A program made the position numbers and the translations under genes. Of a stretch of DNA of 64,000 nucleotides, positions 1-64,000 are shown in pieces (position 1 is the stretch's first letter; every line of letters begins with the position of its first letter). The DNA comes from Alphaproteobacteria bacterium. Lineage in GTDB: Bacteria; Pseudomonadota; Alphaproteobacteria; UBA9219. Location of the stretch: contig JAFALY010000004.1 of NCBI GenBank assembly GCA_019233975.1, positions 1 through 64,000 of the forward strand, written 5' to 3'. Under the pieces are notes generated by a model, which made no database searches, was not told where the DNA came from, and saw only the letters and a program-made list of their open reading frames with translations.

Positions 1-1070
<1,070 letters not shown>

Positions 1071-1130
1071 ATCAGAGGCCAAATATCTGGCTTCATTTCT
1101 TCTGACTTATTCATTCACATCCGGCTTGAC

Positions 1131-1248
1131 GACCTGGTGGTTATGGCGGGGGATCTGCACCCGATCCCATTCCGAACTCGGACGTGAAAGCCCCCAGCGC
1201 TGATGGTACTGTGCCTTAAGGCCCGGGAGAGTAAGTCGCCGCCAGGTC
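1131..1248 (+). rRNA. rrf: 5S ribosomal RNA
   Basis: Typical bacterial 5S of about 118 nt with the conserved central run CCGATCCCATTCCGAACTCG (1161-1180). Its ends pair (GACCTGG at 1131-1137 with CCAGGTC at 1242-1248). The pairing continues outside the mature RNA (1121-1129 with 1250-1258), giving the long processing stem expected for a precursor. It lies about 60 bp after the 23S, and there is no tRNA between them or just after. Confidence 0.95.
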
Positions 1249-1321
1249 TTCAAGCCGGATGTTGAGTAATCCACACTTTTCTACGCCATACTTTTTCCTC
1301 AAAAATGTTATAAAGAGCCAA

Positions 1322-1345
1322 ACAGCCATGTAGGCTGCTTTTTGT
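1322..1345 (+). terminator. Rho-independent terminator of the rRNA operon
   Basis: A short stem CAGCC/GGCTG (1323-1327 with 1333-1337) with a five-base loop is followed by a T-rich run (1339-1345). It stands about 75 bp after the 5S rRNA and just before marC. The stem is short, so read-through into marC is possible. Confidence 0.6.
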
Positions 1346-1361
1346 GTTACAGGGGTTTTCG

Positions 1362-1985
1362 ATGCACGGTCTCATCACGCTTTTTGCCAACGCGCTGACA
1401 ACCTTGCTTGTCATTATCTCACCCATTGAAGCCGCAGCTGTTTTTGCCGGCTTGTCACCCTACTATTCAGAAGAACAATTTCGGCGCACAGCCTATCGCG
1501 CTACCTTTGTCGCTGCTGGTCTTTTGTTCTTTTTTGGCTTCTGTGGGCACGCTTTTCTTGAAAGTCTTGGCATTAGCCTGCCTGCTTTCCGTATCGCAGG
1601 CGGCATTCTGTTGTTCATCACGGCATCAAAAATGTTGTTTGGCTATCACCCTGCTCCGGATCTGGCCAAAGATACGGCCAACAAGGAGCAGACAGGGGAC
1701 ATAGCCGTTTTCCCATTGGCAATCCCCCTGCTCTCTGGTCCTGGCAGCATAACGGCCACCATCCTTTTGATGAGCCGGACACAAGACATAGCCGAAAAAA
1801 TGAGTATTTCTCTGGCATTGCTTGTGACACTTGCGGCCAGCCTTGCGTGCCTGCTGTCTGCAAGATTGTTACAACGCACGATCGGCAATAACGGTATAGA
1901 CATTATGTCACGCGTTATGGGTGTCATACTGGCCGCTATGTCCGTACAATTTGTCACTGATGGCCTGCACAGCCTGCAACTGTAA
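1362..1985 (+). CDS. MarC family integral membrane protein
   Basis: A 207-residue, very hydrophobic protein with about six membrane segments. The N-terminal segment holds a conserved Ser-Pro-Ile-Glu motif (LLVIISPIEAAAVFAGL), and a later Pro-rich segment reads FPLAIPLLSGPGSIT. Both are signatures of the MarC/UPF0056 family of inner-membrane proteins. The family's transport role is not firmly established; the older link to multiple antibiotic resistance was withdrawn. I chose the ATG at 1362 because AGGGG at 1351-1355 is well placed before it; an in-frame GTG at 1344 has no such site and lies in the rRNA terminator. It has no operon partner, since the next gene begins about 100 bp later. Confidence 0.85.
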   Translation: MHGLITLFANALTTLLVIISPIEAAAVFAGLSPYYSEEQFRRTAYRATFVAAGLLFFFGFCGHAFLESLGISLPAFRIAGGILLFITASKMLFGYHPAPDLAKDTANKEQTGDIAVFPLAIPLLSGPGSITATILLMSRTQDIAEKMSISLALLVTLAASLACLLSARLLQRTIGNNGIDIMSRVMGVILAAMSVQFVTDGLHSLQL

Positions 1986-2082
1986 CAGCTACAAGCGCGG
2001 TTCTTTTTTATCGCACCTGCGTAATACACCGGATATATAGTACTTATACAGTAAAGTAACAAATCGGTTTAGGAGGATCTTG

Positions 2083-2874
2083 ATGGGCCAGCCAACCCCC
2101 GGGCGTAAATGCATTCTGTGCTGCTGTGTTGATCCTCGTGAAAATCTGGCCCTGCTACAGCACCAGGTTAATCCATATGAGCCCTATGGCCCGCGCAGGC
2201 CCGGCGTTCTGATCCACAATACAGAAGATGGTGGCCTGTCCCAAACATTGGACCTGACTAAGGATGTCGACAAGAACACCACGATTGTTTTGCAATGCCA
2301 CCGCGATTGCGCCGCCATAGGCGGTTTTCTTGATACCTATGGCGTTCCGCACAAGAAACTAAGTTCATCCCAATTAACGTGGTGGAGAACGCATGGCGAT
2401 TTACTGGAATATGTCGTCAGCAGCACCAAGGGGTTAAATCTCGACCGCAGGCAGATCATCACGATCCTGACGAAAGCCAGCGCGATCCAGAGCATCAACA
2501 ATATATTCGAATACATTAATCGCACAAAGATGGACGCAGAACCCGGCTTTTACGCAACCTATTCCGTATCCCCGAGCCGCCCTGTGCCCAAGGATTTACC
2601 GCCAACGTCCATTGGCCTGATGGTCTTTGATCCGGCACAGATGACCTTCGTCAGCTCCTACAATGCCGGCACCAATGACGGATGCCGCATGGCCGACTTG
2701 TTTGACGAGTCTTTTGTGCCCGTCTCAGACCTCAGGATTGCAGACAGGATCGATATTAAGGCTGTCGTGAAGAACTTAATCGCCGAAGAACTAAGCGGTA
2801 CGACATCAAAGCTTATCGCGCGGCATAATCCAGCCTTAGACGGCCCAGACGTACACCCACAAAATCATAGATAA
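2083..2874 (+). CDS. Beta-carbonic-anhydrase-like protein (putative)
   Basis: 263 residues. Near the N-terminus is Cys15-x-Asp17-x-Arg19 (CVDPR), and 58 residues after Cys15 comes His73-x-x-Cys76 (HRDC). In beta-carbonic anhydrases the zinc ligands and the Asp-Arg dyad have this order and nearly this spacing (CxDSR then HxxC). The rest is not recognisable as a standard carbonic anhydrase: CCC replaces the usual residues before the motif and the C-terminal ~130 residues match nothing I know. I infer a divergent zinc protein of that fold; whether it hydrates CO2 is open. The start is set by a strong AGGAGG at 2071-2076; the overlapping TTG at 2080 is less likely. It stands alone, converging on the next gene. 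Confidence 0.55.
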   Translation: MGQPTPGRKCILCCCVDPRENLALLQHQVNPYEPYGPRRPGVLIHNTEDGGLSQTLDLTKDVDKNTTIVLQCHRDCAAIGGFLDTYGVPHKKLSSSQLTWWRTHGDLLEYVVSSTKGLNLDRRQIITILTKASAIQSINNIFEYINRTKMDAEPGFYATYSVSPSRPVPKDLPPTSIGLMVFDPAQMTFVSSYNAGTNDGCRMADLFDESFVPVSDLRIADRIDIKAVVKNLIAEELSGTTSKLIARHNPALDGPDVHPQNHR

Positions 2875-2905
2875 GTCTAAACCACTAGTTATCGCTGAAG
2901 GACGC

Positions 2906-5900
2906 TCAGTTCGCCTTGACGTCGATACGCTCCGGGTCACCACTGGGCACATTACCGCCCAAGGCACGCACATCAATGCGGCTGCTGGACACCCCTTTGG
3001 TCGTCAGATAGTCGCGTACCGCTAAGGCGCGCGACAGCGAGATACGACGCGCATCGCGCGGTGTAACTCCCTGCCCTGTACCTGCGTAGGCTGTCAGCGT
3101 AATACGCACGGCCGAGCTTTGCTTCAGGAATGACACAAGCCCGTCAAGTGTAGGTACCTGCGCATTATCAAAGTTCTCAACGCCTGTCTGGAAACTGATG
3201 GTGCTATAGGCATCCGGCAGAACGACATGGTTTCCTGCAATCAGATTGCCTTGATCATCATAGCCGGCGGGGCGCAATGCCGGGCTGGGTTGCAGCGTAT
3301 CCCGCACAGGTGGTGGCGTGACTTCTTGTGTTTCAGCGGGCAGATCCGGCATTTGCGGAGGCACCATATGAGCGGTCGCATCCATGCTTGGCACGGCAGG
3401 CAGTGTGCCCGTATCAAGCGGTTGCAGCGTGCCAGAGGTCAGTTTCGGCGTAACCAGGGCACTGCCTTTAACAACGGGAACCGGTGCGATCTGCGGCGCG
3501 GACAGTTCCGGAGACAACGGCGTTACCAATGATGGCAAGGCGCCAACTTTATCGGTGCCAGCCAAGGGAGCTACGCAACCAACCGCACTACCACCGTTGA
3601 CGCCGGAGCAGCTCCAGGTCCACGGGCCATGCCCACTTACCGCACTGGCAATGCCGGCGTCACAAAGACCACTGCGCGGCATAACGAGGGTCGTCACGCC
3701 ATTGGCCGTACCACAAGCACCGGATATGGGTTCAGGCGGTTGCAAAGGCGCGGTGCAACTGACCGTCATGCCGCCATTTTCACCCAAGCAGTTCCAATTC
3801 CACGGTCCATTGCCGCTGGTCGGCGTAGATGTCCCGGTCGCACACAAATTATCCATCGGCTGTACAATCTGTGCGACGCCATTTGCTCCACCACAGAGGC
3901 CGTTGATAGCCGGTCCGGGCGGCGGCGGGGCGACGGGGCTATTACGTTGGGCCGAGCATGAGCTGGCAACGCCGCCATTTGCGCCCGAACAGGTCCAAGT
4001 CCATGGGCCATCACCATACACGGCGCTGGGGACACCTGAATCGCACAGGTTCTGGCTCGGCGCGCCGGTTGTGTTGCCGTTTGCGGCGGCACCACATATA
4101 CCATCAACCCTTACCTGAGCCTGCGAAGCGGCTGAGCAACTGCTGCTCGCACCACCGCCGGTGCCGACGCATGACCACAACCACGGGCCATCACCTTGGA
4201 CTTCGGTCGCAGTGCCCGCAGCACACAGGCCTGATACTGGCACGGCCTTTTGCGACGTGCCATTAGCGGTGCCACATTGGCCGTCTGTCAACTTATCGGC
4301 CTGACATTCAACTTTTGATTTAGCCTTGCTGCAGGTCCAGTTCCATGGACCGCCGCCACGTACTGCGCCAGCCTTGCCAACCGAGCAAAGACCGTCCAAC
4401 GGTGCTTCTTGTGTGCTGTGTCCCGCAGATGGCCCGCAAGTCGCAGTAACTTCTGGAACTGGTGCGGCCAGTGCCGCAGCCTTTGTTGCATTTGCCGTGC
4501 TTTGGACTGAGGCGCGCGGCGCCGCCGATGGCGTAACCAGTCCATCAGCATCAACACCCGTGGGGGTAAGTGTTGCACAGGCGGACTGATGCCCGGCATT
4601 ATCGCTGCACGTCCACGCCCATGGGCCTTCGCCTGCCACAGCACTTGCCGTACCATTTTTGCATAGGCCATAGGTTGGCGCACTGAAGGCCACCATTTCC
4701 GCAGCACCACCACAAAGATCTGATACCGTTGTTGGCGCAGGTTGTGTTGACGCTGCAGATGCCGTTGCAGTTTGCGGCTGCGTGGCAGGTATTTTAGCGG
4801 CATCAGCCACAGGAGCAGCAACAGCTTGTTGAACAGGTGCCGTGCAGCTTTCGATATCACCACCGTCGGTTCCCGAACAATCCCATGTCCACGGACCAGC
4901 GCCAACAACCCGGCTTGCCTTACCGCTTGCACACAATTCACCCTTGGGTGCTGAGACAACAGTCACGCCGTTTGCCGCACCGCAGATACCGCTGAGGCTC
5001 GCACGCGCTTCACACGTAACGGACGAGCCGCCGCCAACACCTGTACAAGTCCAATTCCACGGCCCCGTACCATTAACTGCAGACGCTTCACCAACGCTGC
5101 AAAGATTTTCCAATGGCTGCTGCTTATGGCCAACCGTCGTAGCGGCGCCACATACAGCGTTAAGCCTGGGCGTCGCCGCACAAGTGTTGGCTTGCCCACC
5201 ATATAATCCTGAGCAAGTCCAGTTCCACGGGCCGGTGCCTGTTACCGCGCTGGCATAACCCGCAGCGCAAAGGTCATGCGTCGGCATAGTCGACGATCCT
5301 GTACTGGACGCCGTGCCGCAAATGCCGTCTGTCTTATGTGGCGCCGAGCACGCCGCCGCCGCGCCGCCGTTTTTGCCAGAACAAGCCCATGACCAAGGGC
5401 CACTGCCGTTAACGCGGCTGGGCACACCATGGTCGCAAAGACCGGTTGCCGGGGTAGCCCCCGCCGGTTGTCCTGAAGCAATACCGCACTGGCCGTCTTC
5501 AACATCAATCTGCAATTCTTGGCGCACACGCTCAGAACGGGAACGGGCATAGGCGGCGACGTTGCCGACAGGTGCCGCACAACTGACGCTCATGCCGCCG
5601 TTTACACCTGCACAACTCCAATGCCACGGGCCTTCGCCGGCTACGTCGCTTGCTGTGCCGCTTGCACAAAGTTCAGTCAAAGGCTTTACAGTCGCAGCCA
5701 GACCGTTGGCGGTGCCACAGCTTGCGGCACGCGGCCCTGTCGTCAATTCTTCATTCGTCGCCTGTGCAATAGCGGCTTGCGCTGGTATCGCAGCACCTTC
5801 ATTGTCACCCGTTGCCTGCAAATTTACAGGTTGGTCAAAGCCTGCCATGCCCACATTGCTGGATGGTGTGGCTGGCGCTGCGCCAGTGTTCTGTATGGCT

Positions 5901-6568
5901 TCGTTCATGGCGCGATCAACTGCTTCCGAACCGCCACAGCTATTGGCAACCAGTACATCCTGCTTTGCGCCGGACGGGCAAATGGTGCGCGTTTCACCGT
6001 TTACATAACCGTTTATGCTGTCGGGGTATCCGGCCTCGGCACATGTCTTCGTCCATGTTGTGATGTGTGGCACGCAACTGCCCTGATTATCATCGCTTAC
6101 ATACTGGGCTGCAGGCGCTTCTTCGCTAGGCGCGCTTGCCATATCTAGAGACGCGGCGGCAGGCACAGGCACATTCGCCAAGCTGGGGGCCGCCAAGGCT
6201 CCCGACGAGGGAGACTGAATGGCCGACTTCATGCCTTGCAGCATCATGCTGCTGGTGGCGCCCGTCTGGCTGGTTTTGGATAATGCAGGTGCACCAAGCG
6301 AAGCCGGGGCGGACGTGGCCACACCACCGGCCGTGATATCCGGCAATGCGGTCTTTGGCTGCGTCTTCGGTTTCAGAATGTCTTTGAGTGACAGCTGGCC
6401 GGCGGATAGAGGATGGCTTGCCTGATCCGCACCGTTGTCGGTGTAAACCTGTACGGCGTCATCAGCCTGCGTTGTGCCTACTGGCAGCGCGGACATCAAT
6501 GACGTCAGAATTGCGAGAACGGCGCAACGTGCGAATGATGTAAATCTCAGGACAACAGGCTTGGACAT
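2906..6568 (-). CDS. Giant cell-envelope protein: Cys-rich GPW repeats plus OmpA-like C-terminal domain
   Basis: About 1220 residues, secreted: a signal peptide with the hydrophobic run CAVLAILTSLMSALPVG is followed by TQA-DD as likely cleavage site. After a Ser/Ala/Pro-rich linker the protein carries eleven copies of a ~50-residue unit with four cysteines: CGxAxG, then LCxxGxxSxVxGxGPWxWxCxGxxGG and a final C before Ala-Pro. A second Pro-rich linker leads to an OmpA-like peptidoglycan-binding domain in the last ~110 residues (ARRISLSRALAVRDYL, then RIDVRALG). Family knowledge: the OmpA domain tethers proteins to peptidoglycan. Inference: the disulfide-rich repeats extend to or beyond the surface. 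Start at 6568 was chosen for the signal peptide; in-frame upstream starts reach 6646 but would bury it. Confidence 0.8.
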   Translation of the reverse strand: MSKPVVLRFTSFARCAVLAILTSLMSALPVGTTQADDAVQVYTDNGADQASHPLSAGQLSLKDILKPKTQPKTALPDITAGGVATSAPASLGAPALSKTSQTGATSSMMLQGMKSAIQSPSSGALAAPSLANVPVPAAASLDMASAPSEEAPAAQYVSDDNQGSCVPHITTWTKTCAEAGYPDSINGYVNGETRTICPSGAKQDVLVANSCGGSEAVDRAMNEAIQNTGAAPATPSSNVGMAGFDQPVNLQATGDNEGAAIPAQAAIAQATNEELTTGPRAASCGTANGLAATVKPLTELCASGTASDVAGEGPWHWSCAGVNGGMSVSCAAPVGNVAAYARSRSERVRQELQIDVEDGQCGIASGQPAGATPATGLCDHGVPSRVNGSGPWSWACSGKNGGAAAACSAPHKTDGICGTASSTGSSTMPTHDLCAAGYASAVTGTGPWNWTCSGLYGGQANTCAATPRLNAVCGAATTVGHKQQPLENLCSVGEASAVNGTGPWNWTCTGVGGGSSVTCEARASLSGICGAANGVTVVSAPKGELCASGKASRVVGAGPWTWDCSGTDGGDIESCTAPVQQAVAAPVADAAKIPATQPQTATASAASTQPAPTTVSDLCGGAAEMVAFSAPTYGLCKNGTASAVAGEGPWAWTCSDNAGHQSACATLTPTGVDADGLVTPSAAPRASVQSTANATKAAALAAPVPEVTATCGPSAGHSTQEAPLDGLCSVGKAGAVRGGGPWNWTCSKAKSKVECQADKLTDGQCGTANGTSQKAVPVSGLCAAGTATEVQGDGPWLWSCVGTGGGASSSCSAASQAQVRVDGICGAAANGNTTGAPSQNLCDSGVPSAVYGDGPWTWTCSGANGGVASSCSAQRNSPVAPPPPGPAINGLCGGANGVAQIVQPMDNLCATGTSTPTSGNGPWNWNCLGENGGMTVSCTAPLQPPEPISGACGTANGVTTLVMPRSGLCDAGIASAVSGHGPWTWSCSGVNGGSAVGCVAPLAGTDKVGALPSLVTPLSPELSAPQIAPVPVVKGSALVTPKLTSGTLQPLDTGTLPAVPSMDATAHMVPPQMPDLPAETQEVTPPPVRDTLQPSPALRPAGYDDQGNLIAGNHVVLPDAYSTISFQTGVENFDNAQVPTLDGLVSFLKQSSAVRITLTAYAGTGQGVTPRDARRISLSRALAVRDYLTTKGVSSSRIDVRALGGNVPSGDPERIDVKAN

Positions 6569-6672
6569 GAGCGGAATCACGGGCATGAGAACGACAAACT
6601 CGCTACGAATCGACGGTCTAAACGTTTTACCCGCAAGAAACGCCACAGTCGATAGAAAACAATCGCTTAGAG

Positions 6673-7470
6673 TTAGGCCTTGCGTAGCAAATCCACCAGC
6701 GTGGCATGAATGCCCTGGTTCGTTGCAATTATGTTTCCATCGGCAACGGGCTGCTTGGTTGTATCCACAGGCACAACAAAGCCGCCGGCTTCCTTAACCA
6801 GCAAAATGCCAGCGGCGACATCATGGGTGCCCAGCCCCTCTTCCCAATAGCCGTCAAACCGACCGGCAGCCACATAGGCCAGATCAAGCGCTGCGGAACC
6901 AAAGCGACGAATGCCCGATACCTGCGACATAATGGTGGCTAATTTCTCAATATAACGGGGCTGACGCGCCACCGTACCCTTGAATGGCGTCCCGGTAGCG
7001 ATCAGGCAATCAGCCAGATCCGAGCGGGAGGAAACGCGCAAACGCTTGTTGTTCAGGTAAGCACCAACGCCTTTTTCAGCCACAAACATTTCATCTTTTG
7101 CCGCGTCATAAACAACGCCAGCGATAACTTCACCTTCGCGCTCGGCTGCGATGGAAATAGCCCAATGCGGCACAGCGTGCAGGAAGTTTGTTGTCCCATC
7201 CAACGGGTCGATGATCCAACGCTCGGATTTTCCGGAGGTGTCAGGCGCGCTGTCTTTTTCTTCTGCCAGAAAGCCGAAATTCGGGCGGGCTTTACCAAGT
7301 TCTTCGCGTAAAATACGCTGTGCTTGCATATCGGCGGTGCTGACAAAATCAGCCGGACCTTTGCGGGATATCTGTAGATGTTCGACTTCGCCGAAGTCAC
7401 GCTTCAACGACTTGGCAGCCTTATCGGCAGCCTTAACCATGACATTCAAAAGAGCGGAACGAAGAGCCAT
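6673..7470 (-). CDS. suhB: Inositol-1-monophosphatase family protein (SuhB-like)
   Basis: 265 residues with the metal-binding signatures of the inositol monophosphatase superfamily: Glu70-Glu71 (LAEEKD), the central WIIDPLDGTTNF motif at about 85-96, and a C-terminal Asp217 in THDVAAG. In most relatives the residue before that Asp is Trp (WDxAAG); here it is His. It would hydrolyse inositol-1-phosphate or related sugar phosphates; bacterial SuhB also takes part in rRNA transcription antitermination. It follows efp on the same strand after 5 bp, so the two are very probably co-transcribed. Confidence 0.88.
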   Translation of the reverse strand: MALRSALLNVMVKAADKAAKSLKRDFGEVEHLQISRKGPADFVSTADMQAQRILREELGKARPNFGFLAEEKDSAPDTSGKSERWIIDPLDGTTNFLHAVPHWAISIAAEREGEVIAGVVYDAAKDEMFVAEKGVGAYLNNKRLRVSSRSDLADCLIATGTPFKGTVARQPRYIEKLATIMSQVSGIRRFGSAALDLAYVAAGRFDGYWEEGLGTHDVAAGILLVKEAGGFVVPVDTTKQPVADGNIIATNQGIHATLVDLLRKA

Positions 7471-7475
7471 TAGTC

Positions 7476-8042
7476 TTAGTCCCGCGCGCGTTCGATGTAG
7501 CTGGAGTCGCTGGTGTTCACGACAATGCGCGTACCGGCTTCGATGAAAGGCGGCACCATAACCTTGACGCCGTTCGACAGCTTGGCAGGCTTATAGGACG
7601 ACGAAGCTGTCTGGCCTTTAACGACAGGATCAGCTTCGACGATTTCCAGCGTAACTGTCGCAGGCAATTCGACCGACAAGGCAGCGCCTTCATAGGTTTG
7701 AATATTGCAAACCATGCCTTCCTGCAGGAAGACAACCGGGTCACCAATAACGTCCTTTGGCACGATCAGCTGTTCATAGCTGACTTGATCCATAAAGGTG
7801 TAGTCATCGTCTGTTACAAACAGGAACTGCATTTCGTGGTCGTGCAACTGGACGCGCTCAACCGTTTCCTGAGTCCTGAAACGCACATTGGTTTTGACGC
7901 CCGTGCGCACATCACGCATTTCGACCTGTACAACCGCGGCGCCCTTGCCCGGGATCATAATTTCGCTTTTCAAAACACTCCAAAGCTTACCGTTGTAATC
8001 AACGACGTGGCCCTTGCGTATTGTATTGGCATCAACCTGCAT
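7476..8042 (-). CDS. efp: Elongation factor P
   Basis: 188 residues, the usual length. The N-terminal KOW-like domain has the loop PGKG with Lys33, matching the position modified in EF-P (Lys34 in E. coli), followed by two OB-fold domains. EF-P enters the ribosomal E site and relieves stalling at polyproline. A Lys with this loop fits beta-lysylation by EpmA, but no epmA or epmB is in the window. First gene of an efp-suhB pair. Confidence 0.96.
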   Translation of the reverse strand: MQVDANTIRKGHVVDYNGKLWSVLKSEIMIPGKGAAVVQVEMRDVRTGVKTNVRFRTQETVERVQLHDHEMQFLFVTDDDYTFMDQVSYEQLIVPKDVIGDPVVFLQEGMVCNIQTYEGAALSVELPATVTLEIVEADPVVKGQTASSSYKPAKLSNGVKVMVPPFIEAGTRIVVNTSDSSYIERARD

Positions 8043-8070
8043 CTTAGTTCCTCAGTAAAAGCAGAAAATT

Positions 8071-8232
8071 CAGGTAGTTAGAGGCCTCCTGAATCGTCAT
8101 TAGCGCCCCTTTTTGTGAGCAAAATAATGAAAAGTCAACAACTTAACTACGTTAACGCTGTGCTGCGCATATTAAGGAGTATTTCACCAGATTAGATTAA
8201 AGTTTAATCAGAATAGGTAGGACTAACTACCT
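8071..8232. promoter_or_regulatory. Divergent control region with several perfect dyads (efp / orphan gene)
   Basis: Between efp (minus) and the orphan gene at 8256 (plus). GATTAAAGTTTAATC (8195-8209) is a perfect dyad, closely followed by the hairpin-forming AGGTAG-GACTAA-CTACCT (8215-8232). An 11-bp element, CAGGTAGTTAG at 8071-8081, recurs in exact inverted form at 8223-8233. Such repeated dyads look like operator sites for a dimeric regulator, or an RNA hairpin just upstream of the 8256 start. The binding protein is unknown. Confidence 0.4.
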
Positions 8233-8255
8233 GTAATGCGAGGACATAAGAGGTC

Positions 8256-8672
8256 ATGGTTCAGGAAGTACGTAAGATAATGCTGTCTTATGAAGAGCTG
8301 ACTTCAGCCTTTGACATGTATGCTCGCGATCACGAAGGATTTCTCCCCAACGGCAAAATTGTTGGCTGTGATGTTAACGCAGACGGTACCGTAACCGTTA
8401 ACCTGCAACAAACATTTGGTATAGAGCGGCGTGTCACCAGTTTCGTGTTCCGCGATATGGATGTCCTGAAGCCGTTAATACATTTCTGTATCACCACGAA
8501 CATCATGCTGCCGCGCAGCGGTAGAAAGTCTTATGCCGTCATCAGCGGATCACCCACACTCGCCATTTCGCTGAATATAACGGTTAATGTTGAGGATTCA
8601 TTCGTGCCGATGAATGTCGCCCATATCAAGGAACTCGCCGCAGTGAAATCAGTCCTGGCAGGAGCAAAATGA
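8256..8672 (+). CDS. Hypothetical protein
   Basis: 138 residues, not recognised. It has no signal peptide or membrane segment. The N-terminal part reads as helix (YEELTSAFDMYARDH), followed by a strand-rich middle (DVNADGTVTVNLQQTF) and a second strand-rich part. An alternative ATG lies at 8280 (MLSYEEL). A GAGG-type sequence precedes 8256. Its upstream region is rich in inverted repeats (see that entry). It converges on rnd with a 7-bp gap. Codon use looks like that of the neighbours. Confidence 0.6.
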   Translation: MVQEVRKIMLSYEELTSAFDMYARDHEGFLPNGKIVGCDVNADGTVTVNLQQTFGIERRVTSFVFRDMDVLKPLIHFCITTNIMLPRSGRKSYAVISGSPTLAISLNITVNVEDSFVPMNVAHIKELAAVKSVLAGAK

Positions 8673-8679
8673 TGGTTGG

Positions 8680-9846
8680 TTATAGTTTGGTGATGCTAAG
8701 TTTCTTCTTGTTCAATCCCATGCTCAGCTTGCCGCTCTTAAGCAAAAGAGCCTGCTGCCCAAAAAGATCGTAACGCCAGCCCCTTAATGCGGCCGTATCA
8801 GCCTGGTCATCCGTCGCTATTTTCTCAAGATCATCAGTCGTAGCGATCAGTTTCGCGGCGACGTCATTTTCATCCGCAACATGACGCAGCAAAACCTTCA
8901 GAAGATCGATAACAGCCCCCGAACCCTGCGGCGTTGTGCGTTTTGGCTCGCCCACCGGGCATTTATCTAAAGGGATTGCGAGCGCACGTTGAACGGCCTC
9001 CAGAACCTCTTTACCCTGGCGGCTATCCGCAAACCCCTGCCCCAAGCCACGAATACGCGCCAGATCCCGTGCGCTTTCTGGCGGGTGATAGGCGATTTCC
9101 ATTACAGATTCATCGCGCATCACACGGCCGCGCGGCACATTAATGCGTTGCGCCTCCAGTTCCCGCCAGGCGGCAAGTTCTTTCAACAAAGCACGTAATT
9201 TTGGCTTATCGGCACGCCATTTGAAACGTTTCCAGACTTCCGATGGTTCAATGTGATATGTATCGACTGAAGTCAGATCCGCCATTTCTTCGGAAACCCA
9301 GCTTTCGCGGCCAGATTTCTGCAACCGCTCATGCAGCTTTGCGTACACCACGCGCAGATGGCTGACATCCGCCAGTGCATAATCGATCTGCTTGTCCGTC
9401 AGGGGGCGCGACGCCCAATCCGTAAACCGGCTGGATTTATCGATTTTGGCGTTAGCCAACTGTCCGGCCAGCGTTTCATAACTGGCTGCCTCACCAAAGC
9501 CGCAGACCATGGCGGCCACTTGTGTGTCAAACATCGGTGTCGGAACTTTACCGGTCAGGTTGTAAAAAATCTCAATATCCTGCCGTGCTGCGTGAAATAC
9601 CTTCAAAACACTTGCGTTTTGCAAAAGCTCGAACAACGGCGACAGGTCAATGCCTTCGGCCAGGGGGTCAACCGCGACCGTTTCCTCGGGGCCACCCAGC
9701 TGGATAAGGCATAGTTTGGGCCAATATGTCCGTTCCCGCATAAATTCGGTATCGACGGTCACAAACTCGGTCTGGCGGTGCGCGTCACAAAAGGCCGCAA
9801 GGGCGGCGGTAGTCGTAATCATTGTCATTCGGCTTTCATAAGCCAT
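8680..9846 (-). CDS. rnd: Ribonuclease D
   Basis: Up to 388 residues. The DEDD exonuclease motifs are visible: VDTEF near the start (Exo I), a DTQ motif in mid-domain (Exo II) and YALADV (Exo III, Tyr-x3-Asp). A C-terminal HRDC-type helical domain follows. RNase D trims the 3' ends of tRNA precursors and other structured RNAs. The natural start is probably one of the later in-frame ATGs (9828 or 9822), because the family usually begins a few residues before ITTTAALAAF; none has a clear ribosome-binding site. Divergent from aspS. Confidence 0.92.
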   Translation of the reverse strand: MAYESRMTMITTTAALAAFCDAHRQTEFVTVDTEFMRERTYWPKLCLIQLGGPEETVAVDPLAEGIDLSPLFELLQNASVLKVFHAARQDIEIFYNLTGKVPTPMFDTQVAAMVCGFGEAASYETLAGQLANAKIDKSSRFTDWASRPLTDKQIDYALADVSHLRVVYAKLHERLQKSGRESWVSEEMADLTSVDTYHIEPSEVWKRFKWRADKPKLRALLKELAAWRELEAQRINVPRGRVMRDESVMEIAYHPPESARDLARIRGLGQGFADSRQGKEVLEAVQRALAIPLDKCPVGEPKRTTPQGSGAVIDLLKVLLRHVADENDVAAKLIATTDDLEKIATDDQADTAALRGWRYDLFGQQALLLKSGKLSMGLNKKKLSITKL

Positions 9847-9947
9847 TCTGATAGTTATGACAACAAGTGGCTGTGCAGGATGATGCTTGCACCGCTGCGA
9901 TCCCGCCGCTAATCTGCGTGGAAACGACTGTTTTCAATGGAAATAAC

Positions 9948-11753
9948 ATGCATCCCTACCGCACCCATACCTGTGGCGAACTTCGCCTTTCTCAAAAAGA
10001 CCAGACCGTACGCCTGTCCGGTTGGGTGCATCGCAAGCGTGACCATGGCAGCCTGCTGTTCATCGATTTGCGTGACCATTACGGCCTGACACAGTGCGTG
10101 ATTGACCGCTCCAGCCCGCTTTTGAATGTCATTGAGCACGTTAAGTTGGAAAGCGTCGTGACCGTGACCGGCAAAGTCGTCCAACGCCCCGAAGAAACGG
10201 CGAATGACAAGTTGCCCACGGGTGAAGTCGAAATCGACATTACAGAATTTACGGTACAGAGCGCTGCCGAGCCGCTGCCCATGCAGGTGAACGCCGACGC
10301 CGACACCGGCGAAGAAATCCGCCTACGCTACCGCTTCCTCGACCTGCGTCGCGAGAAGCTGCAAAACAATCTGCGCCTGCGCTCGGATGTTATTGCCTCA
10401 TTCCGCCGCCGCATGTGGGCCGCCGGTTTCCGCGAATACCAAACGCCGATCTTGACATCATCGTCGCCCGAAGGCGCGCGCGACTTTTTGGTGCCAAGCC
10501 GCATTCATCCCGGCAAGTTCTATGCCCTGCCGCAGGCACCGCAGCAGTTCAAGCAGTTGTTGATGATCGCAGGCTATGACCGTTATTTCCAGATCGCCCC
10601 CTGTTTCCGCGACGAAGACGCACGCGCTGACCGCAGCCCCGGTGAATTCTATCAGCTCGATTTTGAAATGAGCTATGTCACGCAGGAAGACGTGTTCAAC
10701 ACGATTGAACCTGTTCTGCAGGGCGTGTTCGAAGAGTTTGGCAGCTACGGCAAGGAAACAAAGCCCATCGTCGACAGCTTTCCCTTCGTCCGCATTCCCT
10801 ATGACGAAGCCATGCTGACCTATGGCTCAGACAAGCCGGATCTGCGCAACCCGTTGCGCATCACGGACGTCACCAGTGTCTTTAGCCGCAGCGACGTTGA
10901 ATTCCGCGCCTTCCGTCAAATTATTGACCAAGGCGGCGTTGTTCGTGCCATACGCGCCCCCGCTGTCTCCGATAGGCCGCGTAGCTTCTTTGACAAGCTG
11001 AATGATTGGGCCAAGGAAATCGGCGCCCCCGGCCTTGGTTACATCACCTTTGAAGCCGGCGCTGGCAAGGGGCCGATCGCCCGCTTTGTCGGTGAAGCGG
11101 CACAGGTCGAACTACGCGCCCTAACGGGTTGCGTGGATGGCGACTCCGTTTTCTTTGTTTGCGATCAAAAAGGCAAGGCTGCGAAAATGGCCGGTCAAGC
11201 GCGCACCAAAATCGCGCAAGACATGGATTGCATTGAAAAAAATGCCTATCGCTTCTGCTGGATCGTCGACTTCCCGATGTACGAATATGATGAACAGTTG
11301 AAGAAGATTGATTTCTGTCACAACCCGTTCTCAATGCCGCAGGGCGGCCTTGAAGCGTTGCAGAAACAAGACCCGCTGACGATCAAGGCGTATCAGTACG
11401 ACATCGTTTGCAACGGTATTGAATTATCATCCGGTGCCATTCGTAATCATTTGCCGGAAGTGATGTACAAGGCGTTTGAAATCGCCGGCTACAGCCGTGA
11501 AGAACTGGAAACACGCTTTGGCGGCATGCTGTCGGCATTGAAGCTCGGCGCACCGCCGCACGGCGGCTCAGCCCCCGGCATTGACCGCATCGTCATGCTG
11601 TTGGCCGATGAACCGAACATCCGCGAAATTATCGCCTTCCCACTGAACCAGCAGGCCGAAGATTTGATGATGCAGGCCCCCAATAACGTTCCGCCGGAGC
11701 GTTTGAACGAACTGCATATTCGCCTCGCGCTGCCCGTCAAGAAGGCGAGCTGA
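9948..11753 (+). CDS. aspS: Aspartyl-tRNA synthetase, probably non-discriminating (Asp/Asn)
   Basis: 601 residues, bacterial type: N-terminal OB anticodon domain, class II catalytic core with motif 2 ([19 protein letters not shown]), inserted GAD domain, and motif 3 ([12 protein letters not shown]). His33 in RKRDHGS sits where discriminating enzymes have Leu (E. coli Leu30) and where the Pseudomonas non-discriminating enzyme has His31. It therefore probably charges both tRNA-Asp and tRNA-Asn, the latter corrected by GatCAB amidotransferase (not in this window). Start at 9948 matches the family N-terminus; an upstream in-frame start at 9867 would add 27 unrelated residues. Confidence 0.95.
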
Positions 11754-11759
11754 CCCCGG

Positions 11760-13367
11760 ATGCCTGCAGCCCTACGCCAGGCAATGTTGCGACTATGGCC
11801 CTATGCGTTACTAGCCATCGCGATATTGCTGGCTTACGGGAATATATATGACAATGCGTTTTTGTTTGATGATGACCTCATCATCTCACTCAACACCTAT
11901 TTGCGGGATTGGTCGCATCTGGGCGACCTGCTGACGTCATCTACAACCGCAGGCGCGCATATTGTCGGCGGTTTTTACCGGCCCATACAGGTTCTGATTT
12001 ACTTCATCATCTACCAGATCGCCGGGCAAAGCACATTCTGGTTTCATCTGCCGAATATTATTCTACACATCACGAACACCGCACTCGCCTACAGGCTCGC
12101 TGAGAAATTTGAATTTCCCAAATGGCCAACGCTCTGCGCCCTACTGCTATGGGCTGTTCATCCCCTGCATGTGGAAGCCATAACCTACATCAGTGGCACT
12201 GCCGATCCCCTGTATCTTGCATTCTGGCTGAACGCGCTGGTTTACATGGCGCCGGATTTTAGCCGAAGAAAAATCCTGCTGACGACACCATTACTGATGA
12301 TGGCCATGCTCAGCAAAGAAAGTGCGTCGATTTTTCCCCCGATCTTGTGCGCCTGCATCTATGCCACAAGCACGGAAAGATTGAATTGGAAGACCTATAT
12401 CAAAACTTGGCCGCACTGGTTACTGGCGGCGGCTTACATGGCATGGCGTATTCAATCGACCAACTTTGATGGCCCCGCCACCTATGCGCATATGATCGAC
12501 GATCCATCCTTCTCGGCTTATAAATTGTACAGTCAGGATTGGATGCTGAGACTCTACACCTTCTTTGCGACACTGCCTGCTTATGCCGATCTGCTGTTCT
12601 GGCCGCACAATCTGCACATGGAACGACAGTTTGAAGCCTATACAGATATAGCACACACGCCGGTTCTAATTGGCTTCGGGCTGAGCCTGTTCGCGCTCGT
12701 CTGGCTGTTCGTCAGTCGTAACCACAAGCGCGTGCCGTTATCATTCGGCCTACTGTGGTTTGGCATCAGCCATGTGCCGAACACGGGGTTGCTGTTTGCC
12801 GTTAACGCCGTCTTCCTGGAACATTGGATGTATGTTCCGACGCTGGGGTTATTACTTGGCACTTCGGCTGAACTTTATCCGAGCGTTATTGCCAGTCAGA
12901 AACTAATCGTTCAAAGGACGTTGCTTGTACTTGTTGGGGTAGCGACTGCTGCGCTGGCGGCCACCACATGGAACCAAAACAAAGTCTGGCATGACTCCGA
13001 AAGTTTCTATTTGAATATATTCAGAAACGGCACGTCAACCGCACGCGCGCACAACAATCTGGCCATGTATTATTCCGATCACGGCATATTCGATAAGGCC
13101 ATAGACGAGTATAACGAAGCCATACGCGAAAGCGACGTCTATGCCGAAACGCATTACAATCTGGCTCTGGTTTTCTTACGCAAGTCACAAGATAGTGACA
13201 ACCTCGATCAAGCCATGGCGCATCTGAAGCGCTCGATCGAAATTAATCCGCTTTTTTATCGTTCATACTTGCTGGAGTCGCAAATTTACAGGGCACGCGG
13301 AGAAACGCAGAAAGCCGATGAAGCAGACAGTAATGCGCAAAAAGCATTAGCCGGCGTGACTCCTTAA
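11760..13367 (+). CDS. Polytopic membrane protein with TPRs, GT-C glycosyltransferase-like
   Basis: 535 residues. The N-terminal ~400 residues are a multi-pass membrane domain. An Asp cluster (FDDD, residues 37-39) sits in the first extracytoplasmic loop and FYRP follows at about 72-75. This resembles the GT-C fold of TMTC/PMT/ArnT proteins, where the acidic residue is catalytic and a lipid-linked sugar is the donor. The C-terminal ~120 residues hold TPR-like helices (ARAHNNLAMYY, ETHYNLALVF). The likely job is protein or lipid glycosylation at the periplasmic side; the substrate is unknown. It begins 6 bp after aspS and its stop abuts the stop of the convergent diguanylate cyclase gene. Confidence 0.65.
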   Translation: MPAALRQAMLRLWPYALLAIAILLAYGNIYDNAFLFDDDLIISLNTYLRDWSHLGDLLTSSTTAGAHIVGGFYRPIQVLIYFIIYQIAGQSTFWFHLPNIILHITNTALAYRLAEKFEFPKWPTLCALLLWAVHPLHVEAITYISGTADPLYLAFWLNALVYMAPDFSRRKILLTTPLLMMAMLSKESASIFPPILCACIYATSTERLNWKTYIKTWPHWLLAAAYMAWRIQSTNFDGPATYAHMIDDPSFSAYKLYSQDWMLRLYTFFATLPAYADLLFWPHNLHMERQFEAYTDIAHTPVLIGFGLSLFALVWLFVSRNHKRVPLSFGLLWFGISHVPNTGLLFAVNAVFLEHWMYVPTLGLLLGTSAELYPSVIASQKLIVQRTLLVLVGVATAALAATTWNQNKVWHDSESFYLNIFRNGTSTARAHNNLAMYYSDHGIFDKAIDEYNEAIRESDVYAETHYNLALVFLRKSQDSDNLDQAMAHLKRSIEINPLFYRSYLLESQIYRARGETQKADEADSNAQKALAGVTP

Positions 13368-14057
13368 TTAAATCGAGCGCTGTCTTTCAACAACGCGCTG
13401 AGCCTTTTGTGCATACAGCTTGGCATCTGCTAGTGACAACAGAACTTCCGGCGTATCCATGCCGTTGTAGAAGCAGCCGCCAAAGCTTGCGCGCAACGGT
13501 AAGGTCTTGTCGTCGTATTGCATAAAGCGGCTGTTGAATGTTTTTTCCAGGCGGCTGACGCGTTCACGGCCCGCTTCTTCCGACATATGGGTGAACATAA
13601 CGGCAAATTCATCACCACCGATACGTGCTACGACGTCGCTGTTGCGCACACTGCTCAGCAGCGCATGGGCAACCGCCTGCAGGTAGTCATCACCCACACT
13701 GTGCCCCCACATGTCATTGATAGCCTTGAACCCGTCCAAATCAACCATGACCAACAGGCCACTCGCGCTTTTGTCACGACGCGCCAGCGATAATTCACGA
13801 TGCAGCGCCATGGTAAAGCCACGGCGATTTAACAGACCCGTCAATTCATCCGTCAGAGCCATACCTTCCAATTGACGTATCTGTTCAGCCTGCGAACGAA
13901 TGACAAGATCTGCTTCATACAATGCCTTCAGGGCATGCTCGAGCACTTCGGATTCGTCCTGTTCAACAGTCAACGGTGATTTGCGCCAGTTTGGCGTCAA
14001 TTCCATTTCCAATCCAAGGCTCTTCAGTGTTTCTTTAGCTAATCCTAAAGTGTGCAT
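13368..14057 (-). CDS. Diguanylate cyclase (GGDEF domain)
   Basis: 229 residues. A short helical N-terminal region (ADLVIRSQAEQIRQLEGMALTD end) leads into a full GGDEF domain: LTGLLNRRG start, DLDGFKAIND metal site, and an intact GGDEF active site. RNSD five residues before it is the RxxD product-inhibition site. It should make cyclic di-GMP from GTP and be feedback-inhibited. No sensory or membrane domain is visible, so control must come through the N-terminal helices or a partner. ATG at 14057 was chosen because GAGAGGGA stands 6 bp before it; a GTG at 14114 would add 19 residues. Confidence 0.85.
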   Translation of the reverse strand: MHTLGLAKETLKSLGLEMELTPNWRKSPLTVEQDESEVLEHALKALYEADLVIRSQAEQIRQLEGMALTDELTGLLNRRGFTMALHRELSLARRDKSASGLLVMVDLDGFKAINDMWGHSVGDDYLQAVAHALLSSVRNSDVVARIGGDEFAVMFTHMSEEAGRERVSRLEKTFNSRFMQYDDKTLPLRASFGGCFYNGMDTPEVLLSLADAKLYAQKAQRVVERQRSI

Positions 14058-14345
14058 GGCAATCCCTCTCAAAAATGGGCGTAATTCTTCCAACGTCAAA
14101 TAATATGCAACCACTATGCCAGCATTGTTAGCTGCATAACGCTCTGTAATATATGGATTTTATAAAGAACACCAAAATGCGCCTAGAGACTGCATCTTGT
14201 AACCCGGTAGGAAATACCTATTCATTGGGGGATATTTCAGCCCAGTGCACTAAATCTTGATAATCTGTTAACCGCGCGCCACTAATGATTCAGTGTTTGT
14301 TGTCTTTTACCCTGCAAAATAGCCTTCAGTCATGAGGATAGGACG

Positions 14346-15206
14346 TTGAAGTTCCAGCCCATCACCCGCAAGCAAACTATTTTTTCGGTTTTGCTTTTTT
14401 GTGCGGCGCCTGCCATGGCCGCCGAAGACGCCCACATTCTTGCCCCCCCCGGCACGCAATCGCCCAAAGTCACTATTGCACCGCATCGCGCCATCTATGA
14501 CATGACGCTTGCCTCTGTTCGCAACGGCAGCAACATTTCCGATGTATCCGGCAAAATGCTTTTTGAATGGACGGATGTATGTGACGGCTGGGCCATTCAG
14601 CAGCATTTAAAAATGCATTTTAATTACGCCGAAGGTGAGGACTCCGAAGTCTCCAGCACCGAATTGTCATGGGAGTCAAAGGACGGCACGCACTTCAAAT
14701 TTAATGTCCATCGCGTGACAGACGGCAAAGAAAACGAAGTGTATCGCGGCACTGCGACATCCGACACGACTGGCAACGCAGACTACACGGCCCCAGACGC
14801 GCATAAAACCGTCCTGCCACCAGGAACCCTGTTTCCATCCGCCCATACAATACAAATTATCCAGAAAGCCGAGAGTAACGAGAAATTTTTTACGCGTCGT
14901 GTGTTTGATGGCGCGGACAAAGACGGTATGAGTGATGTCAGTGTCTTCATCGACCCCACGGATACAAAACCTGTTGATGTGAAACTGTCGGATGATATTA
15001 AGAACAATCCGCTGTTGGGACAACCCGCGTGGCCCGTTCGTATGGCCTTCTTTAAACCGGACAGCGAAACGGGCGAACCGGATTACGAAATGGATCTGGG
15101 CCTGTCGGCCAACGGCGTCGCAAAGTACATGAGAATTGATTACGGCGATTTTGCCGTGCTGGGCACACTATCCGCCATTGAACCCCTGCCCCCGTGCGCG
15201 CAATGA
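14346..15206 (+). CDS. eipB: EipB family (DUF1849) periplasmic cell-envelope integrity protein
   Basis: 286 residues starting at TTG 14346, with GGATAGGA just upstream. A signal peptide ([20 protein letters not shown]) is followed by the DUF1849 beta-rich domain. Two cysteines at the expected places, DVCDGW near the start of the mature protein and PPC at the very C-terminus, match the conserved disulfide of Brucella EipB. That protein is a periplasmic beta-spiral required for envelope integrity. The stop overlaps the divK start (ATGA), implying translational coupling. Confidence 0.85.
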
Positions 15207-15586
15207 CAGAGGCGACCGGCAAACTTGTTATGATTGTCGAGGACAATGAGTTGAACCTCAAGCTGTTCCGCGATCTACTAACGGCACACGGCATACGCTC
15301 GGTGCACACGCAGGATGGTATGCAGGCCTTGCCGTTGGCGCGCGAAAGCAAACCCGATTTAATCCTGATGGATATTCAGTTACCCGAAGTCTCCGGCATG
15401 GAAGTGACCAAATGGCTGAAGAACGACGCTGAACTTAAACATATTCCGGTGATAGCCATCACGGCCTTTGCCATGAAAGGCGACGAAGAGCGTATTCGCG
15501 CCAGCGGCTGCGAAGGCTATATCTCTAAACCCATTTCTGTTGCCAGTTTCCTGTCTACCGTTAAACAGTATCTCAAACTCCCCTGA
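15203..15586 (+). CDS. divK: Single-domain response regulator DivK
   Basis: 127 residues, one CheY-like receiver: acidic pair after MIVEDNE, phospho-accepting Asp in [13 protein letters not shown], Thr in AITAF and Lys in ISKPIS. The last part ([28 protein letters not shown]) is close to DivK of Caulobacter. DivK shuttles between the kinase DivJ and phosphatase PleC and controls the CckA-CtrA cell-cycle pathway. Start ATG 15203 overlaps the eipB stop. The next gene is pleD, as in Caulobacter and relatives. Confidence 0.93.
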
Positions 15587-15606
15587 TCCCTTACCCCAAG
15601 GTTACG

Positions 15607-16998
15607 ATGACCGCACGCATTCTGATTGTCGACGACACCCCGCTGAACCTCAAGCTGCTGACCGCCAAGCTTGCGCGTGATTATTATATCGTCAGCACGG
15701 CGGAAAACGGCCCCGAAGCCCTAGCCAAGGCTGAACAGGAAAATCCCGACCTTATCCTGCTCGATGTCATGATGCCTGATATGAACGGTTTTGAAGTTTG
15801 CGAAAAACTGAAAAGCGACCCTGCAACGGCTAATATTCCCGTCGTTATGGTGACAGCACTGACCGATGTAACCGACCGTGTGCATGGCCTGCAGGCAGGT
15901 GCTGATGACTTTCTCAGTAAACCCATCAATGACATCGCCCTGATGTCACGTGTGCGCTCATTGTTGCGCATGAAGATGATTATGGATGAATGGCGCCTGC
16001 GCGAAAAAACGTCGCACCAGTTTATATCGCCTGAAACAATCGCTCAGGACATCGACACGGACCAAGAAGCATTTCGTGTATTGTTGTTGGAAGATGACAA
16101 AGCGGATGAGGCCTTTATTAAACAAACATTGACCGGCACAATGAACGCGACAATTGACTGCGTCGACAAGATCGCCGATGCAGCTTCTATGGTACGCACA
16201 GGTTTTTATGATGTTATCATCAGCAGCCTGGATTTGCGCAGTGAAGATGGCTTGTTGATATGCCCACAAATACGCTCGAATGAAACCACGAGGCACATTC
16301 CCATCCTGATGACCGCCAATGAACTGGAGATGGACCGCGTCGCCAAATCGCTTGATTTAGGTGCCAATGACTACATCGTACGCCCACTCGACACGAATGA
16401 ATTGCTGGCGCGTGTCCGCAATCAGCTAAAGCACAAACGCTACTATGAACGCTTACGCAAAAATTACGAAAGCAGCATGGCGCTCGCGATGGTGGATCCG
16501 CTAACCGGTGCCTTTAACCGCCGTTATTTTGACGCGCATTTGCCCCGCATGCTGTCGCCAACAACAGGTATCTACAAACCGCTGGCCGTATTGATGGTCG
16601 ACATCGATCATTTCAAAAAGATCAACGACACCTATGGCCATGCGAGCGGGGACGTTGCACTTAAGGCCGTGGTCGAACGCGTCATTAACAGCGTTCGCCC
16701 CTCCGACCTGGTTGCCCGCATGGGCGGCGAAGAATTTGCCATTTTGATGCCGGAAACCCCCATGCCTGCGGCGCATTCAATTGCCGACCGCCTGCGCGCG
16801 CGCATTGCGGACACACCCATAGCGTTGGCTGATGAGCATAAGACTGAAATCACTGTCACCGTAAGCATCGGCTGCGCTTGCGTCCAAAATGAACAGTTGG
16901 AAACCCCGGCGAACCTGCTGGCCCGCGCAGATGCGGCGCTCTATGAAGCCAAGCAAACGGGCCGTAACAAGGTTGTGTGCGATAAAGCGAGCGTTTAG
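15607..16998 (+). CDS. pleD: Response regulator / diguanylate cyclase PleD
   Basis: 463 residues: receiver 1 with an intact phospho site (LILLDVMMPDMNG) and KPIND; receiver 2 degenerate (SSLDLRS in place of the Asp strand), as in Caulobacter PleD; then a GGDEF domain with active site GGEEF. RPSD five residues upstream of it is the inhibitory I-site. Phosphorylation of receiver 1 should drive dimerisation and c-di-GMP synthesis during the motile-to-sessile transition. It lies 20 bp after divK; AAGG precedes the ATG. Together with the second cyclase at 13368, two c-di-GMP synthases lie within 4 kb. Confidence 0.95.
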   Translation: MTARILIVDDTPLNLKLLTAKLARDYYIVSTAENGPEALAKAEQENPDLILLDVMMPDMNGFEVCEKLKSDPATANIPVVMVTALTDVTDRVHGLQAGADDFLSKPINDIALMSRVRSLLRMKMIMDEWRLREKTSHQFISPETIAQDIDTDQEAFRVLLLEDDKADEAFIKQTLTGTMNATIDCVDKIADAASMVRTGFYDVIISSLDLRSEDGLLICPQIRSNETTRHIPILMTANELEMDRVAKSLDLGANDYIVRPLDTNELLARVRNQLKHKRYYERLRKNYESSMALAMVDPLTGAFNRRYFDAHLPRMLSPTTGIYKPLAVLMVDIDHFKKINDTYGHASGDVALKAVVERVINSVRPSDLVARMGGEEFAILMPETPMPAAHSIADRLRARIADTPIALADEHKTEITVTVSIGCACVQNEQLETPANLLARADAALYEAKQTGRNKVVCDKASV

Positions 16999-17442
16999 CC
17001 GACAGGTTGAGGGCTGAGCGCAATCTATTTTCTCTAACATTTCATCTTCGTTTTTCTTGGGGAGGCTTCTTCATTTTATTATGTCTGCTAGTTCATTATT
17101 TGATTATATTACTACATGTTCTGATGTTTTTTCTTACACTAGGCCATCACTTTTTTACTTTCTGGTAATAAATGTCTATTGACTCACTGCACAAACTGTC
17201 GCAGCGAATAAACGCTTATACACACGCATAGGGCTAATATGGCCGCAAATGTTATACTTTTGAGAATTTAGGCTTTCGCCATATTTTTATCAAAATTTCT
17301 ATATTATAAATCAATATGTTATGATGGATGCATAATTTTTAGGCAACAAGTATGCGCTGGCCTGTTTATGGCCTGATTCGTGTGCTAAATGACCATATAT
17401 CTACAGACTTATCCACAATTTCCGTGGATAAGAGGATTATCC
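16999..17442. other. AT-rich intergenic region with DnaA-box and IHF-like sites (possible origin or control region)
   Basis: 444 bp without a gene, markedly more AT-rich than its flanks, notably 17070-17115 and 17280-17320. It contains perfect DnaA-box matches TTATACACA (17216-17224, same as E. coli R2) and TTATCCACA (17409-17417, same as R1), and a one-mismatch inverted box at 17423-17431. A perfect match to the IHF consensus, AATCAATATGTTA, lies at 17309-17321. This is what one expects of a replication origin or a DnaA-regulated promoter. Against oriC: the rRNA operon 16 kb to the left is transcribed toward it, which is unusual, and no dnaA, hemE or parAB is seen nearby. Confidence 0.35.
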
Positions 17443-17445
17443 ATG
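17409..17445 (+). promoter_or_regulatory. Three interleaved inverted repeats over the uvrC ribosome-binding site
   Basis: Segment A TTATCCAC (17409-17416), segment B GTGGATAA (17424-17431) and segment C TTATCCAT (17437-17444) are spaced so that B can pair with A (8 bp, 7-nt loop) or with C (7 bp plus a G-U). In the B-C form the loop is GAGGA (17432-17436), the ribosome-binding sequence, and the stem includes the ATG at 17443. Pairing A-B would free the start, while B-C would hide it. This could be a translational switch; equally, A and B are DnaA-box-like DNA sites. Confidence 0.4.
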
Positions 17446-19329
17446 AGCAAAACGCCCTCACCTAACGCAAATCTGATTAAACACGGTCGCACCGGCTTTG
17501 AAAAAGGTGCAGAAATATTGCGTTTTCATCTTAAAACAATACCGGATAAGCCGGGTGTTTACCGGATGATTAGCGAAAAAAGTGTTGTGTTATATGTAGG
17601 TAAGGCCAAGAATCTAAGGAAACGCGTGAGCAGCTACACCCAGCGCACCCGTTTGCCACACAGACTACAACGCATGGTTGCGCAAATACGCAGTGTTGAG
17701 GTTACTGTCACCAGAACAGAGGCCGAGGCCTTGCTGCTGGAGGCCAACTTCATCCAGAAGCTGACCCCGCCCTTCAACGTCCTGCTGCGTGATGACAAGA
17801 GTTACCCCTACATTCTCATCAGACGCGACCACGCCTTCCCCCAAATGCTGAAACACCGCGGCAACAAAACTGCCAAAGGGTGGTACTTCGGGCCGTTTGC
17901 ATCAGCGGGAGCCGTCGCGGAGACACTGGAGTTGATGCAACGTGCCTTTATGCTGAGGAACTGCAGCGACAGCCTTTTCGTCAACCGCACACGCCCCTGC
18001 CTGCAATACCATATCAAGCGCTGCACGGCCCCCTGCGTAAACAAAGTGACTCAGTCTGAGTATGACGAACAGGTTCGGCAAGCACGCAGTTTTCTGGAAG
18101 GGCGCAGCACCGAGATACAACACAATCTGGCCGAACGTATGCAGAGCGCCAGCGACACGCTGGATTTTGAAACAGCAGCCAAGCTGCGTGACAGAATAAA
18201 AGTTTTGACGGCCATACAATCTCGTCAGGATATCAACGTGTCGGGCATAGGCGACGCGGACGTCATCGGTCTGAAGCAACAGGCGGGCAAGACGGCTATA
18301 CAAATTTTCTTTTTCCGCGCGGACAGAAATTTTGGTGCGCGTCTTTTTTATCCACGCCACGATCCGCAAACCGGCCGCGATGAAATCATGGCCTCATTTC
18401 TGGCCCAGTTTTATGCAGATAAAATACCGCCCAAGACCATTTTAGTCAGCCAAAAGCCTGACGAAGCCGTTTGGCTTGCAGAGAGCCTGAGCCAACGCGC
18501 CGATAGCAAAGTCACCATTCTTGAGCCGAAAGCGGGCGTTCGCAAGCGGGTTGTGGATCACGCTGTCCAAAATGCAGGAGAAGCGTTGGCACGCAAACTG
18601 GCCGACAGCGACGAGCAGGAAAAAATCCTCAATCGCGTTACAGAAATTTTTGGCATGCAGGACGTTCCCAAACGCATTGAGGTTTACGACAATTCGCATA
18701 TCAGCGGGCAACATGCTATCGGCGCGATGATCGCCGCGGGCCCGGAAGGTTTTTTGAAAAAAACATACCGCAAATTCAACATCAAACAGGCTGAAGGCAA
18801 TGACGACTTTGGCATGATGCGTGAAGTTCTGACGCGCCGTTTTCAAAGGCTGACACAGGAAGACCCCGAACGTGTTTCCGGCCTGTGGCCAGATCTTGTG
18901 CTGATCGACGGCGGCGAAGGCCAATTAGGTAAAGTAACAGCCGTGTTCAATGAGTTGGGCATCAACGGTGTGACGTTGGTCGGCATTGCCAAGGGGCCCG
19001 ACCGCAATGCAGGGCGTGAACGCTTCTTCATGGAAGGCAAAGAACCTTTTGGGCTGCCCCATGACGACCCTGCCCTCTATTATCTGCAAAGACTGCGCGA
19101 CGAAGCGCACCGCTTTGCCATAGGCACACACCGCGCCCAGCGGACCAAAGCCATCAGCCAGTCCAGTCTGGATGACGTGCCCGGCATTGGCGCAACACGC
19201 AAGCGCGCCCTGCTACATTATTTTGGCTCGGGCAAGGGTGCAGCCGCAGCAGGTATTGAGGAGCTTACGCGCGTACCGGGTATCAGCAAGGCCGTTGCCC
19301 AAAAAATTTATGACTATTTCCATGAATAA
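17443..19329 (+). CDS. uvrC: UvrABC system protein C (excinuclease subunit)
   Basis: 628 residues. The N-terminal GIY-YIG nuclease domain is recognisable (KPGVYRMI...VLYVGKAKNLRKRVSSY), followed by the UVR domain that binds UvrB, the RNase H-like second nuclease domain (IEVYDNSHISG, LVLIDGGEGQL), and two C-terminal helix-hairpin-helix motifs (LDDVPGIGATRKRALL, LTRVPGISKAVAQ). It cuts both sides of bulky DNA lesions. ATG 17443 fits the family and has AGAGGA 6 bp upstream; an in-frame ATG at 17389 lacks such a site. Confidence 0.96.
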   Translation: MSKTPSPNANLIKHGRTGFEKGAEILRFHLKTIPDKPGVYRMISEKSVVLYVGKAKNLRKRVSSYTQRTRLPHRLQRMVAQIRSVEVTVTRTEAEALLLEANFIQKLTPPFNVLLRDDKSYPYILIRRDHAFPQMLKHRGNKTAKGWYFGPFASAGAVAETLELMQRAFMLRNCSDSLFVNRTRPCLQYHIKRCTAPCVNKVTQSEYDEQVRQARSFLEGRSTEIQHNLAERMQSASDTLDFETAAKLRDRIKVLTAIQSRQDINVSGIGDADVIGLKQQAGKTAIQIFFFRADRNFGARLFYPRHDPQTGRDEIMASFLAQFYADKIPPKTILVSQKPDEAVWLAESLSQRADSKVTILEPKAGVRKRVVDHAVQNAGEALARKLADSDEQEKILNRVTEIFGMQDVPKRIEVYDNSHISGQHAIGAMIAAGPEGFLKKTYRKFNIKQAEGNDDFGMMREVLTRRFQRLTQEDPERVSGLWPDLVLIDGGEGQLGKVTAVFNELGINGVTLVGIAKGPDRNAGRERFFMEGKEPFGLPHDDPALYYLQRLRDEAHRFAIGTHRAQRTKAISQSSLDDVPGIGATRKRALLHYFGSGKGAAAAGIEELTRVPGISKAVAQKIYDYFHE

Positions 19330-19356
19330 GCCTAGGATGCGCCCGGAAGGACCATC

Positions 19357-19911
19357 ATGTTTTCATCGATTGCGAACCAACTCACTTTATCGCGTATATT
19401 AATCATCCCGGTTATTACGCTGTTTCTGGATATACCGACGGCCTGGGCAGCGTGGACGTCGCTTGGGTTATTCACCTTGGCAGGCATCACCGATTATCTG
19501 GACGGTTATCTGGCGCGACGTACGCAGCAGGTCAGCATGATTGGTCAATTTCTGGACCCCATTGCTGATAAATTATTGGTCTCTGCCGTTATCCTGATGC
19601 TGGTTTACAATGGCCAGATACAAGGCATGACCGTTTTCCCCGCCGTCGTCATCTTGCTGCGTGAAGTTGCTGTTTCGGGTCTGCGTGAATATCTCGCTGG
19701 CGTACAGGTCAGCATGCCCGTCAGCCGCCTAGCCAAATGGAAAACGACCATTCAGATGCTGGCGCTCGGGTTCCTGATCGTCGGAAAATATGCGCCTGAC
19801 TTTATCCCCTCAACGACAATCGGCGATGTCGGCCTGTGGCTGGCAGCAACACTGACTGCTGTCACAGCGTGGGATTACTGGCGCGCCAGCCTGAAGCACT
19901 TCAAGAACTAG
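19357..19911 (+). CDS. pgsA: CDP-diacylglycerol--glycerol-3-phosphate 3-phosphatidyltransferase
   Basis: 184 residues, multi-pass membrane protein with the full CDP-alcohol phosphatidyltransferase signature DYLDGYLARRTQQVSMIGQF followed by LDPIADK (Asp-Gly-x2-Ala-Arg-x8-Gly-x3-Asp-x3-Asp). It catalyses the committed step to phosphatidylglycerol. It follows uvrC by 27 bp, a common uvrC-pgsA pairing in proteobacteria. Converges with sppA, 2 bp apart. Confidence 0.95.
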   Translation: MFSSIANQLTLSRILIIPVITLFLDIPTAWAAWTSLGLFTLAGITDYLDGYLARRTQQVSMIGQFLDPIADKLLVSAVILMLVYNGQIQGMTVFPAVVILLREVAVSGLREYLAGVQVSMPVSRLAKWKTTIQMLALGFLIVGKYAPDFIPSTTIGDVGLWLAATLTAVTAWDYWRASLKHFKN

Positions 19912-19913
19912 GC

Positions 19914-21710
19914 TCAGCGCAAACTGTCGGCGTTGAAGGGCAGCAATGCCTGCGTTGCACCGTGATGCGTGACGAACGGCATCCACGGACCAAGGACATG
20001 CTGCGCATTACCCAGCATAGATGAAATACGCATCGCCATTGCCTGCTGCAACCCCAGTGACTTGAGCATACGCAGCAGTCGCTGTACCGGCGTTTCAGGT
20101 TGAGGGAACACGCTCAACGCAACGATGTCTTTCTCACCAATGCCAGCCTTCTTGCGTAGACCTTCGAGAGTTTCTGAGAGTCCCCCCACTTCATCAACCA
20201 GACCTACGCGCTGCGCCTGCAGCCCAGACCAGACGCGGCCTTTCGCCAGATCCGGCATTTTATCAAGCGGCAAGTGACGCGCATCGGCAACATTCTTGAT
20301 GAAATATTGATACGATCTGTCCAGCAGCGCATTCACGCGATCACGTTGGTGTTGCGTAAATTTCTCAGCAGGTGACCACAATCCGGCATTGTCAGCCGTC
20401 TTGACAGAGTCCATATGTGCGCCAACTTTTTCCAGAATGCCATCGGCAGCGAATTTACCCGCAATGACACCAATCGAGCCTGTGATGCTACCCGCATCGG
20501 CAACAATGTGGTCGGCATTCATCGCCACCCAATAACCGCCGGACGCTGCCATATCGCCCATAGAGACATAAACGGGCTTGCCTTTTGCCTGCGCCTCTGT
20601 GACCGCGTGACGGATTGTCTCAGATGCCTCTGGTGAGCCACCGGGGCTGTTGATGCGGAACAGAATACCCTTCACGTCCTTGTCCTTAATGGCATCGTCA
20701 AAAGCGTCACTCAGATCGTCGGCGCCAACAACTTTGTCATCCATCAGGCCTTGCCTGACGGCGTGGTCCATGATCATGCCGTTACAATAGATAACCGCAA
20801 TCTTCACCGGCTTGTGCGCGTCGCCGCCCTGTTCAGTTTTCGCGGCTTTCGGCGCACGGTAGGCAAGATATTCGTCAATACCAACACCCTGGACTTCCTT
20901 GCCAAATTTCTGTTCCATTTCTGTCTGGAGTTCATTCTGATAAGCCAGTTTAGTAACAAGACCATTTTTCATGGCTTCATCATCAACATACGGTCCCTCT
21001 TCCATCAATTTTTTCACCTGCTCCGCTTTCCAGCCGCGACTTTCGGCAATACCATCGGCTTCCTGCGCGGCGATGTCGGCAATCAGGTTCTGCATGTCGT
21101 TGCGCACCTCTGGCACAAAGGCGTCATGCTTGGCCATATCCATGAAAGACTTGTATTCCTCACGCTGCATAAAGTCTGCGGTCACACCGATTTTATCTAA
21201 CGCAGTCTTAAAGAAGGGCTCTTGCAAGCCAATCCCAGTCAGAGAGACGCTGCCAATGGGCTGCATCCAAATGGCCTCAAAGGCGCTCGCCAGATAATAG
21301 GCTTTGTTACCAAGGCCAAAATCACCGTAACTGGTACCATAAGCGTAGGTTGGTTTACCGCTGGTTCTGAACTCTTTTAAGGCTGCGCGGATTTCCTGCG
21401 TTGCTGCCAAACCCGGCTGTTCTGCGCCAAAATGACCGATAATCGCCTTGACATGTGGGTCTTCCTTAGCATGCGCAATGGCGCGCAAGACGTCGATAAG
21501 TGCAATCGGTTGATCATCAGATGCGATATCAAAAGGCGATGGTGTTGATTGTTCAACAATCGGCTGTGTAAAATCGATGTTGAGAACAACTGTTTGTGGT
21601 TCCACAGGTTCCGGGGCCGCCTCGCGGTACGCAATAATAGCACCCGCGACAACAATCAGAAAAAAAAGGAACCCAAAGAGTGCGAACAATCGCCCAAGCC
21701 AAGCAAACAT
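19914..21710 (-). CDS. sppA: Signal peptide peptidase SppA, 67K type
   Basis: 598 residues with an N-terminal membrane anchor (LFALFGFLFFLIVVAGAIIAY). Two tandem S49/Clp-like domains follow. The first supplies the catalytic Lys (REEYKSFMDMA) and the second the nucleophilic Ser (GDMAASGGYW), as in E. coli SppA (Lys209/Ser409). It degrades signal peptides left in the inner membrane. ATG 21710 was chosen for the anchor and a GGAGA sequence about 8 bp upstream; upstream in-frame codons reach 21764 but add unrelated residues. Confidence 0.94.
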   Translation of the reverse strand: MFAWLGRLFALFGFLFFLIVVAGAIIAYREAAPEPVEPQTVVLNIDFTQPIVEQSTPSPFDIASDDQPIALIDVLRAIAHAKEDPHVKAIIGHFGAEQPGLAATQEIRAALKEFRTSGKPTYAYGTSYGDFGLGNKAYYLASAFEAIWMQPIGSVSLTGIGLQEPFFKTALDKIGVTADFMQREEYKSFMDMAKHDAFVPEVRNDMQNLIADIAAQEADGIAESRGWKAEQVKKLMEEGPYVDDEAMKNGLVTKLAYQNELQTEMEQKFGKEVQGVGIDEYLAYRAPKAAKTEQGGDAHKPVKIAVIYCNGMIMDHAVRQGLMDDKVVGADDLSDAFDDAIKDKDVKGILFRINSPGGSPEASETIRHAVTEAQAKGKPVYVSMGDMAASGGYWVAMNADHIVADAGSITGSIGVIAGKFAADGILEKVGAHMDSVKTADNAGLWSPAEKFTQHQRDRVNALLDRSYQYFIKNVADARHLPLDKMPDLAKGRVWSGLQAQRVGLVDEVGGLSETLEGLRKKAGIGEKDIVALSVFPQPETPVQRLLRMLKSLGLQQAMAMRISSMLGNAQHVLGPWMPFVTHHGATQALLPFNADSLR

Positions 21711-22006
21711 CAGGATATTCTCCGTAGCATACGCATTACACGCCAACCTAGCCGTGTTCGGCACTTTGGTCGAGCCTCGAAATAGTTGGCAAATGAAGCG
21801 TTTGGCTTAAGTGTGCATTTCCGGGATAGGCTTTATACATATCACGTTCAGTGCGTTGCACAAAATATGTTGCCACACTGTCACATAACGCAGGAATGGT
21901 TGTTCTTTACCATTTCCCGAATGACTAAACACTCATTCTGACTATAGTGGCTCATCAAAGCTTAATAGTCACTATCCCCCCCCGTTTCAGTCATGGAGAA
22001 GCAATT
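21711..22006. other. Divergent intergenic region between sppA and a secreted-protein gene
   Basis: 296 bp with no gene. It holds the upstream regions of both flanking genes. A TATAGT sequence near 21941 resembles a -10 box for the plus-strand gene, but I see no convincing -35 partner. A C-tract (about 21975-21983) precedes the GGAGA ribosome-binding site. No iron-box-like palindrome was recognised before the TonB receptor operon. Confidence 0.3.
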
Positions 22007-22552
22007 ATGAAAATCTCTGGGCATACATCCAAGATGCTCCTTTGGGCCTGCCTTATCATCTCGACCTTTGTGATGACCGGCACTGCGCATGCAACCGATC
22101 AAAAAGATCTGGCCGTTGCAGAAAAGACCCTACCGCTGCTGCAGGACAAACTGAGCGGCAACGTCAATGTCGCCATCATCTATGACCCCGCAGTCTCGAC
22201 ATCTAAAGCTGATGCCGATGCAATCAAGGCAGCCCTTGAAGGTAACTCGTCGGCAGCAGGTGCTACATTGGTTCCCGTTATGGTAACGCCGACGGAATTG
22301 TCCAAACTTGGGCAGGCCAAACTGGCCCTTGTGGCGTATGGCATGAAAACATCGTTTGACGCGATCGCAACTGCGGCAGCAACCAGCGGGACGCTGACAA
22401 TCTCTGCGGACCTGGAATGCGTCAAGGCCAACAAATGCGTTCTGGGCGTCGTTTCGTCGCCAACAGTGGACATATACTACAGCAAGACCGCAGCGGACGC
22501 GGGCAAGATCGTCTTTGCCCCGGCCTTCACAATGCTTGTCAAACAAATCTAA
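22007..22552 (+). CDS. Secreted protein of unknown function, upstream of a TonB-dependent receptor
   Basis: 181 residues with a clear signal peptide (MLLWACLIISTFVMTGTAHA, then TD). The mature protein looks alpha/beta (NVNVAIIYDP, ATLVPVMV, KLALVAYG). Two cysteines in ECVKANKC probably form a disulfide. The C-terminal part (TLTISADL...VDIYYSKTAADAGKIVFAPAFTMLVKQI region) faintly resembles periplasmic YfiR-type proteins, but I would not assign the family. It precedes the TonB receptor by 27 bp, so the pair may be one operon for uptake or sensing. Confidence 0.65.
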   Translation: MKISGHTSKMLLWACLIISTFVMTGTAHATDQKDLAVAEKTLPLLQDKLSGNVNVAIIYDPAVSTSKADADAIKAALEGNSSAAGATLVPVMVTPTELSKLGQAKLALVAYGMKTSFDAIATAAATSGTLTISADLECVKANKCVLGVVSSPTVDIYYSKTAADAGKIVFAPAFTMLVKQI

Positions 22553-22579
22553 GCCAACAGCACAACGGGAGTTATTGAT

Positions 22580-24640
22580 ATGAAAAACTACAACCTTTAC
22601 GGCAGTTCCTTGTTGGCCTTCGCCACACTGCTTGCTGTTAGTAGCGCTCATGCGCAGTCGATGGATTACGGCTCACTACAAACACTGTTTGGCGAGCCCG
22701 TCACGACGTCGGCCACCGGCACGCCGCAACGCGCCAGTGAAGTGCCTGCCAACATGACCATCATTACTGCTGATGAGATCCGTCAATCGGGCAGCCGTAA
22801 CATTCCGGAAATACTGTCGCGCGTGCCCGGTCTCGATATTTTCCAGAGCAGCCTGAATTCGTACGATGTTGGCGTACGCGGCTTCCAGCAACCATACCAA
22901 CCGCGCTTGCTGGTTTTGGTTGATGGCCGCCAAGTCTTCCTTGACGATTATTCCCGTACCTTGTGGGATAATATTCCTGTCAACATTGACGATATCCGTC
23001 AGATTGAAGTCGTGAAAGGGGCGTCTTCGGCCCTGTTCGGCTCGAACGCGGGTGGTGGTGTCATCAATATCGTCACGTACAGCCCCATCTATGACAAAAA
23101 CAACGTAGCGTCAGTTGGTGTTGGATCACAAAACCATGTTAATCTAGACGGCACTGTGACTGTAAATGGCGCGTGGGGTGGCACCAAAATATCTGCTGGT
23201 GGCATGAACTCCAACCCGTTCAGTTCTGACATAGCGCTGGGTGGTGACGTCGCGCCCGCCAAGCCCAACAAGCGTTATATCGTCAGCAACTCTGTATTTC
23301 AGTTAAACCCTAATTTCCAGCTGACAACAGAAGCCAATTACTCTGAAAGCCTGACCACAACTGCCGATCCGACAGACTTTGGTACAATCGGGAACCAGCA
23401 CACAATCACGTACTCGACAGGGCTTGGATTCAATTGGCAAAGCGCATGGGGATTGATCAGCAACAATACCTACTTCAACCACAGCTTCCTCGATGTATAT
23501 GAAACTACCAGCGGCGGCAATTATACGCTGGGCGGCGTTCCTTACGGTCTGACAACCGATGTGCTGGTCAGCCAGTTGCAGGATCAGTTGAAGATTGATG
23601 CCGCCAATACGCTGCGTTTAGGCACTGAATTCCGTTACAAAGCCTTCAAGAATGATGGCGTTCAGGACGCAGTTCAGACACCAAGCGTCGATGAAACAGC
23701 TTTGGCAGCCAGCGCTACATGGTTATGGCAGATCAACGATAAATGGTCGTGGACCAATGCAGCACGTGTTGACCACACGGGTCTGGAGCAAACCGGCACG
23801 GTGTTTAACACGGCCAATTCGCAGTCAGCGAATTACAGCCATGACATCAACGCGCTCAGCGCCAACTCCGACGTAGTTTATAAACCGACGGAACTGGACA
23901 CATTCCGCCTCGGTTACGGTCGTGGCGTGGAACTGCCCAGCTTGATGAACAATTCGTGGAATATCGTCCTGAATTATGGCCAGCCCCCGCTTGCGGACTA
24001 TGAAGGCAATCCGCAGTTGAAGCCGACCATTGTGCAGGACTACAGCGCGGACTACGACCGCGTGGTCAAGCCGTTGAATTCGGACGTCAAGTTCTCGCTG
24101 TTCTACACGCTGAACCAGGATGTTGTGCAGCCGTTTGCGGCGCTTGGTTCACAAACCGTTCGCATTAACGGTCAGGACGTTCCTGTGTACATTGCCCAAA
24201 ATTCTGGCAATAGCAGTGGCTATGGCACGGAAGTCGAGCTGAAAGGCAACTCCCCCAGCGGTTATCGTTGGGATGTCAGCTACAGCTTCGCGCGCGTAAC
24301 AGACGCGGGCGCGATCAAGAGCGGCGTAGACTACGAAGGCTCAGCTCCGCAACATCAAGGCCGCGTACTGCTCGGTTATACAACCGGCAAATGGGAGTTT
24401 GACACAAACACCCAGATTGACAGCGGAACCAATCTGCTGCGTAGCTATAATGGCGGCTACAGCGAACAGTTGGCCTTGGCTGGCGGTTACTATAGCGAAG
24501 GCGCCCGCGTCGGGTACAAGATCTTCGACAACCTGACAGCGGCAGTATCAGGTACAAACCTGACACGTCAAAATACCTCAGAAAGCCCCTACCCGGCGAT
24601 CCAGCGCGAGGTATTGGTCAGTGTTACAGGTAAGTTCTAA
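22580..24640 (+). CDS. TonB-dependent outer-membrane receptor
   Basis: 686 residues: signal peptide ending AHAQS, plug domain (VPANMTIITADEIRQSGSRN; LLVLVDGRQVFLDDY; QIEVVKGASSALFGSNAGGG; VINIVTY), then a beta-barrel of alternating strands ending in Phe (VLVSVTGKF), as outer-membrane proteins do. It would import a scarce ligand with TonB/ExbBD energy. The ligand cannot be told from sequence; no transporter or siderophore gene is adjacent. GGGAG precedes the ATG. A strong terminator follows. Confidence 0.93.
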   Translation: MKNYNLYGSSLLAFATLLAVSSAHAQSMDYGSLQTLFGEPVTTSATGTPQRASEVPANMTIITADEIRQSGSRNIPEILSRVPGLDIFQSSLNSYDVGVRGFQQPYQPRLLVLVDGRQVFLDDYSRTLWDNIPVNIDDIRQIEVVKGASSALFGSNAGGGVINIVTYSPIYDKNNVASVGVGSQNHVNLDGTVTVNGAWGGTKISAGGMNSNPFSSDIALGGDVAPAKPNKRYIVSNSVFQLNPNFQLTTEANYSESLTTTADPTDFGTIGNQHTITYSTGLGFNWQSAWGLISNNTYFNHSFLDVYETTSGGNYTLGGVPYGLTTDVLVSQLQDQLKIDAANTLRLGTEFRYKAFKNDGVQDAVQTPSVDETALAASATWLWQINDKWSWTNAARVDHTGLEQTGTVFNTANSQSANYSHDINALSANSDVVYKPTELDTFRLGYGRGVELPSLMNNSWNIVLNYGQPPLADYEGNPQLKPTIVQDYSADYDRVVKPLNSDVKFSLFYTLNQDVVQPFAALGSQTVRINGQDVPVYIAQNSGNSSGYGTEVELKGNSPSGYRWDVSYSFARVTDAGAIKSGVDYEGSAPQHQGRVLLGYTTGKWEFDTNTQIDSGTNLLRSYNGGYSEQLALAGGYYSEGARVGYKIFDNLTAAVSGTNLTRQNTSESPYPAIQREVLVSVTGKF

Positions 24641-24667
24641 GACACCTGCAACCTATCCAAAGTGCTT

Positions 24668-24704
24668 TAAACGCCCCGGGAAACACTTTCCGGGGCGTTT
24701 TTTT
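24668..24704 (+). terminator. Rho-independent terminator after the TonB receptor gene
   Basis: Stem of 11 bp, AAACGCCCCGG (24668-24678) with CCGGGGCGTTT (24690-24700), a loop of about 11 nt and a run of seven T from 24698. Lies about 28 bp after the receptor stop codon. Confidence 0.93.
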
Positions 24705-24767
24705 CTCACAAGATCAAAAATAACCCATTAGAAAACAAGCAATTACTACCCAAAGGGTGATTAAAGC

Positions 24768-24796
24768 TTGACTTTCAGGCCCATTTTCACGAAATT
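24768..24796 (+). promoter_or_regulatory. Possible sigma-70-type promoter of rpmG
   Basis: TTGACT at 24768-24773 is close to the -35 consensus. The hexamer 17 bp downstream (GAAATT) is only a weak -10. A small hairpin TTCGG-GTG-CCGAA (24804-24816) lies in the leader between it and rpmG. Confidence 0.3.
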
Positions 24797-24852
24797 GCAG
24801 CGCTTCGGGTGCCGAAATGGCCGCCCATATGTAGATGTGATGAGATTACGCC

Positions 24853-25032
24853 ATGGCAAAGACAAAGAACGATATCAAGTTGGTCAGCTCGGCCAATACC
24901 GGCTTCTTCTATGTGACCAAGAAGAACCCCAAGAACAACACCAAGAAACTGGAACTGCGCAAGTATGATCCGGTTGTGCGTCAGCACGTTGTCTTCAAGG
25001 AAGGCAAGATCAAAGAAGGCAAGAAGAACTAA
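24853..25032 (+). CDS. rpmG: 50S ribosomal protein L33
   Basis: 59 residues, basic, beginning [20 protein letters not shown] and ending in [11 protein letters not shown]. This is the L33 pattern ([25 protein letters not shown]). It lacks the two CxxC pairs, i.e. the zinc-free form usual in alphaproteobacteria. It stands alone between the terminator of the TonB receptor gene and rlmJ. Confidence 0.96.
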
Positions 25033-25068
25033 GCACCTTCTACCGTCCCTCGCGTGGGCATAGTTTGA

Positions 25069-25902
25069 ATGAACTATCGGCACATATACCACGCGGGGAA
25101 CCGTTGCGATGTTGTAAAGCACGCAACCCTTAGCCTCATCATCGATCACCTGAAACAGAAGCCAGCGCCGTTTTGCGTCCTTGATACGCATGCGGGCATA
25201 GGCCTTTACAATCTTTCTGATGATCGGGCACAAAAAACAAATGAGGCGCAGGATGGCATCATTGCCTATTGGCAAGCCCCGCGCATAGACGCGCTGTCCA
25301 GCTATCATCACGTCATTGAAGCACTCAATCCGTTGGGTAGCCTGACGCAATATCCCGGCTCCCCGGCACTGATCGCCCGCCTGCTGCGTCCCGGTGACCG
25401 TTATGTCGGCTGTGAGTGGCATAGCGAAGACGCTGAGACTCTGAAACACACCATGTGGCACTATCCACAGGCCCAAATTCATCATCGCAACGGCTACGAG
25501 GCGCTCAGTGCCCTATTACCCCCCGCCGAAAAGCGTGGACTGGTTCTAATCGACCCACCATTTGAACAACCCGACGAGTTTGATGAAATGGCAGACCGCA
25601 CGATTGCTGCCTATGGCCGATGGTCACAGGGCATCTATGCGCTGTGGTATCCCATCAAGGAACGTCCAGCCCTGTGGCGCTTTCAAGAGAAAATGGCCGC
25701 CAGCGGCATACGTAAACAGTTAGTCGCTGAATTCGTATTTCAAGAGGAAACTCGCAGCGACCGTTTAAACGGTTCGGGTATGTTGATTATCAACCCGCCT
25801 TGGCAGTTGGCCGATACGTTGCAAACCCTATACCCCCAACTCCATAGCGCTATGCGCACGGAACATCAGGCATCCGATGTGCGCTGGCTGGTCGGCGAAT
25901 AA
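25069..25902 (+). CDS. rlmJ: 23S rRNA (adenine(2030)-N6)-methyltransferase RlmJ
   Basis: 277 residues. N-terminal MNYRHIYHAGNRCDVVKH matches the RlmJ start. The SAM-binding motif is DTHAGIGLY and the N6-adenine catalytic motif IV is DPPFEQ. It methylates A2030 of 23S rRNA. Starts 36 bp after rpmG, possibly in the same transcript. Its stop codon directly abuts the stop codon of the convergent rlmE. Confidence 0.93.
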   Translation: MNYRHIYHAGNRCDVVKHATLSLIIDHLKQKPAPFCVLDTHAGIGLYNLSDDRAQKTNEAQDGIIAYWQAPRIDALSSYHHVIEALNPLGSLTQYPGSPALIARLLRPGDRYVGCEWHSEDAETLKHTMWHYPQAQIHHRNGYEALSALLPPAEKRGLVLIDPPFEQPDEFDEMADRTIAAYGRWSQGIYALWYPIKERPALWRFQEKMAASGIRKQLVAEFVFQEETRSDRLNGSGMLIINPPWQLADTLQTLYPQLHSAMRTEHQASDVRWLVGE

Positions 25903-26598
25903 TTAGCGCCTGAAGCCCTGTGCGATAATATAGTTTTCAGACGACTCCGCACGACTGGCCGCAGGTTTGGCGTGTCTGACCTTGGCAAAGTGTTTCTTGA
26001 GCAAGTTGAGCAGAGTCTTTTCGGCGCCGCCCTGAAAGAATTTGCAAACAAATGCGCCGCCCGGCGTCAGTATTTCTGTCGCAAACTGCGCAGCAGCTTC
26101 AGCCAGGGCCATAATGCGTATATGATCTGTCTTTGCATGGCCGGTTGTCGATGGGGCCATATCGCTCAGCACCAGATCCGCTTCACCACCCAGCATACCT
26201 TTCAGCCTATCCGGCGCGCCGTCGGCCAAAAAATCCATTTCGATTAAATCCGCGCCCTCAATGGGCTCAACAGGCAGCAAATCAATCCCCACCAACTTGC
26301 CCTTCTTGCCGATCTTGCGCACCGCAATTTGCGTCCACCCACCCGGCGCCGCACCCAAATCAACAACGCGCATGGCAGGTGCGATCAGCTTAAACTGCTC
26401 ATCCAGCTGGATCAGCTTATAAGCCGCGCGCGAACGGTAGCCTTCTTCCTTCGCCGCTGAAACATAGGGGTCGTTTAACTGACGCTGTAACCACTGACGC
26501 GAAGACTCGCTACGCTTCTTGCTGGCTTTTACGCGCACGGCGTCGCGACGCTTTGACTCCAGGCCGCCAATACCGCGATGTGTCGTTTTGCCCTTCAT
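25903..26598 (-). CDS. rlmE: 23S rRNA (uridine(2552)-2'-O)-methyltransferase RlmE
   Basis: 231 residues. Basic N-terminal tail, then the FtsJ/RrmJ fold: SRAAYKLIQLDEQF (catalytic Lys), VVDLGAAPGGWTQ (SAM site), LSDMAPSTTGH (catalytic Asp) and FVCKFFQG (catalytic Lys). It 2'-O-methylates U2552 in the A loop late in 50S assembly. The ATG at 26598 overlaps the stop of the DUF1491 gene as ATGA, so the two are translationally coupled. Confidence 0.95.
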   Translation of the reverse strand: MKGKTTHRGIGGLESKRRDAVRVKASKKRSESSRQWLQRQLNDPYVSAAKEEGYRSRAAYKLIQLDEQFKLIAPAMRVVDLGAAPGGWTQIAVRKIGKKGKLVGIDLLPVEPIEGADLIEMDFLADGAPDRLKGMLGGEADLVLSDMAPSTTGHAKTDHIRIMALAEAAAQFATEILTPGGAFVCKFFQGGAEKTLLNLLKKHFAKVRHAKPAASRAESSENYIIAQGFRR

Positions 26599-26927
26599 GT
26601 CACAACCTTTCCCGGGAACCATATACGCCCAGCCTTGTCTTCAATCTCCAATAACCACGCATCCGGGTCAAATTGAGCCTCACGGCGCATGGCGTCATCT
26701 GCATCAATGTCCGGCATGGGGTCACGCCCGCCTGCAGGCATCCATACACGTTCGTCGTCCAGACGGCTTTGCAACAATACACGCGATGAACCGTTTAAAA
26801 GATTAACGCGCAGAATGATGGTGCTGCTTGGCATGCTGCCGCGCCTCAATACGACAAATGGAACGCCTTCCATCTGCGCCAGACGCATCTGGGCGGCTAC
26901 CATCCATTCTGTCGAGATATCATCCAT
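26595..26927 (-). CDS. DUF1491 family protein
   Basis: 110 residues. The core WMVAAQMRLAQMEGVPFVVLRRG and the tail FDPDAWLLEIEDKAGRIWFP match the DUF1491 family of small alphaproteobacterial cytoplasmic proteins, whose function is unknown. It is the gene upstream of rlmE and overlaps it by 4 bp. Its start lies in the last copy of a 20-bp tandem repeat. Equivalent ATGs in the two earlier copies (26967, 26947) are in other frames and soon meet stop codons, so only 26927 gives the full protein. Confidence 0.82.
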   Translation of the reverse strand: MDDISTEWMVAAQMRLAQMEGVPFVVLRRGSMPSSTIILRVNLLNGSSRVLLQSRLDDERVWMPAGGRDPMPDIDADDAMRREAQFDPDAWLLEIEDKAGRIWFPGKVVT

Positions 26928-26967
26928 TCTGTCGAGATATCATCCATTCTGTCGAGATATCATCCAT
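26901..26967. repeat. 20-bp tandem repeat, 3.35 copies, across the start of the DUF1491 gene
   Basis: Three exact copies of catccattctgtcgagatat (26901-26920, 26921-26940, 26941-26960) and a further seven bases (26961-26967). Read on the minus strand, each unit begins ATGGATGATATC, so each carries a start codon for the downstream gene. As 20 is not a multiple of 3, successive ATGs are in different frames. No spacers, so not a CRISPR. Confidence 0.97.
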
Positions 26968-27000
26968 GGCCGTAGGATAGCAACCCAAGGGGCCGCAGGG

Positions 27001-27936
27001 CTATTCTTTATTAAACCCTGATTGTTCTGATATTAGATACAGCGGGCGGCGTTTTACTTCGCTAAAAATGCGCCCCATATATTCGCCCAAAATGCCGAGA
27101 CTGAGCAGTTGTACACCGCCCAGGAACAGCATACCGACCATCAAGGACGCGTAACCGGGCACATCTACGCCGGAAATCAGCGTACGCACCGTCAGGTATA
27201 TGCCGTATGAGAAAGTCAGGATGGAAATCAACGCCCCGCACCACGTCCAAATACGCAGCGGGAAGGTACTGAAGGCCGTCAGGCCATCGAAGGCAAAGCG
27301 TACAAGGCGAAACAGATTCCAATGTGACGTACCACCCTGACGCGGCTGCACGTCGAAATTGACCATGCCGCGCGTGAATCCCACCCACGCAACCAAGCCC
27401 TTCATGAAGCGGTTGCGTTCCGGCAATTGCTTGATGGCGTTAATAACCTTGCGGTCCAGCAGGCAATAATCACCAGCCCCTTCGGGCATTTGAATGTCGG
27501 CAATCGCCTTAAAGACAGCGTAAAACGCGCGAGACAGCAGGCGCCGCAGGTAAGAATCCGTCTTGCGGTTGCTGCGAATGGCGTAGACAAGATCCACACC
27601 CTCGCGCCATTTGGCGACAAGGTCAGTGATGACCTCTGGCGGGTGCTGCAGATCGCTGTCCATCGTGATGGCCGCATCACCTGAGGCAACATCCAGCCCA
27701 CAGGTCAGCGCAGCCTCCTTACCGAAATTGCGAGCCATTTTGATAATCTTGACGCGCTGATCCATTTCGCGCTCATGACAAAGCGCGCCATAGGTCTTGT
27801 CCTGACTACCATCATCAATACAGATGATTTCATAGGTCAGGCCAAGGCCGCCCAGCACAGGATACAATCTTTGAAAAAGATTCCTGACACCTTCGGCTTC
27901 GTTATGAAACGGCAGTATGATGGAAAGTGTCGGCAT
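27001..27936 (-). CDS. GtrB/DPM1-like family 2 glycosyltransferase
   Basis: 311 residues. The N-terminal GT-A domain has LSIILPFHNE, ICIDDGSQDKT and the metal-binding Asp-x-Asp in TMDSDLQHPPE. Two C-terminal membrane segments follow (about 230-255 and 265-290), the second ending in GILGEYMGRIF. This is the layout of GtrB and bacterial dolichol-phosphate-mannose-synthase-like enzymes, which load a sugar from a nucleotide donor onto undecaprenyl phosphate. The lipid-linked sugar could feed a GT-C enzyme such as the one at 11760. No flippase (GtrA) is adjacent. Same strand and close downstream of rpsU. Confidence 0.88.
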   Translation of the reverse strand: MPTLSIILPFHNEAEGVRNLFQRLYPVLGGLGLTYEIICIDDGSQDKTYGALCHEREMDQRVKIIKMARNFGKEAALTCGLDVASGDAAITMDSDLQHPPEVITDLVAKWREGVDLVYAIRSNRKTDSYLRRLLSRAFYAVFKAIADIQMPEGAGDYCLLDRKVINAIKQLPERNRFMKGLVAWVGFTRGMVNFDVQPRQGGTSHWNLFRLVRFAFDGLTAFSTFPLRIWTWCGALISILTFSYGIYLTVRTLISGVDVPGYASLMVGMLFLGGVQLLSLGILGEYMGRIFSEVKRRPLYLISEQSGFNKE

Positions 27937-27992
27937 GAGAAGGCCTGATGGACAGACAACGCGCGCAGCGAATACCGCGCGCGGTAAACTTC

Positions 27993-28196
27993 TTAGAAGC
28001 CTTCGCGCTCTTTGCGCTTACGCTCAACCTTACGCAGGCGGCGCACAGACTCAGCTTTTTCACGCGCTTTGCGTTCAGACGGCTTTTCATAGTTACGGCG
28101 AAGCTTCATTTCACGAAACACGCCTTCACGTTGCAGCTTCTTCTTCAGCGCACGCAGCGCTTGATCGACATTATTATCACGGACGAGAACTTGCAC
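27993..28196 (-). CDS. rpsU: 30S ribosomal protein S21
   Basis: 67 residues, highly basic. The N-terminal [20 protein letters not shown] and the [20 protein letters not shown] segment are typical S21. S21 helps mRNA base-pair with the 16S anti-Shine-Dalgarno end. Divergent from coq9 with a 153-bp gap, an arrangement common in alphaproteobacteria; the glycosyltransferase gene follows after 56 bp. Confidence 0.97.
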
Positions 28197-28349
28197 GAAC
28201 CAATCCCTCCTGTTGTTTGTGGCAGTGCGAAGCGGCTGCTATAACACGATCAATGGGTTAGAGAAAAGAGTTTCTTTTTGACGCCATAACTGGTCTAATA
28301 TTGCTAAGCTTATGAAAAATAACAACGATTCAACAATCAGGGGATTGTC

Positions 28350-29003
28350 ATGCCGCGACCCGCTGTGACTTCTTCGTCAAAAGATACAGAAAAATTGCTG
28401 GAATCGATCATTCAACACGTCCCTTTTGATGGTTGGAGCCATACCTCGATAAAAGCGGGGCTTCAGGAATTAGGCGTGGATCCCTTTGCCGCAGATGATT
28501 TGTTCCCCGACGGCCCGGCTGATCTGGTTCAGCAGTTTCACGACTATGTCGATCAACAAACGCTCAAAGCATTAAAGGCAAACAGCGGATTTCAGCGTAT
28601 GCGCACGCGTGACAAGGTGACAACCGCCGTTCGCACGCGCTTTGAATGCCTGATCCCGCACCGCGAGGCCTATCGCCGTCTGCAAGGATGGCAAACACTG
28701 CCGCAACGTTGGCCGATAGCCATCAAGGCGTTGCATCGCAGTGCTGATAAAATCTGGGTCGCCTGTGGTGATACATCAACAGATTATAACCGCCACACCA
28801 AGCGTCTGCTGCTGGTCGGCATACTAAAAGCCACAGCCCTGTATTGGCTGGCAGACGAGTCGGACGATTATCAGTCCACATGGCATTTTCTGGACCGCCG
28901 CATCGGCGACGTCATGAAACTTGGTAAAAGTATCAGCCTTCTGAAAGAATTCAGACCCGGCGAGATTGTTGAGATGATCCGCAAGAAAACAGGGCGCAAC
29001 TAA
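28350..29003 (+). CDS. COQ9 family ubiquinone biosynthesis protein
   Basis: 217 residues, all-helical. The N-terminal ~60 residues resemble the TetR-like first part of COQ9 (LLESIIQHVPFDGWSHTSIKAGLQELG). The C-terminal part (TLPQRWPIAIKALHRSADKIWVACGDTSTDYNRHTKRLLL...ALYWLADES) is the family hallmark. COQ9 binds lipid and presents quinone precursors to COQ7. No other ubiquinone genes are close. Stops 15 bp before the convergent lpd. Confidence 0.9.
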   Translation: MPRPAVTSSSKDTEKLLESIIQHVPFDGWSHTSIKAGLQELGVDPFAADDLFPDGPADLVQQFHDYVDQQTLKALKANSGFQRMRTRDKVTTAVRTRFECLIPHREAYRRLQGWQTLPQRWPIAIKALHRSADKIWVACGDTSTDYNRHTKRLLLVGILKATALYWLADESDDYQSTWHFLDRRIGDVMKLGKSISLLKEFRPGEIVEMIRKKTGRN

Positions 29004-29018
29004 CACCCCGTTGACGCC

Positions 29019-30425
29019 TTAGACGTGAAGCGGACGGCCATCAACTGCCAAAGCAGCTTCCTTAACGACTTCATTCAGTGTCGGATGTGCGTGGCATGTA
29101 CGCGCAACATCTTCGCTGCTGGCGCCAAATTCAACCGCCAAAGCAAGTTCTGCAATCATGGTGCCGGCATCCGGCCCGATGATATGGGCTCCCAAGAGGC
29201 GGTCAGTCTTGGCATCAGCCAGAATCTTTGCAAAACCTTCCGTATCGCCCATGGCACGGGCGCGACCGTTCGCCGAAAATGGGAACTTGCCGACCTTAAA
29301 CGCAACGCCTTCCGTCTTTAGCTGTTCTTCGGTTTTGCCGACAGATGCAATTTCTGGCCATGTGTAAACAACGCCCGGAATAGCGTCATAATTGATGTGT
29401 CCAGATTGACCCGCCATCATTTCGACGCAGACAACACCTTCATCTTCTGCTTTGTGCGCCAGCATCGGCCCGGCGATAACGTCGCCGATAGCATAGATAC
29501 CTTTGACGTTTGTCTGGAAATGATGATCGACCACAATGCGCTTGCGCTGATCCAACGCAACGCCTGCGGTATCCAGCCCCAGCCCTTCCGTATACGGGCG
29601 GCGACCGATAGAAAGCAGAACAACATCGGCATCCATCTTTTCAACCGCACCGCCTGCAGCAGGCTCCAACGTCAAGGCTACTTTCTTGCCGTCATTTTTG
29701 GCAGATGTAACCTTGGTTGAAAGTTTGAATTCCATGCCCTGCTTGGCCAGTATCTTCTGCGCTGTCTTGGATAGTTCACCATCCATGCCGGGTAAAATGC
29801 GATCAAGGAATTCAACCACGGTGACCTTAGTCCCCAAACGCTGCCACACGGAGCCCAGTTCCAGACCGATAACGCCGCCGCCGATGACAACCATGCTCTT
29901 GGGGACTTCGGCCAGTGCCAGCGCACCGGTCGATGTCACAATACGCTTTTCATCTACATCAACGCCGGGCAGCGGCATGCTGTCCGAGCCCGTGGCAATC
30001 AGAATATTCTTGGTCGCATAGGTTTGTGTGCCCGATGCGCCTTCAACGGCCACCTGACCGGCAGTCACAACCCGGCCCTTACCCTTCAGCCAATCCACCT
30101 TGTTCTTGCGGAACAGGAACTCAATACCCGCTGTGTTTTCCTTAACTACCTTATCCTTGTGCGCCATCATGGCCGGCAGGTCGAGCGACACGCTACCGAC
30201 CTTGACCCCATGCATGGCAAGGCTGTGCTGAGCCTCCGCAAATTTTTCTGAGCTGGTCAGCAGCGCCTTGGAGGGGATACACCCCACATTCAGGCATGTA
30301 CCGCCCAAAGTCGCCCGCATTTCCACACAGGCGGTCTTTAAACCCAACTGCGCCGCACGAATAGCCGCAACATAGCCGCCCGGGCCACTGCCGATAACGA
30401 TCAGATCATAGGTTGTATTGCTCAT
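29019..30425 (-). CDS. lpdA: Dihydrolipoyl dehydrogenase (E3)
   Basis: 468 residues: FAD motif VIGSGPGGY, redox disulfide GGTCLNVGC (Cys44-Cys49), NAD motif VVIGGGVIGLELG, and the dimer-interface active-site CHAHPTLNE near the C-terminus. It reoxidises lipoamide of 2-oxo-acid dehydrogenase complexes or the glycine cleavage system; none of those partners is in the window. Start at 30425 gives the standard N-terminus; an upstream in-frame start adds 25 unrelated residues. Confidence 0.95.
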   Translation of the reverse strand: MSNTTYDLIVIGSGPGGYVAAIRAAQLGLKTACVEMRATLGGTCLNVGCIPSKALLTSSEKFAEAQHSLAMHGVKVGSVSLDLPAMMAHKDKVVKENTAGIEFLFRKNKVDWLKGKGRVVTAGQVAVEGASGTQTYATKNILIATGSDSMPLPGVDVDEKRIVTSTGALALAEVPKSMVVIGGGVIGLELGSVWQRLGTKVTVVEFLDRILPGMDGELSKTAQKILAKQGMEFKLSTKVTSAKNDGKKVALTLEPAAGGAVEKMDADVVLLSIGRRPYTEGLGLDTAGVALDQRKRIVVDHHFQTNVKGIYAIGDVIAGPMLAHKAEDEGVVCVEMMAGQSGHINYDAIPGVVYTWPEIASVGKTEEQLKTEGVAFKVGKFPFSANGRARAMGDTEGFAKILADAKTDRLLGAHIIGPDAGTMIAELALAVEFGASSEDVARTCHAHPTLNEVVKEAALAVDGRPLHV

Positions 30426-30427
30426 AA

Positions 30428-32665
<2,238 letters not shown>

Positions 32666-32726
32666 AATAAGCCTTATAAAATCAGTGTTTTTTGCTTGCC
32701 AAAGATAAAAAATAGCGGCAACTTTT

Positions 32727-32741
32727 GATTCAGATTGAATC
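32727..32741. promoter_or_regulatory. 15-bp perfect dyad upstream of the HU gene
   Basis: GATTCA-GAT-TGAATC, 35 bp before the HU start codon. Position and symmetry suggest an operator or leader hairpin. The binding factor is unknown. Confidence 0.35.
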
Positions 32742-32775
32742 ACAGTCTGTTCAACCAAACTTACAGGAACAACAC

Positions 32776-33075
32776 ATGCCTACAGCGACTCAACCGACCG
32801 TCACGCTCAAGACCATCGCCTCCGACTTGGCCGAAAAGCATGAGCTGCCGAAGAAGCAGATGAACCTGATTATGGATGACCTGGTCACCACGCTGACCAA
32901 GAACCTGAAGAAGGGCAACCGCGTTCGCGTTGCTGGCTTCGGTATCCTGCAGGTCCGCAAGCGCGCTGCCCGCACCGGCCGTAACCCTGCCACGGGCGAA
33001 ACCATCCAGATCCCGGCGAAGAAGAAGATCGCTTTCCGTCCGGCGAAGGAACTGAAGGAAGCCGTCGGCAAGTAA
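32776..33075 (+). CDS. HU family DNA-binding protein
   Basis: 99 residues. The HU/IHF fold is plain: the arm sequence GRNPATGETIQIPAKKKIAFRPAKELKEAV includes the tip Pro that intercalates DNA. The N-terminal helices (KKQMNLIMDDLVTTLTKNLKKG) are a little longer than in classical HU. It compacts and bends DNA. ATG 32776 has AGGA upstream; an upstream in-frame start at 32725 falls in the dyad region. A strong terminator follows. Confidence 0.92.
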   Translation: MPTATQPTVTLKTIASDLAEKHELPKKQMNLIMDDLVTTLTKNLKKGNRVRVAGFGILQVRKRAARTGRNPATGETIQIPAKKKIAFRPAKELKEAVGK

Positions 33076-33095
33076 GCCACTGCTGAATTCAAAGG

Positions 33096-33124
33096 AAAAG
33101 GGCGCCTTACGGCGCCCTTTTTTA
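33096..33124. terminator. Bidirectional terminator between HU and kdpD
   Basis: Stem AAGGGCGCC (33098-33106), loop TTAC, stem GGCGCCCTT (33111-33119), flanked by T-runs on the plus strand (to 33123) and by A-runs upstream that read as T on the minus strand. It can end both the HU transcript and the convergent kdp transcript (stop at 33147). Confidence 0.93.
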
Positions 33125-33146
33125 TGCTTGTTATTAAAAGAATATT

Positions 33147-35822
33147 CTACACAACCGGCAACCGGATAATGATTTGCGTGCCCATTCCATCGGGTCCCGG
33201 CAACGCCTCAATACGCCCCGCGTGGGCTTCGATAAAGCCGCGACTGATGGCCAAGCCCAGTCCTGACCCTCCCGTATGGTGGGCGCCCGACGTAACGCGG
33301 TAAAACATGTCAAAGATGCGTTCACGCTCACCTTCGCTGATGCCGTCGCCCTGATCTATAACCGACACACGTGCATAATGCGCCTCACGGCGGCCAACAA
33401 TCTTGATGGGTTTGTCGGCGGGCGAGAAACGGCACGCATTGTCTATGACGTGCACCAACACACGCTCGATCATCGACATATCGACGTCAACCATAGGCAT
33501 ATCTGCATCGACGTCGATATCAATATCACGGTCCTGAATAACCTCACCCAACTTGGATATAGAGGCCTCAATCAGCGAGCGAATACTTGCGGGTTCGCGC
33601 AACAGGCGCAAATCACCCTTCACGATGGCTGTCATATCCATAAGGTTCTGCAGAAAGTGATTGAGCTGGCGCATATGCCGGTCGGCATCGCGCAACAGTG
33701 GTATCGTTTCCGGCATACACCGCACGATGTTCTTTAAGCGCCGCAGCGTGTCAGTCATGGCATCTAAAGGGGAGCGCAGGTCGTAGGTGACGGATGCCAG
33801 AAAGGTAGACCGAACCTTCTCCGCTTCCGTCTGAACACGCGCGGTCTCAACATCATTGGATAAAATGGCGCGCTCCAGCACAACCGCCGATTGACTGGCC
33901 AGATTATTCAGGAAATGTTCCTGATCCGGTGTAATAATGCGTTCATTGGGTCGTACAGCCAGCAAGCCAATAAGGTTCTGGTTTGCCTTTAAGGGCAGGC
34001 AATAAAAGCCTGCAGCAGGTAAAGTATCCGAATTGTACCCCGCCACTTTGCCATGCCGCACGGACCAGTCAGCCGCCGCCATTGAAACGGCGTCCAAACG
34101 CGTCCCCTCCGGCCAGGCGGCCAGCTGTTTTAAGGAGTCTTGTCGAAACAAGAAAACCACCACACGGGCGTTCAGGGATTCAGCTGTGTGCCGCGCTACA
34201 ATATTACCGGCATCCTCAACGATAGAGGCCGAGGCGATTGCTTTATTAAAATCATACAACGCCTGCACGCGTATGGCATTTTGTCGGGTGACTTTAATCT
34301 GCTTTTGCAGATAATCACCGATAAAGCTAACCGCAATAGAAACCAGCATGAAGAACAGCAGCGTCAGAATATCTTCGCGATGATAAACGACAAACGAATA
34401 ACGCGGTTCGATAAAAAAGAAATCAAGGCACAAGCAACTTATAACAGCAGCAAAAAGCGATACGGAAAGCCCGTGCTTGATGGCCACCATCATGACGCCG
34501 ATTACATACAGCAGCGACAAGGTCTGCGGCGGCGCGTAGTTCGAGAGCAGCTGCGCCAAAACCGTCGTTAACGCTATATAACCCAAAGAACGCAGATGTG
34601 CCGGCCCTTCTATCTGCTGCCACAGAGAGCCGATAGTTGTTTTGGCATCGTCCCTTACAACCGGTGGCAGCTTGGGCTTTTTAGGCTCGCTATCGTTAAT
34701 GGTGAGAACATCAAATTTGCGTCCATTTTCCAGAATATCTTGTGACGCAGAGGGTCGCAGTAAACGTGAAACCAAAGTACGGCGTGATTTACCAACCACC
34801 AGCATACTGACATTACGTTCAGCTGCGACGCGCAGGACCTCTGCTGCAATATCGTCGCCCGTTACAACCATCGTTTCGCCACCCAAAGACTCCGCCAAGT
34901 GCAGCGCCTGTGAAATATTTCTGCGCTTTGCTTCCGACAAATGCGCATGGCGATATGTTTCGACGTACAAAGCAATCCATGCCGTTTGGCGCCTGTCGGC
35001 ACTGCGCTTTGCCGCGCGAATGAGCGTGTTAGCCTGCCCATCCTCGGAAATGCATACCATGACCCTTTCCGTCGTCGGCCATGGGCCCGCAATGGCATTC
35101 TGCTTCATCAGATCGGTCATCTGATCGTCAACGCTTTGCGCAACCTGTCGAAGGGCCAGTTCACGCAAGGCGGTCAAGTTGCCCTGCGTAAAGAAGCGGT
35201 TCATTGCCAGCCGCGCCTGCTCGGGGAAATAGACTTTCCCTTCCTTCAGACGTTGCAGAAGTTCTTCTGGCGTCAGGTCAATCAGTTCAACCGAATGCGC
35301 GCGCCTGAGGACGGAGTCGGGCACCGTTTCGCGTACCGTTACGCCCGTAATACGCGAGACGATGTCGTTCAGGCTTTCTATATGCTGCACATTTAGGGTG
35401 GAATAGACGTTGATGCCAGCGTCCAGCAATTCCTCAACATCCATATAGCGTTTGTAATGACGCGCACCGGGTATATTCGTGTGCGCAAGTTCATCCACCA
35501 AAACAAGTTGCGGTTTTCGTCGCAAAATGGCGTCCAGATTCATTTCCTGAAACTGCGTGCCGCGATAGCCGATTTCCAGCCTCGGGATAGACTCCAAACC
35601 TTCCAGCATGGCGTCAGTTTCTGCGCGTTTATGCGTTTCAACAACGCCAATAACTACATCGACCCCTTCTACCTTACGGGCTTTGGCTGCGCGCAACATA
35701 GAAAATGTCTTGCCCACCCCCGGTGCCGCACCCAAAAAAATACGCAGCTTACCTTTCTGCTCTTTAAGCAGCTGGTTCAAGATGGCATCAGGTGAAGGGC
35801 GTGTTTGGGTTACGTCATTCAT
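33147..35822 (-). CDS. kdpD: KdpD-type sensor protein with Tyr replacing the phospho-accepting His
   Basis: 891 residues in full KdpD order: N-terminal KdpD domain with Walker A GAAPGVGKT (31-39) and VDELAHTNIPG, a universal-stress-like domain, four membrane segments (about 410-520), GAF domain, dimerisation helices and an ATPase domain. The ATPase N (HVIDNACRFSP), G1 (DQGDGIS), F and G2 (GGSGLGLA) boxes are all present. In the H-box, normally SHDLRTPL, the sequence is TYDLRSPL: residue 680 is Tyr (codon TAC, 33785-33783). Autophosphorylation as known is therefore not possible. No kdpE follows; HU converges directly. It may act as a phosphatase, a sensor or a Kdp assembly factor, or be decaying. 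TGATG overlap with kdpC. Confidence 0.93.
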   Translation of the reverse strand: MNDVTQTRPSPDAILNQLLKEQKGKLRIFLGAAPGVGKTFSMLRAAKARKVEGVDVVIGVVETHKRAETDAMLEGLESIPRLEIGYRGTQFQEMNLDAILRRKPQLVLVDELAHTNIPGARHYKRYMDVEELLDAGINVYSTLNVQHIESLNDIVSRITGVTVRETVPDSVLRRAHSVELIDLTPEELLQRLKEGKVYFPEQARLAMNRFFTQGNLTALRELALRQVAQSVDDQMTDLMKQNAIAGPWPTTERVMVCISEDGQANTLIRAAKRSADRRQTAWIALYVETYRHAHLSEAKRRNISQALHLAESLGGETMVVTGDDIAAEVLRVAAERNVSMLVVGKSRRTLVSRLLRPSASQDILENGRKFDVLTINDSEPKKPKLPPVVRDDAKTTIGSLWQQIEGPAHLRSLGYIALTTVLAQLLSNYAPPQTLSLLYVIGVMMVAIKHGLSVSLFAAVISCLCLDFFFIEPRYSFVVYHREDILTLLFFMLVSIAVSFIGDYLQKQIKVTRQNAIRVQALYDFNKAIASASIVEDAGNIVARHTAESLNARVVVFLFRQDSLKQLAAWPEGTRLDAVSMAAADWSVRHGKVAGYNSDTLPAAGFYCLPLKANQNLIGLLAVRPNERIITPDQEHFLNNLASQSAVVLERAILSNDVETARVQTEAEKVRSTFLASVTYDLRSPLDAMTDTLRRLKNIVRCMPETIPLLRDADRHMRQLNHFLQNLMDMTAIVKGDLRLLREPASIRSLIEASISKLGEVIQDRDIDIDVDADMPMVDVDMSMIERVLVHVIDNACRFSPADKPIKIVGRREAHYARVSVIDQGDGISEGERERIFDMFYRVTSGAHHTGGSGLGLAISRGFIEAHAGRIEALPGPDGMGTQIIIRLPVV

Positions 35823-36391
35823 CAGTGATTGGCGAGATTATCCAGTGCGCGGTTCAATTGTAGCACATTAATGCGCGTTTCGCCAAAAACGTGCCAGTCA
35901 CGCTCCCGTGTATTCTCTGCAATCAGGTTATTGATAACGCCGACATCCATATGCCGGGATTGTGCCACATGTTGAGCCTGCAGGCGTGCATTGGCCACAG
36001 AGATGTCCGGATCCAACCCTGAGCCAGACCCCGTAACGGCATCAACCGGTATGCCACCTGTGAATCCGGTGGCACGAATGGCCTGAATCCGTTCCTTAAC
36101 CTGCTTGATCAAATCATCGCTGCCTGTCGCCAGATTGCTGCCGCCCGACTGGGTCGCATCATATCCGTTGCCTGCAGCGGACGGGCGGGAATGAAAATAC
36201 GTGTCACCCGCAAAATTTTGGCCGATGAGGTCAGAACCGATCACCTTGCCGTTGGCAACGATCAGGCTGCCCTCTGCCTGATAGGGAAAGAATGATTGAC
36301 CTATACCCCAGATGGCCAGCGGGTAAAGAATACCCGTCAGAACTGTCATTAGAACCAGCAGAGCCAGGCTTGCCCGTAATTGACCGCGCAT
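35822..36391 (-). CDS. kdpC: Potassium-transporting ATPase subunit KdpC
   Basis: 189 residues: one N-terminal membrane segment (LALLVLMTVLTGILYPLAIWG) and a periplasmic domain with the family motifs FHSRPSAAGNGYDATQSGGSNLA and SGSGLDPDIS. KdpC stabilises the KdpFABC complex. It begins one base after kdpB ends, and its stop shares a base with the kdpD start. Confidence 0.96.
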   Translation of the reverse strand: MRGQLRASLALLVLMTVLTGILYPLAIWGIGQSFFPYQAEGSLIVANGKVIGSDLIGQNFAGDTYFHSRPSAAGNGYDATQSGGSNLATGSDDLIKQVKERIQAIRATGFTGGIPVDAVTGSGSGLDPDISVANARLQAQHVAQSRHMDVGVINNLIAENTRERDWHVFGETRINVLQLNRALDNLANH

Positions 36392-36392
36392 C

Positions 36393-38432
36393 TCACACCC
36401 CCATAAAAGAGCTGACCAGCATATCGATCAGCTTGATACAGACAAACGGCGTCACGACGCCACCCACCCCATAAACCAGAAGGTTTCTTTGCAAAACACT
36501 GCTAGCTGATCCCGGACGGTACTTCACCCCCGCAAGGGCAAGTGGCACCAATGCGATCAAAATAAGCGCATTGAAAATAATCGCCGACAAAATGGCACTT
36601 TCCGGACTGCCCAAATGCATCAGGTTAAGACGCTGCATCGACGGGAAGATACCGGTGAAAAGTGCAGGTATGATGGCAAAGTATTTTGCAACGTCATTCG
36701 CAATTGAAAACGTCGTCAACGCGCCGCGGCTCATCAGCAATTGCTTGCCGATCATCACAATCTCAATCAGCTTGGTTGGGTCGCTGTCCAGATCAATCAT
36801 GTTACCCGCTTCACGGGCAGCCATGGTGCCGGTATTCATGGCAACCCCAACGTCGGATTGCGCCAGCGCTGGCGCGTCATTAGAACCGTCACCGCACATG
36901 GAAACAAGGCGGCCTTCCGCCTGATAACGGCGGATAAGCTCAAGCTTCTTCTCCGGCGTTGCTTCAGCCAGAAAATCATCAACACCGGACTCCGCGGCGA
37001 TGGCCGCCGCCGTCATAGGGTTGTCACCCGTTATCATGACCGTGCGAATGCCCATGCGACGCAATTGCATAAAACGTTCATGAATGCCCGGCTTCACGAT
37101 ATCCTTCAAATGCACGACACCCAGAACCTGCTTGTCGCGCGCAACCAGCAGCGGCGTACCGCCCGTTTTGGCGACCGTTTCTATTGCCTTGATCACCTGC
37201 GTGCTGCCGCTCGTTCCACAGAGATAGAGAATAGAGTCAGGCGCGCCTTTGCGGATAGAAATAGCATCGTAATCAACGCCACTCATGCGCGTACTGGCAG
37301 TAAAGGGAATGAACGTCATACCATCCTTGCGACGCTCGGCTGCCTTAAACCCAAAGCGATCCTCAGCCAGACGCACGATGGACTTACCTTCGGGCGTTTC
37401 ATCTGCCAGTGAAGACAGCATGGCCGCTTCCGCCAGATAGGATTCTTCGATGCCCGGGGCCGGAATAAACTCGCTCGCCATACGGTTGCCAAAAGTGATT
37501 GTTCCCGTTTTATCGAGCAAGAGAACGTCAATGTCACCGGCAGCTTCGACCGCGCGGCCCGACTTCGCAATCACGTTAAAGGTTACCAGACGGTCCATGC
37601 CCGCAATACCGATCGCAGACAAAAGACCGCCGATCGTTGTGGGGATCAGGGTAATCAACAGCGCTACAAGATAGATCACAGGCACCATCTTGCCAGAATA
37701 GGCAGCAAATCCCTGTAAGGTTGTGCAGACGATAAGGAAGATCAGAGTCAAGCCAACCAGTAAGACATTCAGCGCAATTTCATTGGGTGTTTTTTGTCGC
37801 TTGGCGCCTTCTACAAGGCCGATCATCCTGTCGAGGAATGACTCACCCGGATTAACACCAATCTGAACAACGGCCCCATCTGAAACAATACGCGTACCAC
37901 CCGTAACGGCTGAACGATCACCGCCGGATTCACGTATAACAGGCGCGGATTCACCAGTGATTGATGACTCATCGACCGTAGCGATCCCTTTGACCACGTC
38001 GCCGTCACCCGGAATTACGTCACCAGGCTGCACCATGACCAGATCACCCCGGCGCAATTCCGTAGCGGGGACGAGCTCAAAGTTCACGTCTTCTAGCGAC
38101 GTAACTTTTTTCGCCATAGTTTCTGTTTTGGTTTTGCGCAAACTGTCTGCCTGCGCCTTACCGCGCCCTTCGGCTACGGCTTCGGCAAAATTGCCGAATA
38201 AAACCGTAAACCACAGCCATATAGTAATTTGCAGATTGACCGCGAAATGCTCACCGGCACCATTGCCCCATACCGTCAGGTAGGTCGACAAAACGCTTAC
38301 AACACCAACAGTGAACATGACCGGGTTACGAATAAGCTCTGTCGGGTTCAGTTTAACAAAGGAATTGGCAATGGCCTCTTTCAGCAACGCTGGATCTGCC
38401 AATGTCAAAGATTGTTTGTTCTTTTTGCTCAT
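36393..38432 (-). CDS. kdpB: Potassium-transporting ATPase subunit KdpB (P-type ATPase)
   Basis: 679 residues: P-type ATPase with TGES in SSITGESAP, the phosphorylation motif [13 protein letters not shown] (Asp near 305), KGAPDS for nucleotide binding and [16 protein letters not shown] hinge. KdpB powers high-affinity K+ uptake through KdpA. Directly follows kdpA with no spacer. Confidence 0.97.
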
Positions 38433-40160
38433 TTACATCACCGACTGGGACAGTTGTGAAAGATGCTCGGCAATCGGACCAAGCGCGATCACCGGGAAAT
38501 AGGTCAGACCACCAAACATCAAGATGACGGCGGTCAGCAAGACGACGAACATCCCGCCATGTGTCGGGAATGTGCCGTTGGATACAGGAATAATTTTCTT
38601 GGATGCCAATGAACCAGCAATCGCCAATATCGGAACAATCACCCCAAACCGTCCAACCAGCATGACAATGCCGAGCGCCACATTCTGGTACAACGTATTG
38701 GCGCTTAGTCCACCAAAGGCCGACCCATTATTGGCCGCTGCGGAGGCATAGGCATATAGCATTTGCGTCAGACCGTGTGGGCCACTGGCAGATAATGACG
38801 ACACACTGTCCGGCAAAATAAGCGCCAACATGCCGCCACCCAGCACAGTCACCGGATAGAGCAATTGCGCGACGATGGCCCACTTGACCTCTTTCGCCTC
38901 AATTTTCTTACCCAGATATTCCGGCGTACGGCCCACCATCAAACCGGCGATAAAGACGGTGATAAGCGCATAAATGATAATACCGTAGAGGCCGCAGCCG
39001 ACACCGCCATAGATAACCTCGCCCAACAACAGGTTAAACAACGGCACCAGACCACCAAGCGCCGTATAGCTGTCAAACATGCTGTTGACCGAACCGTTGG
39101 ATGTTGCCGAAGTCGCCGTTGCCCAAAGGGTGGAGTTCATAATACCAAAGCGCACCTCTTTACCCTCAAGGTTGCCGCCGATATTGGCGTTGCTGATATG
39201 TTGATCCACGCCCAGGGCATCCAGAACATGGCTGCCGTTCGCCTCAGCCACATAACAGATGACAAACCCGATAACGAACATCAGCGTCATGCTGACCAGC
39301 AAGGCCCAAGCCTGCCTTTTATCCCTAATCATGAAGCCGAAAGTCACGACAAACGAAATGGGCAACAACAGGATGCTCACTAATTGGACAAAGTCCGACA
39401 ATCCCGTCGGGTTTTCGAACGGATGCGCGCCATTGGCATTGAAGTAACCGCCGCCGTTTGAACCGAGCATCTTGATGGCAATCTGACTGGCCACAGGACC
39501 GACAGCGATTGTCTGCTGCGCCCCTTCCAGCGTTGTTGCCGTAACTGATGTGTTAAATGTCTGCGGCACCCCCTGCCACAGCAAAAAAACCGCAAAGATG
39601 ATGGCCAACGGTAGCTTGACATACAAGGTAACGCGCGTTACATCGACGTAAAAATTGCCGAGATTCGGATTTTCGCGTTGCGTGAAACTGCGGATAACCG
39701 CCACGGCAACAGCCAGCCCGGTCGCCGATGACATAAAGTTTTGAACTGTCAGGCCTACCATTTGGCTAAGCGGGCTTAACGTACTTTCACCTGCGTAAGA
39801 TTGCCAGTTGGTATTGGTCATAAAGCTGACCGCTACGTTAAAGGCCAAATGCCAAGGTGTGCCGGCAAAATGCTGCGGATTAAGCGGCAGCAAATCCTGA
39901 AACATCAGGATCAGCATGAGGAACAACATGCCTACCAGATTAAACACGACGGCGGCCAGCAGATAGCCGCGCCAGTTCATTTGACCATCCGCCTTTATCC
40001 CGGACAATGCGTAGAATGCCCGCTCCGCAGGACGTACAAGGGGACTGAGCCAGACACGCTCGCCCTGAAAAATACGCGCCATATAATATCCAAGCGGTAT
40101 CATCACTACCGCCAGAATGAACACGAACAGCAGCAGCTGATAAATATCGAACTCGCTCAT
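38433..40160 (-). CDS. kdpA: Potassium-transporting ATPase subunit KdpA
   Basis: 575 residues with about ten membrane segments and the repeated selectivity-filter loops, e.g. TNTNWQSYAGE and GSNGGGYFNANGAHPFENP. It forms the K+ selectivity pore of the Kdp complex. GAGG precedes the ATG, which comes 6 bp after the kdpF stop. Confidence 0.97.
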   Translation of the reverse strand: MSEFDIYQLLLFVFILAVVMIPLGYYMARIFQGERVWLSPLVRPAERAFYALSGIKADGQMNWRGYLLAAVVFNLVGMLFLMLILMFQDLLPLNPQHFAGTPWHLAFNVAVSFMTNTNWQSYAGESTLSPLSQMVGLTVQNFMSSATGLAVAVAVIRSFTQRENPNLGNFYVDVTRVTLYVKLPLAIIFAVFLLWQGVPQTFNTSVTATTLEGAQQTIAVGPVASQIAIKMLGSNGGGYFNANGAHPFENPTGLSDFVQLVSILLLPISFVVTFGFMIRDKRQAWALLVSMTLMFVIGFVICYVAEANGSHVLDALGVDQHISNANIGGNLEGKEVRFGIMNSTLWATATSATSNGSVNSMFDSYTALGGLVPLFNLLLGEVIYGGVGCGLYGIIIYALITVFIAGLMVGRTPEYLGKKIEAKEVKWAIVAQLLYPVTVLGGGMLALILPDSVSSLSASGPHGLTQMLYAYASAAANNGSAFGGLSANTLYQNVALGIVMLVGRFGVIVPILAIAGSLASKKIIPVSNGTFPTHGGMFVVLLTAVILMFGGLTYFPVIALGPIAEHLSQLSQSVM

Positions 40161-40166
40161 GACGCC

Positions 40167-40256
40167 TCAGAATTTTTCGGGATGGATAAGTGCGTAAACA
40201 AGATAGAGGCCAAGGCCGATGGCCGTGATGCCCCCTAAAACAAGATCGACTGACAT
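40167..40256 (-). CDS. kdpF: Kdp complex small subunit KdpF
   Basis: 29 residues: MSVDLVLGGITAIGLGLYLV and then YALIHPEKF, a single membrane helix ending in the typical HPEKF. ATG 40256 has AGAGGA 6 bp upstream. KdpF stabilises the complex and is the first gene of kdpFABC-D. The 150 bp upstream (40257-40409) should contain the kdp promoter, but I recognise no KdpE-type site. Confidence 0.93.
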   Translation of the reverse strand: MSVDLVLGGITAIGLGLYLVYALIHPEKF

Positions 40257-40409
40257 GATGTCCTCTTGCAACAGATGTGACAGTCTAAAGGTAGACCTAA
40301 TTTCCGCATTTGCAACAATAATCGGAAGTATTTCCCGTCGTATCAGTACGATTTTGTTGCTGCCCCAGAACGATTGTTGTGGTAGAAACAGCCCTTCTAC
40401 GAGGCAGTC

Positions 40410-41237
40410 ATGCACAACACCCAAAACGCCCCCGTGAAAATTACAAAAGCGGCCAACGCACGCGACAATACGCCCGCTCTAACAACCGTAACCGTGCAGA
40501 AAACGCTACAGCAGCCGCTAACCCTCGGACACTTAATCACCACTCTGGCAGGCGTCGCGCTGGGCGCCCTTATCATGACATGCGTGCAAACCACCACAGC
40601 TAAGCAGACTAACCCGACTACCACAGGTAGTGTTGTGACCTCAAATCAAACAACACCTGAAGAGACCGATATAGTGCTGCCTCCTTCAGCTTTGGCCCCC
40701 ACTCTGCGTGAGCATGCAGAAAGTCAGGTCTCCAGCCACGATCTGCAGAACGTGGGAAACACACTCACAGTAACGGCGGAGTCCGCTTACGCACTGTTGT
40801 CCGATGAACACTATGATGACGCCATAGCCGCCTATCATACCCTGCTGCGCACCGATCCGACCATGGAACCCGAACGTGGTTATTTAATTGAGGCCCTGGG
40901 ACAATCACCCTCTCTGCAATCTGAAAAAGAGTTGCTGCAGCTACAAAAGGCCACGCCAGGAGACGCGCGCATTTTTGCAGCGCTTGGTAACTTTGCCATG
41001 AATGAGAATGATTATGCGCGAGCAGTGGATTTTTATAGCAAGGCGGTAGCAAAAGATAATCACAAGGCCCAGTACTGGATGGCGCTCGGCATCGCCTGCG
41101 ACCACGCGAATGACAAAGCTTTGGCCTATGACGCTTACAGTCACGCCGCAAGCCTGTTCGTGAAAGCAGCAGACAAGGAAAACGTCGCAAAATTGAACGA
41201 ACGCATGACGTATTTGCTCCAAGCGTTGAAGCAATGA
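40410..41237 (+). CDS. TPR protein with N-terminal membrane anchor (possibly MshN-like)
   Basis: 275 residues. Short cytoplasmic N-terminus, one membrane segment (about 42-62, LITTLAGVALGALIMTCVQT), a Thr/Ser-rich linker and TPR repeats in the C-terminal half (SAYALLSDEHYDDAIAAYHTLL; ARIFAALGNFAMNENDYARAVDFYSKAV; AQYWMALGIACDHANDKALAYDAYSHAA). This layout is that of MshN, a TPR protein of MSHA pilus loci. It ends 3 bp from the end of the pilus operon on the other strand, which supports, but does not prove, a shared role. Confidence 0.7.
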   Translation: MHNTQNAPVKITKAANARDNTPALTTVTVQKTLQQPLTLGHLITTLAGVALGALIMTCVQTTTAKQTNPTTTGSVVTSNQTTPEETDIVLPPSALAPTLREHAESQVSSHDLQNVGNTLTVTAESAYALLSDEHYDDAIAAYHTLLRTDPTMEPERGYLIEALGQSPSLQSEKELLQLQKATPGDARIFAALGNFAMNENDYARAVDFYSKAVAKDNHKAQYWMALGIACDHANDKALAYDAYSHAASLFVKAADKENVAKLNERMTYLLQALKQ

Positions 41238-41240
41238 AGC

Positions 41241-41615
41241 TTACTCCGTGCCCTCTGTGACCTTCTTCTTATCAAGCCAATATGTCTGATGCGGTCGCAT
41301 TGTAATTTGTTCACCACTTACGTCTAACTGCACGCTATCTTTATTAACGGCCAAAACATGCAAGCGGTCATCCACTGCATCCGGCGTCCACCGGCGCCCG
41401 TTCAGCCAGAACACCCAATTTTGATCCGTATCGTACATAATCGCATCCAGATGCAATATAGCATTAGATAGGCTACCCTGCTGCGCCAATGCTGCATCGA
41501 CGCGTTGCGCTTCATCCTGCGTATAAAACAGCGGCGCGGTTGGCCATGCATCCTCCGCCCAAGCAGGCCACGCCAAACAAACCCAAAAGCATAAAATGTA
41601 GGCGCATTTTTTCAT
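41241..41615 (-). CDS. Small periplasmic pilus accessory protein (MshK/PilP-like, putative)
   Basis: 124 residues: signal peptide MKKCAYILCFWVCLAWPAWA, then AILHLDAIMYDTDQNWVFWLNGRRW and LHVLAVNKDSVQLDVSGEQITM. That is the small beta-domain pattern (short strands around an x-NG-x turn, then VQLxxxG) seen in MshK, PilP and GspC HR domains, which bind the secretin. Last gene of the minus-strand pilus operon; identity rests on pattern and position. An upstream TTG (41621) is in frame but ATG 41615 is preferred. Confidence 0.55.
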   Translation of the reverse strand: MKKCAYILCFWVCLAWPAWAEDAWPTAPLFYTQDEAQRVDAALAQQGSLSNAILHLDAIMYDTDQNWVFWLNGRRWTPDAVDDRLHVLAVNKDSVQLDVSGEQITMRPHQTYWLDKKKVTEGTE

Positions 41616-41621
41616 GATCAA

Positions 41622-42119
41622 CTACTCAATTGGATTTGTCAGCCAGCTCAGGGTTGCGCGCACATGCACTGGCGTTAAAGCGTCACCGCGCGCACGCTCC
41701 ATGTCAAAACTGTCAAAGCTTAGCCATCCCGGCTCCACCTTTGGCAATGCCGAAAAGAACCTGTAGGCATAAAGGTCTGTTGGCGCATCAAACGTCAATA
41801 CAATCTGATGCATTGATAAATCAGGCACACTGGTCCGACCTTGCGTCACGTGATAGTCAAAATCTTTTAATGCCATCTCTGCAGACAGTGCCGAGAGACG
41901 CTGCGCCCATTGCCGTTTACTCACTGGACGCAATAAGTCATCCACTTCGTTGCTAGCCAGAATACGCACTCCACCTAACCCGCCAGCCGAAACAAGCTGC
42001 TGGTGCTTGCTCGTTACATCGTCCAATTCACAATGCACAACAACATCCGCCGCAAACACGACGACGATCACAATCATGAAAGCAATCAAACCGCGATAAC
42101 AGAGCAACACCCCCTTCAT
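41622..42119 (-). CDS. PilO/MshJ/GspM-like pilus assembly protein
   Basis: 165 residues: one N-terminal membrane segment (GLIAFMIVIVVVFAADVVV), a short helical stretch and a ferredoxin-like C-terminal part (SMHQIVLTFDAPTDLYAYRFFSALPKVEPGWLSFDSFDMERA), the usual PilO/GspM architecture. It would dimerise with the PilN part of the preceding gene in the inner-membrane alignment complex. Overlaps that gene by 4 bp. Confidence 0.7.
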   Translation of the reverse strand: MKGVLLCYRGLIAFMIVIVVVFAADVVVHCELDDVTSKHQQLVSAGGLGGVRILASNEVDDLLRPVSKRQWAQRLSALSAEMALKDFDYHVTQGRTSVPDLSMHQIVLTFDAPTDLYAYRFFSALPKVEPGWLSFDSFDMERARGDALTPVHVRATLSWLTNPIE

Positions 42120-43399
42120 CGCGCCACCATACGTAAATGGTGCTCCACTGAATCCACATCACCGCTCGCATTCTGGGTGTGTAAATCAGGCAGCCACTCC
42201 TGTGTTGCTTCGCTTATGCTGTAATCTGATAGCTGCACATGCATCGATTGCAACAATGGCTGCATGTCCTGCGGGCCGTACAAAGTAATGTCCGCGCCCC
42301 CCTTCTTTTGTCCACCATTCTGCCACGCAAACCGCGTCACAATCCATTCGGGCGGAAGCGCATTTCGTAGCGCACTCAGCATACCGGCTGGACTTTGTGT
42401 TTCGGCGTTAAAGGCACGCCAATGTTCCTGAGCCTTGGCTACGCGCGGATCTGTCTGCTGACGGGATGTTTGCAAGGACCCGTTTAATGCCTCCATATGC
42501 GCGATCTCACGCAGAGCGTCAGCCACGTCGTATCCTGCGCATAGACATATTGCCAACAACACCACAACCACACGGCAAGTCCATGCAGCCCACAGAGGCG
42601 ATAACCAACCGAATAGTCTTGCCACCAATCCCGGCCTCGCGAGCGGATAATTGATCCGCCCAACGGCTAAGCCTTGGTTCATCTGGCATTCTGGTTGCCC
42701 TAGCACCACGCCATGAACCCGTGCTTGGCCCGCAAGCGCCTCCATCAGATTATTTTTATTAGAGTCATTTTGCGCCATAACAACAAACTGGATCTTCGAC
42801 TTATTGATGCCAAGGCGTGATACATAATCTCGCGTTGCCAGCACATCGCTTGACAACCGTGTGATATCTTCATTTGGCGCAATGCGATAAAATATAGTGC
42901 GTCCGTTTTGCACAACATAATGCACCCAACCGGATGACACAGTTTCTATGGCATATAGAACTGCGCCGTTCGTATCATGCACTTCCTGCGGGAAAGTTAG
43001 TTCCATCGGCAACAAAACGGCATAACAAACATGTCGTGATCGTAATGCCGTCAAGTCAAGGGCATCAAAGCCATTGGGCACGCCATACAGCAGCGCGTCC
43101 GTCCTACCCACAAACCTCCAACCACACAGGTTGTTGCCGAACCGCGCATGCGCTCGTCTGGCTATCAGCTTGGTGCGGTCCAACCACGAGACGGGCGGCA
43201 AATTTTCTTGGCGCAACACAATGCGATCATCATGATACGCCACGATAAATGCAGAAGGCACGAGCTTCAGACAGTACTCGCGGAACGCGGTTATGGCACG
43301 TTTGTCGTTTCGATCAACTTGTTTAAGGATCAGCCCCTTGCGTAACAGCAGTAACTGTTTCGTACCAATAACCAAGATGTAAGGTGCACTGGATAACAT
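42116..43399 (-). CDS. PilM-PilN fusion (GspL-like) inner-membrane platform protein
   Basis: 427 residues. Residues 1 to about 270 are cytoplasmic and have the place of the actin-like PilM/GspL domain. A membrane segment (WTCRVVVVLLAICLCAGYDV, about 290-310) follows, then a coiled segment and a PilN-type domain (MLSALRNALPPEWIVTRFAWQN). The fusion of the PilM and PilN parts into one chain is the MshI/GspL arrangement. Next to mshJ-like and gspF-like genes. Confidence 0.7.
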   Translation of the reverse strand: MLSSAPYILVIGTKQLLLLRKGLILKQVDRNDKRAITAFREYCLKLVPSAFIVAYHDDRIVLRQENLPPVSWLDRTKLIARRAHARFGNNLCGWRFVGRTDALLYGVPNGFDALDLTALRSRHVCYAVLLPMELTFPQEVHDTNGAVLYAIETVSSGWVHYVVQNGRTIFYRIAPNEDITRLSSDVLATRDYVSRLGINKSKIQFVVMAQNDSNKNNLMEALAGQARVHGVVLGQPECQMNQGLAVGRINYPLARPGLVARLFGWLSPLWAAWTCRVVVVLLAICLCAGYDVADALREIAHMEALNGSLQTSRQQTDPRVAKAQEHWRAFNAETQSPAGMLSALRNALPPEWIVTRFAWQNGGQKKGGADITLYGPQDMQPLLQSMHVQLSDYSISEATQEWLPDLHTQNASGDVDSVEHHLRMVAR

Positions 43400-43402
43400 A
43401 GC

Positions 43403-44611
43403 TCAATAACCCGCCTGCACATGGCCAAGGCTGCCGTAAATTGGGCCCAGAACAGCAAGCACAATCCAAGCCAGCATCCCGCCGACCAACAACGTCAATG
43501 TGGGTTCGATAAATTTTAAAAGAGCCGAAAGTTTTTCGCTGGTACGGCTAGCATAGAATTGCGCCAGATCATCAACCGCCTGCGGCAGGTTGTGCCCCGC
43601 CTCTGCAACGGCAATCATTCTGCATCGCGCAGGATCAACAAATACATGCATGGCTGATGACAGTGGATAGCCCGTTTCCACCGCTCGGCAGACACACTCA
43701 ATCTGCGCTACGCAGTACGCATTGGTGAAAGACGGCGCGGCATGACGCAATGCGTCCAAAAATTTCATGCGTGCATATAATAGACCGGATAGAGAGCTAA
43801 AAAATTGCGCGCGCTGAGCATCTTGCGCTACACCCCCCAGGATCGGTAGATAGAGCCATATTCGGTCCGTTAAAAGCCGCACGCGCGCGGAATATCTGCG
43901 CGTCACACGTAACGATACAAAACACACGGTTACAAACACGATGCCGATCGCACCAATAAGCAGAAAATTGTTAGACAGGGCAATGAGCAGTCGCGTCGCA
44001 AGCGGCAAAGACTGATGCAGTGATTGAAGAAAAGCGGCCAGTGCCGGCACAACACCAATCATCATAAACACCATAACCCCAACTGCCAGCGCACATAAGA
44101 AGGTCGGATAACGCAGCGACTTTCTAATCATACCCTGTAATTCCGCCTGCCCACGATACATGTCGGTCAGACGCGCGAACCCGGCGGCAAGCGCCCCTGA
44201 TTGTTCAGCCGCGTAAAGAACGGCACAAAAAGCAAGATTTAACCAGCCACCAGAGGACAGGCAGGCCTCTGATAAGCTATGCCCAATGCTAACTTGCGTT
44301 TTTATTGCGTGAATGCGGGCCTTCATTGTTTTAGAAAGTGATACGTCGCCAGCACCATCATTCAAGGCGTCAACCAGAGTCACCCCGGCTTGCAGCATAT
44401 AAGCCATTTGCCTGCACCAATGGGCTACCTCCAGCAGCTTAACATTGCCTACAGGCGAGGCCAGCGGTGATAACCATTGGGCTGTGCAGGCGATCAATTC
44501 CAACCGCCTTTTAGACAAAGCGGTTTGCAGATCGTTCTCATTGGCCGCTTGGAACGTGCCCTGCTCAATCCTACCCGTCGTATCAGTTGCCCGATAATGA
44601 TAATGATGCAT
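43403..44611 (-). CDS. Type II secretion/pilus inner-membrane protein GspF (PilC/MshG)
   Basis: 402 residues: starts YHYRATDTTGRIEQGTFQAAN as in GspF proteins, then two T2SSF domains each with helical bundles and membrane segments (FLCALAVGVMVFMMIGVVPAL; FIEPTLTLLVGGMLAWIVLAVLGPIY). It is the rotary platform moved by the ATPase of the next gene upstream. Separated by 3 bp from that gene. Confidence 0.93.
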   Translation of the reverse strand: MHHYHYRATDTTGRIEQGTFQAANENDLQTALSKRRLELIACTAQWLSPLASPVGNVKLLEVAHWCRQMAYMLQAGVTLVDALNDGAGDVSLSKTMKARIHAIKTQVSIGHSLSEACLSSGGWLNLAFCAVLYAAEQSGALAAGFARLTDMYRGQAELQGMIRKSLRYPTFLCALAVGVMVFMMIGVVPALAAFLQSLHQSLPLATRLLIALSNNFLLIGAIGIVFVTVCFVSLRVTRRYSARVRLLTDRIWLYLPILGGVAQDAQRAQFFSSLSGLLYARMKFLDALRHAAPSFTNAYCVAQIECVCRAVETGYPLSSAMHVFVDPARCRMIAVAEAGHNLPQAVDDLAQFYASRTSEKLSALLKFIEPTLTLLVGGMLAWIVLAVLGPIYGSLGHVQAGY

Positions 44612-44614
44612 GCG

Positions 44615-46252
44615 CTACGCCCCCTCACGCAACAATCCGTGAAGCGCATTTTCTGCAATTCTGCCAGATTGTATTTTGTATTGCGCATCATCTGTCATAA
44701 ATTTCTGACCTATTGAGCTGCAATGCGCTTCCAGCGCGGCACGGCGTTCGCCAGATGCGATCATCTGCGCCAAACCGTCATCTATCGATACAACTTCGGC
44801 AATAACCATGCGTCCGTGCAGGCCTGTGCCCTCGCATGTATGACAATTTGTGCCAGCGTCTTCGCATTGCGGACATAGCTTGCGAACAAGTCTCTGCGCC
44901 ACAATACCCGTTATCTGCTCCGCCATGACAGAATTTGCAACGCCAAGATCACGCAATCGCGATAGTGCCGCCAACGCATCACGACAGTGCAATGCCGATA
45001 TAACTTTATGCCCGGTCATGGCAGCGCGCATTGCCATTTGCGCCGTATCCGCATCACGTATTTCGCCGATCATGATAACATCAGGATCCTGACGCAGAAG
45101 GCCGCGCACGCCCTCGGCAAAGCCAAAGCCTTTTTCTTCGTCGATAGATGTCTGCCGGAGCCCGGCTTCATCATATTCTACGGGCTCCTCAAGCGTCATA
45201 ATGTTCAGATTATGCTCGCGCAGCTGACGCAGCATAGCATACATGGTTGTGGTTTTACCGCTGCCTGTCGGTCCAACCACCAGAACGATGCCCGATTTCT
45301 TTGCCATGAGTGACTGCATGGCGTGCTGGGCTTCGTCTGTAAACCCGAGCTCGGCAAAACCCATCGATAACCGGCGCGGATCAAGCACACGAATAACGAC
45401 ATTTTCGCCATGCATAGTCGGCATCATCGCTACACGACAATCCAACCTTACACCGCAATAATGTATATGAAACCTTCCGTCCTTAATATTGCGCGTATCT
45501 GCAATATCCATCCCCGCCATAATCTTCAGGCGATGCAGAACGGCCTGCCAATGTGATTTGTGTATTTGCAGAACGTTAAGTAACTCACCGTCGCAGCGAT
45601 ACCTGACCTGAACGCCGTTTTCAGCAGGCTCCAGATGGATGTCGGAAGCATTGCGCCCTGCCGCGTCATGAATAAGTCCATCAACAAATCGCACCACAGG
45701 GTGGTCGGAGACAGATATGTTTTGATGACCAACCGGCTTGTTGTCCCCCAAGGCCGCAACCAAAGTCTGCAGTTGCCCTTTTGGCACCAACAAATCGTGC
45801 AACAAAGCGTCAAGCTGGCTTTCTGTTGCAATAAACAGGTGAATATCAACGACGTCAGGATAACAACGCCGCAACGCATCAATGGCAAGAACGTTGTAGG
45901 GGTCGGCAATGGCGACGGACAGCACTGAGCCACGCATGGCTATGGGTAATAACCTGTGCTGCGCACTGAAATCAGGTGGCAGAAGCGCGCATAAACCTGC
46001 ATCAAGCACGATGCGGCCAAGATCCAATCGCTCTGCTCCAATCATCTCCGCCAGAATGGCTGCCAAACGCTCTTCTGAAATAAAGCCCAACTTTGCCAAC
46101 GTGCGGCCCAGAAGGCCACCGTGCGTTTGTTGTTCGTACAACGCAATATGTAGTTGGTCGGTTGTAATATCGCCATGCTGCACCAATCTTTCGCCAATCA
46201 TGGGCATCACATGTGCTGCTTGGTCCTTATGAAGCTTGAATATCTTAGTCAT
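44615..46252 (-). CDS. Pilus assembly / type II secretion ATPase GspE (PilB/MshE)
   Basis: 545 residues: N-terminal GspE domain, then the ATPase core with Walker A GPTGSGKTTT near residue 325, Asp box and Walker B RQDPDVIMIGEIRD, and His box (TGHKVISALHC). A four-cysteine zinc motif CPQCEDAGTNCHTCEGTG near 460-477 is typical of extension ATPases. No retraction ATPase (PilT) is in the locus. Confidence 0.95.
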   Translation of the reverse strand: MTKIFKLHKDQAAHVMPMIGERLVQHGDITTDQLHIALYEQQTHGGLLGRTLAKLGFISEERLAAILAEMIGAERLDLGRIVLDAGLCALLPPDFSAQHRLLPIAMRGSVLSVAIADPYNVLAIDALRRCYPDVVDIHLFIATESQLDALLHDLLVPKGQLQTLVAALGDNKPVGHQNISVSDHPVVRFVDGLIHDAAGRNASDIHLEPAENGVQVRYRCDGELLNVLQIHKSHWQAVLHRLKIMAGMDIADTRNIKDGRFHIHYCGVRLDCRVAMMPTMHGENVVIRVLDPRRLSMGFAELGFTDEAQHAMQSLMAKKSGIVLVVGPTGSGKTTTMYAMLRQLREHNLNIMTLEEPVEYDEAGLRQTSIDEEKGFGFAEGVRGLLRQDPDVIMIGEIRDADTAQMAMRAAMTGHKVISALHCRDALAALSRLRDLGVANSVMAEQITGIVAQRLVRKLCPQCEDAGTNCHTCEGTGLHGRMVIAEVVSIDDGLAQMIASGERRAALEAHCSSIGQKFMTDDAQYKIQSGRIAENALHGLLREGA

Positions 46253-46255
46253 TGC

Positions 46256-47182
46256 TCACCATGTCGTTTGACAACTGCCGTTACCAAGCCAGCTCACTAA
46301 TGTATTGCGGTCTGCGAAAAGCATTATGTCGTCGTAATTTTGCTGAGCCGATGCGTTCACAAAGGTCGCCGTGCCTGAGGCATTACATTTCGCTGCGCCC
46401 AAGCCGGATCGAGTGTCCGTGCAATCAAGCGTCTGCGTGCAGGCCTGCTGATTACTGTTGCTGGGAAACAAATGCCTGCATCCCATATAAGAAAAGTTAC
46501 TGGCATTCAGGCTGTTGATGTAAGCGCCATAACCGCCACTGCCATGACTGACGAATACAACAGCGGCTTGTTGCGTGCTTGCCCCCGGCGTCATGACATT
46601 AATCCGCCCGGTTGTGGAAAGATTTGAGGCACACATACCCTGTACGCTGGCGTTAAAGGGTTGCGGACATGTTGTTCCTTTAGGTGTGCCGCAATTACAG
46701 CCCAACGTGCCAGCCACGCATGCGTTGTTGGTATAGGTGCATGTACAGGCAAGCGGCAAAGTCGGCGGTACAATCTGTCCAACTGTCGATGTCGTCAGCG
46801 CAGGGTCAACCCGCATTGTAATCCAGTTCCCCCAACCATCCTGCGCCGCCGTTACAGGCAACCCCATAGAGGCATAGGGTACGATACCTTCCGGCGATGG
46901 ACAGCTGTTGCAGGCCAGCGCAACGCCATCACCGCGCACGAGACCGAAATTGGCGCCATGCGTTGCGGCTGGCGTTGGACATGGCAGACAACCATGTACT
47001 TGCGCATAAACCGCTGTGGCATTCATCAGTGATTGCAGGCGGCTTTGAGTCAGGCTGCGCTGCGCATTCACGCGCATACTGGCCAATGCCGGATACACGC
47101 TCATTATCGCTAGGCCGATAACGATCAACGCAACCGCCATTTCCGCCAGCGTAAAACCTTGCCTGGCAGAATGGCGACGCAT
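46256..47182 (-). CDS. Cys-rich type IV prepilin-like protein (minor pilin)
   Basis: 308 residues. Prepilin motif RQG-FTLAEM with Glu5 and a hydrophobic helix (AVALIVIGLAIMSVYPAL). After the helix come HGCLPCP and many other Cys; I count 16, all outside the signal region, clustered in TCTYTNNACVAGTLGCNCG and near the C-terminus (GSCQTTW). The size, cysteine content and end Trp suggest a tip-located or adhesive minor pilin held by disulfides. Lies between the major pilin and the ATPase. Confidence 0.85.
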   Translation of the reverse strand: MRRHSARQGFTLAEMAVALIVIGLAIMSVYPALASMRVNAQRSLTQSRLQSLMNATAVYAQVHGCLPCPTPAATHGANFGLVRGDGVALACNSCPSPEGIVPYASMGLPVTAAQDGWGNWITMRVDPALTTSTVGQIVPPTLPLACTCTYTNNACVAGTLGCNCGTPKGTTCPQPFNASVQGMCASNLSTTGRINVMTPGASTQQAAVVFVSHGSGGYGAYINSLNASNFSYMGCRHLFPSNSNQQACTQTLDCTDTRSGLGAAKCNASGTATFVNASAQQNYDDIMLFADRNTLVSWLGNGSCQTTW

Positions 47183-47185
47183 GAC

Positions 47186-47830
47186 TTAGAGCCTCACGCA
47201 AACAACATAGGGGCCGGACGCGCTGTAATCTGTAGCGGGCGCTCCCGTCAGGCCTGCTGTGGATGCCTGAATAATACCACTGTTAGGCGAGCCGTCATCC
47301 AACTGCGTATCGATCGCGCGCGCTGCCGCTTGCGGTACATTATTCATGCACAGAGCTGTTGTTGTGAAGGCGGTGCTGCCTGAAAAGGCCCCGTTCTGAA
47401 ACGTGTATACGCCGCCAAACGGATTGGGGGGTTGGGCATTCAACGGTATCTGGTTCTTTACAAGGCCCGCAGCACGCAAGTCAGCCCACACGCCAAGGCT
47501 TTCGGGAACACTTTGCGGGTTAGTGAATGTATCCAGTCCTGTGGTCTGGCCGCTCGGCGCAATCACACCGTTGCCGTCACCATTGGTTACGCCAACGCCG
47601 AAACGTGTAACGGCGCTGGCGTCATCGCCGGGTAACGCGCCGTAGTTTTGTTGGTATGTCTGGAACTGCGCCTGATAGGATTGCAGGTTGTTGATAGCGT
47701 TGGTGATACGCGCGTTTTGAATAATCTGCTGACCTGTCAGCGCACCGCCGATAATAAGGCCGATGATGACCAGAACGATCGAAAGCTCGATCAATGTAAA
47801 GGCGCGGCACTGACGGTTGCGGATGGCCAT
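47186..47830 (-). CDS. Type IV prepilin (probable major pilin)
   Basis: 214 residues. Prepilin motif QCRA-FTLIELS with Glu5 and helix VLVIIGLIIGGALTGQQII. The residue before the cut is Ala rather than the usual Gly, which prepilin peptidases tolerate. The head domain has a C-terminal disulfide pair candidate (ALCMNN and VVCVRL). First structural gene after the secretin in the operon. Confidence 0.88.
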   Translation of the reverse strand: MAIRNRQCRAFTLIELSIVLVIIGLIIGGALTGQQIIQNARITNAINNLQSYQAQFQTYQQNYGALPGDDASAVTRFGVGVTNGDGNGVIAPSGQTTGLDTFTNPQSVPESLGVWADLRAAGLVKNQIPLNAQPPNPFGGVYTFQNGAFSGSTAFTTTALCMNNVPQAAARAIDTQLDDGSPNSGIIQASTAGLTGAPATDYSASGPYVVCVRL

Positions 47831-47841
47831 GGTTTATCTCC

Positions 47842-49620
47842 CTAGGATGATTTTTGTGGGCGAGGCAGGACGGGACGCGGGTCGTTGTTATAGTGGTGAT
47901 ACAAGTCGGCGTCGGCATCATCTGGCGCGGGCTGATCAGCAATGGTCGCACGCAAGAGAATAACAAGCTCAGTCGTTGTCGCTTGATTATCCCGCGACTT
48001 GGCTAAATCCCCAACGATGGGCAGCGTATCGAAACCTGGCACACCCTGATCCTGATTGATGGAGCTGTCCTGCATCAAGCCGCCCATCACAGCCACTTCA
48101 CCGGAATGCAGGCGAATAACGGAATCCATTTCACGCACGGCAAGAACCGGGATTTGTGATTGCACCGAGGTTGACACATTGGCCTCTGCCGCATTCAAAC
48201 TAATGGACGGATCGTTCGCTTCGCCCACAATGCGTGAAATGGTCGGACGCAAGGTCATGGTTACACGGTCATCATCGGCGTCAATCGCCGGCTGCACCGT
48301 CATGACCAGACCAACTGGCACTGTGTGCGGCGTACTGGTAAACACGGGCGTTGTACTGACAGAAGAACCATTGGCGTTCGTAACCGTCGTAAACTGAGCC
48401 TGCGTAACGAAGTACACCTGATTAGTGGCAACCTTTAGAACCGCCGTTTGATTATTAAGCACCGTCAGGCGGGGTGATGACAAAACGCGCGTCGTTCCAA
48501 ATGTGCTGACCAGATTAAGAATGGCCGCAAAATCACCCGTACTAACGGCCCCTGTGAAAACGCCGTCGGTTGCCGTTGAAGCAGATGTAAACGGTGCGCC
48601 AACCGCCGACGGTCCAAAGCGGGTTGCGACATTCAATGAGCTGTTCGACAGACTGCGCCAGTTAATGCCGCTTTTGTAATTATTATCCAGTTCAACCTCA
48701 ATGATACGGGCGTCAATCAGCACCTGGGCGTACGCTTTCTTACGTAGTTGCTTGATATATGTATCGACTGCGGCTTGCTGCAAACTGTCGCCAAAAACCG
48801 TGATGATGCCGGACTGGCGGTCGATGGTGTAGCCGCTTTGCACAACCGATGCATCTTTGTTGGCCCGGCGGCCATTTGAGGCGATGATTTGTTTGAGTGA
48901 TTTATCGACCTCCTGCCAGAAATCGGCTTCGGACACCCCGTCAACACGGGCGGTTGAATTGTTTTCGCTGGCAGTGGATCCGTTCGTGCCGCCACCTGTG
49001 CCGCCGTTACTGGTCGCATTGGTAATGCTGGTGTCAAAAACGTTTGTTGCGATCGCCGTCTGACTGCTCGTCTTACGCGAAAGACTAAGGTAATCTAGGG
49101 CGTAGGTTTGCTGATAGGGCTCATCCACTTCAATGCGGACAAAATCACCATCCTCGATAGCGCGCAGACCAGCCATAGCACACAGTCTTTTCAGAACTTC
49201 GCGGAAAGGTTGGTCGTGTGCGGTAAAGATAACACCACCCTTTACGCGCGGATCAATCTGCACATTCACTTTGGCGTCACGTGCCATTTCAAACAGCACG
49301 TCGCGTAACGGCACCGTTTCAGTCACGTTCACACTGATGCGATGATCGAACGCTGCCTGCGCCGCAGTCTTTAATGCCGGCTTCGGTAAATCCGGTATCG
49401 GCGGCGCTTTGCGTGTCAATTGCTGATCCAGCGCGGCTTCGTCACTATCATCTTTTGGAGGAGCAGGTTCACGGCTGCGTAGAGCTTCGTAGTCGTCGCG
49501 CGATAAATGTCCCGCAGGATCTATTTGCTTGCCATTACTTGACCAACCCGAACAGCCGGTTAAAGCTCCAAGCAACAAACACGCCAACAATACAATAAAC
49601 CGGCCCTGAACCATTGACAT
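47842..49620 (-). CDS. Secretin (PilQ/MshL/GspD family), lipoprotein
   Basis: 592 residues. Lipoprotein signal peptide with lipobox LTGC. The STN-like short domain (VNVTETVPLRDVLFEMARDAKVNVQ) and N1 domains precede the secretin core (SPRLTVLNNQTAVLKVA; VRLHSGEVAVMGGLMQDSS; VPGFDTLPIVGDL; ELVILLRATI). It forms the outer-membrane channel for the pilus. Overall layout is closest to MshL. It is the first gene of the minus-strand pilus operon; the next gene lies 11 bp on. The natural start could also be the ATG two codons later. Confidence 0.92.
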   Translation of the reverse strand: MSMVQGRFIVLLACLLLGALTGCSGWSSNGKQIDPAGHLSRDDYEALRSREPAPPKDDSDEAALDQQLTRKAPPIPDLPKPALKTAAQAAFDHRISVNVTETVPLRDVLFEMARDAKVNVQIDPRVKGGVIFTAHDQPFREVLKRLCAMAGLRAIEDGDFVRIEVDEPYQQTYALDYLSLSRKTSSQTAIATNVFDTSITNATSNGGTGGGTNGSTASENNSTARVDGVSEADFWQEVDKSLKQIIASNGRRANKDASVVQSGYTIDRQSGIITVFGDSLQQAAVDTYIKQLRKKAYAQVLIDARIIEVELDNNYKSGINWRSLSNSSLNVATRFGPSAVGAPFTSASTATDGVFTGAVSTGDFAAILNLVSTFGTTRVLSSPRLTVLNNQTAVLKVATNQVYFVTQAQFTTVTNANGSSVSTTPVFTSTPHTVPVGLVMTVQPAIDADDDRVTMTLRPTISRIVGEANDPSISLNAAEANVSTSVQSQIPVLAVREMDSVIRLHSGEVAVMGGLMQDSSINQDQGVPGFDTLPIVGDLAKSRDNQATTTELVILLRATIADQPAPDDADADLYHHYNNDPRPVLPRPQKSS

Positions 49621-49692
49621 GTTACTAACGCGACCCAGTTGTTTCGGCTACGAAAATACATGTGTATGCAATGCTTTGTCTAGAGTACGGCT

Positions 49693-50454
49693 CTACTTCA
49701 TCTGTGGATTATTTTGTGGATAAATAACTTCCCAAAAAATGAGGCCCTGCGGCGGCGCAGTCGGCCCGCCTGCTCTGCGATCACACGCCTGAAACGCATC
49801 TACAAACTGTTCATACGTCCATTGCCCATTGCCGACCATCACCAGCGTGCCAACCATGTTGCGCACCTGATGATACAGGAAAGAGCGCGCACGGGTGTAC
49901 AACCGCACCTCTTCGCCTTCGTGAGTGATATTTAGAACATCCATAGTACGCATGGGTGAATTGGCCTGACAATTATGCGCCCTGAAGGTTGAAAAATCAT
50001 GATGCCCGATTAGGGTATCAGCGGCACGCTGCATAGCAGCCACGTCAAGCGGACGATACACATGCCACGCCTGATCCGGCAAAAGCGCCAAAGGTGCTCG
50101 ACGGTTTATGATGCGGTAGACATAGCTGCGCGATTGCGCGTCAAACCGCGCATGAAATGTGTCGGGTACGGCTTCGACATCAACCAAAACAACCCTGTGT
50201 GGCTTGGCGTGAAAGTTAACGGCATCACGCACGATATCCGCCGTCGTTTCCTTGGCGATATCAACATGCGCGACATTCGCGCGGGCATGAACACCCGTGT
50301 CCGTACGACCACACACATGCAACGTGACTGTTTCACCGGAAAACTTAAAAATAGCGTCTTCGATAACCTGCTGCACGGAAAGGCAATGCGATTGCCGCTG
50401 CCAGCCAGAGAAATCACCACCGTGATATTCAATCGTCAGTTTCCAGCGCGTCAT
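49693..50454 (-). CDS. truA: tRNA pseudouridine(38-40) synthase TruA
   Basis: 253 residues with the catalytic Asp52 in [14 protein letters not shown] and C-terminal [12 protein letters not shown]. It modifies the anticodon stem-loop of many tRNAs. Start overlaps the fmt stop by 4 bp. Confidence 0.97.
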
Positions 50455-51374
50455 GGCAGACTATCCCCGGCATGAAGGCGTAATCCGTTCAGAAATGAAA
50501 TACCGTCAGTCGGACGTTTGCCGGCACGTTGTACGGACAGCAGCTTGATGCCGCCTTGCCCCGCCGCGATCACCGCACCATCCAGAGCCGTACCTGCCTT
50601 GGCTGATACATCGGGCACATATTCGGCGGATAAAACCTTGACCATCTCCTCGCCCAACATAAAAAAACCGCCGGGCCAAGGCTGTAATCCGCGAATTTGT
50701 AAATCTATGTCTTTGGCTGACCGCGTCCAGTCGATACGACCATCTTCGCGCGTCAGTTTTGCGGCGTAAGTCACACCTTCGCTAGGTTGCGCAACCGCTT
50801 GCGGTAACAACACCCGATCATCCGCCAACGTGCGGACGATCAATTTCGCCCCCATATCGGACAAGGCGTCATGTAAACTGCCCGCCGTTGTCGTCGACAT
50901 AATGGGGCATGTGTCGCGCAGCAGCATGGGCCCCGTATCCAACCCCTCCTCCATACGCATGATGGTAATTCCGGTCTCTGCGTCACCGGCAAGAATGGCG
51001 CGCTGTATTGGTGCCGCCCCACGCCAGCGCGGCAAAAGCGAGCCATGAATATTGATGCAACCCAAATGTGGCGCATCAAGAACGGGGCGCGGCAGGATAA
51101 GACCATACGCGACCACGACTGCCAGGTCCGCCTTATGCGCCGCAAAGATTGCCTGTGCTTCTTCCTTGCGTAAGGATTTGGGTGTGTAAACCTCTATACC
51201 CAATTCTTCGGCTGCACGATGAACGGGGGTTTTCTGAATTTGCTGCCCACGGCCTGCGGGTTTTGGCGGCTGACAGTAAACAGCCAAAACGTCATGCCCG
51301 GCATCCACAATGGCCCGCAGGGCTGGTACCGAAAAATCGGGCGTTCCCATAAAGATGATGCGATGGCGCGCCAT
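50451..51374 (-). CDS. fmt: Methionyl-tRNA formyltransferase
   Basis: 307 residues: N-terminal formyltransferase fold with the hallmark [13 protein letters not shown] and the [17 protein letters not shown] segment, and an OB-like C-terminal domain. It formylates initiator Met-tRNA; the formyl group is later removed by def, the gene 9 bp upstream. Confidence 0.97.
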
Positions 51375-51383
51375 GATACCGCG

Positions 51384-51935
51384 CTACAGCACGCGGCCGC
51401 TTTGTTCGCGTCGCGCCTTATCAAGTTTCTTCAGAATCATATCCCGCTTCAGCTTGGACAGATGATCAATAAACAGAATGCCGTTGAGGTGATCGATTTC
51501 GTGTTGCAAGGCGGAACTGTAAAGATCTTCAGCCTCTATTTCCTGCTGCTTGCCATTATGGTCGAGGTAACGAACCTTGACGCGTTTGGGACGTTCAACG
51601 ATTGCGAAAAAGCGGCTTGATCGGTCGCTGACATCCGCCGCGACAGAAAAACACCCTTCATTGAATTTGTAAGTCTCAGCCGTATCTGTCCAGATAATTT
51701 CTGGATTCACCATGCGTATCGCCTCTGAACCATCCCGTTCGTCAGTCAGGTCAACAACGATGATCCGCTCCAAAATCCCGACCTGGGTTGCCGCCAGGCC
51801 AATACCATGCTCGGCGTACATGGTTTCCACCATGTCATCCATAAGTTTGCGGACACGCGCATCCACGTTGGCGACCGGCTTTGCAACCTGCCGCAAGACG
51901 GGATCGGGGATTGTGCGTACGTTTAAAAGCGCCAT
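51384..51935 (-). CDS. def: Peptide deformylase
   Basis: 183 residues with the three metal motifs GIGLAATQVG, EGCFSV (Cys ligand; EGCLS in most) and QHEIDHLNG (two His ligands, Glu base). It removes N-terminal formyl groups from new proteins. In the order def-fmt-truA, as in many alphaproteobacteria. Confidence 0.97.
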   Translation of the reverse strand: MALLNVRTIPDPVLRQVAKPVANVDARVRKLMDDMVETMYAEHGIGLAATQVGILERIIVVDLTDERDGSEAIRMVNPEIIWTDTAETYKFNEGCFSVAADVSDRSSRFFAIVERPKRVKVRYLDHNGKQQEIEAEDLYSSALQHEIDHLNGILFIDHLSKLKRDMILKKLDKARREQSGRVL

Positions 51936-51988
51936 GTGCGTATTTTATGACTAAAAACCCTAAAAATCCATAAGGATAAACGCGCCCG

Positions 51989-53362
51989 TTAATCCTTCTT
52001 GTCATCGAAGGGGTTGGCGTTCTTTTTCAACTGCCAACGTATGGGCACGCCGTGCAATTCAAACTTCTCGCGCAACCCGTTGGTCAGAAAGCGCTGATAG
52101 CTGTCCGGCAGGTCAACCGGCTTGTTGACCCACAAAAGGAACGTCGGCGGCCGGCTTTTGATCTGCGTGATATAGCGCAGCTTGATGCGGCGGCCTGATG
52201 TAATCGGCGGCGGATGATTGTCTTCCATATATTCCAGCCAGCGGTTTAGCTGCCCGGTTGAAACGCGTTTATTCCACACTTCATAAATACGGAACACGTT
52301 GCGCATCAGGACATCCAGCCCCGTCCCCTTGAGCGCCGACATGGTGATGATGGGAACGCCCGCGACCTGCGCCAGTGAATCCTCGATCGTTTCACGCACT
52401 TCTTTCAGTTTTTCGCGCTTGTCCTTGACGGTATCCCATTTATTGACGGCAACCAGTAAAGCGCGGCCCTCTTCGACCACATGCTTGGCGATCGTCAGGT
52501 CCTGCTTGTCCAGCGCCTGCGCCGCATCCACGACAAGGATAACAACATGCGCCAAACGGATGCTGCGCAAGGTTTCGTGACCACTGGCCTTTTCAAGCTT
52601 TTCAGTAACGCGCGCACGGCGACGTAATCCGGCGGTGTCCACCAGACGCACGGGTTTTTCGCCGTACTGCCAGTGAATTTGAATGGAGTCGCGGGTCAGC
52701 CCCGGCTCCGGGCCTGTCAGCATACGCTCTTCACCGAGCAGCTGGTTGACGAGCGTGGATTTACCCGCGTTTGGGCGTCCGACAACGGCCACATGAAGCG
52801 GGCGGTTTTCATCATCCACCTCATCTTCGTCTGATTTCTTGCGCGACTTTACCTTGGCGCCCGCTTTTTCAAAATGCGGCTGCAACAGGCCATAAAGCTC
52901 CATCATACCGTCGCCATGTGTGGCGGAAATGGCAACTGGATCGCCAAAACCCAGCGCGCTGAATTCTTCGTAACCTTCGGGCAGATGCGACCCTTCGCAT
53001 TTGTTGGCCAGCAGGATAATCGGCTTATCCATTTTGCGCAGTTCACGCGCCACGTTTTTGTCGTCCTGCGTCAGACCCGCACGCGCATCAACGATCAGTA
53101 GAATAGCCTGCGTCTGCGACAAGGCCTTACGGGTTTGCTCGGCCACCCGCGCCGACAGGCTGCCCTTAGAGCGGATGCTTTCAAGTCCGGCGGTATCGAG
53201 CACGCGAAAATTGAAATCAAACAGATGGCCCTGCCCGTCACGCCAATCGCGCGTCACGCCGGGTTCATCGCTGACAATAGCCATCGAACGACCAACCAGT
53301 CGGTTAAACAGTGTGGACTTGCCGACATTCGGCCGTCCGGCTATGGCAATTGTGAATTCCAT
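51989..53362 (-). CDS. der: Ribosome-associated GTPase Der (EngA)
   Basis: 457 residues with two tandem G domains (P-loops GRPNVGKST near residue 8 and GRPNAGKST near 197; NKCE and NKWD specificity motifs) and a C-terminal KH-like domain. Required for 50S subunit maturation. Follows bamB by 5 bp. Confidence 0.97.
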   Translation of the reverse strand: MEFTIAIAGRPNVGKSTLFNRLVGRSMAIVSDEPGVTRDWRDGQGHLFDFNFRVLDTAGLESIRSKGSLSARVAEQTRKALSQTQAILLIVDARAGLTQDDKNVARELRKMDKPIILLANKCEGSHLPEGYEEFSALGFGDPVAISATHGDGMMELYGLLQPHFEKAGAKVKSRKKSDEDEVDDENRPLHVAVVGRPNAGKSTLVNQLLGEERMLTGPEPGLTRDSIQIHWQYGEKPVRLVDTAGLRRRARVTEKLEKASGHETLRSIRLAHVVILVVDAAQALDKQDLTIAKHVVEEGRALLVAVNKWDTVKDKREKLKEVRETIEDSLAQVAGVPIITMSALKGTGLDVLMRNVFRIYEVWNKRVSTGQLNRWLEYMEDNHPPPITSGRRIKLRYITQIKSRPPTFLLWVNKPVDLPDSYQRFLTNGLREKFELHGVPIRWQLKKNANPFDDKKD

Positions 53363-53367
53363 GTGTC

Positions 53368-54696
53368 TCAGCGCAATGCAAATAAATCGCCTTCGTCGCC
53401 CAGCACATACATGGTACCGGACGCAACGATAGGCGCAATATAAACGGGTTCATCGACGTCAACGCTGTCTTGTTCGCTGCCGTCCGTCGTGTTGAACGAA
53501 ACTACTTTACCGACGGAATTGGCCAGCCACAAACGACCCCCAGCCACAACTGGCCCAACCCACGTCAACGGGTCGGATTTATTGTCGGTTGGGTCAACCA
53601 GCTTCTGCATGTCATGCACCCAGGCAATGCGCCCGCTGTCACGATCAAGTGCCAGTAATTGCCTGTCATTGCTCAGCACAAACAACCAGCCGGGTGTCAC
53701 GGCCGGAGTGTGAATGCCACCGATATCTGCTTCCCAATCACGGTCACCCGTACGCAGGTCAATCGCCGCAATACGGCCACTATGGCTGACCGCATAAACG
53801 CGCCCATGATCGACGACCGGCAGGCCGCGAATATCCGCAATGGCTGGCAGCGCACCAACCTGTGTCGGCGTCGTCAGCGCGTAATTCCACAACACGCGTC
53901 CGTTTTCAGCACGCAGGCAGTAAATTTCACCCGAACTATAGGCGACTACAACGTTGTCACCATCAACCGCCGGGCTGGCCGCACCCATAAGCGTAGCGCT
54001 TTCGGCAATGCCGCGATGTTGCCACAAAATATCACCTGTCTTGGTGTCCAGTGCGGACAGCTGATTATCAATGGTGACGGCATAGACACGCCCATCGGCG
54101 ATGGTCGGCGCGGCGCGCACAGGAACCAACAGAGATTTGCGCCACAAAACACGGCCATCCTTGGCGGACATGGCCAGAATTTCTCCGAACCCGTTCGCGG
54201 CGTAGATGGCCTGCCCATCGATGGCCAAGCCGCCGCCGATCGCGTTGTCATCCGTTTCTTCCGGCGTCGTGTCAAAATCCCAGAGCGTATCGCCGTCTTT
54301 GGCGCTGGTCGCTGTTACGATACCCTGCGCGTCCATCGTATATACAATGTCATCTTGCACAATTGGTGGTGCCAGAAGTTTGTAATCGCTGTCCGAACCG
54401 GAACCTATATTCGTCTGCCATGCGATGCTTGGTTGGGCCGCCATTTGCGCCGGTGCCATAACGTGAAGAACGTTCTGACCAGATTGCGGCCAGTCATGGT
54501 TGACCTGCATATCCGGCAATTGGGGATGACTTTCGGACTCGTCTTTATCTGCCTTGGCTGCCGTCTTGTTTTCCATAACGGCAATGCGCGTGCCTTTGAC
54601 GGTGCTGCCTATTTTAGCACCCGACCCACTACAGGCGGATACCAACAAGGAAATGGCCAGAAGCGTCAGCAGTTGATAAGAAGCGATCGTGCGCAT
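53368..54696 (-). CDS. bamB: Outer-membrane protein assembly factor BamB
   Basis: 442 residues: lipoprotein signal with lipobox LVSAC, then repeats of the PQQ-type beta-propeller (e.g. DIVYTMDAQGIVTATSAKDGDTLWDF, AIYAANGFGEILAMSAKDGRVLWRK, TIDNQLSALDTKTGDILWQH). BamB binds BamA in the outer-membrane beta-barrel assembly machine. In the conserved yfgM-bamB-der order. Confidence 0.93.
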   Translation of the reverse strand: MRTIASYQLLTLLAISLLVSACSGSGAKIGSTVKGTRIAVMENKTAAKADKDESESHPQLPDMQVNHDWPQSGQNVLHVMAPAQMAAQPSIAWQTNIGSGSDSDYKLLAPPIVQDDIVYTMDAQGIVTATSAKDGDTLWDFDTTPEETDDNAIGGGLAIDGQAIYAANGFGEILAMSAKDGRVLWRKSLLVPVRAAPTIADGRVYAVTIDNQLSALDTKTGDILWQHRGIAESATLMGAASPAVDGDNVVVAYSSGEIYCLRAENGRVLWNYALTTPTQVGALPAIADIRGLPVVDHGRVYAVSHSGRIAAIDLRTGDRDWEADIGGIHTPAVTPGWLFVLSNDRQLLALDRDSGRIAWVHDMQKLVDPTDNKSDPLTWVGPVVAGGRLWLANSVGKVVSFNTTDGSEQDSVDVDEPVYIAPIVASGTMYVLGDEGDLFALR

Positions 54697-54708
54697 GGGC
54701 CCCTCAGA

Positions 54709-55359
54709 TTATTCCGCCAGTAAACGCAACATGTCGTTTGCGCGCGCCGTCATGCTGGATGGCAGGGTAGCTTCCTGCGAAAGCTCGGTAAAAATCTGAC
54801 GCGCCTTTTCCTTATCGCCGGACTTAAATGCCAGATGCCCCGCATATTCCATCGCCGTAAAACGCCATGGTGCGTTTTCCGCTTCCAACGGTTGCAAGCG
54901 CTTTAACAACAAAGCGGGTTGTCCGGCGTCCATCTGTACGGCAACGGCCATCAGATCCGCAAACTGGCGGAAAGCAACATCGACCTTGGTGTCTGATGCG
55001 ACCATGTCATAGATCTTTACCGCGCCAGCAACGTCTCCTTGATGCGCCAGAGCCGCCGCCGCATGCAGGCCGGCAATGGCGGCCTGCGCGTGTCCGGGAT
55101 GTTCCTGCGCCAAAGCAGTCAGCGATTTCACAGCCTCAGCGTTGGCTGAAGTATCTGTTCCCTGAGCCTGAATGAGCGCCGCTGTCAGGGCTTCATTCTT
55201 TTCCTGCTTGCTCGATGTCCATAGGTTATATCCCGTGGCCGTCAGCAGGATGACAACTGCACCCGCTATAATCCACTGACCATAGCGCTTCCACAGCGCC
55301 TCGAGGCGTTGGCGCTCCAGGTCTTCCTGAACTTCCTGAAAAAGATTAGAGTCGGTCAT
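54709..55359 (-). CDS. YfgM-like tetratricopeptide membrane protein
   Basis: 216 residues. Short N-terminal cytoplasmic helix (LFQEVQEDLERQRLEALWKRYG), membrane segment (IIAGAVVILLTATGYNLW), then helical TPR-like repeats (AVKSLTALAQEHPGHAQAAIAGLHAAAAL). This is the pattern of YfgM, a SecYEG-associated periplasmic chaperone partner. Position before bamB-der supports it. ATG 55359 is preferred over GTG 55371. Confidence 0.83.
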   Translation of the reverse strand: MTDSNLFQEVQEDLERQRLEALWKRYGQWIIAGAVVILLTATGYNLWTSSKQEKNEALTAALIQAQGTDTSANAEAVKSLTALAQEHPGHAQAAIAGLHAAAALAHQGDVAGAVKIYDMVASDTKVDVAFRQFADLMAVAVQMDAGQPALLLKRLQPLEAENAPWRFTAMEYAGHLAFKSGDKEKARQIFTELSQEATLPSSMTARANDMLRLLAE

Positions 55360-55464
55360 GACGGGTTTCACTGATGCCTAGGTTGCTCTATAAATAACCC
55401 CATAGGCATATCGGACGAACGCCCGGGACGCAAGCGATACGGAATATTAAGGAACAAACCGCAC

Positions 55465-56598
55465 ATGACCGCACCTTTGCAGGCTTATACCGACGCCATA
55501 CTGTTTACCGGAGAATCATATGTCGAGGGCCACGCCCTGTTGACCAAGGATGGCATCGTCACCGACATCGTGCCGCAGAAGGAGGTTCCGACCGACGCCA
55601 AAATAACCAGTCATGCAGGCAAACTGATCGCGCCGGGCCTGATTGACCTGCAGGTCAATGGCGGCGGCAATGTCTTATTTAACACGACGCCAACATCAGA
55701 TGGCGTGAAGGCGATCGCGGCAGCTCATAAACGTTTCGGCACCAGCTATATCATGCCGACCTGCGTCACCGACATGCCGGATATTACCAAACAGGCCATT
55801 GCCGCCATGCGCGACGCGCGCGCCACATGCTCTTCCGTACTTGGCATTCATCTGGAAGGGCCGCACATCAACCCGCAATCGCACAGCATGCACAAAACGG
55901 ATTATATCCGCCCGTTGGAGGCAAGTGATCTGAGCCTGTACCGCCCCGAAGGCGATGAGGTTATGCTGATAACTCTCGCGCCTGAAAACGCAGCCTTCGA
56001 ACAAGTCTCACAGCTAGCGCAACAAGGCGTTGTGCTTTCCATCGGTCACACGCGCGACGCAACACCTGAACAAATCAATGCCCTTCTCAAGGCTGGCGTA
56101 ACGGGCTTTACACACCTATTCAACGTCATGGGCACGCTGTCGGCGCGCGAGCCGGGCGTCATCGGCACAGCGCTGGATGACAGGAATGGTTGGTGCGGCC
56201 TTATCACGGATGGCTTTCATGTGGCGGATTCCGTGATACGCCTCGCGCTGCGCGCCAAGCCGGTAGGCAAGATCTATCTGGTGTCGGACTCCATGCCACC
56301 GGCTGCCACAGACAATCCGCAGGATTTCACCTATTGCGGAACGGTCATGAAGGTCAATAATGGCCGGTGCACTACGCCCGATGGACGTTTAGCCGGTGCC
56401 AGCATCTGCCTGCTGGATGCCGTACGTTATTGCGTCAAGAAAGTGGGCGTTGAGCTGGATGAAGCGCTACGCATGGCGTCGACCTACCCCGCCGCCTATA
56501 TCCGCCGCGACAAACATATAGGCAGATTACTGCCCGGCTACAGGGCCGACCATCTGGTCATTGATCCCAACACCGTCACGCTTCATGCGGTAGGCTGA
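55465..56598 (+). CDS. nagA: N-acetylglucosamine-6-phosphate deacetylase
   Basis: 377 residues of the amidohydrolase superfamily: GLIDLQVNGGG, HLEGPHINPQSHSMH (Glu metal ligand), SIGHTRDATPEQ (His), FTHLFNVM (His) and LVSDSMPP (catalytic Asp). It turns GlcNAc-6-P into glucosamine-6-P and acetate, in peptidoglycan recycling or GlcNAc catabolism. The convergent neighbour is a sugar kinase likely to supply its substrate. Confidence 0.93.
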   Translation: MTAPLQAYTDAILFTGESYVEGHALLTKDGIVTDIVPQKEVPTDAKITSHAGKLIAPGLIDLQVNGGGNVLFNTTPTSDGVKAIAAAHKRFGTSYIMPTCVTDMPDITKQAIAAMRDARATCSSVLGIHLEGPHINPQSHSMHKTDYIRPLEASDLSLYRPEGDEVMLITLAPENAAFEQVSQLAQQGVVLSIGHTRDATPEQINALLKAGVTGFTHLFNVMGTLSAREPGVIGTALDDRNGWCGLITDGFHVADSVIRLALRAKPVGKIYLVSDSMPPAATDNPQDFTYCGTVMKVNNGRCTTPDGRLAGASICLLDAVRYCVKKVGVELDEALRMASTYPAAYIRRDKHIGRLLPGYRADHLVIDPNTVTLHAVG

Positions 56599-56609
56599 CT
56601 GATACAAAT

Positions 56610-57515
56610 TCAACCCTGCTGCCCGAGAATGGCCGCACCGCGTAGTCCGCTCAGCGCACCGAGCTTTGCCGCTACAACCTGCGTTTCAATATCCTTGAAG
56701 AGCGCATAGTCACGCACATACCCATTCACCAACCGCAACAGGTTCGGCAACACGCTAAGGCCACCGCTGATAATCACAATGTCTGGGTCATAGGTATGCA
56801 GAACCGCGCTGATCGCCTTCGCAACACCACGGCAATAGGCGTCAACAACCTGCAATGCGGCTTGCTCACCGCTACCCGCACGTGCCGCGATGTCAGCAAC
56901 GGGCAGGTTATCACCCGTTAAACGTTCATAGCGTTTGGCCAGAGCCGCGCCACTTAGATACCCCTCGATACAGCCAGTTGGGCAGTACTTACAGGGAAGC
57001 GGCTCTCCATCCTCGGCTGAAGCATGTGGCAAAGCGACGTGACCGATTTCGCCAGCCATGCCATGACGCCCTGAAATGATATGACCATTGACGACAGCAC
57101 CGCCACCAACACCCGTGCCAAGCGTAATACCAAAGACAGTGTTCGCGCCCTGCCCAGCCCCTTCGAACGCTTCCGCCAACGTCGCGCACTGGCCGTCGTT
57201 AGCCACCCTGACGGAGCGTTGCAGATGTTGCGTCAGATCATCTGCAAAGGGGTGTCCGTCACGCAAAAACGGTATATTGGCCACTGCGTAAAACGTATTG
57301 CCATCACGGGATATAACCCCGGGCATACCGATGCCAACGCTGGCTTTCGCACCACAAGCCTGGTCCAGCCTTTCAACCATATTCACGCAAAGCTGTAGAA
57401 ATAATGCGTAATCCTTTGGTATTGGCTCAATAATACGCGTTAATTCAGTGCCGACGTTATCGTAAACTGCTCCAGCTATTTTTGTGCCGCCAATATCCAA
57501 GCCCGTCGCGTACAT
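56610..57515 (-). CDS. ROK family sugar kinase, probably N-acetylglucosamine kinase
   Basis: 301 residues: GLDIGGTKIAGAVYD phosphate-binding start, catalytic Asp in VANDGQCATLAEA, ITLGTGVGGG, and the ROK zinc motif (HVALPH, then CKYCPTGCIEGYLSG). NagK-type enzymes phosphorylate GlcNAc at O6. The adjacent nagA makes GlcNAc the likeliest substrate, though the sequence alone does not exclude glucose or fructose. Tail to tail with nagA, 11 bp apart. Confidence 0.82.
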   Translation of the reverse strand: MYATGLDIGGTKIAGAVYDNVGTELTRIIEPIPKDYALFLQLCVNMVERLDQACGAKASVGIGMPGVISRDGNTFYAVANIPFLRDGHPFADDLTQHLQRSVRVANDGQCATLAEAFEGAGQGANTVFGITLGTGVGGGAVVNGHIISGRHGMAGEIGHVALPHASAEDGEPLPCKYCPTGCIEGYLSGAALAKRYERLTGDNLPVADIAARAGSGEQAALQVVDAYCRGVAKAISAVLHTYDPDIVIISGGLSVLPNLLRLVNGYVRDYALFKDIETQVVAAKLGALSGLRGAAILGQQG

Positions 57516-57848
57516 AATACCCCCAACCCGGATGCTGTAAGAAAGTTACCCAGAATGCTCACACCATTTAATAATTGTAAACAAGGTAAAAATCCGCTAC
57601 TCAGTGAACAAGTCCAGCCACGGACAGATCAGACCCAGCCTCAATATATTGAATTAAAACAATATTTTTTAAACAACTCACGTAAAACCTTCATCGGATG
57701 CGGCAATTTTTGCCGCATCCGTTAAGGCAATATTCATAAAAAGAGTTTAAGAATTTAACCAAGCTGGAGGGGTCCCTCTGCAAGCCGGCAAGTGGTCATG
57801 GGGTGTCGCGAGACACCTTGTAATGAGTTTTTTTCAGGAGTGTCTGAC
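57516..57848. promoter_or_regulatory. Leader and promoter region before the flagellar operon, with two strong hairpins
   Basis: 333 bp without a gene, divergent between the ROK kinase and fliF. GGATGCGGCA (57696-57705) pairs perfectly with TGCCGCATCC (57711-57720). GGTGTC-GCGA-GACACC (57802-57817), a hairpin with a GNRA tetraloop, lies about 20 bp before the fliF ribosome-binding site and is followed by a seven-T run (57828-57834). A CtrA-like half-site TTAACCAA occurs at 57755-57762. No sigma-54 GG-N10-GC element was found. The layout hints at control of the operon in its leader. Confidence 0.4.
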
Positions 57849-59558
57849 GTGAACGCTTTTCTTCAGACTTTGCGCAACCTAGGACCCGCAAGACTTGCCG
57901 CGATCGCCCTTGTTACAGTCAGCCTACTGGGCTTCTTCGGCTTTATCGCGACACGCATTACCTCTTCGCCACTTGCGCTCCTTTACAATGACCTCGACCA
58001 ACAGGATTCAGGAGCGATTGTAAAGAAGCTGGACGGGATGAAGGTTCCGTACGAAGTCGATGGTAGTGGTGGATTGATCCGTGTCCCCTCGGACCAAGTC
58101 GGCAAGCTGCGTATGATGATGGCGGCGGACGGACTGCCGAAGGGCGGCTCTATCGGTTATGAAATTTTTGACCAGAAAGAAGGCTTCGGCACAACAAGCT
58201 TTGTGCAGAACATTAATCATCTGCGCGCACTGGAAGGTGAACTGGCACGCACGATCAGCGCGCTGACCCCTATTCAATCCGCACGCGTGCATCTAGTCTT
58301 GCCGCAGCGTGAATTGTTTAGTCACGGCACACAAGCGGCAACGGCCAGCATCTTCCTGAAAACACGTAACGGCGCGGTTCTTACGCGTGAACAGGTTGCG
58401 GCCATACAGCATTTAATCGCTGCCGCTGTACCCCAGTTGCAGCCCGGCCAAGTATCCATCGTTGACGACCGCGGCAACCTGCTGGCGCGCCCCAACTCAA
58501 ACGGTGAAGCGGGTGGTGGCGGCGCTGACTCTTCCGAAGATATGCGCATTAACTTTGAACAGACGCAGGCACGCAAGATTGAGGATTTACTGTCGCAAAC
58601 CTTAGGGTACGGCAAGGCACGTGCGCAGGTGTCCGCCGAACTGGATTTTGACCGCATAACAACAAGCTCTGAGATCTATGACCCGGAAAGTCAGGTTGTA
58701 CGTTCCACACAGAATACGAGCGAGCAATCTTCCAATTCAGATGGCCAGGCCGGAACCGTTTCAGTTGCGAATAATTTACCCGCTAACCCGGCGCAAGTTG
58801 CCAATGCTCTGGGCGGCGGCGGTGCTGGTGGCAACAAGAACAACAAGAGCGAAGAAACCATCAACTATGAAATCAACAAAACGGTGCGCAATCAGGTCCG
58901 CGAAGGCGGGCAGATACACCGCCTGTCCGTGGCCGTTGTCGTCGATGGCACATACAAGACTGAGGCAGACGGTAAAACAACCACCTATGTGCCCCGCAGC
59001 GACGAGGAAATGAAAAAGATCAAAGACCTTGTCGCTTCGGCTGTGAACTTTAATGCTAGCCGCGGTGATACGGTCGATGTTGTCAACATGCAATTCGCGC
59101 AGGGTGAGAATGGCAAGGAAACAGGCTCACCGGCCGACCTGATGGGCGTACCGAAGGCCGATATCTTCCACGCTATCGAAACACTCGTGCTTGCCGTTAT
59201 CGCTCTTCTGGTTGTGTTGCTGGTTGTGCGTCCTATCCTCAAGCGCGTTCTCGATACCGCAGGCGCAGGCGGTTCAGCCGAGCAGAGCCTTCTAACGGGT
59301 GGCGGCGCCATGGGCGACAGTATGGGCGGCTTTTCAGGCGGTACAGCCCAATTGCCAGCACCAGGCGGCGCATTAAGCCGCGATCTGGAGTCTGAAGCCG
59401 CCGCAACAGAAACGGAGATTGAGCGCATGATCGATATCTCCCGCGTCGAAGGACGCGTGAAGGCGTCATCGCTGCGCAAGGTTGGCGAAATTGTAGACAA
59501 GCATCCGGACGAAGCGGTGTCGATCATCCGCAACTGGATGTATCAGGAAAACAGGTAA
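57849..59558 (+). CDS. fliF: Flagellar MS-ring protein FliF
   Basis: 569 residues: first membrane segment (about 16-36), the YscJ/FliF ring domains (VPYEVDGSGGLIRVPSDQVGKLRMMMAADGLPKGG; ALEGELARTISAL), an extended linker, second membrane segment (about 440-462) and the C-terminal FliG-binding tail ending ISIIRNWMYQE-like. It builds the MS ring and export-gate socket. GTG at 57849 is the start: AGGAG at 57836-57840 is 8 bp before it; in-frame upstream codons from 57792 lie in the leader hairpin. Confidence 0.95.
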   Translation: MNAFLQTLRNLGPARLAAIALVTVSLLGFFGFIATRITSSPLALLYNDLDQQDSGAIVKKLDGMKVPYEVDGSGGLIRVPSDQVGKLRMMMAADGLPKGGSIGYEIFDQKEGFGTTSFVQNINHLRALEGELARTISALTPIQSARVHLVLPQRELFSHGTQAATASIFLKTRNGAVLTREQVAAIQHLIAAAVPQLQPGQVSIVDDRGNLLARPNSNGEAGGGGADSSEDMRINFEQTQARKIEDLLSQTLGYGKARAQVSAELDFDRITTSSEIYDPESQVVRSTQNTSEQSSNSDGQAGTVSVANNLPANPAQVANALGGGGAGGNKNNKSEETINYEINKTVRNQVREGGQIHRLSVAVVVDGTYKTEADGKTTTYVPRSDEEMKKIKDLVASAVNFNASRGDTVDVVNMQFAQGENGKETGSPADLMGVPKADIFHAIETLVLAVIALLVVLLVVRPILKRVLDTAGAGGSAEQSLLTGGGAMGDSMGGFSGGTAQLPAPGGALSRDLESEAAATETEIERMIDISRVEGRVKASSLRKVGEIVDKHPDEAVSIIRNWMYQENR

Positions 59559-59570
59559 CAGGAGAGCGGT

Positions 59571-60596
59571 ATGGCGGGCGTTCGCTTACGCGAAGATGTG
59601 AGGTCTCTTTCGGGCGCCGAAAAGGCAGCCCTGTTCATCCTATCACTGGGTGAAGAATATGCGGCGCGCCTCTTTTCGCACATGAATGATGATGAGATTA
59701 AAGAGCTGTCTCAGGTCATGGCGAACCTGGGTACGGTCAGCTCAAACCTCGTTGAAAAGCTTTTCGTGGAGTTTGCTGAACAGATTTCATCAACAGGCGG
59801 CACCGTTGGCTCGCTGGAATCTACCGAACGCCTACTCTCCAAGGTGCTGGATAAGGCGCGCGTCAGCAATATTATGGAAGACATCCGTGGCCCTGCGGGT
59901 CGCACCATGTGGGACAAGCTCGCCAACGTCAACGAAGCCGTGCTGGCTGCCTTTTTGAAAAACGAATATCCGCAAACGGTTGCTGTTGTCGTATCAAAAG
60001 TCAAACCTGACCATGCCGCACGTGTTTTATCGCAACTGCCCGAAAGCTTTGCGATGGAAGTCATCAGCCGCATGTTGCGTATGGAGTCGGTGCAGAAAGA
60101 CGTTCTGGACGATATCGAACGCACGCTCCGCAATGAGTTTATGAACAATTTGGCGCGCACCAACCGGCGCGACCCGCACGAAGCGATGGCCGAAATCTTT
60201 AACAATCTGGACCGCGCCAGTGAAAGCAAATTCATGACCGCGCTGGAAGAGCGCAACCGCGATTCAGCCGAGAAGATCAAAGGCCTGATGTTCACCTTTG
60301 AAGACCTCAACAAGCTTCAGGGGCCGGCCATTCAGTCGATCCTGCGCGTGGCAGACAAGGCCAAACTGCCGATCGCGCTCAAAGGTGCCTCGGATACCAT
60401 CAAGGACCTGTTCTTCTCGAATATGTCGGAGCGCGCCGGCAAGTTGTTGCGTGAAGATATTTCGGCCCTCGGCCCCGTTCGCCTACGCGATGTAGAAGAC
60501 GCGCAGGGTCATCTGGTCGGCGTAGCGAAGGATCTGGCCGCCAAGGGCGAAATCGAAATCGCCAAGGAAAACGAAGAAGACGAGATGATTTACTAA
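59571..60596 (+). CDS. fliG: Flagellar motor switch protein FliG
   Basis: 341 residues: N-terminal FliF-binding domain ([23 protein letters not shown]), middle domain with [11 protein letters not shown] (EHPQ motif variant) and C-terminal torque helix ([36 protein letters not shown]) with the charged residues that meet the stator. A GGAGAGCGG sequence precedes the ATG, 12 bp after fliF. Confidence 0.96.
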
Positions 60597-60608
60597 GGTT
60601 ATGGCCCC

Positions 60609-61265
60609 ATGACGACAACGACGGGATCAGGAAAAACAAATTCGGCAGATGGCGAGCCGCGCAAATTTATGTTTGAGCGTTCGTTTTCCCCGAATGCCGT
60701 GCAGAAAATTGAGCGACGCCCCGTTACCTTGAAGCCGGATGAATATGACGCGCTGAAGCAAGCTTCGTACGATGAAGGATTTGCAGCGGGTCGCCAGGCA
60801 GGTACGGACGCGCAAAATGGTGAGATCATCAAAATCCTTAGTCACATCGAACGCACTGTCGATAATCTCATTCGATCGACGAATACCCTGCGTGACGAGC
60901 ACAACATGCTGATGCGCCAGGCCGTCATTGCCATTGCCAAAAAGATCCTGCCGCGCACAACCGAAGCGCTTGGCCTTATGGAGATTGAGAAGTTTATTGC
61001 CGAAGCCCTGAGCGAACACAACACGATGCCAAGGCTTGTGGTCCGCGTCCCGTCCATTTACATGTCTATCCTCGATCAAAGAATCAAGGATATGGCAGCG
61101 CAAAAGGCTTTTGCCGGTCAGGTTGTCGTTGTGGCAGATGAGGCGATGAAGCTCGCCGACTGCCGCATCGAATGGGCCGAAGGCGGCATGGAGCGCAACG
61201 AAGACAAAACCATGCAGGATATAGAAAACAACGTTCTACCGGAACTCGCAGAAACCACAGCTTAG
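60609..61265 (+). CDS. fliH: Flagellar assembly protein FliH (FlbE-like)
   Basis: 218 residues. Disordered N-terminus, a Tyr-x-x-Gly-rich segment (YDEGFAAGRQAG) typical of FliH, a coiled segment, and a C-terminal domain (LLMRQAVIAIAKKILPRT; DCRIEWAEGGMERN) resembling FliH/YscL. FliH holds the export ATPase FliI. Placement between fliG and fliN is the alphaproteobacterial order. The family is weakly conserved, so this rests partly on context. Confidence 0.8.
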   Translation: MTTTTGSGKTNSADGEPRKFMFERSFSPNAVQKIERRPVTLKPDEYDALKQASYDEGFAAGRQAGTDAQNGEIIKILSHIERTVDNLIRSTNTLRDEHNMLMRQAVIAIAKKILPRTTEALGLMEIEKFIAEALSEHNTMPRLVVRVPSIYMSILDQRIKDMAAQKAFAGQVVVVADEAMKLADCRIEWAEGGMERNEDKTMQDIENNVLPELAETTA

Positions 61266-61280
61266 TAACAGGAGCACATC

Positions 61281-61610
61281 ATGGCTGATGATAAGGACAC
61301 ACTGACTCTCTCCGAACTGGACCCCAATGGCGGCGAAGCCAGCGGCGGACCGCCGGTTTCGGTTGAAGATCTGGACGCCGTTTACGGCATTCCGGTTGAG
61401 GTTTCTGCCGTGCTCGGCAAGGCGGAAATGCAGGTCAGCCATTTGCTGAAACTGGGCCGCGGCGCCGTCATCGAACTGGACCGCAAGGTTGGCGAAGCCA
61501 TCGACATCTATGTCAACAACCGTCTGGTGGCGCGTGGCGAAGTTGTGGTGGTCGAAGACCGCCTGGGCATCACCATGACAGAAATCATCAAATCCGACCG
61601 CGTCAACTAA
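61281..61610 (+). CDS. fliN: Flagellar motor switch protein FliN
   Basis: 109 residues with the SpoA/FliN C-ring domain: DLDAVYGIPVEVSAVLGKAEM, LLKLGRGAVIELDRKVGEAIDIYVN and LVARGEVVVVEDRLGITMTEI. AGGAG 8 bp before the ATG. Confidence 0.96.
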   Translation: MADDKDTLTLSELDPNGGEASGGPPVSVEDLDAVYGIPVEVSAVLGKAEMQVSHLLKLGRGAVIELDRKVGEAIDIYVNNRLVARGEVVVVEDRLGITMTEIIKSDRVN

Positions 61611-61654
61611 CAAGCCGTGCAGAAGCATTAACCGGATATTTTTGAGGATACCCC

Positions 61655-63034
61655 ATGCGCCTACTCATTGTTGGACAACTTGCCGGGCATATTTCGACGG
61701 CCGGCCGCATCGCGACACAGCGCGGTGCCAAAGTCGCGCATATTGATACCGTCGCGGGCGCCTTAAACGCCCTGCGCAACGGTCAGGGTGCCGACCTTGT
61801 GATGTGCGACATTGTTTTGGACATCGCCGAACTGATTGGCAGCCTGAAATCCGAACGTATTAACGTTCCCGTTGTGGCGTGCGGTATCGGCACGGATGCG
61901 GGTGCCGCCGTTCGCGCCATTCGCGCAGGTGCCAAGGAATATGTCCCTCTGCCGCCTGACGCCGAGCTGATCGCCGCAGTTTTGCAAGCAGTCGCCGAAG
62001 AAGATTCAACCTTTATCGCACGTGATCGCGTTATGCAGCCCATTATGCAACTTGCCGAACGCGTGGCCAACAGCGACGCCTCTATCCTCGTTACCGGTGA
62101 ATCCGGCACGGGTAAGGAAGTCATGGCCCGCTTTGTTCATCGCAAAAGCCGCCGCGCGAACGCCAATTTTGTTTCGGTCAATTGCGCCGCCATTCCGGAT
62201 AATCTGTTGGAATCTGAATTATTCGGTCATGAAAAGGGTGCGTTCACGGGCGCGGTCGCGCGCCGCATCGGTAAGTTTGAAGAAGCCAATGGGGGCACGC
62301 TCCTTCTGGATGAAATCAGTGAAATGGACCTGCGTTTGCAGGCCAAATTACTGCGCGCCATTCAGGAACGCGAAATTGACCGTGTCGGCGGCACCCAACC
62401 CATCAAGGTTGATATTCGCCTGATCGCCACATCCAACCGCGACATGGAAGAGGAAGTCAAAGCAAAACGCTTTCGTGAAGATTTGTATTTCCGCCTGAAC
62501 GTCGTGAATGTGCATATGCCGTCGCTGCGCGAACGCCCCAGCGATATTGTCCCGCTGGCTGAGCATTTCGCCGCCAAATATGCCGCAGCGAACGGTCTAG
62601 CGAACAAGCCCCTATCCGCAGGTGCGCTCGGCATGCTGCAATCGCATCACTGGCGCGGCAATGTGCGCGAGCTTGAAAACACCATGCATCGCGCGGTTCT
62701 GCTGGCACGTGGCGCGGACATTGACCAGGACGCGATTATCTTGTCGAGCCAGGGCTTTGCTCCGGAGGGTGTAAGCGCCAACAGCATCAGCGCGCGTGCT
62801 GCGAGTGCTACCAGCAACGGCAGCACGACCCCGGCCAATCTAGTCGGACGCACCGTAGCCGATGTTGAGCGTGACCTGATTATTGACACCCTGAACCATT
62901 GCCTTGGCAACCGCACGCACGCGGCGAATATCTTGGGTATTTCCATCAGGACGTTGCGCAACAAGCTCAAACAATACAGCGAGTCCGGCGTCCCGGTTCC
63001 CCCGGCCACCGGCGATGAACGTGCCGTTTCCTGA
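61655..63034 (+). CDS. flbD: Sigma-54-dependent flagellar regulator FlbD
   Basis: 459 residues: degenerate N-terminal receiver (LVMCDIVLDIAELIG in place of a normal phospho site), AAA+ domain with Walker A GESGTGKE, the sigma-54 contact GAFTGA and Walker B GGTLLLDEI, then a Fis-type helix-turn-helix (NRTHAANILGISIRTLRNKL). In Caulobacter FlbD, with FliX, times class III and IV flagellar genes. Its place after fliN fits. No sigma-54 site was seen for its own operon. Confidence 0.93.
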   Translation: MRLLIVGQLAGHISTAGRIATQRGAKVAHIDTVAGALNALRNGQGADLVMCDIVLDIAELIGSLKSERINVPVVACGIGTDAGAAVRAIRAGAKEYVPLPPDAELIAAVLQAVAEEDSTFIARDRVMQPIMQLAERVANSDASILVTGESGTGKEVMARFVHRKSRRANANFVSVNCAAIPDNLLESELFGHEKGAFTGAVARRIGKFEEANGGTLLLDEISEMDLRLQAKLLRAIQEREIDRVGGTQPIKVDIRLIATSNRDMEEEVKAKRFREDLYFRLNVVNVHMPSLRERPSDIVPLAEHFAAKYAAANGLANKPLSAGALGMLQSHHWRGNVRELENTMHRAVLLARGADIDQDAIILSSQGFAPEGVSANSISARAASATSNGSTTPANLVGRTVADVERDLIIDTLNHCLGNRTHAANILGISIRTLRNKLKQYSESGVPVPPATGDERAVS

Positions 63035-63067
63035 TCCACAGCGTGACGCAGCGGAGATAGCGCGAGC

Positions 63068-64000
63068 ATGACCAATCAGGCAAATACTGCCGTAGAAACA
63101 ACCGCAGGCGGCACTGATTTCGGCCAGTTTTTCCGCCGTGGTGAGGTATGGCTTGGCATCGCGCTGATGATCATCCTGACCATCTTGGTCGTACCTATCC
63201 CCCCGTTTGTGGTCGATATGGGGTTGGCGCTTTCTATTACATTCTCCGTCATCGTATTGATGACCGTCCTGTTTATCGGCAAACCGCTGGAGTTCAGTTC
63301 TTTCCCAACCGTGCTGCTGATCGCAACACTGATCCGACTATCGCTTAACCTCGGCACAACACGCCTTGTCCTCACGCACGGTAATGACGGCACAGACGCC
63401 GCCGGTCACGTGGTGCAGGCTTTCGCCAGTCTGGTGATGGGTGGCGATTTTATTATCGGCGTGATCGTCTTTGCGATCCTGACCATCGTAAACTTTGTTG
63501 TCATCACCAAAGGTTCCGGTCGTATCGCCGAAGTCGCCGCCCGCTTCACCTTGGATGCCATGCCCGGCAAACAGATGGCGATCGACGCAGATTTATCCTC
63601 CGGTCTCATTAACGAAGACGAGGCCCGCAAACGTCGTAAGGAACTGGAGCAGGAAAGCAACTTTTTCGGCTCCATGGATGGTGCCGCAAAGTTCGTGCGC
63701 GGTGATGCTGTCGCCGGTTTGATTATCACCCTCATCAACGTCGTGGGTGGTATTACAATTGGTGCCCTGCGCCATGACATGCCCATCCTTCAGGCCGCAG
63801 ACACATATGTCCGCCTGTCGGTCGGCGATGGTCTGGTGACACAAATCCCTGCCCTGCTGGTCTCCGTCGCGGCGGGTATGCTTGTTTCCAAGACGACCAG
63901 CACAGGTTCAACTGATAAAGCCCTGTTTGGTCAGTTGAGCGGCTATCCGGGGGCGCTGGGTATCAGCTCCGGCGTGTTGTTCCTGTTCGCAATCGTCCCC
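63068..64000 (+). CDS. flhA: Flagellar export-gate protein FlhA, 5' part (runs off the window)
   Basis: 311 codons are visible, in frame to the last base. Start [15 protein letters not shown], then membrane segments and the conserved cytoplasmic loop [20 protein letters not shown] followed by [11 protein letters not shown] (FHIPEP). [21 protein letters not shown] is also typical. FlhA is the torus of the flagellar type III export gate. The C-terminal domain is outside the window. Starts 33 bp after flbD. Confidence 0.95.

What the first reader, a model, noticed from the sequence alone, without database searches (positions are those of the whole stretch)
33147..35822. KdpD lacks the phospho-accepting histidine, and kdpE is absent
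The H-box reads TYDLRSPL instead of SHDLRTPL (Tyr codon TAC at 33785-33783, one base from CAC), though the ATPase boxes are intact. No response regulator gene follows; a terminator and HU lie directly beyond. K+ regulation through the usual KdpD-KdpE phosphorelay therefore seems lost. KdpD may act without kinase activity, e.g. through its N-terminal ATP or c-di-AMP-like sensing domain, or be decaying.
Basis: partly seen in the sequence, partly recalled or inferred. Interest (0 to 1): 0.65.

Follow-up and report, generated by a model that had tools for sequence, protein, structure and literature searches.

The report
Potassium-sensor KdpD without histidine kinase
This bacterium's potassium sensor KdpD has lost the histidine, and the partner protein KdpE, with which it would switch genes on, but keeps the separate front part that in E. 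coli shuts the potassium pump off directly; the same loss recurs in related bacteria and is not a sequencing slip.

Summary
The intact 891-aa KdpD (33147-35822, -) has Tyr680 (TAC, 33785-33783) at the phospho-acceptor site, and neither the operon nor the 41-contig genome (100% complete by the tool's estimate) has a KdpE. It is a trait, not a base error: the H-box Thr and two N-box residues have also changed, HisKA scores 14.5 bits against 52.6 in the kdpE-bearing relative, and other family members have Arg, Tyr or Asp there. In 72 full-length KdpDs of the class, all 56 with kdpE adjacent keep His and Thr; all 10 with a substituted His lack adjacent kdpE. The N-terminal domain (Walker A/B, Arg190) and KdpB TGES-Ser162 are intact, while DHp evolves about 7-fold faster in this lineage. 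E. coli KdpD's N-terminal domain is a serine kinase that inhibits KdpB at Ser162 and does not need the His (PMC11018627), so the best reading is a KdpD reduced to a K+-controlled serine kinase, a post-translational brake. No diadenylate cyclase or c-di-AMP motif was found. HK-less KdpDs without KdpE are already described; new here is the full-length, substitution-type form that keeps its sensor and ATP-binding domains.

The parts
33147..35822 (-). kdpD: full-length KdpD, predicted histidine-kinase-dead, serine-kinase motifs intact
35130..35759 (-). N-terminal KdpD domain (PF02702), the atypical serine kinase of E. coli KdpD
   Evidence: Pfam 326.9 bits; model matches the P. syringae KdpD N-domain structure 2r8r at TM 0.96 of target
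35706..35732 (-). Walker A GAAPGVGKT (G-x5-GKT)
35490..35495 (-). Walker B Asp110-Glu111
34725..35069 (-). Usp domain without the c-di-AMP motif
   Evidence: motif from PMC8214093
34281..34589 (-). four-helix membrane domain (DUF4118)
33870..34202 (-). GAF domain
33627..33812 (-). degenerate DHp (HisKA) domain, 14.5 bits, below the 26.9 cut-off
33765..33788 (-). H-box TYDLRSPL: Tyr680 for His (33783-33785), Ser684 for the phosphatase Thr (33771-33773)
33153..33473 (-). HATPase_c (CA) domain; N2/G1/F/G2 boxes kept, first N-box Asn and N-box Lys changed
37947..37958 (-). KdpB TGES motif; Ser162 is the serine phosphorylated in E. coli
35822..36391 (-). kdpC
36393..38432 (-). kdpB
38433..40160 (-). 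kdpA
40167..40256 (-). kdpF, 29 aa MSVDLVLGGITAIGLGLYLVYALIHPEKF (named by position and by eye)
33094..33123 (.). two-way terminator-like hairpin between kdpD and HU, where kdpE would lie

Best explanation
KdpD here no longer takes part in a His-Asp phosphorelay. It is kept as a membrane-bound, K+-controlled serine kinase: its N-terminal Walker A/B domain phosphorylates KdpB Ser162 when K+ is plentiful and so shuts off the KdpFABC pump, while kdpFABC(D) transcription is constitutive or controlled by something other than KdpE. Shown: loss of His, of the phosphatase Thr and of kdpE; intact serine-kinase motifs and target; constraint on the N-terminal domain with relaxation of DHp; co-occurrence of KdpD with the pump. 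Inferred from E. coli and D. geothermalis biochemistry: that the serine kinase is active here and K+-controlled. Not shown: how transcription is controlled.
For: E. coli KdpD phosphorylates KdpB Ser162 through this domain, and H673A or deletion of DHp-CA leaves that activity intact; HK-less KdpDs occur mainly in species without KdpE (PMC11018627). In 72 full-length KdpDs with a readable downstream region: His with kdpE 56, His without 6, substituted with kdpE 0, substituted without 10 (Fisher 1.5e-8, not corrected for kinship). The phosphatase Thr is kept in 56/56 KdpE-linked and 1/17 other KdpDs; K37, T38, D109 and R190 (E. coli numbers) are invariant in both groups. DHp branch length relative to the serine-kinase domain: window 7.5x (bootstrap 4.8-14), sister His-less clade 2.3x, G128a 2.4x, His-bearing control G004 not raised; Usp not raised; CA 1.3-1.8x with control 1.4x. 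KdpA-bearing genomes nearly all keep KdpD: 62/63 in the class sample (one of these by a fragment), 18/19 in the order with the exception at a contig edge. No DAC domain, so a K+ input through TM/GAF rather than c-di-AMP would explain why the full-length form stays.
Against: No biochemistry. KdpB's TGES Ser is common in P-type ATPases, so its conservation is weak evidence. The adenine-contacting Trp39 is Phe here (Tyr in most relatives). The CA domain is still constrained, which a pure serine-kinase role does not require. Cross-talk from another regulator to the kdp promoter cannot be excluded.
Confidence: 0.8

Rival explanations
1. The whole kdpD gene is a decaying relic of the lost KdpDE system with no remaining function.
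For: DHp is fast-evolving and HisKA is below its cut-off; relatives G104 and G214 also have decayed CA domains.
Against: Open frames without stops in all His-less relatives of several genera; the serine-kinase domain keeps 72-80% identity with third-position-biased change; KdpD is almost never lost while the pump is kept.
Confidence: 0.06
2. DivL-like repurposing: the Tyr-bearing transmitter has become a sensor that binds a phosphorylated response regulator or otherwise gates the serine kinase. (Partly compatible with the best explanation.)
For: DivL, an alphaproteobacterial pseudo-kinase, has Tyr at this site and binds DivK~P (PMC4211667); the CA domain is retained in the family and the model still has a DHp hairpin and CA domain.
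Against: DivL has a conserved patch around its Tyr; here the site is Y, R, D, Q or K and DHp is the fastest-diverging domain in this lineage.
Confidence: 0.1
3. Sequencing error at the His codon; KdpD is an ordinary kinase signalling to an unlinked regulator.
For: TAC is one base from CAC; reads not seen; some relatives (G020, G019, G104, G009, G015) carry an unlinked KdpE-like regulator.
Against: Thr, N-box Lys and N-box Asn are changed too; relatives with non-His; this genome has no KdpE or KdpE-like regulator.
Confidence: 0.02
4. Split system: a separate histidine kinase and regulator of this genome control kdp transcription, KdpD keeping only the serine-kinase role, as in D. radiodurans or Anabaena.
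For: Described elsewhere (PMC11018627); G104 has a KdpD-like kinase without the N-domain near a KdpE-like regulator. It differs from the best explanation only in how transcription is controlled.
Against: In this genome no second kinase matches the KdpD membrane/GAF part and no KdpE-like regulator exists.
Confidence: 0.12

Closest known systems
E. coli KdpD (tandem serine/histidine kinase; PMC11018627)
   Same: Domain order, Walker A/B, Arg190, KdpB TGES-Ser162 target, operon kdpFABCD
   Different: His673 is Tyr, Thr677 is Ser, N-box Lys and first Asn changed; kdpE absent; Trp39 is Phe
HK-less KdpDs: KdpD/Usp-only (D. geothermalis) and C-terminally truncated forms (Campylobacterota, Archaea), PMC11018627
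   Same: Serine-kinase domain kept, histidine-kinase function gone, KdpE mostly missing
   Different: Here all domains remain, including TM, GAF and a CA domain; the loss is by substitution; no DAC domain in the genome
DivL (PMC4211667)
   Same: Transmitter with Tyr in place of the phospho-accepting His
   Different: DivL keeps a conserved Tyr and docking patch and binds DivK~P; here the residue is not conserved and DHp is relaxed
NCBIfam KdpD_non_kinase (NF038185)
   Same: The N-terminal 370 residues match (389.6 bits)
   Different: Below that model's 550-bit cut-off; the model spans 373 positions, with no transmitter

Membership tests
KdpD | N-terminal KdpD domain PF02702 with G-x5-GKT and DE | tested here: met
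   326.9 bits, motifs intact
KdpD | Usp, DUF4118, GAF and HATPase_c in this order, encoded downstream of kdpC | tested here: met
HisKA histidine kinase | phospho-accepting His in the H-box | tested here: not met
   Tyr680; HisKA 14.5 bits against 26.9 needed
HisKA histidine kinase | conserved Thr/Asn needed for phosphatase activity (PMC3510030) | tested here: not met
   Ser684; Thr in 56/56 KdpE-linked KdpDs
KdpDE two-component system | cognate KdpE, adjacent or elsewhere in the genome | tested here: not met
Atypical serine kinase of KdpB | Walker A, Walker B and Arg190 in KdpD; Glu161-Ser162 in KdpB | tested here: met
Atypical serine kinase of KdpB | phosphorylates KdpB Ser162 | not testable with these tools
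   needs biochemistry
c-di-AMP-controlled KdpD | diadenylate cyclase in the genome and (A/G/C)XSXSX2N(Y/F) in Usp | tested here: not met
   Usp reads CISEDGQAN
DivL-type pseudo-kinase | conserved Tyr and conserved docking patch in DHp | tested here: not met
   site variable, DHp relaxed

The most novel reading that the evidence does not exclude
A full-length pseudo-histidine-kinase KdpD in which the transmitter, still constrained in its ATP-binding domain, has become an allosteric part that couples K+ (TM/GAF) to the N-terminal serine kinase, giving a purely post-translational K+ sensor with no c-di-AMP and no KdpE, evolved several times within one bacterial class.
Probability: 0.3. Interest if true: 0.65.

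Novelty: new variant of a known kind. Interest (0 to 1): 0.5.

Why it matters
It is a natural separation-of-function series for a sensor shown in 2024 to be two kinases in one: when KdpE goes, kinase and phosphatase residues of the transmitter go, while the serine-kinase arm and its target stay. This supports serine phosphorylation of the pump as the core function of KdpD, gives natural test proteins for K+ control of that activity without histidine-kinase background, and warns that genes annotated 'sensor histidine kinase KdpD' may not be histidine kinases.

Tried and rejected
c-di-AMP control. Riboswitch or other Rfam RNA in 30000-44000: none at gathering threshold. Distant kdpE: orphan KdpE-like regulators exist in some relatives but not here. 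Read error: rejected on the other residues and relatives. A phylogeny-aware pair test had only 3 independent pairs on starred branches (2 concordant, 0 discordant, 1 undecided) and cannot reach significance. One shared versus separate His losses in the window lineage and the g4 clade: the KdpABC plus KdpD N-terminal tree puts the window with kdpE-bearing G004 (99/98), but one joint loss is not rejected (AU p = 0.17; 0.53 on the shorter alignment). In the tree drawn the state labels are off by one residue (they show the residue before the His); one search uses the right column. The search for related loci returned only distant kinases.

Full report
The reading of the sequence is right. kdpD is an uninterrupted 891-codon frame at 33147-35822 on the minus strand, overlapping kdpC by one base, at the end of kdpF-A-B-C-D. 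Its H-box is TYDLRSPL; the Tyr is residue 680, codon TAC at 33785-33783. Directly downstream come a two-way terminator-like hairpin and the HU gene. The ATPase boxes are mostly intact, with the first Asn of the N-box changed to His and the N-box Lys to Arg. Pfam finds KdpD, Usp, DUF4118, GAF and HATPase_c; HisKA scores 14.5 bits, below its 26.9 cut-off, against 52.6 bits in the closest full-length relative, which has kdpE.

kdpE is absent from the genome, not only from the operon. The window lies in a 1.88-Mb assembly of 41 contigs, 100% complete by the tool's estimate. It holds five Trans_reg_C proteins. The best KdpE-like match (C14, CtrA-like by inspection) is 35% identical to KdpE. A tree separates the four that align well from all KdpEs and from a KdpE-like orphan group on a 100/99 branch; the fifth, C19, matches KdpE at 26%. 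The orphan group occurs in some relatives, including two that also have an adjacent kdpE, so it is a paralogue.

Relatives show a trait. In the same family His is replaced by Tyr (G021), Arg (G020, G016, G018, G010, G019) or Asp (G017); G004 and G011 keep SHDLRTPL, and G004 has kdpE directly downstream. More substituted cases in the class are G128a (Arg), G214 (Gln) and G104 (Lys). G128 has a second KdpD with His and kdpE. Of 72 full-length KdpDs with readable downstream DNA, 56 have His and kdpE, 6 His without kdpE, 10 substituted His without kdpE and none substituted His with kdpE (using the kdpE calls). The six exceptions look like intermediates: five have lost the phosphatase Thr; the sixth, G138, is in a genome without a KdpA match. 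Fisher's p of 1.5e-8 ignores kinship; on the tree at least four changes of the His state are needed, and the independent-pair test is too small to be significant.

What is kept points to the function. Walker A, Walker B Asp, Arg190 and KdpB TGES-Ser162 are intact in all His-less cases where they could be read. Scaled to the serine-kinase domain, DHp evolved about 7.5 times faster in the window's lineage (bootstrap range 4.8-14), 2.3 times in the g4 clade and 2.4 times in G128a, and was not raised in the His-bearing neighbour G004; CA is close to that control and Usp is not raised; GAF is raised about 2-fold in the window's lineage. Pairwise identities agree. Codon-position differences in CA (0.36/0.26/0.56 against G004) still show constraint, those in DHp (0.57/0.39/0.60) little. 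The pump almost never occurs without KdpD. An AlphaFold model (mean pLDDT 80.7, pTM 0.39, so domain placement is unsure) gives all domains, including a DHp hairpin, and its N-domain matches the P. syringae KdpD N-domain 2r8r.

Mechanism. Silberberg et al. 2024 (PMC11018627) showed that the N-terminal domain of E. coli KdpD phosphorylates KdpB Ser162 and inhibits the pump at high K+, that H673A and deletion of DHp-CA do not affect this, and that KdpDs without histidine-kinase domains occur mainly where KdpE is missing. The T/N residue lost here is the one needed for HisKA phosphatase activity (PMC3510030). The simplest reading is a KdpD reduced to its serine-kinase role. D. geothermalis KdpD takes its signal from c-di-AMP; this genome has no DAC-domain protein and Usp lacks the binding motif (PMC8214093), so the retained membrane and GAF domains are the likely K+ input, which would explain why the protein has not been shortened (inference). 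Kup is present and TrkH was not found, so Kdp is probably the only high-affinity uptake system (inference; other families were not searched).

Novelty. HK-less KdpDs in KdpE-less species are published, and that study also checked for the catalytic histidine. The full-length, substitution-type form described here, its recurrence within one class, and the domain-resolved relaxation were not found in the papers read. The result is a new variant of a known kind. Tyr recalls DivL (PMC4211667), but the conserved Tyr and docking surface that mark DivL are not seen here.

Noticed in passing
L155:3874-4701, L156:3705-4604, L157:3692-4549, L158:4017-4793, L159:3748-4509, L160:3513-4460: A KdpE-like orphan response regulator (best match 39-54% identity to KdpE) forms its own clade in several relatives; in G104 it lies near a KdpD-like membrane/GAF/kinase protein without the N-domain (L159:2-1756), in G020 near a small kinase (L155:2464-3354). 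Possibly a second K+-related two-component system.
   Followed up: partly
L106 and L150 (genome G128): One genome with two kdp systems: one with a His-less KdpD and no kdpE, the other with His and kdpE, a natural internal control (genome flagged 10% contamination).
   Followed up: partly
L128:4614-7205, L131:4485-7205: KdpDs of G214 and G104 show further decay: HisKA undetectable, HATPase_c undetectable or weak, N-terminal domain still above 330 bits.
   Followed up: partly
L067, L068, L069, L070, L072: In the g4 His-less clade the membrane domain (DUF4118) also evolves about 2.6 times faster; G010 scores only 23.8 bits. The K+-sensing input may be changing too.
   Followed up: no
L078, L079, L080: g2 KdpDs keep the His but have lost the Thr after it (FRKP, VRGP) and lack an adjacent kdpE: possible intermediates of the loss.
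   Followed up: partly
L148 (genome G138): KdpD with an intact H-box but no kdpE adjacent and no KdpA match in the genome.
   Followed up: no
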